64,000 bases of DNA from Levilactobacillus zymae. Its GTDB lineage: Bacteria; Bacillota; Bacilli; Lactobacillales; Lactobacillaceae. Positions 1-64,000 of the stretch are shown in pieces. Numbering within the stretch: the stretch's first letter is position 1; each line of letters begins with the position of its first letter. Position numbers and translations under genes: made by a program. A model generated the notes under the pieces. The model was not told the DNA's origin. It did no database searches and worked only from the letters and a program-made list of their open reading frames with translations. The stretch covers positions 1,922,001 to 1,986,000 of the forward strand of contig NZ_JAVLAS010000001.1 in the NCBI RefSeq assembly GCF_032190635.1, given 5' to 3'.

Positions 1-5
1 CCGTG

Positions 6-422
6 TTAATCGTTCGTCTGGTGCTTACGACTCCGGCTCCGGTATAGGTCAAAGGCCGTCTTACCCACCCGAGCGGCTAATGAGCTCGTGGCAGATTTCT
101 TAGCGGTCTCGCCTACCCGGTCCGTTAATTTACGGGTCGCCGTGTTCAGATCGGACACGCTTTCTCCCAGGTCAGCCGCCGCTTGAAAGACGGGATCAAT
201 CTTGGCCACCTTCTGGTTCACGTCCGCCAATAATTCATTGGCGTTGGCCATGATATTTTCCGTCTGATGACTCAACGTATCCACATCACTGGTCATGGTT
301 TTCATTGAACGATTCAACTCGCCCAACGTTTTGTTCAACTTCACTAAGAACATCCCAATGAAGAGCACCAAGATCAACAACGCAATCGCTGCAATCAAGC
401 CTGCTATTTGTCCACCGGTCAT
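6..422 (-). CDS. DUF948 family membrane-anchored protein
   Basis: Small protein of 138 residues with one N-terminal membrane segment (about residues 5-27, rich in Ile, Leu, Ala and Val). A long polar, probably coiled-coil region with repeated Leu/Val spacing follows, then a basic Arg/Lys-rich C terminus. This is the layout of the DUF948 family of Firmicutes, whose function is not established. The start is the ATG at 422, preceded by an AAGGAGGGG ribosome binding site. A longer frame upstream lacks such a site. The gene ends six bases from the window edge, so its downstream neighbours are not visible. Confidence 0.8.
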   Translation of the reverse strand: MTGGQIAGLIAAIALLILVLFIGMFLVKLNKTLGELNRSMKTMTSDVDTLSHQTENIMANANELLADVNQKVAKIDPVFQAAADLGESVSDLNTATRKLTDRVGETAKKSATSSLAARVGKTAFDLYRSRSRKHQTND

Positions 423-545
423 GACAACCCCTCCTTGTACTTGGTTACTTACCAATAGAATAGCATTGTCGCGTCGGGCGTGCAATGAAAACCCTACCTT
501 AACGCCGCAATTTCCCCACTAACCGTAGGCGTTTCCCGCAAAATC

Positions 546-554
546 TGCTAAACT
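546..554 (+). promoter_or_regulatory. Extended -10 element upstream of the mscS-type gene
   Basis: TGC-TAAACT reads as an extended -10 on the plus strand, about 58 bases before the TTG start. No good -35 hexamer sits 16-18 bases upstream, so this is a weak assignment. Confidence 0.35.
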
Positions 555-612
555 AGAATTTGATTTATTTTCTAAGCCCACCGCCAAAACTTAGCCAAAG
601 GAGGCTCGTCTC

Positions 613-1488
613 TTGACGATCCAAACAGCCGTTACTACGGCGTTAAAATCGAATCAGTGGTTCCAAAACTACCTAAAATCGTTTAACTGGGAGTCCTTTC
701 TCCACCTCATCACCACCCGTTTTTTATCCCTCTTGTCGCTAACGATCCTGTTCTTGGTGATCAACCTGGTCGGTAAAGCAATCCTTAACCGTAGCTTCAA
801 GCGTTACCTCCAGAATAAGGACCAGTCCAGCAACCGGCTCCAGACCATCAGTATGCTAACCATGAACCTCTTTCACTACACCATCCTCTTCTTCTGGATC
901 TACGCCATTCTCTCTACCCTGGGGGTTCCCGTAGGCACTCTGGTTGCCGGGGCCGGAATCTTTAGCCTGGCATTAGGACTAGGGGCCCAAGGGTTTGTTA
1001 GCGATCTGGTCACTGGCATTTCAATTCTGATGGAACAACAACTCGACGTGGGCGACGCGGTGAAGATTGGGACCATCGAAGGAACCGTCACCGCGATTGG
1101 GCTCCGGACCACTCAGGTCACCAGCGCCGACGGGACGATTAACTTCATCCCCAACCGGAACATCACCATTATCTCCAACCGCTCGCGCAACAATATGCGG
1201 GCCTTAGTGAACATTCCGATCGCCACCACCACACCGGTAGAAGAGCTGCGTCCCATCATCGACAAGGTCAATGCCCAGCTGGTGCCCCAACACCCCAGCA
1301 TCATCGAGGAACCGGCCATTATTGGGATTGTGACCTTGCCCACCGGGGAATTAGTCTACCAAGTCGTCTTGATGACTAAAAATGGCAGCCAATTTAATCT
1401 CCAGGCAACCTTCTTAACCGCCTACCTCAAGGCAATTCGGCAGGCCGGGATCCACCTGCCAACCCATAATCTCACTCCCAAGGCTTAA
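613..1488 (+). CDS. MscS-family small-conductance mechanosensitive channel
   Basis: Protein of 291 residues, the usual size for MscS. It has hydrophobic segments near residues 30-55, 85-105 and 110-135. The third is Gly/Ala-rich and contains GLGAQGFVSDL, the pore-lining TM3 pattern of the family. A beta domain follows (VGDAVKIG, EGTVTAIGLRTT, IPNRNI) and then a C-terminal alpha/beta domain. The expected role is osmotic-shock release of solutes through the cytoplasmic membrane. Translation starts at TTG 613, chosen because AAAGGAGG lies nine bases upstream. The gene is alone on the plus strand, facing the cbpB operon across a shared hairpin terminator. Confidence 0.88.
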   Translation: MTIQTAVTTALKSNQWFQNYLKSFNWESFLHLITTRFLSLLSLTILFLVINLVGKAILNRSFKRYLQNKDQSSNRLQTISMLTMNLFHYTILFFWIYAILSTLGVPVGTLVAGAGIFSLALGLGAQGFVSDLVTGISILMEQQLDVGDAVKIGTIEGTVTAIGLRTTQVTSADGTINFIPNRNITIISNRSRNNMRALVNIPIATTTPVEELRPIIDKVNAQLVPQHPSIIEEPAIIGIVTLPTGELVYQVVLMTKNGSQFNLQATFLTAYLKAIRQAGIHLPTHNLTPKA

Positions 1489-1510
1489 GGTGGCCGGTAC
1501 CGTCTAATCC

Positions 1511-1553
1511 AAAAGTGGTCATTATTCCAAGTTCAGGAATAATGACCACTTTT
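1511..1553. terminator. Bidirectional hairpin terminator between convergent genes
   Basis: Perfect 18-bp stem (1511-1528 with 1536-1553) with a 7-base loop, flanked by A and T runs. It lies between the convergent mscS-type gene and cbpB and can serve both strands. The apex ATTATTCC / GGAATAAT recurs in another hairpin at 60576-60616. Confidence 0.85.
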
Positions 1554-1593
1554 ACGTTAAAGCTCACCTACTAATACCTTTGGGATCACTTTC

Positions 1594-2085
1594 TTACTCA
1601 GAATCACCCACGGCCACATCGGCCCGGGGGCTAACCTGATACTGTTTGTTCAGATTATGGGCTAAGTAATTCACGCGTTTTAAGATTTCTCGTCGTGTAA
1701 TGATGCCCCGAAATGTCATCTCGTCGTCAACTAGCGGGATAAAGGGGTCATCCACCAACAAATTGAGAATGGTTTCCAACTTGGTTTCATCATCGACCCA
1801 GTGCCGAATGGGCTGCATCACTTCGGAGACCAGCACCCCACTCAATTGGTCAACGGCCGCACCGGGAACCTGTAACAGGCGGTCCGTCACGGCCGACAAC
1901 GCCAACATTCCTTGCAAATGATCGTCCGGTGAGAGCACCGGAATGCGGGTGTACCCCACCTTGGAGAGCACCATTAACGCATGTTCCAGATTATTGGTGG
2001 CCGTAACGTTGGCCACTTTGTCCGCCGAAATCACATAACTCTTGGGATTTTGACGCAATAACGTGGCAACTGCAGGATCTAGCAT
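1594..2085 (-). CDS. cbpB: CBS-pair cyclic-di-AMP-binding protein CbpB (YkuL/DarB family)
   Basis: Protein of 163 residues made of two CBS motifs (about residues 18-70 and 85-140) with the typical RIPVLSPDD and FIPLVDDE strands. Stand-alone CBS pairs of this size are the CbpB/DarB family. Those proteins bind c-di-AMP and, in Bacillus and Listeria, contact the (p)ppGpp synthetase Rel; that function is transferred from the family. It is the last gene of the murI-rdgB-phosphoesterase-cbpB run, 14 bases after the previous gene. The ATG at 2085 has AAAGGA upstream. Confidence 0.78.
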   Translation of the reverse strand: MLDPAVATLLRQNPKSYVISADKVANVTATNNLEHALMVLSKVGYTRIPVLSPDDHLQGMLALSAVTDRLLQVPGAAVDQLSGVLVSEVMQPIRHWVDDETKLETILNLLVDDPFIPLVDDEMTFRGIITRREILKRVNYLAHNLNKQYQVSPRADVAVGDSE

Positions 2086-2099
2086 ACCGTCATCCTTTC

Positions 2100-2618
2100 T
2101 TACTTACGGTCAAACGTAAAGTGTAATTTGGGTACGGGCTGGGCATCGCGGGTGTAATACTGAACCTGCCATTGGTCCGGCGTCACCGTCACCACGGCAC
2201 AGGTCCCGCCTAGCTGGCGAAACTCACCGCGGGGCTGACTGATGCTCCCGGGATTCAGAAACAAGCCCCCCGCCGTCATCTCCACGGCCAACTGATGGGT
2301 GTGCCCGTAGAAGGTCGCCTGAGCCCCTACGGCCTGCGCATGTAAGGCTAACTGGGTCAGATCCCAGTTCACGCCATCGTGATGCCCATGCGTCAGGAGC
2401 ACCCGACACCCACTCACTTCGGGCGTCAGAACTAGTGGAAAGCGCTCATCGCTGTCCATGTTCCCTCGTACGGCTGCCACGCCATTAAACCAGGGATCAT
2501 CGGCGGCTAACTCCGAGTCACCGCAATGAAAAGTTGCGTCGACAGCCAGTTGCGCGCTTAACGTTTCTAAGATGGTCCGATCGCCATGATTGTCGCTAAT
2601 TACTAACCACCGTGCCAT
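2100..2618 (-). CDS. YfcE/MJ0936-type metallophosphoesterase
   Basis: Protein of 172 residues of the calcineurin-like phosphoesterase fold. It carries the ordered metal motifs SDNHGD near the start, HCGDSE, RGNMDS, THGHHDG and GHTH. This is the compact YfcE/YsnB type, a Mn-dependent phosphodiesterase of unsettled physiological substrate. The start is placed at ATG 2618, after GGGAGG, because the conserved strand (ARWLVISDNHGD) begins there. Six extra upstream residues would overlap the preceding gene. It begins two bases after rdgB, so the two are probably translated from one message. Confidence 0.85.
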   Translation of the reverse strand: MARWLVISDNHGDRTILETLSAQLAVDATFHCGDSELAADDPWFNGVAAVRGNMDSDERFPLVLTPEVSGCRVLLTHGHHDGVNWDLTQLALHAQAVGAQATFYGHTHQLAVEMTAGGLFLNPGSISQPRGEFRQLGGTCAVVTVTPDQWQVQYYTRDAQPVPKLHFTFDRK

Positions 2619-2620
2619 GC

Positions 2621-3220
2621 TTACGCCTCCCACCATGCATCAAATTCCTGCAACATCGCCGCCGTCGCCTTAGCCCGGTGACTCAACTGATTTTTCTTGG
2701 CAATGGGCATTTCCGCGAAGGTCTGATGCTCACTGGGCACGTAGAATAGCGGATCATACCCAAAGCCGTCGGTTCCCCGCGGGGCAGTTAGAATCGTCCC
2801 GGTGACCTCGCCCGTGGTGATTAGCTCGTGACCATTAGGCTTAACCAAGACCAGTGAGGTATGGAAATGCGCGGTCCGTTGGGTGGCCGGGACCCCTTCC
2901 AACTTAGCTAATAATTTTACTTTATTTTTTTCGTCATCGTGATCCCCCGCATACCGCGCCGAGTAAATTCCCGGTTCACCGGCTAGCGCATCAACCATCA
3001 ATCCAGAATCATCGGCCAATACGGGCAATTGCGTCGCCTGAGCCACCGCCGTTGCCTTTAATTTGGCATTTTCGGTAAAGGTCTTCCCCGTTTCGGGAAC
3101 GGCCGGTAACTGCGGAAAATCGGCCAATGTTTTGACCGTGATGCCCTTAGGCTCAAAGATGGCTCGAAATTCCCGGGCTTTCCCGGCGTTGGTCGTTGCA
3201 ATGACTAACGTTTCTTCCAT
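2621..3220 (-). CDS. rdgB: XTP/dITP diphosphatase (RdgB/HAM1)
   Basis: Enzyme of 199 residues that hydrolyses non-canonical purine triphosphates (XTP, dITP, ITP) to monophosphates, keeping deaminated bases out of nucleic acids. The family signature is present: IATTNAGKAREF at the N terminus, LADDSGLMVDAL near residue 70, ARYAGD, and the C-terminal GFGYDPLF and SHRAKA. The ATG at 3220 follows GGAGGG and starts four bases after the murI stop. A longer frame would overlap murI by about 20 bases. The murI-rdgB pairing is common in Firmicutes. Confidence 0.93.
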   Translation of the reverse strand: MEETLVIATTNAGKAREFRAIFEPKGITVKTLADFPQLPAVPETGKTFTENAKLKATAVAQATQLPVLADDSGLMVDALAGEPGIYSARYAGDHDDEKNKVKLLAKLEGVPATQRTAHFHTSLVLVKPNGHELITTGEVTGTILTAPRGTDGFGYDPLFYVPSEHQTFAEMPIAKKNQLSHRAKATAAMLQEFDAWWEA

Positions 3221-3224
3221 AGTG

Positions 3225-4061
3225 TTATTCACCCTCCATATCAAGCTGTGTTAACGTCGCTAGAGAAATCGCTTGTGCGTGGACCGGGGCGGTGTCTAAC
3301 CAAAGATTCGCCGCCCGGTCGAAAGTCGTTACGTCCCCCGTCGTATAATAAGTGGCCTGCGGTTGCGGCTGCCCCGTTGAATTCGCCAGATTCCAATAAT
3401 CTAACAGCGCCGTGACCATGTTAGCCGTTGCTGTTCCGGGATCGACTAGTTGTACACCGGGCCCCAGGACTCGCTGGATCACCTGCCGCAAGAGCGGAAA
3501 GTGCGTACACCCGAGGACCAATGTATCAATCTGGGTTCCCTGTAACGGGGCTAACTTGTCTGCCACCACCCGTTGTGCGTGGGGGGATGTGAGGTCATTG
3601 GCTTCAGCGAGCTGAACCAGTTCGGGGCACGCCAGACTCACCACCGTATTACGTGGATCTTGCGCCGTAATGGTTCGCTGGTAGGCCTGACTCTTGACGG
3701 TCCCCGCCGTCGCAATCACCCCAATCTGATGGGTTTTGGTGGTCTGAACCGCCGCGCGGGCCCCGGGGGCGATGACACCCACGACCGGGATGGTTAGGCT
3801 TTGCTGTAACGCCGGTAGTGCCGCCGCGGTGGCCGTGTTACAGGCCAGTACGAGTAGTTTTATCTGATCATGCCGTTGCAAAAACGTCGCAATTTGGCGC
3901 GTAAACGTTAAGACTTCTCGGGGGGACCGGGGACCATAGGGTAATCGTTGCTGGTCACCCAAGTAGACCGTCTTTTCCGTGGGCAGTAACCGCTGAACTT
4001 CCTTTAAGATGGTTAAGCCGCCCACTCCCGAATCCATAAAACCAATTGGTGCATTCCGCAT
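3225..4061 (-). CDS. murI: Glutamate racemase
   Basis: Cytoplasmic racemase of 278 residues making D-glutamate for peptidoglycan stem peptides. Diagnostic motifs are FMDSGVGGLT near the N terminus, the first catalytic cysteine in ACNTATAAALP (about residue 73), and the second in LGCTHFPLL (about residue 185). The start is ATG 4061 after GAGGAGG. It is the first gene of the operon, with a good promoter about 35 bases upstream, and it is divergent from yslB. Confidence 0.95.
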   Translation of the reverse strand: MRNAPIGFMDSGVGGLTILKEVQRLLPTEKTVYLGDQQRLPYGPRSPREVLTFTRQIATFLQRHDQIKLLVLACNTATAAALPALQQSLTIPVVGVIAPGARAAVQTTKTHQIGVIATAGTVKSQAYQRTITAQDPRNTVVSLACPELVQLAEANDLTSPHAQRVVADKLAPLQGTQIDTLVLGCTHFPLLRQVIQRVLGPGVQLVDPGTATANMVTALLDYWNLANSTGQPQPQATYYTTGDVTTFDRAANLWLDTAPVHAQAISLATLTQLDMEGE

Positions 4062-4095
4062 AATGCCACGCCTCCTCAAATTTACTTGACCCTAT

Positions 4096-4124
4096 ATTAT
4101 CGCCTTTTTATAAACCGGTTTCAA
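4096..4124 (-). promoter_or_regulatory. Promoter of the murI operon
   Basis: Minus strand TTGAAA (4119-4124), 17-base spacer, GATAAT (4096-4101). It sits just upstream of murI and divergent from the yslB promoter. Confidence 0.6.
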
Positions 4125-4248
4125 GCCACCCGTTATCGTCCCCACTGAATCCCTTCGGCCGACCTGATTTTGAGTTGGTTTTAATTGTCACTTAACGATT
4201 GCAGCGAATTAGCATCAATGTTAACGGATTTTTAAAACGGATTTACGG

Positions 4249-4254
4249 TATAAT
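4249..4254 (+). promoter_or_regulatory. -10 box upstream of yslB
   Basis: Consensus TATAAT about 52 bases before the GTG start. No clear -35 hexamer was found at 16-18 bases, so only the -10 is annotated. Confidence 0.45.
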
Positions 4255-4305
4255 GACAGTATCATTACACGTAGAGAAAATTATTGGACGAAGGAGTCAA
4301 TCATC

Positions 4306-4833
4306 GTGAAAAATTTATACCAAACCGTCATGAGCGACGCTGCGGGGGCGCCTTACCTGCCACAACTCATCATTCGGGACGCCCTTATTCCGGAATTATT
4401 GGGCGACGATAAGGGGGCCATCGGCTACTGGGCGGGTAAGTCCTTAGCCCGTAAATTCCCGTTGGGGAACCCCAAAGATGCGGCCGTCTTCTTCCAACAA
4501 GTGGGCTTTGGCACGTTAACCTTACTGAAGCAAACGGCCGAAATGAGCCGTTGGCAACTCAGTGGCGAACCCGTTAAGCTCCGCAAACAACTGAAGGCCG
4601 ATAATGATTTCACTTTGGAGGCGGGCTTCTTAGCCGAAATGATGGCGCAACAACTCGGCATCAGTGCCGAGGCCGAATTGGTCGAAACCACCCGTAAATT
4701 GCGCAACCAGGCCGTCACGTTTGACGTCTATACGGACCCGAGTGACGTGATTCCTGATTACGACGCACCAACGCCGTTAGCCGTCATTTCCCCCACGACA
4801 CCGGATACACCAGCTACCGACCAGCCACAATAA
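4306..4833 (+). CDS. yslB: YslB family protein (DUF2507)
   Basis: Protein of 175 residues resembling Bacillus YslB/DUF2507. The N-terminal LYQTVMSDAAG, the R-D-x-L-I-P segment and the IGYWAGKSLAR stretch are the family's usual landmarks. No enzymatic function is established. The C terminus is a Pro/Thr-rich, probably disordered tail. The GTG start at 4306 is nine bases after AAGGAG. It faces trxA across a shared terminator, and yslB next to trxA is a familiar arrangement in Bacilli. Confidence 0.75.
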   Translation: MKNLYQTVMSDAAGAPYLPQLIIRDALIPELLGDDKGAIGYWAGKSLARKFPLGNPKDAAVFFQQVGFGTLTLLKQTAEMSRWQLSGEPVKLRKQLKADNDFTLEAGFLAEMMAQQLGISAEAELVETTRKLRNQAVTFDVYTDPSDVIPDYDAPTPLAVISPTTPDTPATDQPQ

Positions 4834-4840
4834 CCATTAA

Positions 4841-4875
4841 AAAAAGCGGATTCCGACCAGGGAGTCCGCTTTTTT
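4841..4875. terminator. Bidirectional terminator between yslB and trxA
   Basis: Stem 4841-4854 / 4862-4875 (AAAAAGCGGA against TCCGCTTTTT) with A and T runs on both sides, between convergent genes. Confidence 0.85.
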
Positions 4876-4884
4876 GCGCTCACC

Positions 4885-5202
4885 TTAGGCTTCGGTGTAT
4901 TGCGCTAAAATCTTTTTTAATTGGTCCTTGGAGTGGTAACCCACGATGGAGTCCACCACTTCGCCGTCCTTTTTCACCAATAACGTTGGAATACTCATAA
5001 TACCAAAGGATTGCGGGGTGTTCGGGTTGGCATCAACGTCCATCTTATTGAACGTCACCTGATCGCCCATCTCTTCGGCTAATTGTTCCACCACTGGTGA
5101 TTGCATGCGACAAGGACCACACCACGTTGCCCAAAAGTCGGTGAGCGTGACGCCCGTCGCCGTATCTTGTTCGAAGGTCTTGTCCGTTGTTTCTGCTACC
5201 AT
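4885..5202 (-). CDS. trxA: Thioredoxin
   Basis: Protein of 105 residues with the redox-active WCGPC motif at about residues 27-31, the cis-Pro region SIPTLLV and a C-terminal helix. This is standard thioredoxin length and layout. It reduces protein disulfides and supplies electrons to reductases such as peroxiredoxins in the cytosol. AAGGAGG precedes the ATG. It lies 120 bases downstream of mutS2, with its own candidate promoter in the gap. Confidence 0.95.
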   Translation of the reverse strand: MVAETTDKTFEQDTATGVTLTDFWATWCGPCRMQSPVVEQLAEEMGDQVTFNKMDVDANPNTPQSFGIMSIPTLLVKKDGEVVDSIVGYHSKDQLKKILAQYTEA

Positions 5203-5262
5203 AATGCTGCCTCCTTAAATCCATGATTAATAACCAGTAGCGCGTTAATGTCTACAAACATT

Positions 5263-5290
5263 AGTCTACCAGAATTGGGTCAAATGACAA
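5263..5290 (-). promoter_or_regulatory. Candidate promoter of trxA
   Basis: Minus strand TTGTCA (5285-5290), 16-base spacer ending in TGG, TAGACT (5263-5268). The TG of an extended -10 is present. Confidence 0.5.
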
Positions 5291-5322
5291 CTGAATTGCT
5301 CACAACCAGTTTTTCGGTGCGG

Positions 5323-7686
5323 TTACTGCAACCGCACGATGGTTGACCCGTCGCCCCCGGCGTTGGCTGGTGAAAAACCAAAGCTCTTCACACGCTTACT
5401 ACGTTTCAGATAGTCGGTCACACCCTTACGCAACGCGCCGGTTCCCTTTCCGTGGATGATGGTCACGGACGGGTAGCCCGCCAGCAAGGCCGAATCAATA
5501 TAGCGGTCGACCTCGGCCATGGCCTCTTCGTACCGGTGTCCCCGTAAGTCCAGGGTCGGTGACATACCATTGGAGCCCGTACGCCGAATCGACGCCCGTG
5601 GTTGCTGCTTGGACTTGGCAGGATCGGCGGCCTTCTCGAGGTCGGTCGTGGCGATCTTCATCTTCAAGATCCCCAGTTGAACCTCCCAGTGCTGCTCGTC
5701 GAGTTGTTGCATCAGCACCCCGGTCTGCCCATAAGACTTAACCAGGACGCTGTCCCCCTTCTTAAAGGTGTGCTTGGCCTTTTCCCGCCGCAAGACCTTG
5801 TTCTTCTTCAAGCCAGTATCTTGCTGCAAGGCGTTCAACGCGCCCTGAGCGGCAATCAGTTCGTCTTCCTTGACGACACTCTTACCAGCGGCCAGTTGTT
5901 TCTTGCGGAGGTCACTAATAATTTGATTGGCCCGTTTACGGGATTCGTCCACAATGCGGTTCGCTTCACGTTTAGCGTCCAACATTAACTGATCTTTTTG
6001 GTGTTGGTACTGATCGAATTGCGTTTGGAGCTGGTCGTGCAGCTCTGTCGCTTCGGTCAGTTGGCTTTCCAGCTTGGCAGCATGACTATCGGCGCGCCGC
6101 TTCTGTTCGGTCAGGTCACTGATCATGGCGTTCAGGTCCTGACTATCCTGATTGGTCAGCCCCCGAGCAGCCGCAACCACCTGGCTGGGCATTCCCAACC
6201 GAGCGGCGATGTCTAAGGCGTTACTTCGCCCTGGAATACCAATCAGCAAACGATACGTCGGCTGTAAGCTCTCCGCATCGAATTCCATACTGGCATTGAT
6301 CGTTTCTGGCCGATTATACCCGTAAGCCTTCAGTTCTGGGTAGTGGGTCGAGACCATCACGTAACTGCCCAACGTCCCCATCTGGTCCAAAATGGCGATG
6401 GCCAAAGCCGCCCCTTCTTGCGGATCGGTTCCGGCACCCAATTCATCGATAATCACCAGGCTACGCTCGTCGGCCTGCTTTAAGATACTGACAATATTTT
6501 CCATGTGCCCGGAAAAAGTACTCAGGCTTTGTTCAATAGATTGTTCGTCCCCGATATCGGCAAAGATGTCGTCGAAGACCCCAATCACACTATTTTCGTT
6601 GGCCGGGATAAATAGCCCGGACTGGCCCATCAGTTGGACCAGCGCCAAGGTCTTTAACGTGATGGTTTTCCCACCCGTGTTCGGTCCCGTCACGATAATG
6701 GTCTTGTAGTCCTTGCCAATGGCAATGTCGTTGGCCACAACCTTCTTGGGGTCAATCAAGGGGTGCCGGGCCTGGCGCAAGTTGACTTGGTTCGTCAACG
6801 ATAACTTAGGCTCCGTGGCCTTAATCTGGTGAGCGTAACGGGCCTTAGCGTTGATAAAGTCTAAGTGGCCTAAAATCTCAGCGTTCCGCAAGATTTCATC
6901 TTGGTACGGCGCCAGTAAGGCCGTTAATTCGGCCAGAATGCGTTGTTCTTCGTGCCGTTCATCCATCTGGTTTTGCCGTAACCGGTTGTTTAGGCTCACA
7001 ACCGCTTGCGGTTCGATAAACAGCGTTTGACCACTAGCACTTTGATCGTGGACAATGCCGCCAAAGTGTTGCTTGTATTCTGCCCGTACGGGGATCACGT
7101 ACCGGTCATCACGAATCGTCACGATGGTTTCGCTCAGATACTTGGCATCCTTGCCCCGGGTGTATTGATCCATACTTTCGCGGATTGCCGCGGCAGTCTG
7201 GGCAATGTGTTGCCGAATCTGGCGTAATTCGGGTGACGCGTCATCGGTAAGGTGGCCGTCCCCTTCCAGCGACGTCCGGAGCCGTCGGGTCACATCCGGT
7301 AACGTGACCAGTTCCCGGACTTCGCGATTCAGTAACCGCAACGTCAACTGTTTTTCGGCAAGTTGGTCGAAAAACTTGACTACGGCGCTGGTGGTCCACA
7401 GTACCCGACTGATTTGGGCCAGTTCAAGACCGTTCAGTACTGCCTCTAGGGCCAGACGCTTTAGATGCGGCCGAATATCATCCAGCTTGGGTAACGGAAT
7501 CCCGCTTTCCAGGCGGTAGATGTCCGCCCCATCTTGTGATTCATCCAACCACCGTTGTAATTTTTGACTGTCGGCTGTGGGTTGCAACTGTGCTAATTCA
7601 TGTTGCCCAGCCGCTGAGACCAGGTAACCCTGAATGGCTTGCTTGATGCGCCCATATTCCATGATGGTAAGTGTTTTTTGATTCAT
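5323..7686 (-). CDS. mutS2: MutS2 (Smr-domain ATPase)
   Basis: Protein of 787 residues, full length for MutS2. It has an N-terminal clamp-like region, the MutS ATPase with Walker A TGPNTGGKT (about residue 335) and Walker B IIDELGAGTDP, a long charged coiled coil (about residues 515-620), and a C-terminal Smr domain (LDLRGHRYEEA, IIHGKGTGALR). MutS2 is not the mismatch-repair protein. Family members restrict homologous recombination and, in Bacillus, split collided ribosomes. The ATG follows AAAGGAG. It is preceded by cvpA and zapA in one run. Confidence 0.95.
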   Translation of the reverse strand: MNQKTLTIMEYGRIKQAIQGYLVSAAGQHELAQLQPTADSQKLQRWLDESQDGADIYRLESGIPLPKLDDIRPHLKRLALEAVLNGLELAQISRVLWTTSAVVKFFDQLAEKQLTLRLLNREVRELVTLPDVTRRLRTSLEGDGHLTDDASPELRQIRQHIAQTAAAIRESMDQYTRGKDAKYLSETIVTIRDDRYVIPVRAEYKQHFGGIVHDQSASGQTLFIEPQAVVSLNNRLRQNQMDERHEEQRILAELTALLAPYQDEILRNAEILGHLDFINAKARYAHQIKATEPKLSLTNQVNLRQARHPLIDPKKVVANDIAIGKDYKTIIVTGPNTGGKTITLKTLALVQLMGQSGLFIPANENSVIGVFDDIFADIGDEQSIEQSLSTFSGHMENIVSILKQADERSLVIIDELGAGTDPQEGAALAIAILDQMGTLGSYVMVSTHYPELKAYGYNRPETINASMEFDAESLQPTYRLLIGIPGRSNALDIAARLGMPSQVVAAARGLTNQDSQDLNAMISDLTEQKRRADSHAAKLESQLTEATELHDQLQTQFDQYQHQKDQLMLDAKREANRIVDESRKRANQIISDLRKKQLAAGKSVVKEDELIAAQGALNALQQDTGLKKNKVLRREKAKHTFKKGDSVLVKSYGQTGVLMQQLDEQHWEVQLGILKMKIATTDLEKAADPAKSKQQPRASIRRTGSNGMSPTLDLRGHRYEEAMAEVDRYIDSALLAGYPSVTIIHGKGTGALRKGVTDYLKRSKRVKSFGFSPANAGGDGSTIVRLQ

Positions 7687-7713
7687 GGAGAACTCCTTTG
7701 TTAAAACGCCATC

Positions 7714-8244
7714 CTAGTGCTTGATTAGCCACCAATTATAGACCTGATGGGACAGCACCGGCGTTTCCTTGACAATCCACTGTGCCACGGTGGACGTTTT
7801 GTAGGTCGCCTGGAAACTGTCAATTGGCAATAGGATGAGTAAATTGAGTAGTAAAAAGATAATAACGTAACGAATAATTAAATTGATCAAGCCACCCGCC
7901 AAGGAATTTACCTGGTGAATGACTGGTAACCAAGTCACCTTGTTCAACCCATAGGACACGCGGCGCACCACGAAGTACCCCACGGTCAAAATGGCAGAGA
8001 AGGCCAGTCCATTTAAGAAGAAACTACTACTTTGGCTGGCCGTGACCGTGCTAAGTGAACTATTAAGCGACAGATTACCGAAAAATTGCCCTAACCCACT
8101 GGCTAAGGGTCGGGCCCCGAAACGGGCAGCAATCCAGACCACCAGGTACCCCACGGTTAGGAGCAGTTGTAAGACTAGTCCCCGGTGAAAACCGCGGTAG
8201 AATCCCCAGGTCAGGATTAACACGATACCGATGCTTAGCAGCAA
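7714..8244 (-). CDS. cvpA: CvpA family membrane protein
   Basis: Protein of 176 residues with four hydrophobic segments (about 1-20, 24-44, 78-98 and 115-145), matching the CvpA/YshB family. In Firmicutes these are found between zapA and mutS2, and their role is poorly defined (first named for colicin V production). The start is TTG 8244 with GGGGGAG six bases upstream. The zapA stop lies three bases before it, implying translational coupling. Confidence 0.85.
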   Translation of the reverse strand: MLLSIGIVLILTWGFYRGFHRGLVLQLLLTVGYLVVWIAARFGARPLASGLGQFFGNLSLNSSLSTVTASQSSSFFLNGLAFSAILTVGYFVVRRVSYGLNKVTWLPVIHQVNSLAGGLINLIIRYVIIFLLLNLLILLPIDSFQATYKTSTVAQWIVKETPVLSHQVYNWWLIKH

Positions 8245-8247
8245 ACG

Positions 8248-8532
8248 CTACTCCCCCGTTTCCTTAGTGGGTGTCTGCGGCTGTTCTGCCGACAAACTGC
8301 TTTCCGCAGCATCCGCAGCGGCCGCCATCTTCAGTTGATCTGAAATCGCGTTAAACGCCATCAACACGGCGGCGTCTTCCTTACTCATGTCTGGTGACAC
8401 TTGTTTTAATTGCTTAAATTGTTCGTTTAATAGGGTCGTTACGGCACGCATGTGATCATCGGTCGCTTGGCCCACAATCGTGTACGACTTACCCGCAATA
8501 ACCGCCTTGAAACGGTGGGTTTGTTCCGTCAT
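8248..8532 (-). CDS. zapA: Cell division protein ZapA
   Basis: Protein of 94 residues with the ZapA N-terminal domain (RFKAVIAGKSYTIVG) and a helical second half, ending in an acidic, flexible tail. ZapA bundles FtsZ protofilaments at the division ring. The ATG at 8532 follows GGGGG by nine bases. An upstream in-frame ATG would put the ribosome binding site inside the coding region. It is the first gene of zapA-cvpA-mutS2. Confidence 0.85.
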   Translation of the reverse strand: MTEQTHRFKAVIAGKSYTIVGQATDDHMRAVTTLLNEQFKQLKQVSPDMSKEDAAVLMAFNAISDQLKMAAAADAAESSLSAEQPQTPTKETGE

Positions 8533-8564
8533 CTCATCATTCCCCCTAATTTTCACAACGTCTT

Positions 8565-8573
8565 ATTTTACCA
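8565..8573 (-). promoter_or_regulatory. Extended -10 upstream of zapA
   Basis: Minus strand TGG-TAAAAT in the 100-base gap between the yrzB terminator and zapA. No strong -35. Confidence 0.35.
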
Positions 8574-8624
8574 TTAATCCCAGGGCCGGCCTAATTTTAG
8601 GCCCGCTTGAAAACTAGGGCAAAC

Positions 8625-8647
8625 AAAAAGGGCGGAAATCCGCCCTT
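8625..8647 (-). terminator. Terminator of the ireB-ruvX-yrzB operon
   Basis: Stem AAGGGCGG / CCGCCCTT (8628-8635 with 8640-8647), tetraloop AAAT, followed on the minus strand by a T run. Confidence 0.75.
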
Positions 8648-8656
8648 GGTGCTTGC

Positions 8657-8965
8657 TTACTTTTTGCCCGCGTTAGGATCGATCGTTCCGTCTGCTAAGA
8701 ACGTGTTCAAAACAGATTCAACCATATCCCATTCCTCATCGGATTCGATCAATTGTAGATCGCCACCGGAAGGGTTCGCCGGATCATCGTCTGCTGGTAA
8801 GGCGTAGGCCTGAATGTCGACTTCTTCGTCGTCACTCTTGCCAGCCGGGTAAATCAGGATGTAAGACTTACCAAAGTCGTCGGATTCAAACGTGAATAAC
8901 ACGTCGTATAATTCTTCGTTGCCATTTTCATCAACTAACGTAATTTGTTCTTGGTCTTCGTTCAT
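8657..8965 (-). CDS. yrzB: DUF1292 family protein (YrzB)
   Basis: Acidic protein of 102 residues. The first half, ITLVDENGNEELYDVLFTF, is the DUF1292 signature seen in Bacillus YrzB. The function is unknown, but the ireB-ruvX-yrzB trio is conserved widely in Firmicutes and gives this call most of its weight. The start is ATG 8965 after GTGAGG. An in-frame start further upstream would overlap the end of ruvX. It is the last gene before the operon terminator. Confidence 0.85.
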   Translation of the reverse strand: MNEDQEQITLVDENGNEELYDVLFTFESDDFGKSYILIYPAGKSDDEEVDIQAYALPADDDPANPSGGDLQLIESDEEWDMVESVLNTFLADGTIDPNAGKK

Positions 8966-8973
8966 GGGAAACC

Positions 8974-9411
8974 TCACTTTTCTCGGGTTAACTTGCCCTT
9001 GCGATCCAAGTAGTTCTGCAAAATTAACCCAGCTGCTAATTTATCAATGACGCGCTTGCGTTTCCGCCGTGACGTGTCAGCTTGTTCCACTAACATACGC
9101 TCTGCTTCAACCGTTGTCAACCGCTCATCTTCATAGTCAACCGGTAAATGAAACCGATCCGTCAGCATTTGACCGTAACGTTGTGACGCCGCAACCCGGG
9201 GCCCCGAAGTATTATTCATATTCTTAGGCAACCCGACCACAAAGCCTTCAACGTCATGGGCCTTCACTAATTCAGCGACTCGGTCTAGGCCAAACACTTC
9301 ATTTTCTTCGTCAATCGGAATGATTTCGATTCCCTGAGCCGTCCAGCCCAGCGCATCACTAATTGCGATCCCGACAGTGCGAGATCCGACATCTAATCCC
9401 ATTAACTTCAT
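8974..9411 (-). CDS. ruvX: Pre-16S rRNA nuclease / YqgF-type Holliday junction resolvase
   Basis: Protein of 145 residues with the RNase H-like fold of YqgF/RuvX. Landmarks are [15 protein letters not shown] (first catalytic Asp), [25 protein letters not shown] (acidic ligand) and a C-terminal DKLAA/LQNYLD block. In E. coli the protein matures the 5' end of 16S rRNA, while homologs have been described as resolvases. The ATG overlaps the ireB stop by four bases (ATGA). Confidence 0.92.
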
Positions 9412-9680
9412 GAAGGTTTCACCGGTCCATTCTGATTAAGATAGAAACGCACGAGTTCTTCAATAATCTCGTCACGTTCGTGTTTGCGAATTAAATTCCG
9501 CGCATCATTGATTCGCGGGATGTACGCAGGATCGCCCGATAGCAGGTACCCGACAATCTGATTAATTGGGTTATAACCCTTTTCTTCTAGTGCCCGATAA
9601 ACCGTGACCAGCGTATCGTGGACATCCTTCGGTTGATTAGCGCCAAAGTCAAAATACATCGTTTTGTCTAATGAACTCAC
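9408..9680 (-). CDS. ireB: IreB family regulatory phosphoprotein (DUF965)
   Basis: Protein of 90 residues nearly identical in layout to the IreB/YrzL family: [12 protein letters not shown] at the N terminus, then [28 protein letters not shown], then a charged helix. In Enterococcus, IreB is a substrate of the Ser/Thr kinase IreK and affects cephalosporin tolerance. The N-terminal Thr is the likely phosphosite by analogy. The GTG at 9680 is chosen because family proteins begin at this SSLDKT, and GGGGGTG lies upstream. Confidence 0.88.
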
Positions 9681-9832
9681 TATATAACACCCCCGCACTT
9701 CCTCACTTAGTGTTAATTTTACTCGATTGCCTCACAAACTACAACGACCGGCCCCCAATGTAATCTTTTCGTAATACAAATCAGCGACTGGTTTCGCCGT
9801 TTCTGTCAGGTCATTTACTTTTAGGAAAGCCT

Positions 9833-9861
9833 ACTATACCATTAACGGACCAATAATCCAA
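9833..9861 (-). promoter_or_regulatory. Candidate promoter of ireB-ruvX-yrzB
   Basis: Minus strand TTGGAT (9856-9861), 17-base spacer, TATAGT (9833-9838). It lies between the alaS terminator and ireB, leaving a leader of about 145 bases in which I see no further gene. Confidence 0.5.
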
Positions 9862-9912
9862 CCATTTGGTTTTTTATAGGCATTTGCTAATCTACTCGAA
9901 CCGAACCAATCC

Positions 9913-9944
9913 AAAAAGCGCGACCCCCCAGCGGGATCGCGCTT
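9913..9944 (-). terminator. Terminator downstream of alaS
   Basis: Stem AAGCGCGACCC against GGGATCGCGCTT with one mismatch, followed on the minus strand by TTTTT. Confidence 0.75.
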
Positions 9945-10003
9945 CATTTAATTAATGACTCGAGTTAGTGACTTGCCTGCAACCAAACCAACGGCTCATC
10001 CCG

Positions 10004-12643
10004 TTAGTCTTGTTCCTGCAGCCAAGCACTGGCCGCACTCATGGCGTCCGGCAAACCAGCGGGGTTCTTCCCACCGGCTTGTGCCAGGTTTGGTCGGCCA
10101 CCGCCGCCCCCGTTGATCTTAGGCGCAATGGCTTTGATCAAGTCGCCAGCCTTAACCTGCTTTTGCTTGTCCGCACTGACCGCAACGATCAGGTTGGCCT
10201 TGCCGTTGACTTCCGCCCCTAGGACCAAGACGTCGGATAACGCCTGGTCCCGCCAGGTGTCGGCTAAGGCCCGCAGCTGATCCATCTTTGAGACTTGCAC
10301 GGTCCCACTGATCAGCGTGTAATTGCCTGCCGTTGCCACGTGGTCAAAGACGGCCCCGGCCTGTTGTCCGGCCAACTTGCCTTCCAAGGCCGACTGCTTC
10401 TGTTGCAGCTCCTTGACCTGGGCTTGTAAGGCCTGGACCCGCGTTTCGATATCGTTGGTCTGGGTAACCTTCAAGTCGGCGGCCACGGCGTCTAAGATGG
10501 CGCTACGGTCGTTCAGGTACTTGTACGCCGCCGCGGAGGTTACGGCTTCGATCCGCCGGACCCCGGCACCGACCCCGGATTCGGAGGTAATCTTGAACAA
10601 GCCAATCTCGTTGGTGTTCTTGACGTGGTTCCCCCCACAGAATTCGGTAACGAAATCGCCCGCACTGACGACCCGCACGGTCTTCCCGTACTTCTCGCTA
10701 AACAGTGCAATGGCGCCCATCTTCTTGGCACTTTCGATGTCGGTCACCACGGTCTTGACGGGAAGTTCCGCAAAGATCTGTTGGTTGACAATGGCTTCGG
10801 CCTTCTCCAGGTCTGCCGGGTCAACTTGACCAAAGTGGGTGAAGTCAAACCGCAGGTAGTCGCCTTCGACTAGGGAACCAGCCTGTTGGGTGTGTTCACC
10901 GAAGACTTCGCGTAAGGCCTTGTCCAACAGGTGGGTTGCGGTATGGTTCTTTTCGACCTTGCTGTGGAAGACTTGGTCGACCTTCAAGTCGTAGGTGACG
11001 CCCTTCTTCAACGGCGAAACCACGTCTAAGGTGTGCAGATTTTGGCCGTTCGGGGCGTGTTGCACGTCCTTGACGTGGGCCACCACGTGACCTTCCAGGT
11101 CGTAGATGTCCCCGTGATCGGCCACTTGGCCCCCCATTTCGGCGTAGAACGGCGTGGTGTCGAACATGGCTTCGGCGGTGCCGCTAACGGCTTCGTCCGC
11201 CAGTTGATCGTCGACGACCAATTCGGTCAACTTGCTATGCGTTTCCAGTTGGGTGTAACCCACGTATTCGCTAGGCGTCTTGACGTTGATCAAAAGGTCG
11301 TGTTGTAAGCCCATGGCCTTTTGTTTCCCCCGGGCGTTACGAGCCCGGTCCTTTTGCTTTTGCATTTCAGCCTTGAACCCGTCCTGGTCGACCGTGACGC
11401 CTTGGTCGATGGCGTATTCTTGCGTCAATTCAACCGGGAAGCCGTAGGTGTCGTAGAGCTTGAAGGCGTCGGGACCCGCAATCTGCTTGCCGCCAGTCTT
11501 CTTCAGATCGGCAATCAGACCGTTCAACAGGTCCAACCCACCGGTCAAGGTTTCGCCGAACCGATCTTCTTCGGAACGAACGATCTTTGCAATGTAGTCC
11601 TTTTGCTTGAGCACTTCTGGGTAGTAGGACTGCATGATTTCGCCCACGATGGGGACCAGTTGGTCCAAAAAGGCGCCCTGGATACCCAGCTTTTGGCCGT
11701 TGACGACCGCCCGCCGAATCAACCGGCGGATGACGTAGCCCCGACCTTCGTTGCCTGGTAAGGCCCCGTCGCCGATGGCAAAGGTAATCGCCCGCGCGTG
11801 GTCGGCAATCACCTTAAAGGAAATGTCGTCTTCCGCGTCGGCACCGTACTTTTTTCCGTCACTTAAGGCCTGTGTCTTTTCGATCAACGGCAAGAACAGG
11901 TCGGTTTCAAAGTTCGTCTTGGCGTTTTGGAAGATGGAAACCACCCGTTCGAGGCCCATCCCCGTATCAATGTTCTTCCGGGGCAGCGGCTTGTAGCTGC
12001 CGTCTGGTTCATGGTTGAACTGGGAGAACACAATGTTCCAGACTTCGAGGTAGCGTTCGTTTTCGCCCCCCGGGTAATTTTCGGGATCATCGGCGGCCAG
12101 GTTGTTGAAGCTTTCGCCCCGGTCGTAGAAGATTTCGGAATCGGGACCCGAAGGCCCTTCACCGATATCCCAGAAGTTGTCCTCGACCGGGATGATGTGG
12201 TCCGGCGCCACGCCGGCCTTTTCCCAGTACATCTTGGCGTCGGTATCTTTAGGGTAGACCGTCATGTACAGCTTGTCGGGATCCCAACCGAACCAGTCGG
12301 GCGACGTTAACAGTTCCCAGGCCCAGGTGATGGCTTCCTTCTTGAAGTAATCGCCGACCGAGAAATTCCCGAGCATTTCAAATAACGTGTGGTGCCGTGC
12401 CGTCCGACCCACGTTTTCAATATCGTTGGTCCGAATACTCTTTTGTGAGCTGGTCAAGCGCGGGTTCTCGGGAACCACCTGGCCGCTAAAGTACTTCTTC
12501 ATCGTGGCAACCCCGGAGTTGATCCACAGTAAGGACGGGTCGTCCTTAGGCACTAAGGATGCACTGGGTTCGATGGTGTGACCCTTTGACTGGAAAAAGT
12601 CGAGGTACATCTGTCGAATTTGACTACTACTGAGCTCTTTCAT
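10004..12643 (-). CDS. alaS: Alanyl-tRNA synthetase
   Basis: Class II synthetase of 879 residues, full length for AlaS. The N-terminal catalytic core has the motif-1 region PSLLWINSGVA and a GLERV motif 3. The editing domain has the zinc-binding HTATHLL (about residue 565) and FCGGNH. The C-terminal C-Ala/DHHA1 region ends with NGGGGGRPNLAQAGG. It charges tRNA-Ala and clears Ser/Gly mischarging. The start is ATG 12643 after TGGAGG; the longer upstream frame runs into the T-box leader. It is controlled by a T-box with a GCT specifier. Confidence 0.97.
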   Translation of the reverse strand: MKELSSSQIRQMYLDFFQSKGHTIEPSASLVPKDDPSLLWINSGVATMKKYFSGQVVPENPRLTSSQKSIRTNDIENVGRTARHHTLFEMLGNFSVGDYFKKEAITWAWELLTSPDWFGWDPDKLYMTVYPKDTDAKMYWEKAGVAPDHIIPVEDNFWDIGEGPSGPDSEIFYDRGESFNNLAADDPENYPGGENERYLEVWNIVFSQFNHEPDGSYKPLPRKNIDTGMGLERVVSIFQNAKTNFETDLFLPLIEKTQALSDGKKYGADAEDDISFKVIADHARAITFAIGDGALPGNEGRGYVIRRLIRRAVVNGQKLGIQGAFLDQLVPIVGEIMQSYYPEVLKQKDYIAKIVRSEEDRFGETLTGGLDLLNGLIADLKKTGGKQIAGPDAFKLYDTYGFPVELTQEYAIDQGVTVDQDGFKAEMQKQKDRARNARGKQKAMGLQHDLLINVKTPSEYVGYTQLETHSKLTELVVDDQLADEAVSGTAEAMFDTTPFYAEMGGQVADHGDIYDLEGHVVAHVKDVQHAPNGQNLHTLDVVSPLKKGVTYDLKVDQVFHSKVEKNHTATHLLDKALREVFGEHTQQAGSLVEGDYLRFDFTHFGQVDPADLEKAEAIVNQQIFAELPVKTVVTDIESAKKMGAIALFSEKYGKTVRVVSAGDFVTEFCGGNHVKNTNEIGLFKITSESGVGAGVRRIEAVTSAAAYKYLNDRSAILDAVAADLKVTQTNDIETRVQALQAQVKELQQKQSALEGKLAGQQAGAVFDHVATAGNYTLISGTVQVSKMDQLRALADTWRDQALSDVLVLGAEVNGKANLIVAVSADKQKQVKAGDLIKAIAPKINGGGGGRPNLAQAGGKNPAGLPDAMSAASAWLQEQD

Positions 12644-12660
12644 CTCTAAAAACCTCCAAA

Positions 12661-12874
12661 AAAAGATAAAAACACCGTTGCCCGTAAAGACGCCGAAGCG
12701 CGGTACCACTTTACTTGCAACGATGTTTAGTCGTTAACCTCTTAAACTCATAACGCTGAGTCGCGATGTTTCACGAGGGAGCACCGATCACCACGATTCG
12801 TTTTTCACAGCGACCAAAACGTTTCTGAAAGTCGACAACGACCGGCATATCCTCTACTAATATTTAATTGTCCA
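12661..12874 (-). promoter_or_regulatory. T-box leader of alaS
   Basis: Minus-strand leader with the T-box core GTGGTACCGCG (motif at 12699-12711; variable base U, fitting an A73 tRNA). The terminator is long, formed by 12717-12727 with 12671-12681 and an inner GTAAAG/CTTTAC pairing, then a T-rich tail. In Stem I the duplex GCCGGUC/GAUCGGU is followed by GCT (12780-12782), one base and a basal GAGG/CCUC pairing, so the specifier reads Ala. Uncharged tRNA-Ala should stabilise the antiterminator. Confidence 0.9.
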
Positions 12875-12880
12875 CTTAAA

Positions 12881-12909
12881 ATTATAGGTGGGACGCTACC
12901 GGTTGTCAA
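12881..12909 (-). promoter_or_regulatory. Promoter of alaS
   Basis: Consensus TTGACA (12904-12909), 17-base spacer, TATAAT (12881-12886) on the minus strand. The -35 lies just outside the cshB stop codon. Confidence 0.88.
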
Positions 12910-12912
12910 TTC

Positions 12913-14271
12913 TTATTGATAGCGATCCGAATCGCGCTTGCGCCGCTTGCGTTCCGCTCTGGCGGCCGCTCTGGCAGCAATCCGCTTGTCCTGGTCCTTC
13001 TTGGCGTGGATGGCCTGCTTGATTTGGTGTTTGTACCCTGGCTTAATCTTCTTTTTCTTCTTCTTGACCATCCCAATCAGCGTCGGGTCCAGATGTTGCG
13101 TGGACTTGCGCCGCTTGGTCCGGCGGTTTCGGTCGTACGAATCGACGATCTCACCGTTACTGATGCGCTTAGGTTCAAAGTGAATCCCCAACGCTTCAAT
13201 CTCGGAGACCAGCTTTTCTTCGCCCGGCGAGTACAGGGTGATGGCCGTGCCCGGCATCCCCTGCCGGCCCGTCCGACCGACCCGGTGAATGAAGAAGTCG
13301 AGATCTTCGGGAATATCGTCGTTGATCACGTGCGAGACCCCTTCAATATCGATTCCCCGCGCGGCCAAATCGGTCGCCACGACGTACTGATATTGCAGAT
13401 TTTTGACCTCACGCATAACCCGCTTCCGTTCCCGCGGCTTGATACCCCCGTGAATCATGGCGACCTTTAAGCCCTGATTCTTCAGGTAGTCGTGTAATTC
13501 TTCGACCCGGGTCTTGGTGTTGGCAAAGATCAAGACCAGGTAGGGTTCGCCCATGGTAATCAGTTGGTAGATCAACCGGTTGCGGTCCTGACCCTTGGTC
13601 GAAATCAACCAGTTATCGATGCTGTCACTAATAATGGCCGACGCCGGAATCTCTTCAATCACGGGATGGTTCAGATACTTCCGTAAGAACGGGTTGAGTT
13701 TTTGCGGAATCGTTGCCGAAAAGACCATCATTTGGAGCTTCTTCGGCATCCGACTGGCAATCTTGTCGACCTGGTCCAAGAACCCGAGGTCCAACGTCAT
13801 GTCGGCTTCGTCCACCACAAATTGCCGCGCCGTGTGGACGTCTAAGGCGTCGGACTGGATCAAATCCATGACCCGCCCGGGCGTCCCGATAACCAGTTGC
13901 GGTTGGAAATTACGCAGCTTATTTAACTGCCGTTGTTTGTCGGTTCCCCCGACGTAGTTACCGATGCGAATCTCAAACGGCGCTTCGGCGGCTAACTGTT
14001 CGGCCGCACTGTGAATCTGGTAGGCCAGTTCCCGGCTAGGCGTGGTGATCACGGCCTGAACCTGGTTGTCGCTGGTCAATTGGTTAAAAATTGGCAGTAA
14101 AAAGGTGTGGGTCTTCCCACTCCCCGTCTGGGACTGACCCACGACGTCCTTGCCGGCGGCGATGATGGGAATCAGTTTTTCTTGAACGGGCGTAGGTTGT
14201 TTGAACCCAATCTTCTGTAACGCCGTCATTAAATATGGCTGCAAATGAAACTCGTTAAATGTTGCGGTCAT
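12913..14271 (-). CDS. cshB: DEAD-box RNA helicase CshB-like
   Basis: Protein of 452 residues with the ordered helicase motifs: Q motif (FKQPTPVQ), Walker A GQSQTGSGKT, PSRELAYQ, TPGRVMD, VVDEADMTLD, FSATIPQ, DLAARGIDIEGV and HRVGRTGR. A Lys/Arg-rich tail (about residues 380-452) probably binds RNA. Length, the GQSQTGSGKT variant and the basic tail fit Bacillus CshB (YqfR), involved in ribosome assembly and cold adaptation. GGAG precedes the ATG, which begins one base after the nrnA stop. Confidence 0.9.
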   Translation of the reverse strand: MTATFNEFHLQPYLMTALQKIGFKQPTPVQEKLIPIIAAGKDVVGQSQTGSGKTHTFLLPIFNQLTSDNQVQAVITTPSRELAYQIHSAAEQLAAEAPFEIRIGNYVGGTDKQRQLNKLRNFQPQLVIGTPGRVMDLIQSDALDVHTARQFVVDEADMTLDLGFLDQVDKIASRMPKKLQMMVFSATIPQKLNPFLRKYLNHPVIEEIPASAIISDSIDNWLISTKGQDRNRLIYQLITMGEPYLVLIFANTKTRVEELHDYLKNQGLKVAMIHGGIKPRERKRVMREVKNLQYQYVVATDLAARGIDIEGVSHVINDDIPEDLDFFIHRVGRTGRQGMPGTAITLYSPGEEKLVSEIEALGIHFEPKRISNGEIVDSYDRNRRTKRRKSTQHLDPTLIGMVKKKKKKIKPGYKHQIKQAIHAKKDQDKRIAARAAARAERKRRKRDSDRYQ

Positions 14272-14272
14272 G

Positions 14273-15232
14273 CTATTCTCCTTTGTCTTGCGCGACCAGG
14301 GCGTCCAACTCGTGGATCACCTGGTCAATTTCTGCTTGGTCGTGGGCCGTGGCACCACTGGCTAAGGCGTGGCCGCCCCCACCGTGAGCCTTGGCGAGAC
14401 CGTTGATCGACGGGCCCTTCGACCGTAACCGGATGCGGTAGGTGTGATCCTTGGCTTCCACGAAGAAGGCCCAGGCCACGACCGTGGTGATCTTACCGGG
14501 TAACGGCACGACCGCGGAAGTCGAGTCGGTCTCGCCCAGCTCGAACGGTTCGAGGTCGGCGTCGCTTAATTTCAGGTAAGCGGCCCCACTGGGTAAAATC
14601 GTCAAGTTCTGGTAAACGTAGGCCGACAGCCGGGCCATCGCTGGTGAGACCTCGTCTTCGGCTTGGTTGACGTCGCTGGCCGAAAAACCGGTCGCCATCA
14701 ATTTCCCCGCCACGGCCATGGTGTGGGCCGAGGTGGCTGGGTACATGAAGCGGCCCGTGTCACCCACGATGCCGGCGTAAAATAGCCGGGCGGCTTCTTG
14801 CGGCAACGTTAACTCGCTAGCGTTGGCTGCGTAAAAGTCGTACAGCATTTCCGAGGTACTCGACGCCTGGTCTAAGACCCATTGCAAATCCCCGAAGGCA
14901 TCGTCGTTAGGATGGTGGTCGATCTTCACGACGGCCTTCCCGGTGTGCCAGCGGTCGTCATCGACGCGGGGTTGGTTGGCCGTGTCGACCACGATTACCA
15001 ACGCGTTGGCGTACTGGTCGTCGGCCACGTCGGTATCGGCCTGGCCCAGCCAATCAAAGCCGGCGTAGTGTTTGCCGACCGCTAAGATGGTCTTATCGGG
15101 AAAACTGGCCCGCAAGATTTCGCGCAGACCCAGTTGGGCCCCCACGCAGTCCGGGTCTGGATGCTGGTGTCGGTGAATAATAATGGTTTGGTAGTGTTTA
15201 ATTTCTTCTAAAATGGCGTGTTCAATGGCCAT
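14273..15232 (-). CDS. nrnA: DHH/DHHA1 phosphoesterase, NrnA-type oligoribonuclease / pAp phosphatase
   Basis: Protein of 319 residues with the DHH domain (HRHQHPDPDCVGAQ near residue 20, VVVDTAN, VKIDHHPNDD) and the C-terminal DHHA1 domain ending GGGGHALASGAT. NrnA degrades very short RNAs and dephosphorylates 3'-phosphoadenosine 5'-phosphate. The start is ATG 15232, placed after GGGTGAG and just before the conserved AIEHAIL helix. The longer frame would bring in 36 residues with no family match. It is followed immediately by cshB. Confidence 0.9.
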   Translation of the reverse strand: MAIEHAILEEIKHYQTIIIHRHQHPDPDCVGAQLGLREILRASFPDKTILAVGKHYAGFDWLGQADTDVADDQYANALVIVVDTANQPRVDDDRWHTGKAVVKIDHHPNDDAFGDLQWVLDQASSTSEMLYDFYAANASELTLPQEAARLFYAGIVGDTGRFMYPATSAHTMAVAGKLMATGFSASDVNQAEDEVSPAMARLSAYVYQNLTILPSGAAYLKLSDADLEPFELGETDSTSAVVPLPGKITTVVAWAFFVEAKDHTYRIRLRSKGPSINGLAKAHGGGGHALASGATAHDQAEIDQVIHELDALVAQDKGE

Positions 15233-15327
15233 GCTGCTCACCCGTTCTTTCCGATTGGCGGGATAACCCGCCGCAATACTGCGTTTCAGTATACAAGTTT
15301 TGGGGGGTAATTTCAAAGAAAGTCTGT

Positions 15328-16461
15328 CTAATCGCCCCATAAAGGTAGCCGGACGTTTTCAAAGCTCTGGGCGGCTAGCCCCGTGATGGTGATGCCCAGC
15401 AGGCGAATCTGTTCGTCGGCCGTGGCCACCTCGTGGTACAACTGGAGGGCCAATTCGTAATAGTTCGCCGCTTCGTTGGCCAAAAAGTCCTCCTGGGTGA
15501 TGCGCTTAGTGACCGTGGTGAAGTCGCTGGTCCGCAGTTTCAACACCAATGTTTTGCCGTGACGTTGCTTCTGGGCGACCGTCTGCGCCACCATGGTTGC
15601 TAGGCGGCGCAACTGATTTTCTACCTCGCCCGCCGTGGTCAGCGGCGGCCCGTACGTCCGCTCCTTACCGATCGACTTACGCTCCCGTTGGTACTCGACG
15701 GGGCGCTCGTCGATGCCGCGGACCCGCTGGTACAAGACGTAACCGAACTTGCCAAAGTCGTGGATCAGCTCCAGTTGCGACCGTTGGTACAGGTCGGCAC
15801 CGGTCTGAATCCCCAGGTCGTGCATCTTGGGGACGGTTTTCTTCCCCACGCCCCGGAACCGTTCAATGGGCAGTGCCATCAAGAAATCGTGGGCGTCTTC
15901 GGGCAGAATTACGCTCACGCCCACCGGTTTGCGGAAATCCGAGGCCTCCTTGGCCAAGAACTTGCTGTAGGAAATCCCCGTCGAACAAGTCAGGTGGGTC
16001 TGATCGTAAATTTCGGCCTGTAGTTCGTGGGCCACCTGGACCGCCGAGTGGAGGTGGTGCTTATTTTCAGTGACGTCCAGGTAAGCTTCATCGAAGGCCA
16101 CCGGCTCAATCTTATCGGTGTACTCGTGAAAAATCCGGTGAATCTGCTCGGAGATTTCCCGGTAATGGGGAAAGTTCGGGGTCTGAAAGATGGCTTGCGG
16201 ACACAGTTTCAGCGCTTCGTTAGCACTCATGGCCGAGTGGACCCCGTGTTGCCGGGCCAGATAGTTGGCGGTCGTGACCACCCCTCTGCCGCCGGTCGTG
16301 CGCGGATCCTTGGCAATAATTAACGGATGATGCCGAAACTCGGGGTGGTCCCGCATCTCAATGGACGCATAAAAGGCGTCCATGTCCACATGGATGATTT
16401 TCCGTTGTGTAAATTTTGCCGCCGGTTGTGGCACATCCCCCGCCCCCTTCAGGTCGCTCAT
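15328..16461 (-). CDS. dinB: DNA polymerase IV (Y-family)
   Basis: Translesion polymerase, 377 residues from ATG 16461. The palm begins [12 protein letters not shown] (catalytic Asp pair), with [11 protein letters not shown] (second catalytic Asp and Glu) about residue 120, [13 protein letters not shown], the helix-hairpin-helix FRGVGKKT, and a little-finger domain. It bypasses lesions and is classically LexA-controlled, which agrees with the box in its promoter. The start is uncertain. ATG 16461 has GGAG nearby, but that GGAG touches the -10, so the message may begin too late to include it. GTG 16434 has AAGGGGG upstream and would give 368 residues. Confidence 0.93.
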
Positions 16462-16474
16462 GGTAATTAGCTCC

Positions 16475-16503
16475 ATTATAACGGAACGTTTGTTCGTTTG
16501 CAT
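16475..16503 (-). promoter_or_regulatory. dinB promoter with LexA (DinR) box
   Basis: Minus strand -10 TATAAT (16475-16480). The 14-mer CGAACAAACGTTCC (16483-16496) lies in the spacer and matches the Bacillus LexA consensus CGAACRNRYGTTYC at every position. The -35 (ATGCAA, 16498-16503) is poor. LexA bound here would block RNA polymerase. Confidence 0.82.
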
Positions 16504-16516
16504 CCCCCCGATACCG

Positions 16517-16546
16517 AAAAAAAAACGACCCCCCAAGGGAGTCGTT
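16517..16546 (-). terminator. Terminator of the yajC operon
   Basis: Stem AACGACCCCC / GGGAGTCGTT with one mismatch, followed on the minus strand by nine T. It separates yajC from dinB. Confidence 0.8.
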
Positions 16547-16557
16547 ACGTAGCCAAC

Positions 16558-17001
16558 TTATTTAGCGTCGTCTGCTTTGGTGTCATCCGCCTTAGCTGAA
16601 TCGGCTGGCGCAGCGGCATCGTTCGTGTCGGTCTGAGCATCATCAGCTGGTTTAGCTGCATCGTCTTGATCCTTCACGTCTTCAGCGGCTGGCGCCGTGA
16701 CTGCTTGTGGAGCTTGCGCCGTGACCTGGGCAATCGCCCGTAAGTCGAAGACTAAGTAAATGCCGTCACAATCCAGGGTCACCGTTTTGTCGGCTTGGTT
16801 GATTTCGTCAATCACACCGTGTAAGCGACCAATGGTGATCACGTGGTCACCCTTCTTCAGTTCGCTCATCATGTCCCGGTGTTTCTTTTGTTGCTTTTGT
16901 TGTGGCCGTAACATCAAGAAATACATCAACGCCAAGAAGACCACTAAGATGATCAACGTGGAGTATTGGCTGGCCGCAGCAACTACCAAATTACTTAACA
17001 C
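16558..17001 (-). CDS. yajC: Preprotein translocase accessory subunit YajC
   Basis: Protein of 147 residues with one transmembrane helix (about residues 14-32, ending MYFLMLRPQQKQQK). The conserved YajC core follows (LKKGDHVITIGRLHGVIDEI). After about residue 95 comes a tail built almost wholly of Asp, Ala and Lys, longer than in most YajC and probably disordered. YajC associates with SecDF and YidC at the membrane. GTG 17001 follows AAGGAG by nine bases. It closes the ruvA-ruvB-queA-tgt-yajC series. Confidence 0.9.
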   Translation of the reverse strand: MLSNLVVAAASQYSTLIILVVFLALMYFLMLRPQQKQQKKHRDMMSELKKGDHVITIGRLHGVIDEINQADKTVTLDCDGIYLVFDLRAIAQVTAQAPQAVTAPAAEDVKDQDDAAKPADDAQTDTNDAAAPADSAKADDTKADDAK

Positions 17002-17074
17002 ATTTGTTCACTCCTTCTGTAACTTACTCTAATGAACAACTTTACCAGACTCCAGGGAATCCGTCCAATTATTT

Positions 17075-18232
<1,158 letters not shown>

Positions 18233-19267
18233 TTACTTGATAAACATGGCATCGCCAAAGCTAAAGAAGCGGTACTTCTCATTAATGGCGTGTTGGTAAG
18301 CGTTTAAGATGCGCTCCCGCCCGGTAAAAGCGGCAACCAACATCACCAACGTGGACTTGGGTAAGTGGAAGTTAGTGATAAACGCATCAACCACCTGCCA
18401 CTGATACCCTGGTTTGATAAAAATATCGGTCCAGCCGGAATCGGCCTGTAGCTGACCGTGAAACTTGGTCCCGATGGTTTCCAACGTGCGAATCGACGTG
18501 GTTCCAGTCGCCACGATCCGGCCACCGTGGGCCCGGACGTCGTTTAACGTCTGAGCAGCTTGCGCATCGAGACGGTAGAATTCACTGTGCATCTTATGGT
18601 CCTCGATGTTACGCTCTTCCACGGGCCGAAACGTTCCTAACCCCACGTGCAGCGTTAGGTAAACCAGCTTTACGCCCTTGGCGGCTACCTTATCGAGCAG
18701 CTCTTGCGTCCAATGCAGGCCGGCCGTGGGTGCGGCGGCCGACCCATTTTCCTTGGCATAAATCGTCTGGTAGCGGTCCGGATCGTCGAGCTTAGCCTTA
18801 ATGTAGGGTGGTAACGGTGTTTCCCCCAAGCGTTCCAGGATTTCCATAAAAATTCCGTCGTAGTGAAATTCAATCAAGCGAATCCCGTCTTCGCGCTCTT
18901 CGGTAATCGTCGCCGTGAGTTGCCCATCGCCAAAGCTGACCGTGGTGCCTACCCGCAGTCGCTTAGCGGGCTTCATCAGCGTTTCCCACACGTCACCTTC
19001 GACGTTGTGTAAGAGGAGCACTTCTACGTGGCCCCCAGTCTCGGGTTTCACGCCGTACAACCGGGCGGGCATCACACGCGAATTGTTCATCACGACGGCA
19101 TCCCCGGGATGCAGTTCATCTAAAATATCGTAAAAATGCTTATCGGCCAACTCACCGGTCTGGTGGTCAAGCACCAGTAAGCGGGACGTGTCCCGTTGCT
19201 TAATCGGCGTCTGAGCAATTAACTCGGGTGGTAACTCATAGTCAAAATCCTCTAAGGTGTAAGCCAT
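18233..19267 (-). CDS. queA: S-adenosylmethionine:tRNA ribosyltransferase-isomerase
   Basis: Enzyme of 344 residues that transfers ribose from SAM to preQ1 in tRNA to form epoxyqueuosine. It opens with [22 protein letters not shown] and carries [39 protein letters not shown] and the C-terminal FHLPKSTL, all family hallmarks. AAGGAG precedes the ATG. It is transcribed between ruvB and tgt. Confidence 0.96.
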
Positions 19268-19291
19268 GGCTTTCGCTCCTTTTAAAATGAC

Positions 19292-20308
19292 TTAATCGTC
19301 AGTTGGTAACGACCGACCTAAGTGACGATAACCGGCCTCGGTGACGACGCGCCCCTTGGCCGTGCGCTTCAGAAATCCGCGTTGTAACAGATAGGGTTCG
19401 TACATGGCCGCCACCGTTTCGGTTTCTTCACCGATGTTGGCCGCCAGGGTGTTGAGCCCCACCGGACCGCCGTTATAGTAGTCGATCATGGTCGTCAGCA
19501 GCTTGATATCCGTCGAGTCTAAGCCCGCGGAATCCACCCGTAACAGGGTCAACGCGTGCTCCACGATTTCCGGATCAATGGTATCGTGATCCGGAGAAAC
19601 CTCCGCAAAGTCACGAACCCGCTTCAATAACCGGTTGGCGATTCGCGGCGTTCCGCGAGAACGCAGTGCGATGGCGTGCGCACCGGCCGGGGCGATCGGT
19701 GTCTGGAAGATGTCGGCCGATCGCAGGACAATCTCTTCCAGGTCGTCGGCGTTGTAGTAGGCCATGTGTTCGACAATGCCGAACCGATCCCGTAACGGTG
19801 CCGATAACAGTCCCGCCCGGGTTGTGGCCCCAATCAACGTAAATGGCGGCAACGGGAAGTGCACCGGATGAGCGGTCGGCCCTTGGCCCACCACGATATC
19901 GATGTAGAAGTCTTCCATTGCCGAGTACAGCATTTCCTCGACCACCTTGGGTAGCCGATGAATCTCGTCGATAAACAAAATGTCTCCGGGTTGTAGCTCG
20001 TTTAATAACGCCACCAGGTCCCCCGGCTTTTCAATGGCCGGGCCACTGGTGGTCCGAATCTGGACCCCCATTTCGTTGGCAATCACCCACGCCAGGGTGG
20101 TCTTCCCTAAGCCAGGCGGGCCATAGAGCAACACGTGATCCAGGGACTCTTCCCGTTGCTTCGCCGCTTGGATGTAGACGTTTAATTCGTGTTTGATCGG
20201 TGCTTGCCCGATGTATTGCCCCAGTGTTTGGGGTCGTAAGGATTTCTCCACGGAATCTTCTCTGGCGTCCTCCGGTTCTGGTGACACTATCCGGTCGTCG
20301 TCTGCCAT
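19292..20308 (-). CDS. ruvB: Holliday junction helicase subunit RuvB
   Basis: Hexameric AAA+ motor of 338 residues. It has Walker [12 protein letters not shown] (about residue 62), Walker [11 protein letters not shown], sensor 1 GATTRAG with the Arg finger region LRDRFGI, and the winged-helix C terminus ending [13 protein letters not shown]. It drives branch migration together with RuvA, encoded 22 bases upstream. AAAGGAGG precedes the ATG. Confidence 0.97.
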
Positions 20309-20330
20309 GACCGACCCCTCCTTTCTGACC

Positions 20331-20933
20331 TTACTTGGTCAATAAACGTAAACCTTCACTGAGATAATCGTTGGTATCGTGCCCCGCAAACTGCCGCAAC
20401 TTGGGGGTCACCTTCTTGATGGCCGTTTCACGGTACCCTAACGCCAGTAACGCGGCTAAGGCGTCGTCGAGTTGAGCGTTGCCCTCACCGGTTGTGACGG
20501 TCTCCGGTTCGAAGAGCTCCGGCGTAGCGGCCGGGGCCAAGTCATCGAGCTTGCCTTGCAGATCCAAGACCAGCTGGCCGGCCGTCTTCTTCCCCACCCC
20601 GGGAAACTTGGTCAAGAAACTGACGTCGTTGGTCTTGATGGCCAGCATCAACCCTTGATGATCCGGATTAGCAAGAATTGCCAGGGCACTCTTCGGTCCA
20701 ATCCCGCTGACCGCAATTAATTTCAAGAAGAGCTGTTTCTCCGCGTAGTCACTAAACCCGTAAAGGGTCTGGGCCGAATCGCTAACAGCCTGATAAACGT
20801 AAATGGTCACTTGGTCATCGACCGTGTAGCGGTAAGGGTTGGCCGTGTTGACCAGGTAGCCGACGCCTTGAACGTCCACCACGATATGGTCGGGCGTCAC
20901 CGCCGCCACGGTTCCCCGCAGGTATTCATACAT
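20331..20933 (-). CDS. ruvA: Holliday junction DNA-binding subunit RuvA
   Basis: Protein of 200 residues: N-terminal OB fold ([28 protein letters not shown]), two helix-hairpin-helix motifs ([12 protein letters not shown] and [16 protein letters not shown]), and a C-terminal domain that contacts RuvB. The start ATG 20933 follows AAAGGAG. A candidate promoter and LexA-like box lie in the gap between mutL and this gene, suggesting SOS control of ruvAB. Confidence 0.96.
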
Positions 20934-20953
20934 GCCAGTTTCGCTCCTTTAAG

Positions 20954-20980
20954 AAAACGTATGTTTGCATTTAAATTGTA
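20954..20980 (-). promoter_or_regulatory. Candidate ruvA promoter with LexA-like box
   Basis: Minus strand extended -10 TGG-TACAAT (hexamer 20975-20980), and just downstream CAAACATACGTTTT (20954-20967). That 14-mer matches 12 of 14 positions of CGAACRNRYGTTYC and has a perfect AAAC/GTTT dyad. The -35 is weak. Confidence 0.42.
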
Positions 20981-21008
20981 CCATAACTCTAGAAAAAATT
21001 AAGAGGGA

Positions 21009-23027
21009 CTACTCGCCCCAGTCATCTCCGCTGTGGTGCGGATCTTGGATGCGTTTGAACAGACGTTCCAGGTCCTGGTCGGTTAGGTGGACCAACACGG
21101 GCCGACCGTGCGGGCAATTAAACGGGTTTTCGGCCGTGGCCAGCTTGACCAGTAAGGCCCGGGCCTGCTGATCGTCTAAGTGGTGGTTGGCCTTGATGGC
21201 GCGTTTACAGCTCATCATGATGGCCGTCTTCTCCCGAAAGGCCGCCACGGTTAATTTACCGTCACGTAAGACCCAGTCGATCATTTCCTTGATGGTGTCG
21301 GTCTCCTGCCCCGCCTTAAACCAGGTCGGATGTTCGTGAACGATAAAGCTGTTCGGACCAAACGATTCGAGGTTAACTCCCACGCTGGCTAAGGTGTCTA
21401 GGTGGTCGTTTAAGGCCAAAACGTCGGTAGTGGGGTAATCCAGCACGATGGGCACTAACAGCTTCTGTTCGTCGTCGCTGACCTCCCCAATCGCCTGCCG
21501 GTAGAACTCGTAGTTCACCCGTTCTTGCGCGGCGTGTTGGTCGATCAGATACAACCCATCGTCGGCCTCGGCCAACAGGTAGGTGCCGTGGACCTGTCCC
21601 AGATAACGCAACTGCGGAAAGCGTGGGGTCGCCGAAGTTGATGCGGCCGTGCTCTTCGTCGGAGCAGTCGGCGCCTGATCCGGCGCGCCCAACGCCCAGA
21701 CCTTCCCCTCGTGTTGGTACTTGGCGTCAAATTGCTGCACCAGCGGTAAGCTTAGTTCCGCCTTCTTCTGCACCATCACGGGTTCCACCGGGCTGGTCGC
21801 CGGGGTACTCAACGGGGCCGGTCCCGCCGCAGTCGGTGCTAATGGCGTCGGTTGTGCGGTTGCGGGGGCCGGCTGAGACCTGGGCGTTGCGGCCGATAGC
21901 GGCGCCGACTCGCGGTGTGTCAGAGTCGGTCCCGTGGTCGGCGTGTATTTCTGCGACGCATCGTTTAACGCCATGGTCAGCTGGTCGCTAGCCGCTTCGT
22001 GCGCCTTGGTCTGCGGCAACTCGTTGAAGACGTCCGGAATCAAATTCTCCTGGGATAACCGATCGAAGACCGTTTCTTGAATCAACTGGGTCAACTCGGG
22101 TTCCTGACTGATCCGAACCTCCTGCTTGGTCGGGTGCACGTTCACGTCGACCAATAGCGGGTCCATGGTGATAGCGAGCACCGCTAGTGGGTAACGCCCA
22201 ACCATGAGTTTCGACCCGTACCCCGCCACCAAGGCCTTACTGAGCTGGTAGTTGTGGATGTAGCGGCCGTTGAGCAGGATGGAGATGTACTGGCGACTGG
22301 CCCGCGTCAATTCGGGTAAGCTGACGTAACCGGTCACCTTAAAATCGGGATTTTCCCCAGCAATTGCCACCATCTTCCGGGCACTCTGCACCCCGTAGAT
22401 ACCGGCGATCACCTGTTGGAGATCGCCGCGCCCACTGGTCCGGGTCAGCTCCCGGCCGTTGTGCACCAGTGAAAACGCGATGTTGGGATAACTCAGCGCG
22501 ATGCGGTTAACGATATCGGTGATCTTCGACAGTTCGGTAGTCGGCGACTTCAGGTATTTCAACCGCGCCGGCACGTTGCCGAACAGGTCGGTGACCGTGA
22601 TGTCGGTCCCCTTCCGCGCCGCCGCGGGTTCGTGGGCGACGATGTGGCCGCCCACGTTGTGGATTAGGGTCCCCACGCCGCCGGTCGAGGTGGTCAGCGT
22701 CACGTCCGCCACGGAAGCGATACTGGGTAACGCTTCGCCTCGAAAGCCCAGAGACTGGATCTTAAACAGGTCGCGCCGGTCGGTGATTTTGCTGGTCGCG
22801 TGCCGCTTGAACGCCATTTCGGTGTCGTCATCGGCGATCCCGTCGCCGTCGTCGACCACCGAGATGCGTTTGAGACCGGCCTCTTCGACCGTGATGTCAA
22901 TCTGGGTACTGTGGGCGTCAATGGCGTTTTCCACTAATTCCTTGACCACGGAGGCGGGGCGTTCCACCACTTCACCCGCCGCAATCTGATCGGCTAACAC
23001 CGAGGCTAATTCATGAATTTTCGCCAT
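21009..23027 (-). CDS. mutL: DNA mismatch repair protein MutL
   Basis: Protein of 672 residues. The N-terminal GHKL ATPase shows [17 protein letters not shown] and [14 protein letters not shown]. The C-terminal dimerisation domain carries the endonuclease motif [12 protein letters not shown] and the zinc-region CPHGRPV, so this is a nicking MutL. The two halves are joined by a Pro/Ala/Thr-rich linker (about residues 355-460). It acts after MutS recognises a mismatch; mutS is 29 bases upstream. Confidence 0.97.
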
Positions 23028-23056
23028 TGTGACCCTTCCTTTCGTGTCGTTAAACT

Positions 23057-25750
23057 TTATTTATTGAGCTTCTGTTGCCACTGATAAACCTGGTTCATAA
23101 TGGCCATCGGCGTCATCCCCATCAGGTTCAGGTCCTTCAATTGGTCCAAGACCTTGGCCTGCGTGGGGTTGAGTTCCGGTTCGTCCGTAAATAGCGACAA
23201 CTGTTGGTCGGCCCCGGCGGTTGGAGCAGCCGGTTCAGGAGCGGTGGCCACTGGTTCTGGCGCCGCCGAACTCGAGACGGCCGGCGGCTTTACCGGCGAT
23301 GTTGCCGGGGCAATGGCCGCAGTCTCCTGTCCCGTAATCACAGCTTTGGTCACGGTCGGCGCCGCGGCCGCCTGTTGTTCGAGCTCTTGTAAGATCACGT
23401 CAGCGCGGTGCAGGAGCGAATCCGGCATCCCCGCCAACTTGGCCACGTGGATCCCGTAGGACTTGTCGGCCGGGCCGGGCTGTACTTGGTGCAAGAAGAC
23501 CAGGTCGCCATCTTGTTCCACGGCCCCCACGTGCACGTTTTTCAATTGCGGGAGGACCGTGTCCAGCGCCGTTAGTTCGTGGTAGTGGGTCGAAAACAGG
23601 GTCTTGGCGTGGACCTTATTGTGGACGTATTCCACGATGGCCTGGGCTAACGCCATCCCATCGTAGGTCGCCGTTCCCCGCCCAATCTCGTCGAACAGGA
23701 TCAGACTATTGGCCGTGGCCTGGCTTAACGCTCGGTTGGCTTCCTGCATTTCGACCATGAAGGTACTCTGGCCCGAAATCAGGTCGTCGGCCGCCCCGAT
23801 GCGCGTAAAGATTTGGTCAAAAATCGGCATTTGCGCCTTTTCGGCGGGCACGAAACACCCCATTTGCGCGATGATCACGGTCAAGGCCAGCTGCCGCATG
23901 TAGGTACTCTTCCCGGACATGTTGGGCCCGGTAATCAGTAAAATATTGGTATCGTCGGGCATGGTCACGTCGTTGGGCACGTAGGATTGACGGCCCAGTA
24001 CCTTTTCGACCACGGGATGCCGGCCCTGCTGGATATCCAAAACGTGGTCCGGCGTAAAGGTCGGCTTCACGAAGTGGTAGTCTTCGCTGACCACCGCAAA
24101 ACTTTGGAGCACGTCTAAGCTGGCAATCGCGGCGGCCAGCGTTTGTAGCCGGGTGATCGCCTGCTTGACCTGTTCGCGCAGGTCCACGAACAGCTGGTAT
24201 TCTAAGGCAACCGACTTTTCCTCGGCCTCTAAGATCAGGCGTTCCTTGTCCTTGAGTTCCGGCGTGGAGAACCGCTCGGCGTTGGCCAACGTTTGTTTAC
24301 GTTCGTAACGGTCGGCCGGTAGCTTATTCAGGTTAACCTTGGTGACTTCGATGTAGTAACCGAAAACGTGATTGTATCCGATCTTCAGGTTATTAATGCC
24401 CGTGACCTCGCGTTCGTGGGCCTCCATCTCGGCCAGCCACTTCTTACCGTTCCGCATGGCGTCGCGGTAGGTGTCGAGCTGGTCATTATACCCGTCGCGA
24501 ATCACCCCACCGTCGGTCACCGACAGTGGCGGTTCCGGCACGATGGCCGCACGAATCGCCGCGGCCACGTCACTGACCGGGTCGAGTTGGTCGAGCATCG
24601 GGTCAAAGACGGCTTCGTCGAGTTCTTCTAGGGTGTGTTTGATTTGAGGAACCTGTTCCAGCGACGTTTGCAGTTGGATCAGGTCGCGACCGTTGACGCT
24701 ACCGAAGGCCACCCGCCCGGCTAACCGTTCCAGGTCATAGACCTTGACCAGTTCGTCTTGGAGGCTGTTACGTTCGAAATAGTGGTCGAGTAACGCCCCG
24801 ACCTTGGCTTGACGGTCTTCGATCTGGGCCCGGTCGATCAGAGGACGGTCCAACCATTGCTTGAGCAGCCGGCCGCCCATCGCGGTCTTGGTCTCGTCTA
24901 ATAACCACAACAACGTCCCGGACTTTTTCTTGGTCCGCAAGTTCTGGGTCAGTTCCAGATTGACCTGCGACGAGTGGTCGAACTTTAAAAACGCCGTCGG
25001 GCGGTAAGCCACGGCCCGTTGCAGGTGCGCGAGGCTGCGCTTTTGCGTCACGGTCACGTAGGTCACCAGCAAGCCCACAACCTGGATGAGCCGCGGGTCG
25101 GTCAGGTCCTGTTCCACGTAGCTGACTTCCGAACTCGGTTGCACGGCCAACTGTTGGGAGACCAACAGGCCCAGCTTTTTCAGCCGCTCCGTGAGGTCGG
25201 TCGGGATGCTGGCGTCCACCACGACTTCCTTGGTCTGCAGGCTCATGAGTTCGTTCATCACCGTGGTCAGATTGTCGATGGCGGCCACTTTCAGTTCCCC
25301 GGTCGACAGGTCGGTGTAGGCCAACCCGTAATGGTCGGGCTGGGGCATGATCAGCGCCGTTAAATAGTTGTTGCGCTTGGCGCCGGCCGCCCCGGTATCG
25401 GTCTGGGTTCCGGGGGTGACCAGTTGAATAACCTCGCGCTTGACCATCCCCTTGGCCAGCTTCGGGTCCTCCATCTGTTCGCAGATGGCGACCTTATACC
25501 CCTGGTCTACCAGGATATCGATGTAGTTTTGCACGGCCTTGTGCGGCACCCCGCACATGGGGATCGGATTCTTCGCGCTATGGCTCCGGGTGGTCAGAGT
25601 CAGTTCCAGGAGTTGGGAGCCCTTGACGGCGTCCTCGTTAAACATTTCGTAAAAGTCTCCCAGCCGGTAAAACAGAAAGGCGTCGGGATATTGATCCTTG
25701 ATTTTCTGGTACTGGGCCATCATTGGCGTTTGTTTTGGTGTACTACTCAT
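23057..25750 (-). CDS. mutS: DNA mismatch recognition protein MutS
   Basis: Protein of 897 residues. The mismatch-reading loop is in [10 protein letters not shown] (about residue 29), and the clamp and lever domains fill the middle. The ATPase has Walker [13 protein letters not shown] (about residue 613), Walker [16 protein letters not shown] and the FSTHYHEL switch. Between the ATPase and the C-terminal dimerisation helix is a Pro/Ala/Val-rich linker (about residues 805-850), similar in character to the one in MutL. Confidence 0.97.
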
Positions 25751-25781
25751 GAAAAATGTGTCATCCTTCCATTTTTAGCGC

Positions 25782-26579
25782 TTAACCTTGATACGGGTGT
25801 TGGGGGCCGATTAGAATCTCGTGAATGGCGGTCGCGTGGCCCGTTTTATCGTTAAGGTCGATCACACAACCGGAGAGGAGCCCGGGCCCCTGTTCTTGGA
25901 CCGTATACCGCGCCGGGCGCTGGTTTTCGAATTTAGTAATGACGCTATCGGCCTGCATGCCTAAGATGCTATCGGCCGGACCAGTCATCCCCACCTCGGT
26001 CAGAAAGGCCGTCTGGTGGTCCAAGACCTGGGCGTCACTAGTCTGCACGTGGGTGTGGGTGCCAACCACCGCCGACACGTCGCCGGTAAAGCGCATGGCA
26101 AAGGCCCGCTTTTCGCTGGTGACCTCGCCGTGAAAATCGACGAAGACAAACGGCGTGTCGAGGTCATCCACCAGCTCCGCCATCATGGCGAACGGGTCAT
26201 CGACCAGCTGGTTCATGAAGACCCGGCCCTGTAAGTTGACCACGGCGAGCGTCTGTTGGTTGACCTTGATCTTGGTCCACCCTTGACCGGGCGTTGGTCC
26301 CGGAAAGTTAGCGGGTCGGACCAAGCGGTTGGCGTCATCGATGAAGTCGAACAGTTCGGCGTTATCCCAGGTGTGGTTCCCCATGGTGACCACGTCGGCC
26401 CCGTCCTTTAAAAGTTGTTTATAAATCTTGTAGCTAATCCCCCGACCGACCGCAGTTGAATTTTCACCGTTAACGATGGTGACCTGCGGCTTCAAATCCC
26501 GCTTGAGTTGTGGTAAATACTCGTGAATCATGGCCTGGCCAACGTTTCCAACCACGTCACCAACAAACAAAATACGCAT
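25782..26579 (-). CDS. ymdB: YmdB-type metallophosphoesterase
   Basis: Enzyme of 265 residues of the YmdB/TIGR00282 family. Ligand motifs in order are FVGDVVGNVG, IVNGENSTAVGRGI, TMGNHTWDN, FVDFHGEVTSEK and GTHTHVQTSD. Bacillus YmdB hydrolyses 2',3'-cyclic nucleotides and influences biofilm and motility decisions. The start is ATG 26579, at the conserved RILFVGD strand and after AGGGG. ymdB next to rny is the usual Firmicute arrangement, here separated by a terminator. Confidence 0.92.
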   Translation of the reverse strand: MRILFVGDVVGNVGQAMIHEYLPQLKRDLKPQVTIVNGENSTAVGRGISYKIYKQLLKDGADVVTMGNHTWDNAELFDFIDDANRLVRPANFPGPTPGQGWTKIKVNQQTLAVVNLQGRVFMNQLVDDPFAMMAELVDDLDTPFVFVDFHGEVTSEKRAFAMRFTGDVSAVVGTHTHVQTSDAQVLDHQTAFLTEVGMTGPADSILGMQADSVITKFENQRPARYTVQEQGPGLLSGCVIDLNDKTGHATAIHEILIGPQHPYQG

Positions 26580-26671
26580 CTTTGTACCCCTATCTTGACG
26601 GGCCACTCTAGCGGCGACCCCCGTCGTTATAAATATTGTCTATTTTACCATGCTTTTTTCGTCCATGACGT

Positions 26672-26700
26672 AAAAAAGCTAGGACCAATTGGCCTAGCTT
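26672..26700 (-). terminator. Terminator between rny and ymdB
   Basis: Stem AAGCTAGG-CC / GGCCTAGCTT with a one-base bulge and AATT loop, followed on the minus strand by TTTTTT. Confidence 0.8.
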
Positions 26701-26707
26701 CTCTGAC

Positions 26708-28267
26708 TTATTTTGCATATTCAACTGACCGTACTTCCCGAATCACGGAAACCTTGACGTGACCTGGATAATCCAAGTCACCCTCAATTTGTTTCTTGAT
26801 GTCGCGGGCCAAGACCACGGCATCCGTATCGGAAATTTTCTCCGGCCGCACAATCACGCGAACTTCCCGGCCCGCTTGGATGGCAAAACTATGATCGACG
26901 CCATCAAACTGGTTGGCAATCGTTTCTAGCTTGTCTAAGCGGTGAATGTAACTTTCCAGGGAATCCGACCGTGCGCCTGGTCGGGTCGCGGAAATCGTAT
27001 CCGCGGTACTGACCAGTTCCGCAATCACGGATTGCGGCGCCGTCTGGTCTGCTTGAGCGGCGATGGCGTTCACCACGGTCGAACTTTCCCGGTACTTCTT
27101 CGCCAGGTCCGTTCCAAGCGTGATGTACGAACTGTCATCCTCGTGCTCTGCAGCGCGGCCAATATCATGTAGTAATCCTGCACGTTTTGCTAACGTAACA
27201 TCCTCACCGAGTTCGGCGGCTAAGACCCCAGTGATCTTCGCCACTTCAATGGAATGGGCTAACGCATTTTGCCCATGAGAAATTCGGAAATTCAACCGCC
27301 CGACCAGCTTAATCAGCTCGGGGTGCATGGAATGAATTCCCAAATCAAAGGTCGCCTGTTCTCCAAGTTCGCGGACGTGTTCGCCCAGCTCCTTCTTCGC
27401 CTTAGCCACCATTTCTTCAATCCGCGCCGGATGAATCCGACCGTCTTGAATTAACTTCTCTAGCGCGATCTTCGCGACTTCACGTCGTAACGGATCAAAC
27501 CCACTCAAGACGACCGCTTCCGGTGTATCATCGATAATTAAATCGATACCGGTCAACGTTTCTAGGGTCCGAATATTCCGGCCTTCCCGACCAATAATTC
27601 GTCCCTTCATATCGTCGTTCGGGAGCGTCACCACGGTAATCGTCGTTTCGGTCACCATGTCGGCGGCACTCCGTTGAATGGCCGACACAATCAGGTCCTT
27701 AGCGTTGGCCTGGGCCGTCTTGCGCGCAGTTTCTTCGCTTTCCTTAATCATTTTTGCCCGTTCCCCGGCCAAAGCCGTTTTGGCTTCGGAAATAATCAGG
27801 TCTCGTGCATCTTCCTGGGAGAGAGCAACGACGGATTCAACCGCCGTTTGCCGTTTTTCAATCAGTGAGTCTGCTTGTTGTTGCTTTTTAGTCAAATTCT
27901 GCTCTTCAGCGCTTAACTTTTTATCCCGTCGATTCAAGGCGTTCTCACGCTTCTCCAACGAGTTGTCTTTGCGATCCAGCGTTTCTTCCCGCTGAATCAA
28001 CCGATCCTCTTGCTTCTGAACTTCGGCTCGGCGTTGCTTGAGCTCCTGTTCAACTTCCGCACGATACTGATGACTGTCCTCTTTAGCACTTAATAGCGCT
28101 TCTTTGGTAGCCGTCTCGGCCTGCTTGTGAGCCTCTGCCAATACACCCTTGGCCGTGTACTTAGCAGCATCTAACTTACGTTCATGGACGGATTTCCGTA
28201 GATAATAACCACCCACGACACCAACAACGATAGCGATGATTGCGAGGATTATGCTTGGAACACTCAT
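26708..28267 (-). CDS. rny: Ribonuclease Y
   Basis: Endoribonuclease of 519 residues that starts mRNA decay at the membrane. It has an N-terminal transmembrane helix (about residues 4-24), a long Glu/Lys/Gln-rich coiled coil (about 30-190), a KH domain with [11 protein letters not shown], and an HD domain with [13 protein letters not shown] (metal-binding HD). C-terminal positions such as [14 protein letters not shown] are conserved. GGAGGTGG precedes the ATG. It has its own promoter. Confidence 0.96.
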
Positions 28268-28349
28268 GATTCCACCTCCGCATCATCAAAAATGACTAAT
28301 TAAAAATCAGACTTTTTAAGATGTTTGTATGATAACTGACACAAATTCA

Positions 28350-28378
28350 ATTTTAATAGTTGCCACCAAGCCTGTCAA
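28350..28378 (-). promoter_or_regulatory. Promoter of rny
   Basis: Minus strand TTGACA (28373-28378), 17-base spacer, TAAAAT (28350-28355), giving a leader of about 75 bases. Nothing else was recognised in the 28268-28524 gap apart from the recA terminator. Confidence 0.75.
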
Positions 28379-28484
28379 CTAAACTCACCAGAAAGCCGCA
28401 CGAAGTTCACCGCTAGTTCGCGATTCTACGACTGAATCTCCCGAATCTGACTCATGATCAACCCATGGGGGCAATTTTTCCAAT

Positions 28485-28514
28485 AAAAAAGGCTTGAGCT
28501 CACCGGCTCAAACC
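28485..28514 (-). terminator. Terminator of recA
   Basis: Imperfect stem GGCTTGAGC / GGCTCAAACC around a short loop, followed on the minus strand by TTTTTT. Confidence 0.75.
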
Positions 28515-28524
28515 AATTCTTACG

Positions 28525-29697
28525 TTATTTATGATGGTTCGGCTGAATCACCGTGGCACCGGAGTTGCCGGGTGTCCCGGGCGTGGTATCCACCTTGGAC
28601 GCCGGTTTCGTCGCGGCATCCTTAGGCGTTGCCTTGGCATCGGCTTTAGCACCGTCCTTGGACTTATCCGCCTTAGCATCCTTCGGGTCGGCTGTTGACG
28701 CGTCCTCATCGGCCACCCCATACGCAGCGCGAACCCGTTGATTGACTTCCGCCATCATGTCCGGGTGATCCGCCAGGTATTGCTTGGCATTCTCCCGGCC
28801 TTGGCCGATCCGGTCTTCACCGTACGAGTACCAGGCGCCACTCTTATCAACGATGTCTTTTTCCACCGCCATGTCGAGCAGTTCACCGGTTTGGGAAATC
28901 CCGTGACCGTACATGATGTCCACTTCGGCCTTCTTAAACGGCGGCGCAACCTTGTTCTTCACGACCTTGATCCGGGTGCGGTTCCCAATGACGTCCGTGC
29001 CGTTCTTGATTTGTTCGGCCCGACGAACTTCCAACCGAATCGTCGAGTAGAACTTCAGAGCCCGGCCACCAGGCGTTACTTCAGGATTTCCGAACATCAC
29101 GCCGACCTTTTCCCGAATCTGGTTAATAAACAGGGCAATGGTCTTGGTTTTGTTAATGGTCCCCGATAATTTCCGCAAAGCTTGCGACATTAACCGAGCC
29201 TGCAACCCCACGTGGGCGTCACCCATTTCGCCTTCGATTTCGGCCCGTGGTACTAAGGCCGCCACAGAATCGACCACCACGATGTCTACGGCACCGGAAG
29301 ACACCAGGGCATCCGTAATCTGTAGTCCCTGTTCACCGGTATCCGGTTGGGACAGTAGCAGATTATCGATATCGACACCCAGCGCCGTCGCATAGGCAGG
29401 GTCCAAGGCGTTTTCGGCATCAATATAGGCTGCCGTGCCGCCTCGCTTTTGCACTTCGGCAACCGCGTGTAAAGCCACCGTGGTTTTCCCAGACGATTCG
29501 GGACCATAGATTTCTACGATCCGTCCCCGGGGGTAACCGCCGACTCCTAAGGCTACGTCTAAAGCCAACGAGCCAGATGGGACGGTCAAGATTTGCATCT
29601 TGGTATCGTCGCCCATCCGCATGATGGACCCCTTACCGAAGTCCTTTTCGATCTTTTTCAGCGCTTTATCTAACGCCGCTTGTCGTTCGTCAGCCAT
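28525..29697 (-). CDS. recA: Recombinase RecA
   Basis: Protein of 390 residues. The core has Walker [14 protein letters not shown] (about residue 66), Walker [21 protein letters not shown] (L1/L2 region) and [17 protein letters not shown]. After about residue 327 comes a tail of some 60 residues rich in Asp, Lys and Ala, then Thr/Pro/Gly. This is longer than the acidic tail of E. coli RecA. It performs strand exchange and stimulates LexA cleavage. AAAGGAGG precedes the ATG. Confidence 0.97.
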
Positions 29698-29736
29698 CCA
29701 AATCCTCCTTTAGTTGCTCTTAAATATTCAAGTAAT

Positions 29737-29765
29737 ACTATACCGATTTTGTTCCCAGAATGCAA
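29737..29765 (-). promoter_or_regulatory. Promoter of recA
   Basis: Minus strand TTGCAT (29760-29765), 17-base spacer, TATAGT (29737-29742), located in the cinA-recA gap. Confidence 0.7.
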
Positions 29766-29774
29766 GTGAAAAGA

Positions 29775-29786
29775 GAACAAAAGTTC
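29775..29786. promoter_or_regulatory. Candidate LexA box upstream of recA
   Basis: Palindromic core GAAC-AAAA-GTTC, immediately after the cinA stop and nine bases upstream of the recA -35. The half sites are perfect, but the centre departs from the RNRY rule. Confidence 0.5.
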
Positions 29787-29789
29787 CCC

Positions 29790-31040
29790 TTATTTTTCGG
29801 TTGGGAGCGTTCGCCGTAACCAATCCAAGCCACTCAAAACGGACCGCATGCGCACGTCGCTGCGGGTGCCCGCAAAGTGCATTAGCTTCGCCTGGGGGGC
29901 TTGTCCCCGTTGGGCTAAGCCTAACCAAACGGTCCCAGCGGGGTGGCCTTCCAAACTATCCGGCCCGGCCGCTCCCGTGAAGCTCAACGCCAGATCGGTA
30001 TCCAGCAATTGCCGGGCGCGTTCGGCCATTTCCTTGGCCGTGGCCTCACTGACCACGCCCTGGGTGTCGATGATGTGTTGCGGAATCCCGAGTAATTGGT
30101 GTTTAGCGCGATTCGCGTAAGTCACGAAGCCGCCGGGAAAGACGGCTGAAACGCCCGGCACACTCCCAATCGTGCTCTGAAATTCACCGGCCGTTAAGCT
30201 CTCGGCCCCCGTAATCGTCAGGTGCTGCGCAATCAATTGATGGACCACCACGTTAGCCAAGCTATTGTCGTCGCCGTAGCCGTAGAGGTAGTCGCCGACG
30301 CGTTCTTTAATGGTCGCCGTCAGTCGATCTAATAACGCTTCTGCCGAGTCCGCCGCCGTGGTCTGAGCCGTTAACCGCAAGGTCACCTCATTGCGTTTAG
30401 CGTACGGGGCAATCGTCGGGTTGGTCTGCCCATCGATCAGGTCGCTTAACTGGGTCACCAGTTGACTCTCCCCGATGCCAAAGAACCGCAGCACACGCGA
30501 CGTGAGGTATTCGTGCCGTTCGTAGGCGTGCTTTAAGGCCGGTAACGCTTCGTGAATAAACATTGGTTCTAGTTCACTCGGCGGCCCGGGTAATAACATC
30601 ATATCCGCGCCGTGGGGGTCCTGATAGAAGGCCCCGACCGCCATCCCCGTCAGGTTCTTCAACGGTTGGCTCCCGGCCAAATACAACGCCTGGAGCCGGT
30701 TATTGGGCGTTAGTGGCCGGCCCGTCGTGGCAAAATGGGCCTGAATCTTGGTCATGGCCGCCGCATCTTCGACCAGCTTGACCCCTAAGAGCTGAGCAAC
30801 CGTCTGCTTGGTCAGATCGTCTTTAGTAGGCCCCAGGCCGCCACTGATGACCACCAAATCACTACGAGAACGGGCCTGTTCCACGACGGTGGTCAAGCGA
30901 TCAGCATTATCGCCCACGAGCGAATGGTAATACACTTCAATCCCCGCACTCGCCAACTCTTGGGCGATAAAGGCCGAGTTCGTATCGACGACCTGCCCCA
31001 ATAAAATTTCCGTTCCCACTGCAATAATTTCCGCTTGCAT
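29790..31040 (-). CDS. cinA: CinA (competence/damage-inducible protein A)
   Basis: Protein of 416 residues. The N-terminal MoCF-like domain has IIAVGTEILLGQVVDTNS and SGGLGPTKDDLTKQT. The C-terminal CinA domain (GAESLTAGEFQSTIGSVPG, FPGGFVTYANRAKHQLLG, FTGAAGPDS) is the nicotinamide-nucleotide amidase module. In naturally competent streptococci cinA is co-transcribed with recA, and that gene order is kept here. The start is ATG 31040, seven bases after GGAGG. A GTG two codons earlier is too close to that site. Confidence 0.93.
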   Translation of the reverse strand: MQAEIIAVGTEILLGQVVDTNSAFIAQELASAGIEVYYHSLVGDNADRLTTVVEQARSRSDLVVISGGLGPTKDDLTKQTVAQLLGVKLVEDAAAMTKIQAHFATTGRPLTPNNRLQALYLAGSQPLKNLTGMAVGAFYQDPHGADMMLLPGPPSELEPMFIHEALPALKHAYERHEYLTSRVLRFFGIGESQLVTQLSDLIDGQTNPTIAPYAKRNEVTLRLTAQTTAADSAEALLDRLTATIKERVGDYLYGYGDDNSLANVVVHQLIAQHLTITGAESLTAGEFQSTIGSVPGVSAVFPGGFVTYANRAKHQLLGIPQHIIDTQGVVSEATAKEMAERARQLLDTDLALSFTGAAGPDSLEGHPAGTVWLGLAQRGQAPQAKLMHFAGTRSDVRMRSVLSGLDWLRRTLPTEK

Positions 31041-31106
31041 GGTCACCCCTCCTCAGCAATCTTAAGTAACTCCGTCAAGCATACCATTATTTTTTCACCG
31101 ACCGTT

Positions 31107-31144
31107 AAAAAAGCCTTCTCAAGTCACTCACAACCTGAGAAGGC
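31107..31144 (-). terminator. Terminator downstream of pgsA
   Basis: Stem GCCTTCTCAAG / CTGAGAAGGC (31113-31123 with 31135-31144), then TTTTTT on the minus strand. Confidence 0.8.
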
Positions 31145-31158
31145 CCCATTAATACCGG

Positions 31159-31746
31159 TTATTCTGCCGACGAATCCGCAAAGACTTGCCGATTTTGGAC
31201 AAAGTAATCGATACCCGAATAAATCGTAAAGAATAGGCAGATATAGAAGAAGATTAACGCCATCGGGACGTGGATGGTCCCAAAACCGACGTTATTCAAC
31301 AATAACAAAATAATCCCGATCATCTGGGTCGTGGTCTTAATTTTCCCCGGCCAGGCGGCAGCCAGAACCCGGCCCCCAGTTTCCACCACAATCAGGCGCA
31401 GGCCCGTAACGGCGAGCTCCCGACAGACGATGATGGCCACGCCCCAAGCCGGCACGGCATTCATCGCGACCAGCAAAATAAATGCCGTCATCACAATCAT
31501 CTTATCGGCCAACGGATCGGCAAACTTACCAAAGTTGGTGACCAGGTGTTGTCGCCGGGCAATCTGACCGTCCAAAAAGTCGGTAATTGACGCAATCGCA
31601 AAGATTAACGCCCCCCAGACCTGAGTGACGGGAATTGGGGTCCCTAACCAGGTGACCGTCCCCCAATTCAGGGGCAACACTAACACCAATAAAAAGATGG
31701 GAATCAGGATGATTCGCATGATGGTTAAACGATTGGGTACGTTCAA
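31159..31746 (-). CDS. pgsA: CDP-diacylglycerol--glycerol-3-phosphate phosphatidyltransferase
   Basis: Integral membrane enzyme of 195 residues making phosphatidylglycerol phosphate. It carries the complete CDP-alcohol phosphotransferase signature DGQIARRQ...GKFADPLADK (spacing D-G-x2-A-R-x8-G-x3-D-x3-D, about residues 60-82) and four or five hydrophobic segments. The start is TTG 31746, nine bases after AAGGAGG and directly before NVPNRLTIMRI, where the family begins. Upstream ATG options lack a binding site. Confidence 0.93.
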   Translation of the reverse strand: MNVPNRLTIMRIILIPIFLLVLVLPLNWGTVTWLGTPIPVTQVWGALIFAIASITDFLDGQIARRQHLVTNFGKFADPLADKMIVMTAFILLVAMNAVPAWGVAIIVCRELAVTGLRLIVVETGGRVLAAAWPGKIKTTTQMIGIILLLLNNVGFGTIHVPMALIFFYICLFFTIYSGIDYFVQNRQVFADSSAE

Positions 31747-31778
31747 AACTTCTTCCTCCTTCAAACAACTCACTCACA

Positions 31779-31816
31779 AAAAAAGCGCGCCGATCGTGAC
31801 GGACCGACCCGCTTTT
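31779..31816 (-). terminator. Probable terminator between rodZ and pgsA
   Basis: AAAAAGCG pairs with CGCTTTTT across a partly paired GC-rich interior. It is less regular than the other terminators in the window. Confidence 0.5.
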
Positions 31817-31822
31817 TAATGG

Positions 31823-32761
31823 TTACTTAAATTCCAACGTGACTTCTTGAACCTGCGTGGTATTCGTACTGGAACTACTAGTCGTGGTGGTTCCCGTCGT
31901 AGTGCTAGAACTACTGCTAGTGGTCGTACTCGTTGCCGTTGCCGAACCAAAGTCAAACTTCTTGCCGTTCACGGTCACCGTCGTCACGGGCGCGTTCCCA
32001 AATCTAAAGGTCACACTCGTCGCGGAACTCGGAATCGTCAAGGTGTGCGACGTGTTAGCCGACAAAGTCCCTTGCCAAGTCGTTGAGCCTCCCACCGTCA
32101 CAGACATCCAACTGCTACCAGTGGCGGCTAATTTGACCGTCCGTTTGCTGGGGGCGTTCTTCATTTCCCAAGTCGAGCCGGACGTGGTTGCACTTAACTG
32201 CTTAAACGTGGCCGTCGTTTTCTTCTTAGACGACGATTTCTTCTTCGCCGACGACGAGCTACTCGACGAACTTGACGAGCTGCTGCCCGAAACGCTCACC
32301 GAACTGCTATCCACGTTCTGCTTGGCCGTTGAGTGTCCGCTCTTGGCAGCCGCCACCCAAATCCCAATCAAAACCGCCAGTACCACGACCACGATCCCGG
32401 TAATCGGAATCAAGCGCCGTAAGCGTAACGACCGATCGTCCACTTTCCGTTGTTGTGACCGGGTCTCCGGATTATTTTCGTTGACCTTATCGACGTATTC
32501 TTGCGTCTGCGTGCTGGGAAGCGCACTATCAAACTGCTTTAACAGTTCGGCCCCATCCAAATCGACCATATCGGCGTATTGCTTGATGAACGCCCGGACG
32601 TAAAAATCCCCCGGTAATTCATCAAATTGCTGGTCTTCAATCGCAATCAGGTAGCGCTTTTGAATCTTCGTGGCCTGTTGGAGGTCATCCAGCGTGTAGC
32701 CCTTCGCAATCCGCGCGTCCTTTAACGTCTTTCCCAGTGTAATTTTACTGTTCTCACTCAT
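31823..32761 (-). CDS. rodZ: RodZ-like helix-turn-helix membrane protein with DUF4115 domain
   Basis: Protein of 312 residues. It has an N-terminal Cro/CI-type HTH (about residues 8-70: LGKTLKDARIAKGYTLDDLQQATKI), a basic stretch, one transmembrane helix (about 117-140), and an extracytoplasmic region that opens with a long Ser run, a Ser/Lys-rich linker and a DUF4115 beta domain. It ends in a second Ser/Thr-rich tract. RodZ links MreB to the elongation machinery. The Bacillus counterpart YmfM sits in the same ymfF-ymfH-ymfM-pgsA order. The ATG at 32761 follows GGAGAG. Confidence 0.87.
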   Translation of the reverse strand: MSENSKITLGKTLKDARIAKGYTLDDLQQATKIQKRYLIAIEDQQFDELPGDFYVRAFIKQYADMVDLDGAELLKQFDSALPSTQTQEYVDKVNENNPETRSQQRKVDDRSLRLRRLIPITGIVVVVLAVLIGIWVAAAKSGHSTAKQNVDSSSVSVSGSSSSSSSSSSSSAKKKSSSKKKTTATFKQLSATTSGSTWEMKNAPSKRTVKLAATGSSWMSVTVGGSTTWQGTLSANTSHTLTIPSSATSVTFRFGNAPVTTVTVNGKKFDFGSATATSTTTSSSSSTTTGTTTTSSSSTNTTQVQEVTLEFK

Positions 32762-32800
32762 GTTGTAAACTCTCCATCTGATTTCAGTTTTCTCTATTGC

Positions 32801-32809
32801 AGTATAGCA
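32801..32809 (-). promoter_or_regulatory. Extended -10 promoter of rodZ
   Basis: Minus strand TGC-TATACT about 40 bases before the rodZ start, in the gap after the ymfH stop. No clear -35. Confidence 0.5.
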
Positions 32810-32853
32810 TAGGCACCGCGTCATTTTCAGCGTCAGCGCCCAGAATTCTGGAT

Positions 32854-34161
32854 TTAACGGTTTCTTAAACCTTCCGGCAGGATGGTTGCCACGGTCTGGC
32901 GGCCCGCCCCAAAGAAGCTCTGGGCCAGTGGTAAGAGGTCGTCAAACTGGAGAGCCTCCAAAATAGTTAGTTCATCAAATAATGTGGATCCCGCAAATAG
33001 CGGACCCGAGTATTGGTTGGCAATGGCTTCGACCGAATTTACGGCCCCAATCAACCGCCCAATGGCTTCACGCTTGACCAATTCAAACTGAGGTTGGGCC
33101 GTTCGCAACTGCGCCGGTACATCCGCTAAGATGGCCTGCATTTCCCCAATAAAGAGCTCCGGATTGTCCGTATCACTAGCTAGCTGACCAAAGTGAGCCC
33201 CCCGCTGGACTAAGAAATCATACCCAAAACTATCGTCGATCACATTCGCGTTATACAAGCGCAAATAGTTATCGCTGGTGTCATTGAATAATAGGTCAAA
33301 AACCAACGAAAGGGACACATCATACCGTAATCCCGCACGGCCCGCGGGAACTGCATCGTACCCCCGGATTCCCAAGCTAACCTTGGGACGCGTTACGGCT
33401 AAGTACCGTGTGGTGTGCGCAATCACCTGGTCCGGTGCCGTGACCGGACTGGCAATCCGCTGTAAGGGGCTAGCCGGCGTAAAGGTTTTCTTGGCCTGAT
33501 TAGCACTAATCCAATCCAACGTCTCGGTTGGATCGAGCTTTCCCACCAACACGAGACTCATATTACTAGGATGGTAGAAGGTCCGATAAGCCGCATAAAG
33601 GTCGGCGGCGGTAATCTGATCGATGGACGCAACAGTGCCGGCAATGTCAATACTCAGTGGTTCTTTGGGGTACAGATTTCCGATCATCCCGAAGTAACTC
33701 TGCCAACCGGGATCGTCGTCATACATCTGAATTTCTTGACCGATGATTCCCTTTTCTTTAGTGACCGTTGCCGGCGTAAAATACGGTTCCTGCACGAAAT
33801 CCAGCAGGATATCTAGGTTGGCGTGTAACTGGCTGGTCGTGGCAAAGAGGTAACTGGTCTGCGTAAAACTGGTAAAGGCGTTAGAACTAGCCCCATACTT
33901 ACCGAATAAATCGAAAGCATCGTGGTCCTCTTTTTCGAAGAGCTTGTGCTCCAGAAAGTGCGCAATGCCATCCGGGAACCGCACGGGCTGCGTTTGTCCC
34001 CGGGGAACGAAGTGGTTATCAATGGAGCCGTAATCGGTGGTCATAATGGCAAACGTCTTATGAAATCCCGCCTTAGGGACTAACACAACCTGTAACCCGT
34101 TAGCCAAAGTGGTCCGATAGACCGTTTCGCCAAGGCGATCGTAAGCTTGCTGCGTCAACAT
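32854..34161 (-). CDS. ymfH: M16-family zinc metallopeptidase (YmfH type)
   Basis: Protein of 435 residues of the pitrilysin/M16 family. The inverted zinc motif HxxEH is intact (GIAHFLEHKLFEKEDHDAF, about residues 67-71), followed by further acidic positions for the third ligand. It probably works as a heterodimer with the upstream YmfF-like subunit, as M16B peptidases do. The ATG overlaps the upstream stop in TAATG, so translation is coupled. The physiological substrate is unknown. Confidence 0.87.
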   Translation of the reverse strand: MLTQQAYDRLGETVYRTTLANGLQVVLVPKAGFHKTFAIMTTDYGSIDNHFVPRGQTQPVRFPDGIAHFLEHKLFEKEDHDAFDLFGKYGASSNAFTSFTQTSYLFATTSQLHANLDILLDFVQEPYFTPATVTKEKGIIGQEIQMYDDDPGWQSYFGMIGNLYPKEPLSIDIAGTVASIDQITAADLYAAYRTFYHPSNMSLVLVGKLDPTETLDWISANQAKKTFTPASPLQRIASPVTAPDQVIAHTTRYLAVTRPKVSLGIRGYDAVPAGRAGLRYDVSLSLVFDLLFNDTSDNYLRLYNANVIDDSFGYDFLVQRGAHFGQLASDTDNPELFIGEMQAILADVPAQLRTAQPQFELVKREAIGRLIGAVNSVEAIANQYSGPLFAGSTLFDELTILEALQFDDLLPLAQSFFGAGRQTVATILPEGLRNR

Positions 34162-35432
34162 TAGTGCTCACCTCCGTGTAAACAATACGTGGCCTGCAAG
34201 GTGACCTGTTGGGCCACTCGTTGAATGTCGGCCACCGTGACGGCGTTCAGTGCGGCCTGCCAGTCTGTAAGTGACGTGGTGACGTGGGTTAATTGCGCAT
34301 TCAACCGACCGGCCAATAAGCGTTGCGGGCTATCCAAGACCGTCAGCCGCGCATTCAACAAGCTAGCCTTGATTTCGGCCAACAATTCCGGTTGAACTTC
34401 ACCGCGCTGTAAAGTCGCTAATTGATCGGCAATAATGGCTAAGACCCGAGTTTGATTCTGCGCTTGGATGCCCGTTTGGACACTGATGGTTCCCGTGTAC
34501 GAGCTATAACTGCTGCTGGCATAATAGGCCAAGCTAGCCTTTTCCCGCACGTTCGTAAAGAGTAACGATAACGGTGTTCCGCCAAAGACCGCGTTAAAGA
34601 CCACCGTGGCCATGAAATCCTTGTCATTGCGGTAGACCGGTACCCGGTAAGCCAGGTTCAACTTCGCTTGGGTAACCGGGGCCACGTCGTCCCCCGTTTG
34701 AACGGTCGTCTTAGCCGTCCAATGGTAATACGGTAAGGTGTCCGGTACCGTTCGGTCAACTAACGGCCAAGTGGCGAGCGCCGCTTGGGCCCGTTCAACC
34801 GTGACATCGCCAATGACGGCAATATGGACGGCGTCGTGTGCCAACATTTCGTGGTACGTCGCCAAGATATCATCCGCCGTCAGTTCTCCTAACGTGGTCA
34901 CATCACCCAAGGCACTCATGGCCTGGGTGGGTTGCCCGGCAAAGAGCAGTTCTTGAAGTCGGCGGTTGGCCAGATATTGTTTATCGTCGTCTAACGACTT
35001 GATGGCCGTCAGTAAGTTCTGCCGTTGCTGGGTGAAAGTCGTTGGGTCGAAATGCCCCTGCGGTAACAACGGTGCAAATAAGACGGCCTTAAGTAGCGCC
35101 ATCCCCCGTTCAAACAACGGTTGTTGATCCGCATAGCTGGTCAGGTACTGTTCGTCAACCACCGAACAGGTCAGCCGTACAATGTGCTGCGTCCCAGCCT
35201 TCAAGACGGTAATGCCAAAGTTAGCCCCGTACATGGCAGACAGTTGTCGTGCCAAGGCCGTCTGGGTGGGATACGCGGCCGTACTAGTTTCTAAGACTTG
35301 GGCCAGTAAGGCTCGCGCCGTAATCGCCGTGGCGCGTAAGGGGGTCACAAAATCCACCTTAATCCCAACGGTTTTAAATTGTTTAGTGGGTAACAAGTCC
35401 AAGGTTACCCCGTCTTTAATGCGTAAATGCAC
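34161..35432 (-). CDS. ymfF: M16-like non-catalytic partner (YmfF type)
   Basis: Protein of 423 residues with the M16 fold. The zinc motif is absent: where HxxEH should stand the sequence reads LLAQVLETST. It retains M16 features such as the AYYASSSYSSYTG segment in the second half. It therefore cannot bind zinc in the usual way and most likely completes the catalytic chamber of YmfH. The start is GTG 35432, nine bases after AAGGAGG; alternatives are too near or lack a site. Confidence 0.83.
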   Translation of the reverse strand: MHLRIKDGVTLDLLPTKQFKTVGIKVDFVTPLRATAITARALLAQVLETSTAAYPTQTALARQLSAMYGANFGITVLKAGTQHIVRLTCSVVDEQYLTSYADQQPLFERGMALLKAVLFAPLLPQGHFDPTTFTQQRQNLLTAIKSLDDDKQYLANRRLQELLFAGQPTQAMSALGDVTTLGELTADDILATYHEMLAHDAVHIAVIGDVTVERAQAALATWPLVDRTVPDTLPYYHWTAKTTVQTGDDVAPVTQAKLNLAYRVPVYRNDKDFMATVVFNAVFGGTPLSLLFTNVREKASLAYYASSSYSSYTGTISVQTGIQAQNQTRVLAIIADQLATLQRGEVQPELLAEIKASLLNARLTVLDSPQRLLAGRLNAQLTHVTTSLTDWQAALNAVTVADIQRVAQQVTLQATYCLHGGEH

Positions 35433-35516
35433 GCGCAATTGCCTCCTTCGCAAAAAGCCTAACGGTGTTTAATGATAAGGGAAGCCTCCCGTAAATACAA
35501 GCAATCTCCCCAATAC

Positions 35517-35550
35517 AAAACCGGGGAGACGCACGGTCTCACCCGGTTTT
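35517..35550 (-). terminator. Terminator of the His T-box ABC transporter operon
   Basis: Stem AAAACCGGGGAGAC / GGTCTCACCCGGTTTT with a small bulge and GCAC loop, flanked by T-rich sequence on the minus strand. Confidence 0.82.
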
Positions 35551-35553
35551 AAA

Positions 35554-36414
35554 TTACTTTTCGGTATTTTTCAAGAGTGGCGTATCAACGTGACTCCCAA
35601 ACCATTTTTCGTTGATTTGTTCGAGCGTGCCGTTCTCAGCTAAGCGCTGCAGACCTTGGTTAATCTTTCGGCGCATGGTCACGTCACCCTTTCGTAACCC
35701 CACCGCAAACTGTTCCTTGGGAAAACTCCCCTGAATGACCCGGTAGTCTTCGGGATGAGCTTGGTGCTTAACGTAGTAGTTCGCGTAGGTGCTGTCGATC
35801 AGTAACCCCTGGATCCGGCCCGAGTTCAGGTCGATAAAGGCGTTGGTAAAGGAATCGTACTGAATCGCACTGTGGTTCTTAATCCGGTTTTTCAAGACCT
35901 GCGGGTAGGTATCGATATCATTATATCCGGACGAGCCACTCTGGGCTCCTAAGACCTTACCCGTCATCCCGGCAAACGAGGTGATGTGATCCTTCTTCAA
36001 GGTGACCAAGACCTGGTCGTTATTCAGATAAACATCGGAGAAGGCCACCTTTTTGGCCCGTTCCGGCGTGATAGAAAAGCCGTTCCAGATCAAATCAATC
36101 GTCCCGTTGTGCAACTCGGTCGCGTTCATCGACCAATCGATGGACTGAAAATCGACCTTGATGTGGTACAGCTTAAACACGGCTCGGGCGAGGTCGATAT
36201 CGTACCCCACTAGCTTACCGCTTTTTTGCCGAAAGCCCATGGGCACGAAGGTGTCGTCAAGACCGACCACCACGTGACCGCGCTTTTGCAGCTTCGACCA
36301 GGTATCTTGGGTGTTGGCGCGCTGGGTCACGTTGCTACACCCCGCTAGGCTCAAGCTCAACCCGATCAGGAGGCCGAGACTTAAGACCAAGCGAATTAAT
36401 CGTTTCATCTTCAT
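35554..36414 (-). CDS. Amino-acid ABC transporter substrate-binding lipoprotein
   Basis: Protein of 286 residues with a lipoprotein signal peptide (basic MKMKRLIR, hydrophobic core, lipobox LAGC with the Cys at about residue 26). A type II periplasmic-binding fold of the polar-amino-acid family SBP_bac_3 follows (GHVVVGLDDTFVPMGFR, GYDIDLARAV, WNGFSITPERA). It is the third gene of permease-ATPase-binding protein. The operon leader carries a His specifier, so histidine is the likely ligand. That comes from the leader, not from visible binding residues. Confidence 0.88.
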   Translation of the reverse strand: MKMKRLIRLVLSLGLLIGLSLSLAGCSNVTQRANTQDTWSKLQKRGHVVVGLDDTFVPMGFRQKSGKLVGYDIDLARAVFKLYHIKVDFQSIDWSMNATELHNGTIDLIWNGFSITPERAKKVAFSDVYLNNDQVLVTLKKDHITSFAGMTGKVLGAQSGSSGYNDIDTYPQVLKNRIKNHSAIQYDSFTNAFIDLNSGRIQGLLIDSTYANYYVKHQAHPEDYRVIQGSFPKEQFAVGLRKGDVTMRRKINQGLQRLAENGTLEQINEKWFGSHVDTPLLKNTEK

Positions 36415-36426
36415 ATGGCGTCCTCC

Positions 36427-37065
36427 TTAGTTTTGCTTGGGTTCCACCCGCAGCATCTGATCGGCGATGTTTTCCGCAAACGGAATATCGTGAGTCACCA
36501 CGATCTGGGTCATGCCTTCCTGCTTCAAGTTTAAAATAATCTGTTCCACTTCGTGCCGTAAGTCCGGATCCAATGCCGACGTGGGTTCGTCGTAGCACAG
36601 CAGTTTAGGGTGCATGGCCAGTGCCCGCACGATGGCCACCCGCTGCTTCTGACCCCCGGATAATTCGTAGGGATAGAGGTCCGCCTTACCATCCAAGTTC
36701 AACCGCTTTAACAGGTTACGGGCCTCGGTGGTCACGGTCTGGGCGTCCTTCTTCAACACCATGGTCGGCGCCAAGGTCACGTTTTGTAAGACCGTTAAAT
36801 TTGGGAACAATTGAAAGTCCTGAAAAACCACCCCAATCACGGCATCGTTGTCCCGGTTAGTGGCGGGATCAAAAGCCTGACCATCGAGCAAAAATTGCCC
36901 ATCGTCAACCGTGGCCAGGCCACTGATACACCGAAGTAGCGTGGTTTTCCCGGCCCCGGACGGCCCCACGATGGTTAGGATCTGACCATCCTTCACGGTT
37001 AAATTCACGTTGTCCAGGATGACCTTGCCATCAAATTTTTTAGAAATATTTTTTAATTCCAGCAT
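36427..37065 (-). CDS. Amino-acid ABC transporter ATP-binding protein
   Basis: ATPase of 212 residues: Walker A GPSGAGKTTLL (about residue 34), Q-loop VFQDFQLFPNLTV, signature LSGGQKQRVAIVRAL, Walker B LLCYDEPTSALDP and switch His VVTHD. It is slightly shorter than the usual 240 residues and stops soon after the switch. It belongs to the polar amino-acid uptake group and powers the permease encoded just upstream. Confidence 0.92.
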   Translation of the reverse strand: MLELKNISKKFDGKVILDNVNLTVKDGQILTIVGPSGAGKTTLLRCISGLATVDDGQFLLDGQAFDPATNRDNDAVIGVVFQDFQLFPNLTVLQNVTLAPTMVLKKDAQTVTTEARNLLKRLNLDGKADLYPYELSGGQKQRVAIVRALAMHPKLLCYDEPTSALDPDLRHEVEQIILNLKQEGMTQIVVTHDIPFAENIADQMLRVEPKQN

Positions 37066-37083
37066 ATGCTGACCATCCTTTCT

Positions 37084-37725
37084 CTAACGCCAATAGCTGT
37101 AGTGTTTTTCCAACCGCCGCAGAACCAACGTGCAAACCGCCGTTAACAGCAAGTAGATAATGGCCACTAAGACCATCGGTAGCAGCGTGACGTCCCGTGC
37201 CATGGCCACGTTGCCCGCTCGTAGCAGGTCGCCGAGACCGATGACGTACACCAATGAAGAATCCTTAACCAGGTTAATGACTTCGTTACCGATCGACGGT
37301 AACACGATCTTGACCACTTGCGGGATCACAATTTTACGTAACGTCTGCCAGTTGGTTAACCGCAGCACCCGCGCACTTTCGTATTGACCCACGGGAATGG
37401 CTTGAAGGCCGCCCCGGAAGATTTCGGCGAAATAGGCCGTGTAGTTCAGGATAAAGGCGAACAACGCCGCCTCGTAACGGGGAAAGACCACCCCAATAAT
37501 CGGTAATCCATAAAAAACAAAAATTAATTGCAGTAACAATGGGGTTCCCCGCATCAACCAGACGTAAATGTTAATCACCCAAGTTAAGGGCTTAAACTTG
37601 GTAATCATCCCAAGTCCCACCAAGATCCCCAAGGGAATGGAAATGATAATGGTCCAAAAGAATATCGATAACGTCATTCCGGTACCGGAAATCAGTGAGG
37701 GTAAAATTTCGCTAACGTAGTGCAT
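37084..37725 (-). CDS. Amino-acid ABC transporter permease
   Basis: Protein of 213 residues with five hydrophobic segments and the HisMQ-type features: SGTGMTLSIFF at the start, WLMRGTPLLLQL, and the EAA loop FAEIFRGGLQAIPVGQYESARVLRL. It is a single permease that probably homodimerises. It is first in the operon, 19 bases before the ATPase gene. GGAGGAATAGGC precedes the ATG, and the T-box terminator ends only about 20 bases upstream. Confidence 0.92.
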   Translation of the reverse strand: MHYVSEILPSLISGTGMTLSIFFWTIIISIPLGILVGLGMITKFKPLTWVINIYVWLMRGTPLLLQLIFVFYGLPIIGVVFPRYEAALFAFILNYTAYFAEIFRGGLQAIPVGQYESARVLRLTNWQTLRKIVIPQVVKIVLPSIGNEVINLVKDSSLVYVIGLGDLLRAGNVAMARDVTLLPMVLVAIIYLLLTAVCTLVLRRLEKHYSYWR

Positions 37726-37746
37726 GCCTATTCCTCCTTCTCTACT

Positions 37747-37866
37747 AAAAAACGCCCACTTGGAACTTAATCCAAGAGGACGTTTGACCGCGGTGCCACC
37801 TCAATTTTCGACGGGCTCACACCACGCCGACTCAGGGAGTTGCTCGCACTGACGGACCCCCGAATT
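37747..37866 (-). promoter_or_regulatory. Second T-box module, lacking Stem I
   Basis: A second T-box core AGGTGGCACCGCG (37789-37801; variable base C) and its own terminator (37751-37764 with 37771-37784, then TTTTTT). Upstream are a partial Stem III and the conserved CTGAG segment, as in the other leaders. Only about 65 bases separate it from the first terminator, too little for a Stem I with a specifier. Confidence 0.8.
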
Positions 37867-38129
37867 AAAAAATCGCCCTCCTAGACCCGTAGGCCTAAGA
37901 GGACGATCACATCGTGGTTCCACCTCTGTTCGTTGATCTATCACTAAACCAACCTCAGTGAGTTGCAAGCAACTCCAGCGATAACGGGCTAACCCGAATC
38001 ATCCTACTCAATCTTCAGACGACCAACTCACAGATGTGTTTCACATCACCAGCGACACCCGCTTCCATCATCCGGGCTTTCTGTCGTCTAACTGGTCTGC
38101 TACTCTTCCGCTCAACGTTTTGTTTCATT
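37867..38129 (-). promoter_or_regulatory. T-box leader of the ABC transporter, His (CAC) specifier
   Basis: Complete T-box: distal Stem I (GACA...TGTC, GCCCG/CGGGT), duplex ACCAG/CTGGT, specifier loop strand GAAA-CAC-A, basal GCGGA/TCTGT, Stem III GAGTTGC/GCAACTC, T-box core AGGTGGAACCACG (37913-37925; variable base A), terminator 37867-37908. The CAC at 38036-38038 holds the position of GTA in the valS leader. Confidence 0.85.
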
Positions 38130-38135
38130 GCCAAT

Positions 38136-38164
38136 ATACTACGATTTTTTGCGAACAGCGTCAA
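38136..38164 (-). promoter_or_regulatory. Promoter of the ABC transporter T-box transcript
   Basis: Minus strand TTGACG (38159-38164), 17-base spacer, TAGTAT (38136-38141). Confidence 0.65.
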
Positions 38165-38222
38165 GCCCCATTTTAAAAATCACCGGCGAACCGCACCCAG
38201 ACTAACCGTCACCAACCACGCA

Positions 38223-38252
38223 AAAAGGCCGGCACCCGTACGGTCCCGGCCT
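38223..38252 (-). terminator. Terminator of the mreBCD-minCD operon
   Basis: GC-rich stem AAGGCCGG...CCGGCCTT followed by TTTTTG on the minus strand, just after minD. Confidence 0.82.
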
Positions 38253-38264
38253 TCCGTTTAATTT

Positions 38265-39071
38265 TTATCCACGGTGGAACCAGTTGCTGACGCGATGCCA
38301 GTATCCGGGTTCCTCTTGGTCCTCTAACTTCATCAACGGCACGGTTTCCCCTTCTAAGCGCCGGGCAACGTTCCGGTAGCCTTGCGACGCAGGGTTATCC
38401 GTATCCATGACAATGGGTTCCCCCTTGTTTGAGGTGGTAATCACCGCGTCATCGTCAAAGATAATGCCCAATAACTCGATCCCCAGGTGGTGCGTGATCT
38501 CGTCGATGTCCATCATGGTGCCATCCTGCATCATATTGCGGCGAATCCGGTTGATCAACAACCGTGGTGCTTCCACCAACGGATGTTGTTCCAACAACCC
38601 GACAACTCGATCGGCGTCACGCACCGCTGAGATTTCCGGCGTGGTAACCACGATGGCGGCATCCGCTCCGGCCACGGCATTCATGAACCCCTGCTCAATT
38701 CCGGCGGGGCAATCGATCAGGACGTAGTCATACTTCGGTTTAAGTTCGTCCACGATGGCCTTAACTTGTTCCGGCTTTAACGCCGTTTTATCGGTATTTT
38801 GGGCGGCCGGCAACAGGTAGAGCTTGTCGTCAAACCGCTTATCCTTCACCAAGGCTTGTGGCAACTTAGCCCGGCCCTCCGCCACGTCAACGATGTCATA
38901 GATGATTCGGTTATCCAACCCCAAGACGACGTCGAGGTTCCGTAACCCAATATCCAGGTCCATCAAGCAAACGCGCTTACCCATCAGGGCTAACGCGGTC
39001 CCAATGTTGGCACTGGTTGTGGTCTTACCAACGCCCCCCTTACCAGAGGTGATCACAATTGCTTTTCCCAT
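38265..39071 (-). CDS. minD: Septum-site determining ATPase MinD
   Basis: Protein of 268 residues with the deviant Walker A GKGGVGKTT (about residues 10-18), switch I DLDIGLRNLD, VLIDCPAGIE, and the C-terminal amphipathic membrane-targeting helix. MinD recruits MinC to the membrane so that FtsZ rings do not form near the poles. GGAGG precedes the ATG, and minC ends just upstream. Confidence 0.95.
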   Translation of the reverse strand: MGKAIVITSGKGGVGKTTTSANIGTALALMGKRVCLMDLDIGLRNLDVVLGLDNRIIYDIVDVAEGRAKLPQALVKDKRFDDKLYLLPAAQNTDKTALKPEQVKAIVDELKPKYDYVLIDCPAGIEQGFMNAVAGADAAIVVTTPEISAVRDADRVVGLLEQHPLVEAPRLLINRIRRNMMQDGTMMDIDEITHHLGIELLGIIFDDDAVITTSNKGEPIVMDTDNPASQGYRNVARRLEGETVPLMKLEDQEEPGYWHRVSNWFHRG

Positions 39072-39072
39072 T

Positions 39073-39741
39073 CTAAATTCCTCCGATCCGGTTATAGAGC
39101 TTCGGGTTAATCTTCTTCAACTGTGTCAGATCACCGTAAGACAACACATGGAGATCGTTGACATACGCAATCGTCTGTTGTGAAGCGCTTAACTCGCCGT
39201 TTTCTACAATATCAAATTGTTCCGCAATTCGCACCTGTTGCGCGGTCTGCAAATTCCCCATGACTAATTTTGACTCGTCATCGGGATACCCCGCCTGTAA
39301 GATACCGGCCACGCTGCCCATCGAAAAGATGTTGCCCGTGGTACAGAGCTTGCCGCCCTCATGAATGGTGCCCAAAAACAGGACGTCACCTTGCATCTGA
39401 ACGTCCTGTCCGTTACGAATCACTTTACTCAGTAAGTGAACATTTTCTCGTTCCTTCAGTTGTTGGGCATCCGCAATCGTCATGACGTTCGCCGTAATCT
39501 TGTGGATTTCAAAACGGGGATATTGACCGACTAATTGCTCGATCCGTTGCTTCTCAGCGGCCGTTAAGATGCGATCTTCCGTCAGAACGTCTAACGAAAC
39601 TTGTCCGCCTTCCGTCTGCGAATCCGCCTTTAAATTCTCCAATAATGTTTTCAAATTAATCATGACTTGGTCCAGACTCGCAGATTGCTTGATGACCAAG
39701 TCATAACCGTCTTGCGTTCCACGTAGTACGGCAGCTTGCAT
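39073..39741 (-). CDS. minC: Septum-site determining protein MinC
   Basis: FtsZ inhibitor of 222 residues. The N-terminal domain (VLRGTQDGYDLVIKQSASLDQV) is less conserved. The C-terminal beta-helix domain has HLLSKVIRNGQDVQMQGDVLF, GSVAGILQAGYP and the MinD-contacting segment. The start ATG 39741 follows GAAGGG; a longer frame runs back into mreD. It is cotranscribed with minD. Confidence 0.92.
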   Translation of the reverse strand: MQAAVLRGTQDGYDLVIKQSASLDQVMINLKTLLENLKADSQTEGGQVSLDVLTEDRILTAAEKQRIEQLVGQYPRFEIHKITANVMTIADAQQLKERENVHLLSKVIRNGQDVQMQGDVLFLGTIHEGGKLCTTGNIFSMGSVAGILQAGYPDDESKLVMGNLQTAQQVRIAEQFDIVENGELSASQQTIAYVNDLHVLSYGDLTQLKKINPKLYNRIGGI

Positions 39742-39760
39742 AGCGTTCGTTCCCTTCAAC

Positions 39761-40282
39761 CTATTTTAACCAATTATACACCCAACGAATGGGGAAATAT
39801 AACACGACAAACAGTGCCAAATTTAAAGCCAGCGTAGGCCCTAAGGTCGTGACCAAAAAGGTACTTCCCGCCATACTGGTTAAATGAACCATTCGACTCG
39901 CTAAGTAGCTGAGTGCTTCAACCACGGTGATGTCGATGAAGTAAATCAGCAGGCCACTCAAAAAATTGGGACTAATGTACCCCACTACCAACCGCGTCAG
40001 GTAGATCACCAACGGGAAGATAAAGACGTACACCCCGAAAATTCCGGTGTAGTACAAATCGAAGATGGCCCCGGCCACCGCCGCCCACCGGGCAATTGGC
40101 ACATCGTAACCGTCTTCAAATAAAACGGCACAAATCAACCACAAAACCACTAGGTGACTTACCATAATGGCTGAAGGACGAAACAGCTGAGTGCTAAAAA
40201 CCCGACTGATTGACCCATCAATAAATAACATCAAAAATAAACCGATGGGGAATCCGAACCGTAATTTAGATAATCGGTACAC
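39761..40282 (-). CDS. mreD: Rod shape-determining protein MreD
   Basis: Hydrophobic protein of 173 residues with five or six membrane segments, in the MreD position of mreBCD. The sequence is weakly conserved, as usual for MreD, and the call relies on size, hydropathy, the internal VAGAIFDLYYTGIFGVY stretch and context. GTG 40282 follows GGGGGAC. Confidence 0.88.
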   Translation of the reverse strand: MYRLSKLRFGFPIGLFLMLFIDGSISRVFSTQLFRPSAIMVSHLVVLWLICAVLFEDGYDVPIARWAAVAGAIFDLYYTGIFGVYVFIFPLVIYLTRLVVGYISPNFLSGLLIYFIDITVVEALSYLASRMVHLTSMAGSTFLVTTLGPTLALNLALFVVLYFPIRWVYNWLK

Positions 40283-40294
40283 GCGTCGTCCCCC

Positions 40295-41146
40295 CTATTG
40301 TTTCGTCACAGCAACCGTCACGATGTTTAAATCGCTCAGATCGGTTGCGGGCGTGATGTATAGCTTCGTTGATAGCCCGTAGTCATCACCGCTAGCCTTT
40401 GCCACTTGACCAACGTATAAGCCCTTCGGCGTCACCCCACCGAGACCACTAGTCACAACCTTGTCGCCCTTACTGATCTTCGCCTTAGTCGTAATGTTAT
40501 TCATCGTAATCTGACCCGTATTGGCGTTAAAACCACTGAGCACGCCGTTAACCGTTTTGCCAGACTTGGTGGTAATTTGAACGGCAAACCGGTTCGCCGA
40601 GTCATTATTATCCGTAATCAGTTCTACCTTAGCGTTGGTTTTGTTAACCTCAGCAATCCGACCAACCAATCCCGATCCCGACATAACGGGCATGTTCTTA
40701 ACCACGCCAGCCGATGACCCTTTATTAATCACAACCTGATTTTGCCAAGACGATGGCGTTCGGGTAATCACAGCCGCCGAAATGGCGGAATAATCGGTCA
40801 GTGAATCATTCAACTTAATCTGTTGCTTGAGTTGCTTATTTTCTTTGGCTAAGGTTTGATCACGAACCTTAGTCTGGGCCAGCTCACTGACCTGCTTTTT
40901 TAATTGCTGGTTTTCTTGATAGGTGTTGAGAAGCTCTGAAATCGAACTTACGGAGCCACTTAAGCCGTTCGCGGGCAAAGCCACTACCCGATCGGCCAGG
41001 CCAACAATGTCGTTACCGAACTGCTGAATCAGCGGTGGTGTCGAGCGCTTATTCCGAACCGCGACGGACACCGTCATCAAAGCAAAGCTAACAATCAAGC
41101 AAACAATGATGATCACCAGTCGCCGATTGAAAGAAAATTTCTGCAT
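40295..41146 (-). CDS. mreC: Rod shape-determining protein MreC
   Basis: Protein of 283 residues with a short cytoplasmic N terminus, one transmembrane helix (about 10-30), a coiled coil (about 65-110) and a beta-rich extracytoplasmic domain with VITRTPSSWQNQVVINKGSSAGV and GLVGRIAEV. It scaffolds the elongation complex outside the membrane. A hairpin separates it from mreB. GGAGG precedes the ATG. Confidence 0.94.
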   Translation of the reverse strand: MQKFSFNRRLVIIIVCLIVSFALMTVSVAVRNKRSTPPLIQQFGNDIVGLADRVVALPANGLSGSVSSISELLNTYQENQQLKKQVSELAQTKVRDQTLAKENKQLKQQIKLNDSLTDYSAISAAVITRTPSSWQNQVVINKGSSAGVVKNMPVMSGSGLVGRIAEVNKTNAKVELITDNNDSANRFAVQITTKSGKTVNGVLSGFNANTGQITMNNITTKAKISKGDKVVTSGLGGVTPKGLYVGQVAKASGDDYGLSTKLYITPATDLSDLNIVTVAVTKQ

Positions 41147-41210
41147 GTTTGACCTCCATCTTGTTTATCCGGTTACCCAACGGTGACGGACTAACCGGTA
41201 ACAATAAAGA

Positions 41211-41232
41211 AGCGGGAAGCTGCCTTCCCGCT
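41211..41232 (-). terminator. Intra-operon hairpin between mreB and mreC
   Basis: Stem AGCGGGAAG / CTTCCCGCT with a tetraloop, followed on the minus strand by a weak T-rich tract (TTCTTTATTG). It is probably a partial terminator or processing site. Confidence 0.5.
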
Positions 41233-41237
41233 AGTCC

Positions 41238-42242
41238 CTATTTTTTCTTCATGACATCGATACTCTTTAAGGACTCACCGGTACCGGCCGCCACGCAATC
41301 CAGCGGATCATTTGCGATGGAAACGGGAACCTTGGTAGCGTCAGCAATCACTTCGGATAAGTTTTTAAGGAGCGCACCGCCACCCGTCAACACAATCCCG
41401 TGATCGATCACGTCGGCGGCAATTTCAGGCGACGTTTCTTCCAACGTTTCCTTAATGGCCGTAATGACACTTTGAACGGGTTCTTGGATCGCCTTGGCCA
41501 CGTCAACCGCGGAGACTTCCACGGCCTTAGGTAAGCCAGTAACTAAATCGCGACCCCGAATCGTGGCGCCTTCGATCTTAGCTGCGTCCTCAACGGAAGC
41601 AGACCCGATGTCCATCTTCAGTTTTTCCGCCGTCCGCTCACCAATCAAAAGATTGAAGTTCGTCCGCACGTACGTCGCGATGGCGTCATCCAACTTGTCA
41701 CCAGCCACTCGAATAGAGCGACTAGAAACGATCCCTCCGAGAGAAATGGTGGCAACGTCGGTGGTCCCACCACCCATATCAACGACCATGCTCCCGGTAG
41801 GATCCATGACGGGTAACCCGGCACCAATCGCCGCAGCAAATGGTTCTTCAATCACGTAAGCGTCACGTGCACCGGCGACCCGCGTTGCATCAATCACGGC
41901 CCGTTTTTCAACTTCCGTGACACCGCTAGGGACACAAACCATCACGTAAGGCTTACCACCAGAACGGCCAACCGTCTTTTCGATGAAGTATTTCATCATG
42001 GCAACCGTGGTATCGTAATCCGCGATGACCCCATCCTTCATGGGCCGAATGGCCACGATGCTAGCAGGCGTCCGCCCAATCATTGCCCGTGCGTCTTCAC
42101 CAACGGACACAATTTCCCCAGACTTTGTGTTCTTGGCGACAACGGAAGGTTCGCGCAGAACGATTCCCTTACCGTCAACGTAGACAATCGTATTGGCGGT
42201 ACCCAAATCGATTCCAATATTTTTCGTTCCTAATCCGAACAC
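41238..42242 (-). CDS. mreB: Rod shape-determining actin homolog MreB
   Basis: Protein of 334 residues with the actin-fold signatures: phosphate 1 [35 protein letters not shown] (phosphate 2) and the adenosine motif [12 protein letters not shown]. MreB filaments orient lateral wall synthesis. GTG 42242 is about ten bases after AAGGG and directly precedes [13 protein letters not shown]. It is first in the mreBCD-minCD operon. Confidence 0.96.
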
Positions 42243-42308
42243 TGTGTTTCATCCCTTCATTGTCAACAAAATTATTAATGGATTTTTGTCTTATTCATTG
42301 ATAGACGT

Positions 42309-42317
42309 ATTATAACA
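42309..42317 (-). promoter_or_regulatory. Promoter of mreB
   Basis: Minus strand extended -10 TGT-TATAAT (hexamer 42309-42314), about 65 bases before the GTG start. A small ACGTG/CACGT dyad overlaps the -35 area, and the -35 itself is weak. Confidence 0.6.
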
Positions 42318-42461
42318 TACCTATCTACGTGAAAACACGTCGTCACCGATAAGAATACCGAACTTTACAGCAGAAAGAAATAGCAAAGAGTGATTTTAAT
42401 TAGATTTTAAGACTTCAACTCATTCTCCCGGCAGCTCGCGGTTTATAGACCCTTTAAATGG

Positions 42462-43787
42462 TTAATTTTCCGCGGGGGTGTCCTTAAAGTAATGCCGAAC
42501 CTCCGAGATAAAGTATAGTGACCCCGTCAGCAGCAGCAAATCCTCGGCCGACATGGTCCCCAGCGCCTGTTTTAACGCCGCGGGCCAGTTGGGGGCCATG
42601 GTCATCCGCTGGGACTGCGCCGCCGCGGCCTCCAACTCGGTAGGGGTCGCCGCACTCCGCTTGCCCGGCCCGCTGAACTGCGTCACGATCAAATGCACGT
42701 TGGGCACGGTTAGTAAGGTCTGCACCATTTGCGCATATTGCTTATCCGCCAGGACGGCCAGCACGATATAAACGTCGTTGGTCGCGAAGTGTTGCCGCAG
42801 CAATTGCGCCAACTCCACCATGGCCGGCTCGTTATGCGCCCCGTCAATGGCAATTAGCGGTTGGTTATTTAACCGTTCAAACCGTCCCGGCCACGCCGTA
42901 TGGGCCAAGCCCTGCCGGATCACGGCCGTGGTCGTGTTGAGTCCTTGTGAACGCTGATAGGTCACAAACGCACTCAGGGCCGTCGCGGCGTTGTCGATCT
43001 GGTAGGCGCCCAACAAGTCAATCTGTAAATGGGCCAATTTCAGCGTCCCATACTGGTAGGCAAAGCGCTCCCCCCACTGGGCCGCGGGCTGATTGGTCAC
43101 CTGAAAGTCTCGGCCCAAAGCAACCACTTGAGTGTGCTTTTCCGCCGCGGTCCGGTCCATCACGGCCAAAGCATCCGGAGACAGGCGCCCACACACAACG
43201 GGCACGTTGGGCTTAATGATGCCCGCCTTTTGGGCCGCAATCTTCGGAATCGTGTCGCCCAAGATCTTCATGTGGTCCATGCCGATGGTGGTGATCACCG
43301 AGACCAGCGGCGTAATGATGTTGGTCGAATCGTACAGACCGCCCAGCCCGACTTCGACCACCACCACGTCGACCGGGTGGGTGGCGAAGTAGCAAAACAT
43401 CAGGGCCGTGTCGATTTCAAATTCGGTGGGACCCTTCTCGGCCAGCTCGGCGTCTAGCTGTTGCACGATGGGTTGGACCCGATTGACCAGGTCAATCAGC
43501 TCCGCATCGCTAATGGGCTGCCCGTCGCAACTGATCCGTTCGTTGAACCGGGTGATAAACGGTGAGGTAAAGGTCCCCACAGTGTTTCCCGCGGCCATTA
43601 AGAGGTCGCGTAAGAAGGCCACGGTGGACCCCTTTCCGTTGGTCCCCGCCACGTGAATCATCTTTAGGTGTTCCTGGGGATTCCCTAACAGTTCCATGAA
43701 GTGCCGCATCCGCCGTAACGTCGGGGCCTTTTTAAACTGATCGCGGCCGTGAATGAAGCGCAATGCTTCGGCATACGTTGTAATCAA
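42462..43787 (-). CDS. folC: Folylpolyglutamate synthase / dihydrofolate synthase
   Basis: Enzyme of 441 residues of the Mur ligase fold: P-loop HVAGTNGKGSTVAFL (about residue 48), TSPFITRFNERI, VEVGLGGLYDSTN, the metal-binding TTIGMDHMKILGDT and IDGAHNEPAM in the C-terminal domain. It adds glutamates to folates. The start is TTG 43787 after GGGAGG. It is monocistronic as far as visible, with its own candidate promoter after the valS terminator. Confidence 0.93.
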   Translation of the reverse strand: MITTYAEALRFIHGRDQFKKAPTLRRMRHFMELLGNPQEHLKMIHVAGTNGKGSTVAFLRDLLMAAGNTVGTFTSPFITRFNERISCDGQPISDAELIDLVNRVQPIVQQLDAELAEKGPTEFEIDTALMFCYFATHPVDVVVVEVGLGGLYDSTNIITPLVSVITTIGMDHMKILGDTIPKIAAQKAGIIKPNVPVVCGRLSPDALAVMDRTAAEKHTQVVALGRDFQVTNQPAAQWGERFAYQYGTLKLAHLQIDLLGAYQIDNAATALSAFVTYQRSQGLNTTTAVIRQGLAHTAWPGRFERLNNQPLIAIDGAHNEPAMVELAQLLRQHFATNDVYIVLAVLADKQYAQMVQTLLTVPNVHLIVTQFSGPGKRSAATPTELEAAAAQSQRMTMAPNWPAALKQALGTMSAEDLLLLTGSLYFISEVRHYFKDTPAEN

Positions 43788-43820
43788 AACTACTACCTCC
43801 CGCTAAATTCTCTGTGTTTC

Positions 43821-43850
43821 AGTGTAGCAGATTTTAGGCTAAACCGTTAA
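43821..43850 (-). promoter_or_regulatory. Candidate promoter of folC
   Basis: Minus strand TTAACG (43845-43850), 18-base spacer ending TGC, TACACT (43821-43826). Confidence 0.45.
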
Positions 43851-43854
43851 CGCC

Positions 43855-43896
43855 AAAAAGTCCCCGTCGCTGGTTGGCACCAGAAACGGGGACTTT
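43855..43896 (-). terminator. Terminator of valS
   Basis: Stem AAAGTCCCCGT / ACGGGGACTTT followed on the minus strand by TTTTT. Confidence 0.82.
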
Positions 43897-43948
43897 CTAT
43901 GGTTAATGAGCTAACTAGGGGCCGCTTCCGCCCCAGTCAACCATTCAT

Positions 43949-46615
43949 TTAAAGTTGCGCTTTGATTTCGGCTAGCCGGTCCTGCGTAGCGGCCAACTTC
44001 TTTTGGTTGTCCGCTTGCTTTTCGCGTTCAGCATTGACCACGTCTTCGGGCGCGTTAGCCACGAACCGGTCGTTACCAAGTTTCTTCGTGGCCCGTTGAA
44101 CTTCGGCCGTGTACTTGGCGACTTCCTTGTCCAGACGTGCCACTTCTTCCTTGAGGTCCACCAGTTCGGCTAACGGCACGGAAATTTCGGCCGACGTGAT
44201 GACCGCCGTCATGGCCAACTTCGGTGCGACCAAGTCAGCCCCGATTTCCAAGGCCTTGGGGTGCACGAACCGGTCGATGTAGTCGCGGTTATTGTCAAAG
44301 ACGGCCTGTAACTTGGCATCACTAGTCTTGATCTGCAAATCGATCGGCGTGGACATTGGTGCGTTGGCTTCGGCCCGAATGTTCCGAACCGCCTTGATCA
44401 AGTCGATCAGACTGGTCATGTCACTTTCCGCCGGGGCGTCGTCAAAGTCGGGGTGGTCCACCGGATAGGCGGCCGTAACCAGCGACTTACCGTCATGCGG
44501 CATCGCCTGCCAGATAGCTTCCGTGACGAACGGCATGATTGGCTGTAAGAGCCGCAACGTCTGGTCTAAGACGTAGGCTAACAGGTCTTGCTTAACGGCC
44601 TTCGCCGCCGCATCATCACCGGTCAGCACGCTCTTACTCATTTCGATGTACCAGTCACAAAAGTCGTTCCAGATGAAGTTGTATAAGGCCCGGCCCGCTT
44701 CACCGAAGTCGAACTTGTCGAACATCTCGGTCACGTGCTTGACCGTGGCGTTCAAACGACTCAAGATCCACTTGTCGGTCAGGTCCCATTGGTCCTTAGC
44801 GGGAACGACCGGTTTCGTGTCCGCTCCTAGGTTCATGATCACGAAACGACTAGCGTTCCAGATCTTATTAATGAAGTTCCAAGCCGCATCCATCTTCTTG
44901 TAGCTGAAGCGGACGTCTTGGCCGGCCGTCGATCCGGTCGACAGGAACCACCGTAACGCATCGGCTCCGTACTTTTGGATGACGTCCATGGGATCGATTC
45001 CGTTACCCAGGGACTTACTCATCTTGCGGCCCTCTTCGTCCCGAATCAATCCGTGTAACAGCACGTGTTTGAACGGCCGTTTGCCGGTGAATTCGAGGCT
45101 TTGGAAGATCATCCGGGAAACCCAGAAGAAGATGATGTCGTAACCGGTGACCAGGGTGTTAGTCGGGAAGTAGCGTTGGTAATCGGCGCTATTTTCGTCC
45201 GGCCAACCCATGGTCCCAAACGGCCACAGGGCACTGGAGAACCAGGTGTCCAAGACGTCTGGGTCGCGGTCCCAGTTTTCGGGATCCTTCGGGGCGGTCT
45301 CGCCGACGTAGATCTCGCCGGTCTGCTTGTGGTACCAGGCCGGAATCTGGTGACCCCACCAGAGTTGCCGTGAGATGACCCAGTCGTGGGCGTTATCCAT
45401 CCATTGCATGAAGGTGTGTTCGAACCGCTTTGGCACGAAGTCCACGGCGTTATCACCCTTTTGGTTTGCCATGGCCTTTTCGGCGAGTGGCTGCATCTTC
45501 ACGAACCATTGCGTGGATAAGCGCGCTTCGACTTGCACCCCGGTCCGTTCGGAATGCCCAACGGAATGGACAATCGGGTCGACCTTCAGCAGTAAGCCCT
45601 GTTCATCGAGGTCGGCCACCATGGCCTTGCGGGCCTCGAACCGGTCCATGCCGTTGTACTTGCCGGCCTTTTCGTTCATGCTGGCGTCTTCGTTCATGGT
45701 GTTGATCCGTTCCAGATTATGCCGGTTGCCGACTTGGAAGTCGTTCGGGTCGTGGGCGGGCGTGATCTTCACCATCCCAGTCCCAAATTCGGGATCCACG
45801 TACTGGTCCGCGATGATCGGGATTTCCCGGTTGGCTAACGGCAAGATGACCTTGGTGCCCACCAGTTCCTTGTACCGGTCGTCACTCGGGTTAACGGCCA
45901 CGGCCGTGTCCCCCATCATGGTTTCCGGCCGCGTCGTGGCAATTTCAATGTAGTGCTTGCCGTTAAAGGTTTGGTCCTTGTCGGCAAACGGGTACTTGAC
46001 GTGGTAGAAGGCCCCCTTGTCATCCTTATGAATCACTTCGATGTCGGATAACGCGGTCCGGGCTTGCGGATCCCAGTTAATAATGTATTCGCCCCGGTAG
46101 ATCAGACCTTGCTTATACAGGGCCACGAAGACCTTCTTGACGGCGTCGGAGAACCCTTCGTCCAGGGTGAACCGTTCGCGTGAATAGTCTAACGACAAGC
46201 CCATCTTGGCCCATTGTTGGTGAATGGTGTCGGCGTATTCGTCCTTCCATTCCCAGACCTTCTTGATGAATTCTTCCCGGCCTAAATCGTAACGCGAGAT
46301 GCCTTGTTCTCGCAGCTTGGCTTCCACCTTCGCCTGCGTGGCGATACCGGCGTGGTCCATCCCCGGTAACCACAGGGTGTCGTAGCCCTGCATCCGCTTT
46401 TGTCGGATCAACATATCCTGTAACGTGGTGTCCCAGGCGTGGCCCAAGTGGAGTTTCCCGGTCACGTTCGGTGGCGGTAATACGATGGAATACGGTTTGG
46501 CCTGCGGGTCGCCGCTGGGTTTAAAAACATCTTGGTCTAACCAAGTCTGATACCGGCCCGCTTCAACGGCGGTCGGGTCATACTTCGTCGGCATTTCTAC
46601 TGGCTTGTCTGCCAT
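43949..46615 (-). CDS. valS: Valyl-tRNA synthetase
   Basis: Class I synthetase of 888 residues with the HIGH-type motif in [13 protein letters not shown] (about residue 45), the CP1 editing domain ([15 protein letters not shown]), the WW..H binding region, KMSKS in [12 protein letters not shown], and a C-terminal coiled coil. The start is ATG 46615, ten bases after AAGGA. An ATG three codons earlier overlaps that site. It is controlled by a T-box with a GTA specifier. Confidence 0.97.
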
Positions 46616-46655
46616 AATGGTCATATCCTTTCTCTTTGCCGGTCACAATGGCACG

Positions 46656-46895
46656 AAAAAAAGCTTCGTCCTAATCTTACATTAGGACGAAGCTGCCTTC
46701 GCGGTACCACCTAAATTGGGCGTTTAAGCCCCACTTATCTTCGTTGTTAACGGAGTGTGCTCCGGTACCGACCTACTTATTCGTTCAGTCGATCAGCTCA
46801 CAAGTTACTTTCCCGGTGACCGCTTCACCACGTCCCAGCACCCGTGGTTCTCTGTCTCAAGTCATCACCGTTACTCTCTTGCTCACAGCTAGTTA
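46656..46895 (-). promoter_or_regulatory. T-box leader of valS
   Basis: Minus-strand leader with core AGGTGGTACCGCG (46700-46712; variable base U, fitting A73 of tRNA-Val). The terminator has a perfect 14-bp stem (46662-46675 with 46681-46694) and a T run. In Stem I the duplex GGTGA/TCACC is followed by GGGAAA-GTA-A and the basal CTTGT. GTA (46806-46808) is a Val codon. This leader is a calibration point for the His leaders. Confidence 0.92.
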
Positions 46896-46901
46896 CTCTG
46901 T

Positions 46902-46930
46902 AGTGTACCCAATTTTAAGCTAAGCGTCAA
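46902..46930 (-). promoter_or_regulatory. Promoter of valS, overlapping the tpx 3' end
   Basis: Minus strand TTGACG (46925-46930) lies within the last codons of tpx; 17-base spacer; TACACT (46902-46907). Confidence 0.7.
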
Positions 46931-47429
46931 CTCGTGGCACTAACTTTTCGAGGGCCGTCAACGCGGCTAAGTAATCGGGTTCTTCGGACTGTTCAATCAC
47001 GACCTGCCGGTAAACGATCTTGCCGGTCTTATCAATGATCCAAATGGACCGCGCCAGGTTGCCGGCGTTGGGCACGTATAACCCGGTTTCGTACCCGAAG
47101 GACAACTCTTCATCGGATAACAGGTCCACATTTTGGACCCCTTCGGCCGCACACCAACCGGTCTGTTCCGTCACGGAATTATTCGACACCGTATAGAACT
47201 TGGCCGCCGGATAATGGTCCGCCTGTTGGACAAATTTACGCGTTTGCAACGTGCAAACCGGGGTATCTAAATCGGGAACGACACTGATTAGGCTCACCTG
47301 ACCAATCAGATTGGCCGTCTTCACCTTGTTATTCTGTTGATCAAACAGCTTAAACTTAGGTAATTGATCCCCTACTTCGGGGAGATTGCCCGCTAAGGCC
47401 ATCTTCTTACCGAGTCTCGTGACTTCCAC
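46920..47429 (-). CDS. tpx: Thiol peroxidase (atypical 2-Cys peroxiredoxin)
   Basis: Protein of 169 residues with the peroxidatic Cys in VVPDLDTPVCTLQTRKF (about residue 60) and the resolving Cys in TGWCAAEG (about residue 94), the Tpx spacing. It reduces peroxides using thioredoxin. GTG 47429 is eight bases after AAGGAG; a GTG three codons earlier overlaps it. The C-terminal codons hold the -35 of the valS promoter. Confidence 0.93.
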   Translation of the reverse strand: MEVTRLGKKMALAGNLPEVGDQLPKFKLFDQQNNKVKTANLIGQVSLISVVPDLDTPVCTLQTRKFVQQADHYPAAKFYTVSNNSVTEQTGWCAAEGVQNVDLLSDEELSFGYETGLYVPNAGNLARSIWIIDKTGKIVYRQVVIEQSEEPDYLAALTALEKLVPRVDA

Positions 47430-47540
47430 ACAGATCACTCCTTAATGTTTAACCGGTCGTGACCGGCTATTAAGTCAATTATGACGCAGAGAGCGTCTAA
47501 AAAACAAGTAATTTGTAGGATAAATTCTCGGTTTTTTCCC

Positions 47541-48659
47541 CTAATCTTGTCCGGTCAATCGAACCGCATTGATCAGGATTTGGGCGCCCGCCACCATGGC
47601 CGTGTGGTCAAACGTCATCCCCGGTATGTGGAGTCCGGGCGTCAAGCCACAGCCTAAGCCCAACATGGTGCTGCGCCGTGCTAACCCATCGTAGGCGTAA
47701 AAGTGAAAATCGTCGCCCCCCTGGGTCGGAACCGGGTCAACTAACCCGTCGGCCCCCAGGACCGCCGTGATGGCCTGACCCATGGTCGCAATGGCTTGGT
47801 CGTCGGGAATGGCCGCCGGTGACAAGTCGTTACCATCCAAGGTGATCTGAATGTCGCCGGTCGAGACCGCGCGCATCGCTCGAAAGGCCTGGTCTTGCAG
47901 TTGGTCCATCAGGTCGTTGGTTCGAGCTCGCAAATCCACGGCAAAGGTCCCCTTATCCGGCACGATGTTGGAGGACTCACCAGCCTGAAACATGGTGGCG
48001 GTCACCGAATACGGTGAGTCGGTCGCCAGTTTGATTTGTTTAAACCGTTCGTTGAGGGTGCTAAACGCGTCGATCACGTTGGCTCCCAGCCAGGGCCGCC
48101 CGGCGTGGGCCGTCTTACCGGTAATGGTCACCCAGTAGGTCCGCGTGGCGATGTCGGGTAACAGCGCCTCGGCCTGGTGGTCACCTACCTCACTATCCGG
48201 GCATACGTGCAGGCCGTATAAGACGTCGAGTGGGCCGAGTAACCCGCTTTGAATCACCTTTTCCGCCCCGGTCACAGTCTCCTCGGCGGGTTGAAAGATC
48301 ACCTTTAACGTCCCCGGCAAGTCGTCCGGGTGAGTCGCAAAGTACGTCACGACCGCCAGCACGATGGCCATGTGCGCGTTGTGCCCGCAGGAGTGGAGGA
48401 CCTGGGTCTTACCCTGATAGACCTGCTTAAGGGCGTCAATGTCCGTGCGTAACCCGATGGTCACCGGTTGGCCCGGATTAAGCGTCGCAATCAACCCTGT
48501 CATCTGGGGAAAGCGTTGATAGGAGACGCCTAGTTGGTCTAAGCGTTGGGCCAGGTAGGCCGTGGTGCGCACCTCCTGAAAGGCCACCTCCGCGCAGGCC
48601 CCTAATTGGTCAAAGTCGGTATAAATTTGTTGCGCGTTCACTGTAATTGGATTGAGCAT
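47541..48659 (-). CDS. M20-family amidohydrolase/peptidase
   Basis: Protein of 372 residues of the M20D amidohydrolase group: GLRTDIDALK near residue 72, the metal motif HSCGHNAHMA (about residue 90; most relatives have Asp after the His), FQPAEE (about residue 120), TGKTAHAGRPWLGANVIDA, and a late His region. Relatives remove acyl or aminoacyl groups from amino acids and N-acetyl-diaminopimelate. It starts 11 bases after the peptide-binding lipoprotein gene behind a His T-box, so a role in releasing histidine from imported compounds is inferred. AGGAGG precedes the ATG. Confidence 0.85.
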   Translation of the reverse strand: MLNPITVNAQQIYTDFDQLGACAEVAFQEVRTTAYLAQRLDQLGVSYQRFPQMTGLIATLNPGQPVTIGLRTDIDALKQVYQGKTQVLHSCGHNAHMAIVLAVVTYFATHPDDLPGTLKVIFQPAEETVTGAEKVIQSGLLGPLDVLYGLHVCPDSEVGDHQAEALLPDIATRTYWVTITGKTAHAGRPWLGANVIDAFSTLNERFKQIKLATDSPYSVTATMFQAGESSNIVPDKGTFAVDLRARTNDLMDQLQDQAFRAMRAVSTGDIQITLDGNDLSPAAIPDDQAIATMGQAITAVLGADGLVDPVPTQGGDDFHFYAYDGLARRSTMLGLGCGLTPGLHIPGMTFDHTAMVAGAQILINAVRLTGQD

Positions 48660-48670
48660 TTGGATTCCTC

Positions 48671-50311
48671 CTATTTCTGACTGGTCTTATAGGCCGTCTT
48701 CAACGAAATCCCTTGGGCGGCCGCATAGGTGACCCCCTTAAGTTGGGGATTATTGAGCCGGGCGATTTGTCCCTGGTTTAAGACCGCCACGGCCTGATCG
48801 GTCATCGCAATCTGATTAGCTTGTTTAAAATCAGCATAGCGTCGTGTCGCACTACCAGCGTCGACCCCATTAGCCCGGGTGTAGGCCCGGTCGAAGGCGG
48901 CGTTGGAATAGCTGCCGGCGTTGTTGTAATTGTTGGTATTCAGCAATTGGAAGAATTCGTTGAGTTCCGGATAGGATGCAATCCAGTTGGAAAACCCGAT
49001 GTCGTAGCCCTGCTTCTTCTGCATGGTGGTGATGGCTTGAACCTTGGGTTGCACGTTGACCTTTAAGCTGAGACCCTTCAGATATTTCTCCGTGTTAGCC
49101 TGCACGTATTCGGCGGCATTCTTAAAGGTGTCCACGTCGTAACAGACTAAGTTTAGCGTCAGGCGGTTTACCCCTAGCTGCCGTAAACCCTTGGCCCAGT
49201 AACGTTTAGCCAAATTTGGATTATACGCCACGGCACTGGCCACCTTGGCGTCTTGCGTAAAGTCGCGACCGGTCTTGGGGTTCTTGGCGATGTCGGCCGG
49301 GGCCATCCCCGTGGGAACCTTGGTGCCGTTCTTCAAGACGTCGTCCACCAGGCTTTGCCGGTCGATGGCTAACGAAAGGGCGCGCCGAATGTTCCGGTTT
49401 TGCATGGCCTTGTGGTTGAAGTTGTAGGCCAGGTAATCGGTCTCCCCACTGGGATAGGTCAAATAGCCGGGGTTGGTCTTTTCTTGTGCGGCTTGTTGGC
49501 CGGATAAGACGATGTTGTCGAGCTTCTTGGATTGGTATAACGACAAGGCCGTCTGTGGCGACTTAGCGACCTGAAACTTAACGGTAGCTAACTTTACGTG
49601 CCGCCGATCCCAATAATTCGGGTTCTTTTTCAGCGTCCAACTCGTCGACGAGGCCGTCCAGTTCTGAACGGTATACGGCCCATCGTAGACCGTTTTCTTA
49701 GCCGAGGTGCCATAACCCTGGCCGTACTTGGTCACAACTTTTTGATTTAACGGTAAAAATGGCACGGAGGCCACTAGATACTTAAAGTACGGCGTTGGTG
49801 CCGTCAGCGTGACCCGCAACGTCGTGGCATTAACGGCTTGAACACCTAATTTATCGGCGGATAGCTTACCTTTCTCAATGGCTTGGGCATTCTTAATCGG
49901 TAAGAACTGGTAGGCATCGGCTGCCTTGGTACTGGGCGTCACCGCCCGGCGCCAAGCATACACGAAGTCCTTGGCCGTCAGCGCGTCCCCGTTACTCCAC
50001 TTCAGGCCCTTGCGTAGGTGGAAGGTGTAAACGGTTTGGTTCGCCGTGGGACTCACGATGGCCGTAGCTAGGCCCGGTTCGACCGTGGTGCTGTTTTTCA
50101 TTCGATACAGGCCCTCTTCTGCATTGTTCACGGTCTCCAACGCGCCCACATCCGTGATCATGGTCGAATCTAACGATGAGATATCGGCCTGTTCCATGAT
50201 GGTCGCACTCTGCTGTGGGCTGGCGTCCGCCGTCCGCCCGCAGCCCGCTAGTGCGAGGCCACTGACTAAAACGACGCTGATTCCGACAAAACGTTTCAAT
50301 TGATTTGGCAT
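48671..50311 (-). CDS. Oligopeptide ABC transporter substrate-binding lipoprotein (OppA family)
   Basis: Protein of 546 residues with a lipoprotein signal (lipobox LAGC, Cys at about residue 24) and the SBP_bac_5 fold: GLYRMKNSTTVEPGLA, YTFHLRKGLKWSNGDALTAKDFVYAWRRAV, NIRRALSLAIDRQSLV. No transporter permease or ATPase genes lie next to it, so it presumably feeds a core Opp system encoded elsewhere. The start is ATG 50311 after AAGGAGG. It is the first full gene of the His T-box operon, 59 bases after a His-rich leader peptide. Confidence 0.93.
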   Translation of the reverse strand: MPNQLKRFVGISVVLVSGLALAGCGRTADASPQQSATIMEQADISSLDSTMITDVGALETVNNAEEGLYRMKNSTTVEPGLATAIVSPTANQTVYTFHLRKGLKWSNGDALTAKDFVYAWRRAVTPSTKAADAYQFLPIKNAQAIEKGKLSADKLGVQAVNATTLRVTLTAPTPYFKYLVASVPFLPLNQKVVTKYGQGYGTSAKKTVYDGPYTVQNWTASSTSWTLKKNPNYWDRRHVKLATVKFQVAKSPQTALSLYQSKKLDNIVLSGQQAAQEKTNPGYLTYPSGETDYLAYNFNHKAMQNRNIRRALSLAIDRQSLVDDVLKNGTKVPTGMAPADIAKNPKTGRDFTQDAKVASAVAYNPNLAKRYWAKGLRQLGVNRLTLNLVCYDVDTFKNAAEYVQANTEKYLKGLSLKVNVQPKVQAITTMQKKQGYDIGFSNWIASYPELNEFFQLLNTNNYNNAGSYSNAAFDRAYTRANGVDAGSATRRYADFKQANQIAMTDQAVAVLNQGQIARLNNPQLKGVTYAAAQGISLKTAYKTSQK

Positions 50312-50332
50312 AGGTTTTTCCTCCTTGGTGAC

Positions 50333-50352
50333 TGACGATCCCCTGACCGTCA
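50333..50352 (-). other. Hairpin between leader peptide and lipoprotein RBS
   Basis: Eight-bp stem TGACGGTC / GATCGTCA (one G-U) with loop AGGG, ending six bases upstream of the AAGGAGG of the lipoprotein gene. No T run follows, so it is not an intrinsic terminator. Confidence 0.5.
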
Positions 50353-50370
50353 CTCCTGTCCTAACAATGC

Positions 50371-50460
50371 CTAATGGTGCAGACTATGGACCGTATGCCG
50401 ATGATGTCGCTTTTGCTCGGCAAGGGTCGCGATTAAGTTAACCATCATCAATTGAAACAT
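50371..50460 (-). CDS. His-rich leader peptide
   Basis: Reading frame of 29 codons, ATG 50460 to TAG 50371, located directly after the T-box terminator and before the lipoprotein gene. AAGGA lies ten bases upstream. The N-terminal half is ordinary (MFQLMMVNLIATLAEQK). The end reads RHHRHTVHSLHH, six His in the last eleven codons (five CAT, one CAC). This resembles attenuator leader peptides such as HisL. Together with a His T-box immediately upstream it suggests a ribosome-sensing element. Expression is unproven. Confidence 0.65.
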   Translation of the reverse strand: MFQLMMVNLIATLAEQKRHHRHTVHSLHH

Positions 50461-50483
50461 CTAGTCATCATCCTTTCTTTCAT

Positions 50484-50755
50484 AAAAAAAGTCCCCGCAA
50501 AGACGTTAATCTTTGCGAGGACGACTAATAGCGTGGTGCCACCTCTGACTTCGTAATGACCTCACAGCCATTACCTCAGTGAGTTTTTAAAAAACTCCCC
50601 CGGTTAACGGCGAGGTCCGTTCAATCCTACTAAGCGTGACCCGTTCAGACCGACTGCTGGTAGCTGTGTTTCAATTCTGGTTTCACCCTTTCAGCCGTAC
50701 GGATGATCTCTTAAGGTTAGAATTTACTTTGACTACTCGTTGCATTTCTAATTTA
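50484..50755 (-). promoter_or_regulatory. T-box leader of the peptide-uptake operon, His (CAC) specifier
   Basis: Minus-strand leader with core AGGTGGCACCACG (50532-50544; variable base C) and a terminator of 13 bp (50491-50503 with 50510-50522) plus a T7 run. In Stem I the distal TCATCC/GGGTGA and the duplex AATTCT/AGAATT are followed by GAAA-CAC-A, then basal GTAGT/GCTAC. CAC at 50666-50668 aligns with the specifier of the valS leader and matches the other His leader base for base over GAAACACA. Confidence 0.85.
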
Positions 50756-50761
50756 AAGCTC

Positions 50762-50789
50762 ATTTTAGGAGTTTCTAACGAATTGTCAA
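50762..50789 (-). promoter_or_regulatory. Promoter of the peptide-uptake operon
   Basis: Minus strand TTGACA (50784-50789), 16-base spacer, TAAAAT (50762-50767). Confidence 0.75.
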
Positions 50790-50877
50790 GCTAAATTTTA
50801 GGCGATTCTGACCATAAAGATGGTCTCATTCCCTGTACATCAGCAACGATGAAGTATGAGAAGTTTCTAATTTTGCA

Positions 50878-50908
50878 AAAAAGAGTCGGGCGAAAACGCC
50901 CCGACTCC
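50878..50908 (-). terminator. Terminator of thiI
   Basis: Stem GAGTCGGGCG / CGCCCCGACTC with AAAA loop, followed on the minus strand by TTTTTTGC. Confidence 0.85.
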
Positions 50909-50934
50909 CGTGTTAGCTGTATTAATGACTTGAT

Positions 50935-52152
50935 TTAAAGTAATTCCGCAAAAACGTCTTCGTTTTGGTTCAAGAAGTTGTCGCCCGGGCGAATTTCGGT
51001 AATCGTAATCCCGTCCAAGGCTTCCTTCATCAGGCCTTCCACGTCGATGTTCTTTTCGAACTTCCGCGACTTTTCCAGGTCCGGCCGCGTCTTGGGTGCG
51101 GGCGGCGTGAAAATCGTGCAGCAGTCTTCGTACGGCAGAATTGACAACTCATAGGTATCGATATCCTTCGCCACCTTGATGATCTCCGTCTTGTCCATCG
51201 ACAAAAGTGGTCGGAGAATGGGCATCGAGGTCACGTCATTAATGGCCGCCATGCTCTCCAGCGTCTGTGACGCCACTTGGCCCAACGATTCGCCGTTGAA
51301 AATCCCCTTGGCGTGACGCATTTCGGCCACGGCCACGGCTAAGCGCAGCATCATCCGGCGTTGAATGGTCATCAGATAGCCTTCCGGTACGGCTTCTTTG
51401 ATAGTTTCTTGAATCTTGGTAAACGGCACCTGAATGAACTGGATACCCCCGGAGTACTTCGCCAGCTTAGCGGTCAATTCCTTGGCCTTAGCTAGGGCCT
51501 GTTCGGAGGTGTACGGTGGACTGAAGAAGTGGACCATGTCCAGCTTCACGCCCCGACGCATGCCGTAATATGAAGCGACCGGTGAATCGATCCCACCGGA
51601 CAGCATCATCACGGCTTTCCCCCCGGTGCCGACGGGTAACCCCCCGGCTCCTTGGATGGGTTGCCCCGAGATAAAGGCCCCATTCATCCGAATTTCGACC
51701 CGTAATTCCAGATCCGGATGCTTCATCTGGACCTGAATGCCCGGCACGTTATCCAACACCGCGCCCCCCAACATGTCGTTGAGTTGGTAGGTGTCGTAGG
51801 CAAATTCCTTATCCTGGCGGCGGGTATTGATCTTAAAGGTCATCCCCGGGTGAAAGTCTTCCTTGGCCATGGCAATCGCGGTAGCCTTGATGGTGTCGAG
51901 ATCCTTTTCAACCTTAACGGCCGGCGAAAAGTTTTCGATACCAAACACACCCTTTAACCGGTCCATGACGGCGGCCGAATCGGCACCGTTCAAGGTCACG
52001 TGTAATCGGTCGTGTTGGGCCCGGACTTCCAGACCTTCAAAACTGCTGAGCGCCTTACGCACGTTATGTCCCAGTTGCTTGATAAAGTCCTTTTTGTTCT
52101 TGCCCTTCGTCGACAATTCGCCGTAGCGGACCATAATTTCGCTATATTCCAT
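50935..52152 (-). CDS. thiI: tRNA 4-thiouridine synthase ThiI
   Basis: Protein of 405 residues: N-terminal ferredoxin-like and THUMP domains (about 1-165) and a PP-loop domain with [13 protein letters not shown] (about residue 180). It ends without the rhodanese domain found in E. coli ThiI, as in most Firmicutes. It receives sulfur from the cysteine desulfurase encoded immediately upstream and thiolates U8 of tRNA. The ATG overlaps no neighbour. Confidence 0.94.
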
Positions 52153-52172
52153 TGCGCGACCCCTTTCGTGAT

Positions 52173-53318
52173 TTAGCGTAATTTCGCAAATTGTTGGTAG
52201 AGTTGGTCAAAGACCCGGTTGAATTCCTCGGCTTCCGCCATGGTGTTGTGTTCGTCTAACGAGATGCGCACCGCGCTGGTGGCAATCCCCTCGTCGATCG
52301 CCATGGCTTGTAGCGTACTGGACTCAACGTGTTTCTTCGACGAGCAGGCACTGGTCGTCGAAATGTAAATGTTGTGTTCCTCAAACGCGTGCACGATGGT
52401 TTCTCCACGCACACCCTCGATGGCAAAGCACAGGATGTGCGGTGCAAAGACGGGCAGGTCCTTAGAGAAAATCGTGACGTGCGCAAAGGTCTCAATGTGG
52501 TGCAGGATGGCCAACCGAATCTCGCGTTGCCGCTGAACCTTGGCCGCCTCATCGGTCAATAGCATCCGTAAGGCCTTCGCCATCGCCGCAATGGCGGGCA
52601 AGTTTTCGGTCCCGGAACGCAGGTTGCGTTCCTGACCCCCACCGGCCATCAGCGGCGCAATCTTCCGCCCTTGGCGCTTGTACATGAAGCCAATGCCCCG
52701 GGGCGCGTGGAACTTGTGGCCCGAGAAGGTCACAAAGTCGACCCGGTCGTTAAAGATCAGGTCGGCTAACCCCTTTCCAATCCCCTGCACGGCATCGATG
52801 TGCCAATGAATCTTGGGAAAGTCGCGCATCACAGTGGCAATCTCGGCCAGTGGTTGGACGGCCCCGATTTCGTTGTTCACCGCCATGGTGGACACCAGAA
52901 TCGTGGTCGGCCGGATGGCGGCCCGTAAGTCGTCCGCGGAGACCCGTCCGTTGGCGTCGACCGGTAAATAGGTCACTTCAAAGCCCAGTTGTTTCAACTG
53001 TTCCATGGAATTGTGCACAGCGGGATGTTCGACCGCCGTGGTAATTAAGTGGTTGCCAAATTCGCGTTTAGCCATCGCCGTTCCCTTGATGGCCCAATTA
53101 TCGCCCTCGGTACCCCCACTGGTGAACAGAATTTCACTCAGCTTAGCGCCGATTAAATCGGCAATTTGTTGGCGCGATTGTTCGAGGAGGTTGAAGGCCT
53201 GTTCCCCAAAATTGTGCAAACTAGACGGGTTGCCCCAGTAGTTAGCGCTGACCTTGGCGTAGGTATCGACAACTTCCGGTGCGGCCTTGGTGGTCGCACT
53301 GTTATCAAAATAAATCAT
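52173..53318 (-). CDS. Cysteine desulfurase (NifS/IscS family)
   Basis: PLP enzyme of 381 residues: N-terminal [36 protein letters not shown], the PLP lysine in [14 protein letters not shown] (about residue 200) and the catalytic Cys loop [10 protein letters not shown] (about residue 325). Position directly before thiI suggests a dedicated sulfur donor for tRNA thiolation, like Bacillus NifZ. The assignment within the NifS/IscS group is not certain. Confidence 0.9.
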
Positions 53319-53372
53319 GCTGAACCCTCTTATCTTTTTCTATTGGTTCGACTCCGATAGAAATTCTCACTT

Positions 53373-53401
53373 ATTATAAACACATTCTGAAAATCCCACA
53401 A
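53373..53401 (-). promoter_or_regulatory. Promoter of the cysteine desulfurase-thiI operon
   Basis: Minus strand TTGTGG (53396-53401), 17-base spacer, TATAAT (53373-53378). Confidence 0.65.
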
Positions 53402-53423
53402 GCCTTGTGCGCCGACTCCTAGT

Positions 53424-53471
53424 AAAAAACGCTAATTTTTCGTAAGTTATCTTGCGAAAAATTAGCGTTTT
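53424..53471 (-). terminator. Terminator of ezrA
   Basis: Long stem AAAACGCTAATTTTTCG / GCGAAAAATTAGCGTTTT, just downstream of the ezrA stop. Confidence 0.85.
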
Positions 53472-53475
53472 CCCC

Positions 53476-55215
53476 TTAAGCCGTCGGGTGGTCCGTCTGC
53501 GCTTTAGGGTTGGTCTTGCCCTTGCGCTGGTAGTAGGCATCCTCTAAGCGTTTATACGAACCGGGTTCAACCCGGTCCAACACCGTCGCAATGGTTTCCA
53601 GGGCCTTGGCGTATTGGTGATCCTTTTCAAAGAGTCGCTTAGCCTCCTGGCTAGCCTGAGCCACATCGTCGTGACTGGCCTGGTACCGGTTCGCATACTG
53701 TAACAGTTGCTCCGCCAACTCAGCACTATCCAACAAATCATCCGTCTTTTCACTCAACGTATCTAAATCCGTTTGGATAATCAGGAGTTGCTTGGTAATG
53801 CGCTCCATATCAATCTGCGGTTGGTCCATGTCCGTGGCGAGTTGCTCAACCTCATCACGCACCACAAAGAAGTAGTCCAGGTAATCCTGTGGCACGCCTG
53901 GTAAATTCAAGTTTTCGACCTGCCGTCGTAAACTATGTAATTTGAAATCAAATTGGCGTAACGTTTCTCGCGCTTGCCGCTCTTCGTCGGCCAGTCCGGC
54001 AACGCCCTTTAAAATCTGCGCTTGTTGCTCCTCAATCTGCTTCAGATCTTTTTCCTGTTGTTGCTGATGTGCTAAGACTTCCGAATAGGTGGCCGACTTG
54101 CCGGTCAGGTCTTGAACGTCCCGTTGATAGATGCCATCGATGGCCCGGAGCTGCTCGTTAAGTTCCCGCGCCGTTTCCAGTTCCTGGTGATCCAGGGTAT
54201 AATTTTGACTCAACCGGTCTAACTCGGTCAAAAGGCTTTGGTTTTGATTCTGGGCGTGGGCAATAAACCGAGCCACGTTATCCAGATTTTTTTCGACGGG
54301 CTGCTTAGCATCAATTTCGGTTTGCATCCGCGCATAGAGTTGGTCGATCTGCTCGGCAATTCGATCATTAATCACCTTCGCATCCGCTGGCCGCAAATCG
54401 GCTAACGTGGCCAAATTTCCACTAACCTGGTCGGCCACCTTCTGAACCAACCCCGGAATGTCCGTATCGCCAAAACGGTAGTGCTGAGCCGTCAACTGAT
54501 CGTACCCGTTCTTTAATTCACTGATTTGATCCGGATAAATGGCCGTTAAATCCTTATACAGCGGCGGAATCGCCTTGATTAGATCCTCCAAGGATTCCGT
54601 GTCTTCTTTCAGCTGAGTCAACACGTCGGCCGCCCGTTCGTGGTCCCCTGTTTGGGTTAATTTCGTGAAGGTGTCAAAGTTGTCTTCTAATTCACTTAAC
54701 CGTTCCTCTAAGCCGTCAATGCTGGGGCCAAAAGCGAAGTTCTTGGCCAGTAGCGTCTTGCGCAGTTCTTGATACTTCTGCTCTAAGTCGTGGACGGCCT
54801 GCCGATGCTGTTTGTCGATCTCTTGCAATTCGGCTAACTTAGCCTGAACGGTCTGAACCAACTCATCCGTCTGCTGCACCAACGTCGTGACCTTCGTGAG
54901 GTTCTGGCGTAACTGGACCAAGTTCATCCCCCGTGACGCATCCTTTAACGCCTTTAACTGGGTGTCAATCCGGGGAAACCGTTCCTTCGTGATATCGGCG
55001 TAGTCATTTTGTAACGCTTCGAAGCGTTCGAGTGATTGGCCGGTCAGACTTAACTGACCCACTAATTTAACTTCGTCGGCTAAGGGAATGGCGACCAGTG
55101 ACGCCTTCTTATCCGCCAACACTGCGACTTGTCGGCGAATCCGTTGTTGATACGCGAGAATGCCCACATAGACGATAATCGCAAGTATGACGATTCCAAT
55201 TAGCACAACTACCAT
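53476..55215 (-). CDS. ezrA: Septation ring formation regulator EzrA
   Basis: Protein of 579 residues with one N-terminal transmembrane helix (about 2-22). The rest is almost entirely helical coiled coil of spectrin-like repeats, rich in Gln, Leu, Asp and Glu, the EzrA layout. EzrA restrains FtsZ assembly and links division with wall synthesis. The start is ATG 55215, since AAGGA is 11 bases upstream; the ATG four codons earlier has none. It is divergent from msrC. Confidence 0.9.
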   Translation of the reverse strand: MVVVLIGIVILAIIVYVGILAYQQRIRRQVAVLADKKASLVAIPLADEVKLVGQLSLTGQSLERFEALQNDYADITKERFPRIDTQLKALKDASRGMNLVQLRQNLTKVTTLVQQTDELVQTVQAKLAELQEIDKQHRQAVHDLEQKYQELRKTLLAKNFAFGPSIDGLEERLSELEDNFDTFTKLTQTGDHERAADVLTQLKEDTESLEDLIKAIPPLYKDLTAIYPDQISELKNGYDQLTAQHYRFGDTDIPGLVQKVADQVSGNLATLADLRPADAKVINDRIAEQIDQLYARMQTEIDAKQPVEKNLDNVARFIAHAQNQNQSLLTELDRLSQNYTLDHQELETARELNEQLRAIDGIYQRDVQDLTGKSATYSEVLAHQQQQEKDLKQIEEQQAQILKGVAGLADEERQARETLRQFDFKLHSLRRQVENLNLPGVPQDYLDYFFVVRDEVEQLATDMDQPQIDMERITKQLLIIQTDLDTLSEKTDDLLDSAELAEQLLQYANRYQASHDDVAQASQEAKRLFEKDHQYAKALETIATVLDRVEPGSYKRLEDAYYQRKGKTNPKAQTDHPTA

Positions 55216-55300
55216 GATTGACCCCATCCTTCATCCACATTTAACCGGTTTAACGAGTTGCAAAACCACTCGGTTCATTTTACAATTTAATCTAATTTCG

Positions 55301-55309
55301 ATTATAGCA
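55301..55309 (-). promoter_or_regulatory. Extended -10 promoter of ezrA
   Basis: Minus strand TGC-TATAAT (hexamer 55301-55306), about 85 bases before the ezrA start; weak -35. Confidence 0.55.
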
Positions 55310-55397
55310 TAAGTCCCGCGTGGGCTTCACTAGGTTTTGCGATTCTGTAAGCATTTTCTACCTATGTAACATTGACTTGACTACTGGAGGTTTTTAT

Positions 55398-55868
55398 ATG
55401 GCACAACCAATCAACCCTTTAATTACTGAACAATTAGACGCCCTCCTACACGGTGAGACCAATCTCACGGCTAACCTGGCCAACGCCTCGGCCCTGTTGA
55501 TGCAGACTATTCCGGCCATTAACTGGGCGGGTTTCTACCAATATCAACCGGCAGACGACACGTTAATCCTGGGCCCCTTTCAGGGGAACGTCGCCTGCAT
55601 GCACATCGAAAATCACCACGGGGGCTGCGGGACGGCCCTCGCCACTCAGACTACTCAGCGCGTGGCCGACGTTCACACCTTTGCCGGCCACATCGCCTGT
55701 GATTCGGCCAGTAACGCCGAAATCGTGGTACCGCTGACCTTAGCCGATGGGACCAAATTAGGGGTCCTGGACATTGATTCGCCGGAAAAGAACCGGTTTT
55801 CAGCGGCCGATCAGACCGTCCTAGAGGAATTTGCGCGGGTTTTACTCACACATGTTGACAAGGCCTAG
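55398..55868 (+). CDS. msrC: Free methionine-(R)-sulfoxide reductase (GAF domain)
   Basis: GAF-domain enzyme of 156 residues of the fRMsr/YtsP family. The cysteines fall at the family positions (GNVACMHI, GGCGTA, HIACDS), followed by NAEIVVPL and GVLDIDSPEKNRF. It reduces free Met-R-sulfoxide using thioredoxin. The start is ATG 55398, nine bases after GGAGG. A longer in-frame upstream extension has no binding site. Its last codons contain the -35 of the rpsD promoter. Confidence 0.9.
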   Translation: MAQPINPLITEQLDALLHGETNLTANLANASALLMQTIPAINWAGFYQYQPADDTLILGPFQGNVACMHIENHHGGCGTALATQTTQRVADVHTFAGHIACDSASNAEIVVPLTLADGTKLGVLDIDSPEKNRFSAADQTVLEEFARVLLTHVDKA

Positions 55869-55884
55869 GGTTTCCGGTTATACT
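55855..55884 (+). promoter_or_regulatory. Promoter of rpsD, overlapping the msrC 3' end
   Basis: TTGACA (55855-55860, in the last codons of msrC), 18-base spacer, TATACT (55879-55884). Confidence 0.7.
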
Positions 55885-55889
55885 GGTCG

Positions 55890-56059
55890 TCGTGTAAAAT
55901 AATGCAGCAATGGGCGGTAAGCTCGTCAACAGATCATTGCGTTAAGCTCAAGAAGTAACCTGCGGCTGCAAGGGCGAAACTTGCAAAATGACCTGCACGA
56001 ATACTAAACCCATAAATCGTTATTTTACTCCAAATAATATTTATTGGAGGATTCAATTT
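55890..56059 (+). promoter_or_regulatory. rpsD 5' leader, possible S4 autoregulatory region
   Basis: About 170 untranslated bases precede rpsD. They contain several GC-rich complementary blocks and no gene that I recognise. S4 represses its own message through a leader structure in other bacteria, so the same is inferred here by position. Confidence 0.4.
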
Positions 56060-56665
56060 ATGTCACGTTATACTGGCCCAAGTTGGCGAATTTCACGTCG
56101 TTTAGGGGTTTCCCTTTCCGGCACTGGTAAAGAATTAGCACGGCGTCCTTACGCCCCTGGTGACCACGGTCAAGGCCGTCGTCAAAAGCTTTCCGAATAC
56201 GGGATGCAATTACGCGAAAAGCAAAAGCTGCGGTTCACCTACGGCTTAACGGAACGTCAATTCTACAACCTGTTCAAGCGCGCTGGTAAGATCAAGGACG
56301 GTACCCACGGGACCAACTTCATGATCTTACTCGAACGTCGTTTAGACAACATGGTTTACCGTTTAGGTTTGGCAACGACTCGTCGTCAAGCTCGTCAATT
56401 GGTTAACCATGGTCACATCACCGTTGATGGCAAGCGTGTGGACATTCCTTCATACGAAGTCAAGGTTGGTCAAGTGATCAGCGTTCGCGAAAAGTCCAAG
56501 GACTTAGCCGTGATCAAGGGTGCCGTTGAAGCCGTTGTGGGTCGTCCACAATACGTTGACTTCGACGCAGACAAGTTGGAAGGTTCCTTAACTCGGTTCC
56601 CACAACGTGAAGAACTCGATGCTGAACTCGACGACTCCTTAATCGTTGAATACTACAACCGTTAA
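56060..56665 (+). CDS. rpsD: Ribosomal protein S4
   Basis: Protein of 201 residues: [16 protein letters not shown] start, [15 protein letters not shown], and the S4 RNA-binding domain ([30 protein letters not shown]). It is a primary binder of 16S rRNA and a small-subunit assembly nucleator. The start is ATG 56060 after GGAGG, matching the family N terminus. It is transcribed alone, as in Bacillus. Confidence 0.97.
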
Positions 56666-56688
56666 TCAGATTGCGATCTTCGGTTATC

Positions 56689-56721
56689 AAAAAGCTTCTG
56701 CCAATTGGCAGAAGCTTTTTT
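56689..56721. terminator. Bidirectional terminator between rpsD and the YktB-type gene
   Basis: Perfect stem AAAAAGCTTCTGCC / GGCAGAAGCTTTTT with AATT loop between convergent genes. Confidence 0.9.
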
Positions 56722-56728
56722 TGATCTC

Positions 56729-57337
56729 TCATGGTTCAGTGAGCCCGATCAGTTCCCGGTACACCGGGACTAGGGCCGCAATCGTAGTCTGAATGGTGGC
56801 TAACTGAGTGGCCGCATCGCCGGTAAAGAAGGCACTTTCCGGAGCAAACGTTCGGCCAATCAGCCACTCGGCGTGTTTTTGAGACTGCACCGCCATTAGC
56901 TGGTCCCAGCCGGCTGCGGTTAGCGGCTGATGCACCGTTTTATCGGTGTGGTCGTTCGCCCACTCGAAATTGGTGGGTAACGCGGCGACCGTTTGCGGAT
57001 TGACCCGACCAATCACGGTTTGCCGGTCCTTGGCTTCTTGTAAGACCACCAGCCAGATGTACAACTGATCGTCCCACAGACCAAATTCAAAGTGTGGCAG
57101 CATCTTGTAACCCCGCTTAGACGTACTCAACGCCACCCAAGTATCCGGCGGTGGATTCTTGGTGCGCCGCCGATGCAACGCGAGATGTGGATAAACTGGC
57201 ACCCCGACCTGCGCTAATTGCGGTTGTAGTGCGGCGACGGTAGCCGTAAACTTCGGATCGATAATGGCGCGAATCTTAGCCAAGCGCCCCGGCAATGTGC
57301 CGTCGTCAAACACCGCGAAGTCACTATCTTGATACAT
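56729..57337 (-). CDS. DUF1054 / UPF0637 family protein (YktB type)
   Basis: Protein of 202 residues matching the DUF1054 family in layout: DSDFAVFDDGTLPGRLAKIRA near the start, HLALHRRRTKNPPPDTWVA in the middle, then GYKMLPHFEFGLWDD. Bacillus YktB is the reference; function unknown. The start is ATG 57337 after GGGGGG, where the family begins. It is divergent from yueI. Confidence 0.82.
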   Translation of the reverse strand: MYQDSDFAVFDDGTLPGRLAKIRAIIDPKFTATVAALQPQLAQVGVPVYPHLALHRRRTKNPPPDTWVALSTSKRGYKMLPHFEFGLWDDQLYIWLVVLQEAKDRQTVIGRVNPQTVAALPTNFEWANDHTDKTVHQPLTAAGWDQLMAVQSQKHAEWLIGRTFAPESAFFTGDAATQLATIQTTIAALVPVYRELIGLTEP

Positions 57338-57380
57338 GTTAACACCCCCCAGGTCTTTGCTCACGGTTCGTTTCCATTCC

Positions 57381-57389
57381 ATGTTATAC
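57381..57389 (+). promoter_or_regulatory. Extended -10 promoter of yueI
   Basis: TGT-TATACT (hexamer 57384-57389), 31 bases before the yueI ATG; no clear -35. Confidence 0.5.
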
Positions 57390-57420
57390 TAATGCCACTA
57401 TGTTGAAAAGAGGGAGTTAC

Positions 57421-57876
57421 ATGACGGAAAAAAGTTCGATGGAGCAGCATCTCGATGCCGCGATGTACGGGACACCCAAGATTAAGCCCGATGAACAACG
57501 ACATTACCTCGGGACCTTTCGGGAGCGCGTGTCGCTGGCCATGACCATCGCCGAAGTCGTCGATCATCAGAACTTGGCGGCCTTCATCACTGAGATCACC
57601 GCTCATCCCGACTACCAAGTGATTTTGAACGGTCACATTGACCAAAGCGACTTAGGCCCCTACCTTAAGGTAGCCAGTCAACACAACGTGGCCTTTACCA
57701 TTCGTCAGGATAACATTTACGGCATTGCCGATAGCGACCTAGGCTTAGTGGTCGCCGCCGCAACGGCGATCAACCAGTCACCCATCGCCCTAGCCAAGAA
57801 GTATCCGGACGAAGTCGCCCCCGTCCCTCACCCGACCAAAAAGTCGGGGTGGCTAGGTCATTTCTTAAATCACTAA
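57421..57876 (+). CDS. yueI: YueI family protein (DUF1694)
   Basis: Protein of 151 residues with the YueI signature: LDAAMYGTPKIKPDEQRHYLGTFRERV at the N terminus and NGHIDQSDLGPYLKVA in the middle. The family is of unknown function and widespread in Bacilli. It starts at ATG 57421 after GAGGGAG and ends 20 bases before rarA, suggesting cotranscription. Confidence 0.85.
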   Translation: MTEKSSMEQHLDAAMYGTPKIKPDEQRHYLGTFRERVSLAMTIAEVVDHQNLAAFITEITAHPDYQVILNGHIDQSDLGPYLKVASQHNVAFTIRQDNIYGIADSDLGLVVAAATAINQSPIALAKKYPDEVAPVPHPTKKSGWLGHFLNH

Positions 57877-57896
57877 TTTTTAAAGGAGTTTTTATT

Positions 57897-59180
57897 TTGG
57901 CACAACCTTTAGCCTACCGGATGCGACCACGACGGTTAGAAGACGTGGTCGGGCAGCAGGACTTGGTGGGCCCCGGCAAAATCATCGCTCGCATGGTCGC
58001 CGCCAAGCTCCTGTCTTCCATGATTCTCTACGGCCCCCCTGGTACCGGTAAGACCAGTATCGCTAGCGCCATTGCCGGTTCTACCAAATACGCTTTTCGT
58101 AAGCTGAACGCGGCGACAGATTCCAAAAAGGATCTACAGGTCGTGGCTGAAGAGGCCAAGATGAGTGGGACCGTGATTTTATTACTCGATGAAATTCACC
58201 GGCTAGATAAAACCAAGCAGGACTTTTTACTCCCCCACCTTGAAAGTGGTCGGATCATCCTGATCGGCGCCACCACCGAGAATCCATACCTCAATATCAA
58301 CCCGGCGATTCGGAGTAGAACCCAGATTTTCGAGGTACACCCGCTCACCCATACCGATATCGTGACCGCCCTTAACCGCGCCTTGACCGATACCGAACGG
58401 GGACTCGGCACGTTACCTTTGACCGTCGATCCGGCCGCACTCGACTTCATGGCGGACGCAACCAACGGCGACCTGCGCAGCGCCCTTAACGGGTTAGAAC
58501 TCGCCGCGCAATCCACGCCCCCCACCGAATCGGACCAACGGATTCACGTGACCTTACCCGTGGCCGAGGAATGCTTTCAACGTAAAGCCCTGCTGGGTGA
58601 TAAAAACGGAGACGCCCACTACGACGTCATCTCCGCCTTTCAAAAATCGATTCGCGGTAGTGACACCGATGCGGCGTTACACTACCTCGCACAGTTGGTC
58701 GCGGCCGGTGACCTCCCGTCGATCTGTCGGCGGTTAATGGTCATTGCTTACGAAGACGTGGGCTTAGCCAACCTCCCCGCCGCGGCTCGGACCGTCCAAG
58801 CGGTTCAAGCCGCGCAACAATTGGGGCTCCCCGAGGGGCGGATTCCGTTAGCCGATGCGGTGATTGAGCTCTGCCTATCGCCGAAATCCAACTCCGGCAT
58901 CGCCGCCATTGACGCTGCCTTAGCCGACGTTCAAAACGGCCACAGCGGCAACATTCCCAACCACCTTAAAGATGCCCACTACGCCGGCGCCAAAAAGCTG
59001 GGACACGGCACCACCTACAAGTTTCCTCACGACTTTCCCAACGATTGGGTTCAGCAACAATACCTCCCCGATACGCTGCGTCAGGCACAATACTACCAGC
59101 CGAAATCCAACGGAAAGTTTGAGCAGCAACTCGGTGCTCAGTATCAACGGCTGCGTCAGGCCAACTATCACGATAATTGA
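57897..59180 (+). CDS. rarA: Replication-associated recombination protein RarA (MgsA)
   Basis: AAA+ ATPase of 427 residues related to RuvB and clamp loaders: AQPLAYRMRPRRLEDVVGQ start, Walker A YGPPGTGKTSIA (about residue 47), Walker B LLLDEIHRL, sensor 1 GATTENP, and the C-terminal tetramerisation domain (KAMRGS-like region FQKSIRGSD, then YEDVGLA). It acts at stalled forks. The start is TTG 57897, eight bases after GGAG; the longer frame overlaps yueI. Confidence 0.94.
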   Translation: MAQPLAYRMRPRRLEDVVGQQDLVGPGKIIARMVAAKLLSSMILYGPPGTGKTSIASAIAGSTKYAFRKLNAATDSKKDLQVVAEEAKMSGTVILLLDEIHRLDKTKQDFLLPHLESGRIILIGATTENPYLNINPAIRSRTQIFEVHPLTHTDIVTALNRALTDTERGLGTLPLTVDPAALDFMADATNGDLRSALNGLELAAQSTPPTESDQRIHVTLPVAEECFQRKALLGDKNGDAHYDVISAFQKSIRGSDTDAALHYLAQLVAAGDLPSICRRLMVIAYEDVGLANLPAAARTVQAVQAAQQLGLPEGRIPLADAVIELCLSPKSNSGIAAIDAALADVQNGHSGNIPNHLKDAHYAGAKKLGHGTTYKFPHDFPNDWVQQQYLPDTLRQAQYYQPKSNGKFEQQLGAQYQRLRQANYHDN

Positions 59181-59205
59181 TATTTAAAAATTTATATGCT
59201 AAGAT
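59177..59205 (+). promoter_or_regulatory. Promoter of the 6S-like RNA
   Basis: TTGATA (59177-59182, overlapping the rarA stop), 17-base spacer ending TGC, TAAGAT (59200-59205). Confidence 0.65.
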
Positions 59206-59209
59206 ACTA

Positions 59210-59398
59210 GTGACTCTAAGGTGTACGCGTTGTCTTACTACAAGTTGCCGAACAAGTAATTTTTAAACGGGATCGCCATATGATAACGTCAATGACAAGC
59301 CTTTTCACTTGGTAGTCAGAAGCGTTATTTCGCCTTCCCCCCTGCATTGTCATCGCGGGTCAACATGACTGGACAATTAACGGCACCACTTAGATCAC
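59210..59398 (+). ncRNA. ssrS: Putative 6S RNA
   Basis: Stretch of about 190 bases between a promoter and a terminator, with no credible reading frame. Its ends pair (GTGACTCTAAG at 59210 with CTTAGATCAC ending 59398, extended by GGTG/CACC). An inner ATGACAA/TTGTCAT stem caps the middle, leaving a large unpaired centre. Size, closing stem, central bubble and the place directly after rarA fit 6S RNA, the RNA polymerase-binding regulator. I could not compare it with a covariance model. Confidence 0.58.
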
Positions 59399-59416
59399 TA
59401 AAGCCTTGTGCTTTGA

Positions 59417-59447
59417 GGACCATTCCTTTGAATGGCCCTTTTCTTTT
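59417..59447 (+). terminator. Terminator downstream of the 6S-like RNA
   Basis: Stem GGACCATTC / GAATGGCCC with CTTT loop, followed by TTTTCTTTT. Confidence 0.75.
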
Positions 59448-59529
59448 GGGCGTTTTTCTGACTTGCGGAATCGTTAGCGAGCTAGTAAACTAGTTTTCAG
59501 CTTACAGAGTTTAAGGAGGAACTGTTTCC

Positions 59530-59820
59530 GTGGCAATTACGATATTAATGATCTGTTATACCCTATTATCTTTGGGGATCGGCTGGTACCTATTCAGTCA
59601 CCGGCAAAAGCCCTTTCTGGTCTTTCATCCTGAAAGCACCCCAGCGCTCAGTCGCGTGGTCGCGGTTGGTGGGATCCTATTAATGGTGATTGGGCTCAGT
59701 GCCGCCATCGCAACGGTGCTGAACAACACCATTTTCATTTCCATGACGCTGCTGGTGGGTGTCATCGTCGTCGTCGGTTTACAATTATTCCTCGTCCATT
59801 GGTTTCCCAAGGGCGAGTAA
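59530..59820 (+). CDS. Small membrane protein of unknown function
   Basis: Protein of 96 residues with three hydrophobic segments (about residues 2-21, 42-63 and 69-88) and no charged core. It resembles the small integral membrane proteins of lactobacilli with DUF3899-type layout, but I do not recognise it with confidence. GTG 59530 is ten bases after AAGGAGG, so it is very likely translated. It stands between the 6S-like RNA and a universal stress protein gene. Confidence 0.7.
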   Translation: MAITILMICYTLLSLGIGWYLFSHRQKPFLVFHPESTPALSRVVAVGGILLMVIGLSAAIATVLNNTIFISMTLLVGVIVVVGLQLFLVHWFPKGE

Positions 59821-59916
59821 CCGGTTACAATTTTTCTCACTTTTTTGCCATTTTACTTTTTATTTCTGCGGAAATAACGTATCATGAAAGTATCAAGTAA
59901 TGAGAGGTGAATATAT

Positions 59917-60393
59917 ATGTTACAACAATACAAGCACATTTTAGTCCCCGTCGATGGCTCTTACGAAGCCGAATTAGCTTTCAAGAAGGCCGTTGCCGTG
60001 GCTAAACGTAACGATGCTGATTTACATCTCGTTCACGTTGTCGATACCCGCGCTTTCCAAAACATCTCGAGCTTCGATACCAGCATGGTCGAACAAGTGA
60101 CCGAGACGGCGAAAAAGACGTTAGACAAATATGTTGCGGATGCCAAAGCCGATGGCCTCGAAAAGATTGATTACGCCATCGAATACGGTGCTCCCAAGAC
60201 CATCATTGCCCGGGATGTCCCTCGGGATAACGATACAGATTTGATTATGATTGGGGCCACCGGACTTAACGCGGTAGAGCGGCTCTTAATCGGGTCCGTC
60301 ACGGAATACGTGACGCGGACGGCTATCTGCGACGTTATTGTGGTGCGGACGGATCTGAACAACCAACCCGCCAAAACCACTCCACAAAACTAA
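59917..60393 (+). CDS. Universal stress protein (UspA family)
   Basis: Protein of 158 residues with the Usp fold: HILVPVDGSYEAELAFKKAV at the N terminus and the ATP-binding motif GATGLNAVERLLIGSVTEYV near residue 118 (G-x2-G-x9-G-S). ATP-binding Usp proteins respond to stress and stationary phase. The ATG follows GAGAGGTGA. The C terminus has a short Asn/Gln/Thr-rich extension. A strong terminator follows. Confidence 0.93.
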   Translation: MLQQYKHILVPVDGSYEAELAFKKAVAVAKRNDADLHLVHVVDTRAFQNISSFDTSMVEQVTETAKKTLDKYVADAKADGLEKIDYAIEYGAPKTIIARDVPRDNDTDLIMIGATGLNAVERLLIGSVTEYVTRTAICDVIVVRTDLNNQPAKTTPQN

Positions 60394-60407
60394 CCAGCCA
60401 TTATCCA

Positions 60408-60437
60408 ACCGGTTCAGGGTCAACCTGAACCGGTTTT
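60408..60437 (+). terminator. Terminator of the universal stress protein gene
   Basis: Perfect stem AACCGGTTCAGG / CCTGAACCGGTT with a five-base loop and TTTTTT tail. Confidence 0.9.
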
Positions 60438-60575
60438 TTGGACCCTCAATAGTAGCCTGAAACCGCACTTTAACTACTAAGTTGTTCGACCGCCAATCTG
60501 GACTGCGTCTTAGTCTGGATGACCTCAACTAGGGTCCCGAACCCGGGGCTCACGCTCAGGGAATCGTTTAACCTT

Positions 60576-60616
60576 AAATCGGCAATTATTCCCAATTCAG
60601 GAATAATTGCCGATTT
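60576..60616. terminator. Hairpin between convergent usp and regulator genes
   Basis: Perfect 17-bp stem (60576-60592 with 60600-60616) and a 7-base loop. Its apex matches the hairpin at 1511-1553. It lies 40 bases after the regulator's stop and probably ends its transcript. The 60438-60575 stretch before it holds nothing I recognise. Confidence 0.7.
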
Positions 60617-60654
60617 GACGTTCATATTCATCAACTAACTGACCGCTACCCTAA

Positions 60655-61512
60655 TTAATCCGGTAAAAGTGACCCCACCGTCTGACCTAAACGTTGTTGC
60701 AATGCCACGTTATGGGTCACTACGGCGAGGGTCTGCGCAATTGCCAGACTCCGCTTAGCCGCCGTAGTCGCAAGTAGAGCTTGTTCCGCTTGCCCCTTTA
60801 ATTCGTATAAGACATCGATTAAGTACAGTGAATCCTGTTGTTTAACCACCTGCAATGCGGCTGCGACGTTTTCATTAACTAGTTGCGGTTGTTCTAATTG
60901 CAGGTATAGCTGAGCAATCCGGTAACGTGCCCATACCAGGCGTTTGAACTCCTCTTCTTCGTGCCATTCGTAATTATCGAGGTACGTCATGGCTTCGCGT
61001 AAGTAATAGTGGACCTTCTCGTATTCCTTCCGTTCCAGGTAAGCCGCCGCCATCCCAACGTTCCCCACAATGGCGTAGAGATCCCACGGCATCCGGTACG
61101 ACCGGTGCAACAATAAGTTGAAGTGAAAAATGGCTTCATCGGGGCGTTGGCGGGCCCCAATCTCGATAAAGCCGCGGTAATAGTGGTACCGTTCCCGGTC
61201 AAAAGCATTCTGGACACTAGCCATATCCATTTGTTCTAACAACCGGTCGGCACCATGGTAATCGCCAAAACGCACGGCCCGCGATACCCGACTAAATTGA
61301 TCGTCTAGCCCGCTCCCCATGCCGGCTAAAATATCTTCCAACGAAACGTTCAAGCGCCGGCAGATCTGTAAAATAATCTTAATGCTGGGTACCTTATTTT
61401 TCTTCTCCATTAGGCTGACCGTCGCTTGTGTGCAAATGCCCTCGGCTAATTCCTGTTGCGATAAATTCTTTTGCTTACGGTATTGTTTGAGCTTGTCCCC
61501 TAGTAAGCGCAT
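60655..61512 (-). CDS. PlcR/Rgg-like transcriptional regulator (XRE HTH plus TPR)
   Basis: Protein of 285 residues: N-terminal XRE helix-turn-helix (about 5-60, LKQYRKQKNLSQQELAEGICTQATVS) and a C-terminal array of helical TPR-like repeats. Length and the EGICTQATVS recognition region are like PlcR of Bacillus cereus. Regulators of this RNPP class bind short secreted peptides through the TPR domain. The start is ATG 61512 after AGAGGAG. It is transcribed away from an AT-rich region that contains inverted repeats and a 45-codon frame on the other strand. Confidence 0.82.
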   Translation of the reverse strand: MRLLGDKLKQYRKQKNLSQQELAEGICTQATVSLMEKKNKVPSIKIILQICRRLNVSLEDILAGMGSGLDDQFSRVSRAVRFGDYHGADRLLEQMDMASVQNAFDRERYHYYRGFIEIGARQRPDEAIFHFNLLLHRSYRMPWDLYAIVGNVGMAAAYLERKEYEKVHYYLREAMTYLDNYEWHEEEEFKRLVWARYRIAQLYLQLEQPQLVNENVAAALQVVKQQDSLYLIDVLYELKGQAEQALLATTAAKRSLAIAQTLAVVTHNVALQQRLGQTVGSLLPD

Positions 61513-61578
61513 CTCATATCTCCTCTGAAAACTTGTCTGGTTAATCAACAGTTTTTTCGATAAAGACGAACGTTTTTC

Positions 61579-61616
61579 TACAAAGAATTTAATATATTAA
61601 CATAATTTTCTTTGTA
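61579..61616. repeat. Nested inverted repeat upstream of the PlcR-like gene
   Basis: Nine-base arms TACAAAGAA (61579-61587) and TTCTTTGTA (61608-61616) enclose a 12-base palindrome TTAATATATTAA (61589-61600). A further CTAATAA / TTATTAG dyad lies at 61622-61639. Probable regulator binding region. Confidence 0.6.
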
Positions 61617-61716
61617 TTCTCCTAATAAAAACTTATTAGCAGTCCCCAATCTCTTTATCATTAATTCTAATAATAAGTGATTTGGGTGGAAACACAAGCG
61701 ATATGGCCCTTTATTA

Positions 61717-61854
61717 ATGAACTTTAATCTGTCTATACCATTTTATCATTTTTGCATAAGCTTTCTTATCACAACGGTGATGCTGGTTAGCAATTTCGTA
61801 ATGTTCGTATTTTATCCATTTAGAGAATTAATTGATAATTCAAATATAGCTTAA
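61717..61854 (+). CDS. Candidate 45-residue hydrophobic peptide
   Basis: Frame of 45 codons, divergent from the PlcR-like regulator and overlapping by 15 bases the convergent 3' end of the phosphodiesterase gene. The product is very hydrophobic from about residue 7 to 35 (repeated Phe, Val, Leu) with a polar end RELIDNSNIA. Codons are AT-rich, unlike the neighbouring genes. No Shine-Dalgarno sequence is visible and the N terminus lacks the basic residues of a signal peptide. Size and position recall pheromone genes beside RNPP regulators, but it may be chance. Confidence 0.25.
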   Translation: MNFNLSIPFYHFCISFLITTVMLVSNFVMFVFYPFRELIDNSNIA

Positions 61855-63420
61855 CGTAAAGTTCGCTAGCATGGCCCACGCAACCGTTTCTGGTCGTTGA
61901 GCCACCACCCGTTGCAACCGACTCACCTGATTGGTAATCTGGCCGTCCGCCCCCAGCGCCCAGGCCAGCGTCATCGCGGTCCGCGAATCTGGCGTCCAGA
62001 GGTAGGCTGGCGCGTGTTCGCGGTGAGCCGCCTGAATGAACTGATCACTGACCGACAATCGTTGAAAGGAATAGAAATCGGCTGGTACCGAGGCCGGGGA
62101 AACCCAATTAAACGGCGTAATGTACCCAACCGATAAACGCGGTGCCGCCCGTCGTAACCCAGCCACGACCCGATAGTCTAAAGAATGCACCGCCGAATGA
62201 TCGCGGGCTAACCGCGTCCCGTATTGGCGAGCAAAGCGCCGAACCATCCCCGCCGAATCCCACGGGGTGGTTTTCAGTTCGACTAACAAGGGTTGATGGT
62301 GCCGTTCGGCCACTCGCAGGTAATGCGGCCAACTCACCAACCGGGCCCGTTGTCCATTTTCGTGAAGCGTCAGCTGCGTTAGCCGCCGCAGGGACCACTG
62401 GTGCGGCTGAACGTCGCGACCGGCTAGTGCTTTCAGATTCTCATCGTGCAGCACCACCCACCGCTGGTCGCGCGTTTCGTGAAGGTCCATTTCAACGTAC
62501 CGGGGATGGCTACGGCTAACGTGCCGTAACGCGCCCAAGGTATTTTGGACCCCGATCCCCCGGTCGACACCCCGGTGACTGATGAGGGCCGTGGCACCCC
62601 AGCGCGATTGGCATAACGTCTGAGTAATGACCCCGCCGCTCACGAGAAGCCACCCGGCCAAGCAGACCCCGATCATCCGGTAAGGGGCGCTCACCGGATT
62701 AGCCAATTCGGTCGGTTGCCCACACCAACTCCAGACCAGAGTTACCGTGCCCAACAGACTGGCCAGCGTATACCCGCCTAAGATGACCCCCATTGAGCCG
62801 ACCGTTAGCCAAGTAACCGCGGAAGCCGGCAAACTGGCATCCAATCGCTGGTTGAGTAAAATCACGCCACCGCTCAGCCCCAACCACCCCAGCATGCTGC
62901 CGATTAAGACCATTAGGCCACCACACATCTGTTTTGGCGTCCCCATCGTCCGGGTGACTCGCCAATGACGCGGCCCCCAGATCAGGCTATATGCCAACAA
63001 TCCAAGATAGGCGACAACGACCACACCACCTAGCTCGTGGCGATACAGACTAACCCAATTCACCCAGCTTGCCGGCAAGCGTAACCGCACTAAAAAGCGA
63101 CTTCCTAGGCCCCATAGCCCCCAGGGCAGACTCAACAGACCGAGACTCACGCCCAGCCCTAACCAGGTTCCCCCGCGACGCCAGCCGGTTAACGGCCCCG
63201 CCGCTACTCCGTAGACCCGCCCCAGCTGGCTTAGTTGCCAACCGGCTAACCCTAGTTCTAGCAGGACCACCACCACTAAAGCCGCCGTCCAGCCCGGAAA
63301 CTGCCCGCCCCAACGGAGAATTCCCAGACCCAAAACAAGACCGGTCCATCCCCAAAATAGTCGGGGCGTCATTAAACCGACCCGCCACGCACGCCACAAT
63401 TCCTGTCGTTTCACTCGCAC
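61840..63420 (-). CDS. Membrane-anchored glycerophosphodiester phosphodiesterase
   Basis: Protein of 526 residues. The N-terminal half (to about residue 280) has seven or eight hydrophobic segments of the GDPD membrane domain. The C-terminal half is the GDPD TIM barrel (ISHRGVDRGIGVQNT, YVEMDLHETRDQRWVVLHDENL, LLVELKT). The usual metal-ligand Glu of PENT is Gln here (VQNT). It probably cleaves glycerophosphodiesters or lipoteichoic-acid-like polymers. The start GTG 63420 is eight bases after GGGAG. A longer frame would run into the ddl terminator. Confidence 0.85.
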   Translation of the reverse strand: MRVKRQELWRAWRVGLMTPRLFWGWTGLVLGLGILRWGGQFPGWTAALVVVVLLELGLAGWQLSQLGRVYGVAAGPLTGWRRGGTWLGLGVSLGLLSLPWGLWGLGSRFLVRLRLPASWVNWVSLYRHELGGVVVVAYLGLLAYSLIWGPRHWRVTRTMGTPKQMCGGLMVLIGSMLGWLGLSGGVILLNQRLDASLPASAVTWLTVGSMGVILGGYTLASLLGTVTLVWSWCGQPTELANPVSAPYRMIGVCLAGWLLVSGGVITQTLCQSRWGATALISHRGVDRGIGVQNTLGALRHVSRSHPRYVEMDLHETRDQRWVVLHDENLKALAGRDVQPHQWSLRRLTQLTLHENGQRARLVSWPHYLRVAERHHQPLLVELKTTPWDSAGMVRRFARQYGTRLARDHSAVHSLDYRVVAGLRRAAPRLSVGYITPFNWVSPASVPADFYSFQRLSVSDQFIQAAHREHAPAYLWTPDSRTAMTLAWALGADGQITNQVSRLQRVVAQRPETVAWAMLANFTLSYI

Positions 63421-63435
63421 ATTGCCATCTCCCAC

Positions 63436-63470
63436 AAAAAAAGCCGATGAGCCCGCCAAAGCGTCTCACC
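63436..63470 (-). terminator. Terminator of ddl
   Basis: Imperfect stem GGTGAGACGC / GCGGGCTCATC followed on the minus strand by TTTTTTT, 15 bases before the downstream GTG start. Confidence 0.75.
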
Positions 63471-63486
63471 GACCCAAATTCTCAGT

Positions 63487-64000
63487 CTACTTCTTTAATT
63501 GATACGTTGATGCGGCCGAATTATCGTCCAACGGCACGAAGTCGTAAGCCAACTTATCTTCACGGTTGAACTCCGCAATTGCCAACTCGATGAGCCGGTC
63601 GATCAATTCCGTGTAGCTAATTCCGGAAGCCTCCCACAATTGTGGGTACAGGCTGATGTTCGTAAAGCCAGGTAAGGTGTTAACCTCCCCCACGTACGGC
63701 ACATTATCCTTGGAAACCAGGTAGTCGATGCGCGCCATCCCCTTCAGGTCTAACGCAGCGTACGTCTGCAGTCCCATCGTGGTAATCTCTTGCGCCAAGT
63801 CTGCCGGTAACTGTACGGGGACTTCAAAGGTCACGCCACTAGCGTCCACAAACTTATTATTGTAGTCGTAGAAGACGTCCTTTTCGGGCACCCGAATGGC
63901 CCCCAGCTTCGATGCTTGTGGGTGTTCGTTACCCAGAATAGAGATTTCGACTTCTTCCAACCCAGCAATGGTTTCTTCCACCAGAACCTTATAGTCGTAC
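63487..64000 (-). CDS. ddl: D-alanine--D-alanine ligase, 3' part (gene continues past the window)
   Basis: C-terminal 170 residues of Ddl; the frame is open to the window edge. It shows the ATP-grasp segment VEETIAGLEEVEISILGN, then FVDASGVTFEVPVQLP, ARIDYL and the catalytic EVNTLPGFTNISLYPQLW with the metal-binding Glu and Asn and the substrate loop. It joins two D-Ala for peptidoglycan precursors. The residue that determines D-Ala or D-lactate specificity lies in the N-terminal half, outside the window. Confidence 0.93.
   Translation of the reverse strand, partial: YDYKVLVEETIAGLEEVEISILGNEHPQASKLGAIRVPEKDVFYDYNNKFVDASGVTFEVPVQLPADLAQEITTMGLQTYAALDLKGMARIDYLVSKDNVPYVGEVNTLPGFTNISLYPQLWEASGISYTELIDRLIELAIAEFNREDKLAYDFVPLDDNSAASTYQLKK

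Follow-up and report, generated by a model that had tools for sequence, protein, structure and literature searches.

The question raised by this locus is whether one gene is controlled twice by the same amino acid. In the window, a stretch of 64,000 nucleotides from Levilactobacillus zymae, a T-box precedes a short open reading frame crowded with His codons, and this frame in turn precedes a gene for a peptide-binding lipoprotein. The lipoprotein gene is likely to be under double control by histidine, by the T-box and then by a leader peptide that frees the start codon. The elements of the locus and the genes that follow are:

50762..50789, minus strand: promoter-like site 5′ of the T-box, TTGACA, 16 nt, TAAAAT (consensus scan, 11 of 12 positions)
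50514..50749, minus strand: T-box leader (RF00230, 89.6 bits, E = 4e-20)
50666..50668, minus strand: specifier CAC (His), in the aligned frame of the Rfam model
50491..50522, minus strand: T-box terminator hairpin, then a T-run (14-bp stem, 7 G-C)
50471..50476, minus strand: AAAGGA, ribosome-binding site for the leader frame, spaced 10 nt from its ATG
50371..50460, minus strand: 29-codon His-rich leader peptide frame, MFQLMMVNLIATLAEQKRHHRHTVHSLHH and stop
50374..50406, minus strand: block of six His codons (codons 19, 20, 22, 25, 28 and 29)
50320..50326, minus strand: AAGGAGG, ribosome-binding site of the lipoprotein gene
48671..50311, minus strand: peptide-binding lipoprotein, family 5 solute-binding protein (PF00496, E = 8.7e-73)
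47541..48659, minus strand: M20 amidohydrolase/peptidase, 11 nt 3′ of the lipoprotein gene (PF01546, E = 2.7e-26; TIGR01891 over cut-off)

The RF00230 match covers model positions 1–219 of 219, and this full-length match together with the terminator places the element in the T-box family, at a score below the gathering score of 93; T-boxes of eight relatives score 85.5–103.6. The specifier aligns as GAA-A-CAC-A, and CAC is found by pattern at all 16 orthologous T-box loci checked. Promoter-like sites that match as well as the one 5′ of the T-box occur 0.8 times on average in shuffled sequence. The lipoprotein displays LALAGC close to its N-terminus, which we take to be a lipobox. The locus suggests a histidine role for the peptide-binding lipoprotein and the M20 hydrolase.

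There are other T-boxes in the window. A Val (GTA) T-box is found 5′ of valS (46680–46895, minus strand, 114.1 bits) and served as the control for the specifier frame. A second CAC T-box (38124–37896, minus strand, 103.7 bits) lies within 37755–38124; an extra T-box antiterminator/terminator piece is present 3′ of it, followed by a three-gene amino-acid ABC transporter that by eye resembles hisXYZ. Long gaps between T-box and gene are seen before a similar permease in genomes G155, G270 and G303 (L136, L141 and L148).

The sequence bears out the original prediction on the layout of the leader. A 29-codon frame with a ribosome site is present between the T-box terminator and the lipoprotein gene, six of its last eleven sense codons are His (five CAT, one CAC), and the T-box upstream reads CAC, as confirmed by the Rfam alignment and by the valS T-box, where the same frame gives GTA. 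The lipoprotein start, placed about 60 bases on, is 59 nt from the leader stop codon to the ATG. The predicted absence of a terminator after the peptide also holds, in that a consensus scan between the leader and the lipoprotein (50371 to 50311) gives none, and for this reason transcription attenuation of the his operon type was dropped.

A comparison was made with the 394 open reading frames of 25–45 aa that begin with ATG, GTG or TTG in the six frames of the window. Only the leader frame contains a stretch of 11 residues with at least five His. The leader stretch also folds more stably than every one of 200 shuffles (z = −3.55). A Pfam search with the leader peptide gave no match, and identity with a known small protein was rejected on this basis. 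The evidence from relatives is stronger than this chance test on a single sequence, and a chance origin of the frame is rejected on the grounds of conservation.

Ten leader loci were read, four from Levilactobacillus and six from Secundilactobacillus. All ten carry a His-rich frame at the leader position, with 4–6 His each, and all ten have a CAC T-box. Nine of the frames align. That of S. folii is divergent, a frame of 40 codons ending HQVHSLHHRF. In the alignment the leader frame shows no stop codons in nine species, compared with 6–28 in the other five frames, and the relatives display a purine-rich ribosome site at a spacing similar to that of AAAGGA. The common pattern consists of MFQ(L/T)MM, drifting codons 7–17 and H(H/Q)(R/L)H, with HSLH in seven of nine. 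Codons 19 and 22 are CAT in all nine species; His is present at codon 20 in 7/9, at the codon 25 position in 8/9 and at the codon 28 position in 7/9. It had been proposed that the His codons would be kept in relatives while flanking codons drift, and the claim survives this comparison. A conserved frame of cognate codons with its own ribosome site, the mark of a leader peptide, is thus present at this locus.

The lipoprotein is patchy in its distribution. In the genus, 4 of 35 genomes have close orthologues (82% or more), and at E = 1e-180 the lipoprotein is found in 15 of 397 Lactobacillaceae genomes. A pattern search with ATGAAACGATGGCAR followed by TGA gave matches in 7 of the 397 genomes, G303 among them. 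At six orthologous loci in genus g14 the CAC T-box is present with no comparable His-rich frame, and one of these loci shows a 12-codon frame with a single His. The second layer is therefore dispensable, and the T-box is able to stand alone. These T-box-only orthologues allow a comparison of how a translational layer is gained atop a T-box.

The leader RNA can form three helices that involve the start of the leader, the His codons and the start of the lipoprotein gene:

50391..50399, minus strand: anti-start segment GGCATACGG, codons 21–24, 5′ arm of helix H3
50307..50315, minus strand: lipoprotein start region ACCTATGCC, 3′ arm of H3
50443..50449, minus strand: GATGATG, Met-Met codons, 5′ arm of helix H2
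50400..50406, minus strand: CATCATC, His-His codons, 3′ arm of H2
50447..50460, minus strand: leader start ATGTTTCAATTGAT, 5′ arm of helix H1
50291..50304, minus strand: early lipoprotein codons ATCAATTGAAACGT, 3′ arm of H1

H2 and H3 are found unaided by RNAalifold with nine sequences, with two pairs changed on both sides. H1 (14 bp, −15.9 kcal/mol) is absent from that consensus, and its register is shifted in four Secundilactobacillus species. Over H1–H3, 86.7% of cells pair, compared with 28.9–47.1% when slid. Five pair-count measures for the three helices are matched by 20, 449, 29, 495 and 29 of 500 shuffles, and a single pair is changed on both sides, because most of the paired columns never vary. 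A swap of anti-starts and starts gives a clearer result. Duplexes with the species' own start have a mean of −12.7 kcal/mol and swaps across genera −7.3 kcal/mol, and seven of nine anti-starts clearly prefer their own start over that of the other genus, e.g. −12.6 kcal/mol in the window compared with −5.6 to −6.0. Those of suantsaii and G303 show about equal fits to their own starts and to each other's; swaps inside a genus, too, are often equally good. The anti-start has thus changed together with the lipoprotein start between genera.

When the order of the leader codons is shuffled, the observed pairing of the AUG to the leader is reached in 0–7 of 60 shuffles in eight of nine species. The window is the exception, with 28 of 60. 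The start-hiding fold in the window is predicted to be 1.9 kcal/mol less stable than the minimum, in which a competing hairpin forms, and the AUG pairs with the anti-start at a probability of 0.03 in the bare RNA and 0.39 with a ribosome at the stop. By these predictions the window's own copy of the start-hiding device is the weakest.

These elements suggest the following sequence of events. By analogy with the T-box family, uncharged tRNA-His would keep the CAC T-box antiterminated so that polymerase passes the terminator, and in the read-through mRNA the His-rich frame would be translated as a leader peptide. With ample charged tRNA-His the ribosome would clear the His block, the anti-start would pair again with the lipoprotein AUG and translation would be low. 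With charged tRNA-His scarce, the ribosome would wait on the His codons, cover the anti-start and leave the AUG free. A shortage of histidine would then let through transcription first, by the T-box, and the start of translation second, by the leader.

The opening and closing of the AUG was modelled by folding. From the bare RNA to a ribosome stalled at the first His, the probability that the AUG is unpaired rises in eight of nine species, e.g. from 0.01 to 0.83 in zymae and from 0.00 to 0.68 in odoratitofui; the values move somewhat with the length folded. With the ribosome at the leader stop the AUG is predicted shut in seven of nine species; the two exceptions are the window (0.42) and S. 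yichangensis (0.69), where it is still open. A start that is hidden, opened by a stall and closed at the finish is the behaviour of a translational attenuator, predicted here and weak in the window.

A footprint of 30 unpaired nt was also moved along the leader frame. In zymae the AUG is at 0.00 with the A site of the ribosome on codons 13–17, at 0.65–0.88 on codons 19–28, the first to the last His, and at 0.06 on codon 29. G303 shows 0.00–0.01 through codon 17, 0.82–0.90 at 19–28 and then 0.19, and the scans of odoratitofui and acidifarinae resemble these two. In silagincola and angelensis the AUG is shut at codons 11–17, open between, and shut again from 31. Opening at early codons is predicted as well, 0.52–0.71 at codons 4–10 in silagincola, up to 0.59 in angelensis and 0.59 at codon 7 in zymae. 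suantsaii opens less, 0.26–0.47 at most codons of the His block, and yichangensis never closes in the scan, with 0.61–0.65 already at codons 4–10. The window gives 0.02–0.26 at codons 11–17 and 0.51–0.68 at 18–28, and its AUG is also open, 0.63–0.78, with the ribosome on codons 8–10. In S. folii the ribosome site is hidden by an unrelated helix; its predicted access is 0.21 bare, 0.54–0.78 stalled, depending on the length folded, and 0.21 at the stop. Any ribosome on codons about 18–30 covers the anti-start, so the switching model partly builds in its own result, and the model alone cannot prove that His causes the wait.

The layered-control model is overall well supported in silico. The original prediction of layered control by histidine stands as to the frame, the His codons, the CAC T-box and the start helix, on comparison and modelling; all of the switching is predicted, and the fold of the window itself is weak. 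That stalling would alter access at the lipoprotein ribosome site is retained in part, in that the helix is predicted to open, but what it hides is chiefly the start codon and less the ribosome site.

A parallel is found for tryptophan. The nearest paralogues of the lipoprotein, about 41% identical, also lie behind a T-box, with UGG as the aligned specifier at the five loci shown, and a frame with a Trp codon follows the T-box. Among 397 Lactobacillaceae genomes the Trp-type lipoprotein is present in 46, of which 25 are Levilactobacillus. Trp loci were read without a frame filter, 69 in number with repeats included, and a T-box is found at 68 of the 69; the specifier is TGG in 67, and the remaining one is cut by a contig end. 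The leader frames contain RWQ (64) or RWP (4), with RWQ in all 21 loci of other genera. The sequence CATTGGC is seen in the terminator loop of the Trp T-box at most of the loci printed across genera, e.g. L006 and L113.

The gene start AUGAGCUU has a potential pairing partner in the leader, an anti-start (AAGCUCA or a variant of it) immediately 3′ of the Trp codon. For this anti-start and start, 77% of cells pair compared with 19–45% when slid, and when the starts are dealt again among the loci the observed count is reached in 70 of 2000, which is borderline. Position 8 of the leader and position +6 of the gene form G-C, G-U or A-U in 43 of 46, never A-C, and on the T-box tree two branches change both sides. 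The mean AUG pairing is 0.81, compared with 0.20 in codon shuffles. A ribosome with UGG in the A site raises the predicted opening of the AUG in 41 of 47 Trp leaders; in the scan the AUG stays open, 0.42–0.50, over ten codons past UGG, with no closing there.

Two features of sequence accompany these leaders. A CGA codon is present directly 5′ of the first His codon in six of nine aligned species (50404–50409 in the window). CGA also lies 5′ of the Trp codon in the Trp leaders collected, where it was imposed by the search pattern for 47 of them. The CGA before the first cognate codon is possibly a slow codon that aids pausing.

The helices raise the possibility that histidine is read by the T-box alone. 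The region 3′ of it would then be a structured RNA that damps translation of the lipoprotein, its CAU codons would exist as complements of AUG that pair with the leader and lipoprotein AUGs, and the frame would not sense histidine. H2 does pair AUGAUG with CAUCAU, the lipoprotein AUG has a CAU as its partner in H3, and the third positions of the conserved His codons are nearly invariant, as in the CAT at codons 19 and 22, which points to a constraint at the level of RNA. However, H2 and H3 do not include the His at the codon 25 and 28 positions, and S. folii, without H2 and H3 as such, keeps HQVHSLHH and a ribosome-site helix that is predicted to be opened by a ribosome on His. The Trp leaders, moreover, retain UGG outside the core of their start-hiding helix, and the amino acid of the T-box and that of the leader match repeatedly, His with His and Trp with Trp. 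Regulation by the T-box as sole regulator is thus an unlikely account of the locus. It is far less credible still that the frame encodes a small functional protein controlled by the T-box together with the transporter. His-rich peptides can bind metals, and a metal-binding product would agree with the conserved MFQ(L/T)MM start and the H(H/Q)xH...HSLH pattern, but the middle of the peptide is unconserved, the length of the C-terminus varies (frames of 29 or 34 codons, and of 40 in S. folii), HSLH is missing in L. suantsaii, no Pfam match is found and much of the nucleotide conservation falls within the RNA helices.

A further mechanism is known from B. subtilis, where the leader peptide of rtpA, named rtpLP, contains three Trp codons and the ribosome finishing it covers the rtpA ribosome site. 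A ribosome terminating at the leader stop might similarly sit on the lipoprotein ribosome site. A distance that fits such occlusion, 14–15 nt from the end of the stop to GGAGG, is seen in three Secundilactobacillus species, but the window, zymae and acidifarinae have 46 nt, suantsaii 60, G303 56, odoratitofui 24 and S. folii 25. These distances are mostly past the reach of the ribosome and occlusion is rejected as a general mechanism; it has very little probability as the explanation of the locus and could at most add to the control in some members of the clade. The reading preferred here remains a T-box followed by a leader peptide that uncovers the lipoprotein start.

This reading combines features of several known systems. 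In translational attenuators of the ermC type, a ribosome stalled on the leader peptide releases the start region from pairing within the mRNA. The likeness to the His locus is in the freeing of a paired start by a stalled ribosome; the cue there is an antibiotic, whereas here it would be the shortage of one charged tRNA, behind a T-box. The His locus differs from rtpA in its amino acid, in its target, a peptide-binding lipoprotein, in its host, a lactobacillus, and in its start-hiding helix, where rtpLP acts by occlusion.

The original prediction took a T-box and leader peptide in tandem for one amino acid to be without precedent, and this is wrong. In the B. subtilis at operon, rtpA already has a Trp T-box and a Trp leader peptide, and elevated uncharged tRNA-Trp induces the transcription and the translation of anti-TRAP alike (PMC4027176). 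The His locus resembles rtpA in that a T-box and a leader peptide follow one another and are cognate to a single amino acid. Leader peptides of his operons, which act by transcription attenuation, are reported in enterobacteria and some Firmicutes in the available portions of PMC9413887 and PMC2965389. They share with this locus the His codons within a short leader frame and differ in that no terminator was found after the frame here. In the same portions, His leader peptides sit in Firmicutes groups without His T-boxes (PMC9413887) and leader peptides replace T-boxes (PMC2965389). His T-boxes of Lactobacillales are placed on his and hisYZX operons and yuiF, among them histidine uptake genes, in the accessible part of PMC9413887, which mentions neither a peptide-binding lipoprotein as target nor a leader frame behind the T-box.

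A T-box and leader peptide together for His are not described in the available portions of PMC4027176, PMC9413887 or PMC2965389. A full-text search of the open-access literature, from which subscription papers are largely absent, gave no recognised report of a T-box with a leader peptide in lactobacilli, and no experiment on the His tandem was found in that literature. What is new is the His tandem built on hiding of the start codon, together with a recurrent Trp version. There is a fair chance that the His tandem belongs to a wider class in Lactobacillaceae of which no description was found.

On balance the loci favour double sensors that recur in Lactobacillaceae, with a T-box for transcription and a leader peptide of the same amino acid that uncovers the start codon. 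Such sensors would have at least two origins, one for His and one for Trp, whose leaders are unrelated though the logic is the same; they may extend to Trp at trpE and trpD and to Ile, and rtpA would be one example of a general design. In the literature searched, the sensing in series of one uncharged tRNA has one described case, rtpA, and the start-hiding versions for His and Trp would make it a repeated solution. If true, double sensing would steepen the response to one uncharged tRNA and keep leaked transcripts silent.

Other T-boxes were surveyed for ATG frames at least 8 codons long that have a ribosome site and lie before the gene; seven other loci show GTG or TTG frames, which are left out of the count. 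In the genome of the window, 30 of 31 T-boxes were obtained with their locus, and qualifying frames are present only at the His and Trp lipoproteins, apart from one spurious frame. The latter lies behind the T-box of a gene that presumably resembles pheS, and it was rejected as a leader peptide. Of the 183 T-boxes in five other genomes the survey covered 86, with no gene found in the stretch at 5 of the 86. Twelve have a frame; by eye, three of these are cognate His or Trp frames, two are Ile leads, four are like a second T-box piece and three are unexplained. The survey of these six genomes refutes the tandem as a general feature of all T-boxes.

In G303 the Trp T-boxes of trpD (L175) and trpE (L182) precede RWQ frames, MMTNNTRWQ... 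and MKRWQC respectively. The MKRWQC frame before trpE was missed in the survey because of the 8-codon filter.

Ile-like T-boxes (L131, T-box 1501–1737; L204; L215–L243) have the specifier ATC or ATT, by eye or by rough pattern, in most cases. Their frames display M(K/E)S.I..., and NPGQI(Q/S) is often present as well; the gene that follows shows a weak resemblance, below cut-off, to 2-oxopentenoate hydratase. An Ile-containing frame, mostly Ile-rich, is found at 21 of 30 loci, and no shared start-hiding partner was found for the Ile frames in the 13 scored of 14 tried.

Four loci (L132, L144, L157 and L210) are T-box leaders with long gaps, and their GG(L/I)(Y/I/A)R frames resemble second, degenerate T-box sequences and not leader peptides; three of the four genes there are, as we take them, BrnQ-like. 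In the genome of the window, L041 (G000:C1:2478616-2478856) is a T-box before a gene that by eye is transposase-like, with the T-box L057 1.1 kb on in the same strand. L034 of the same genome shows a SAM-III riboswitch (11–133) 5′ of a T-box with an AUC specifier, followed by another lipoprotein-like gene.
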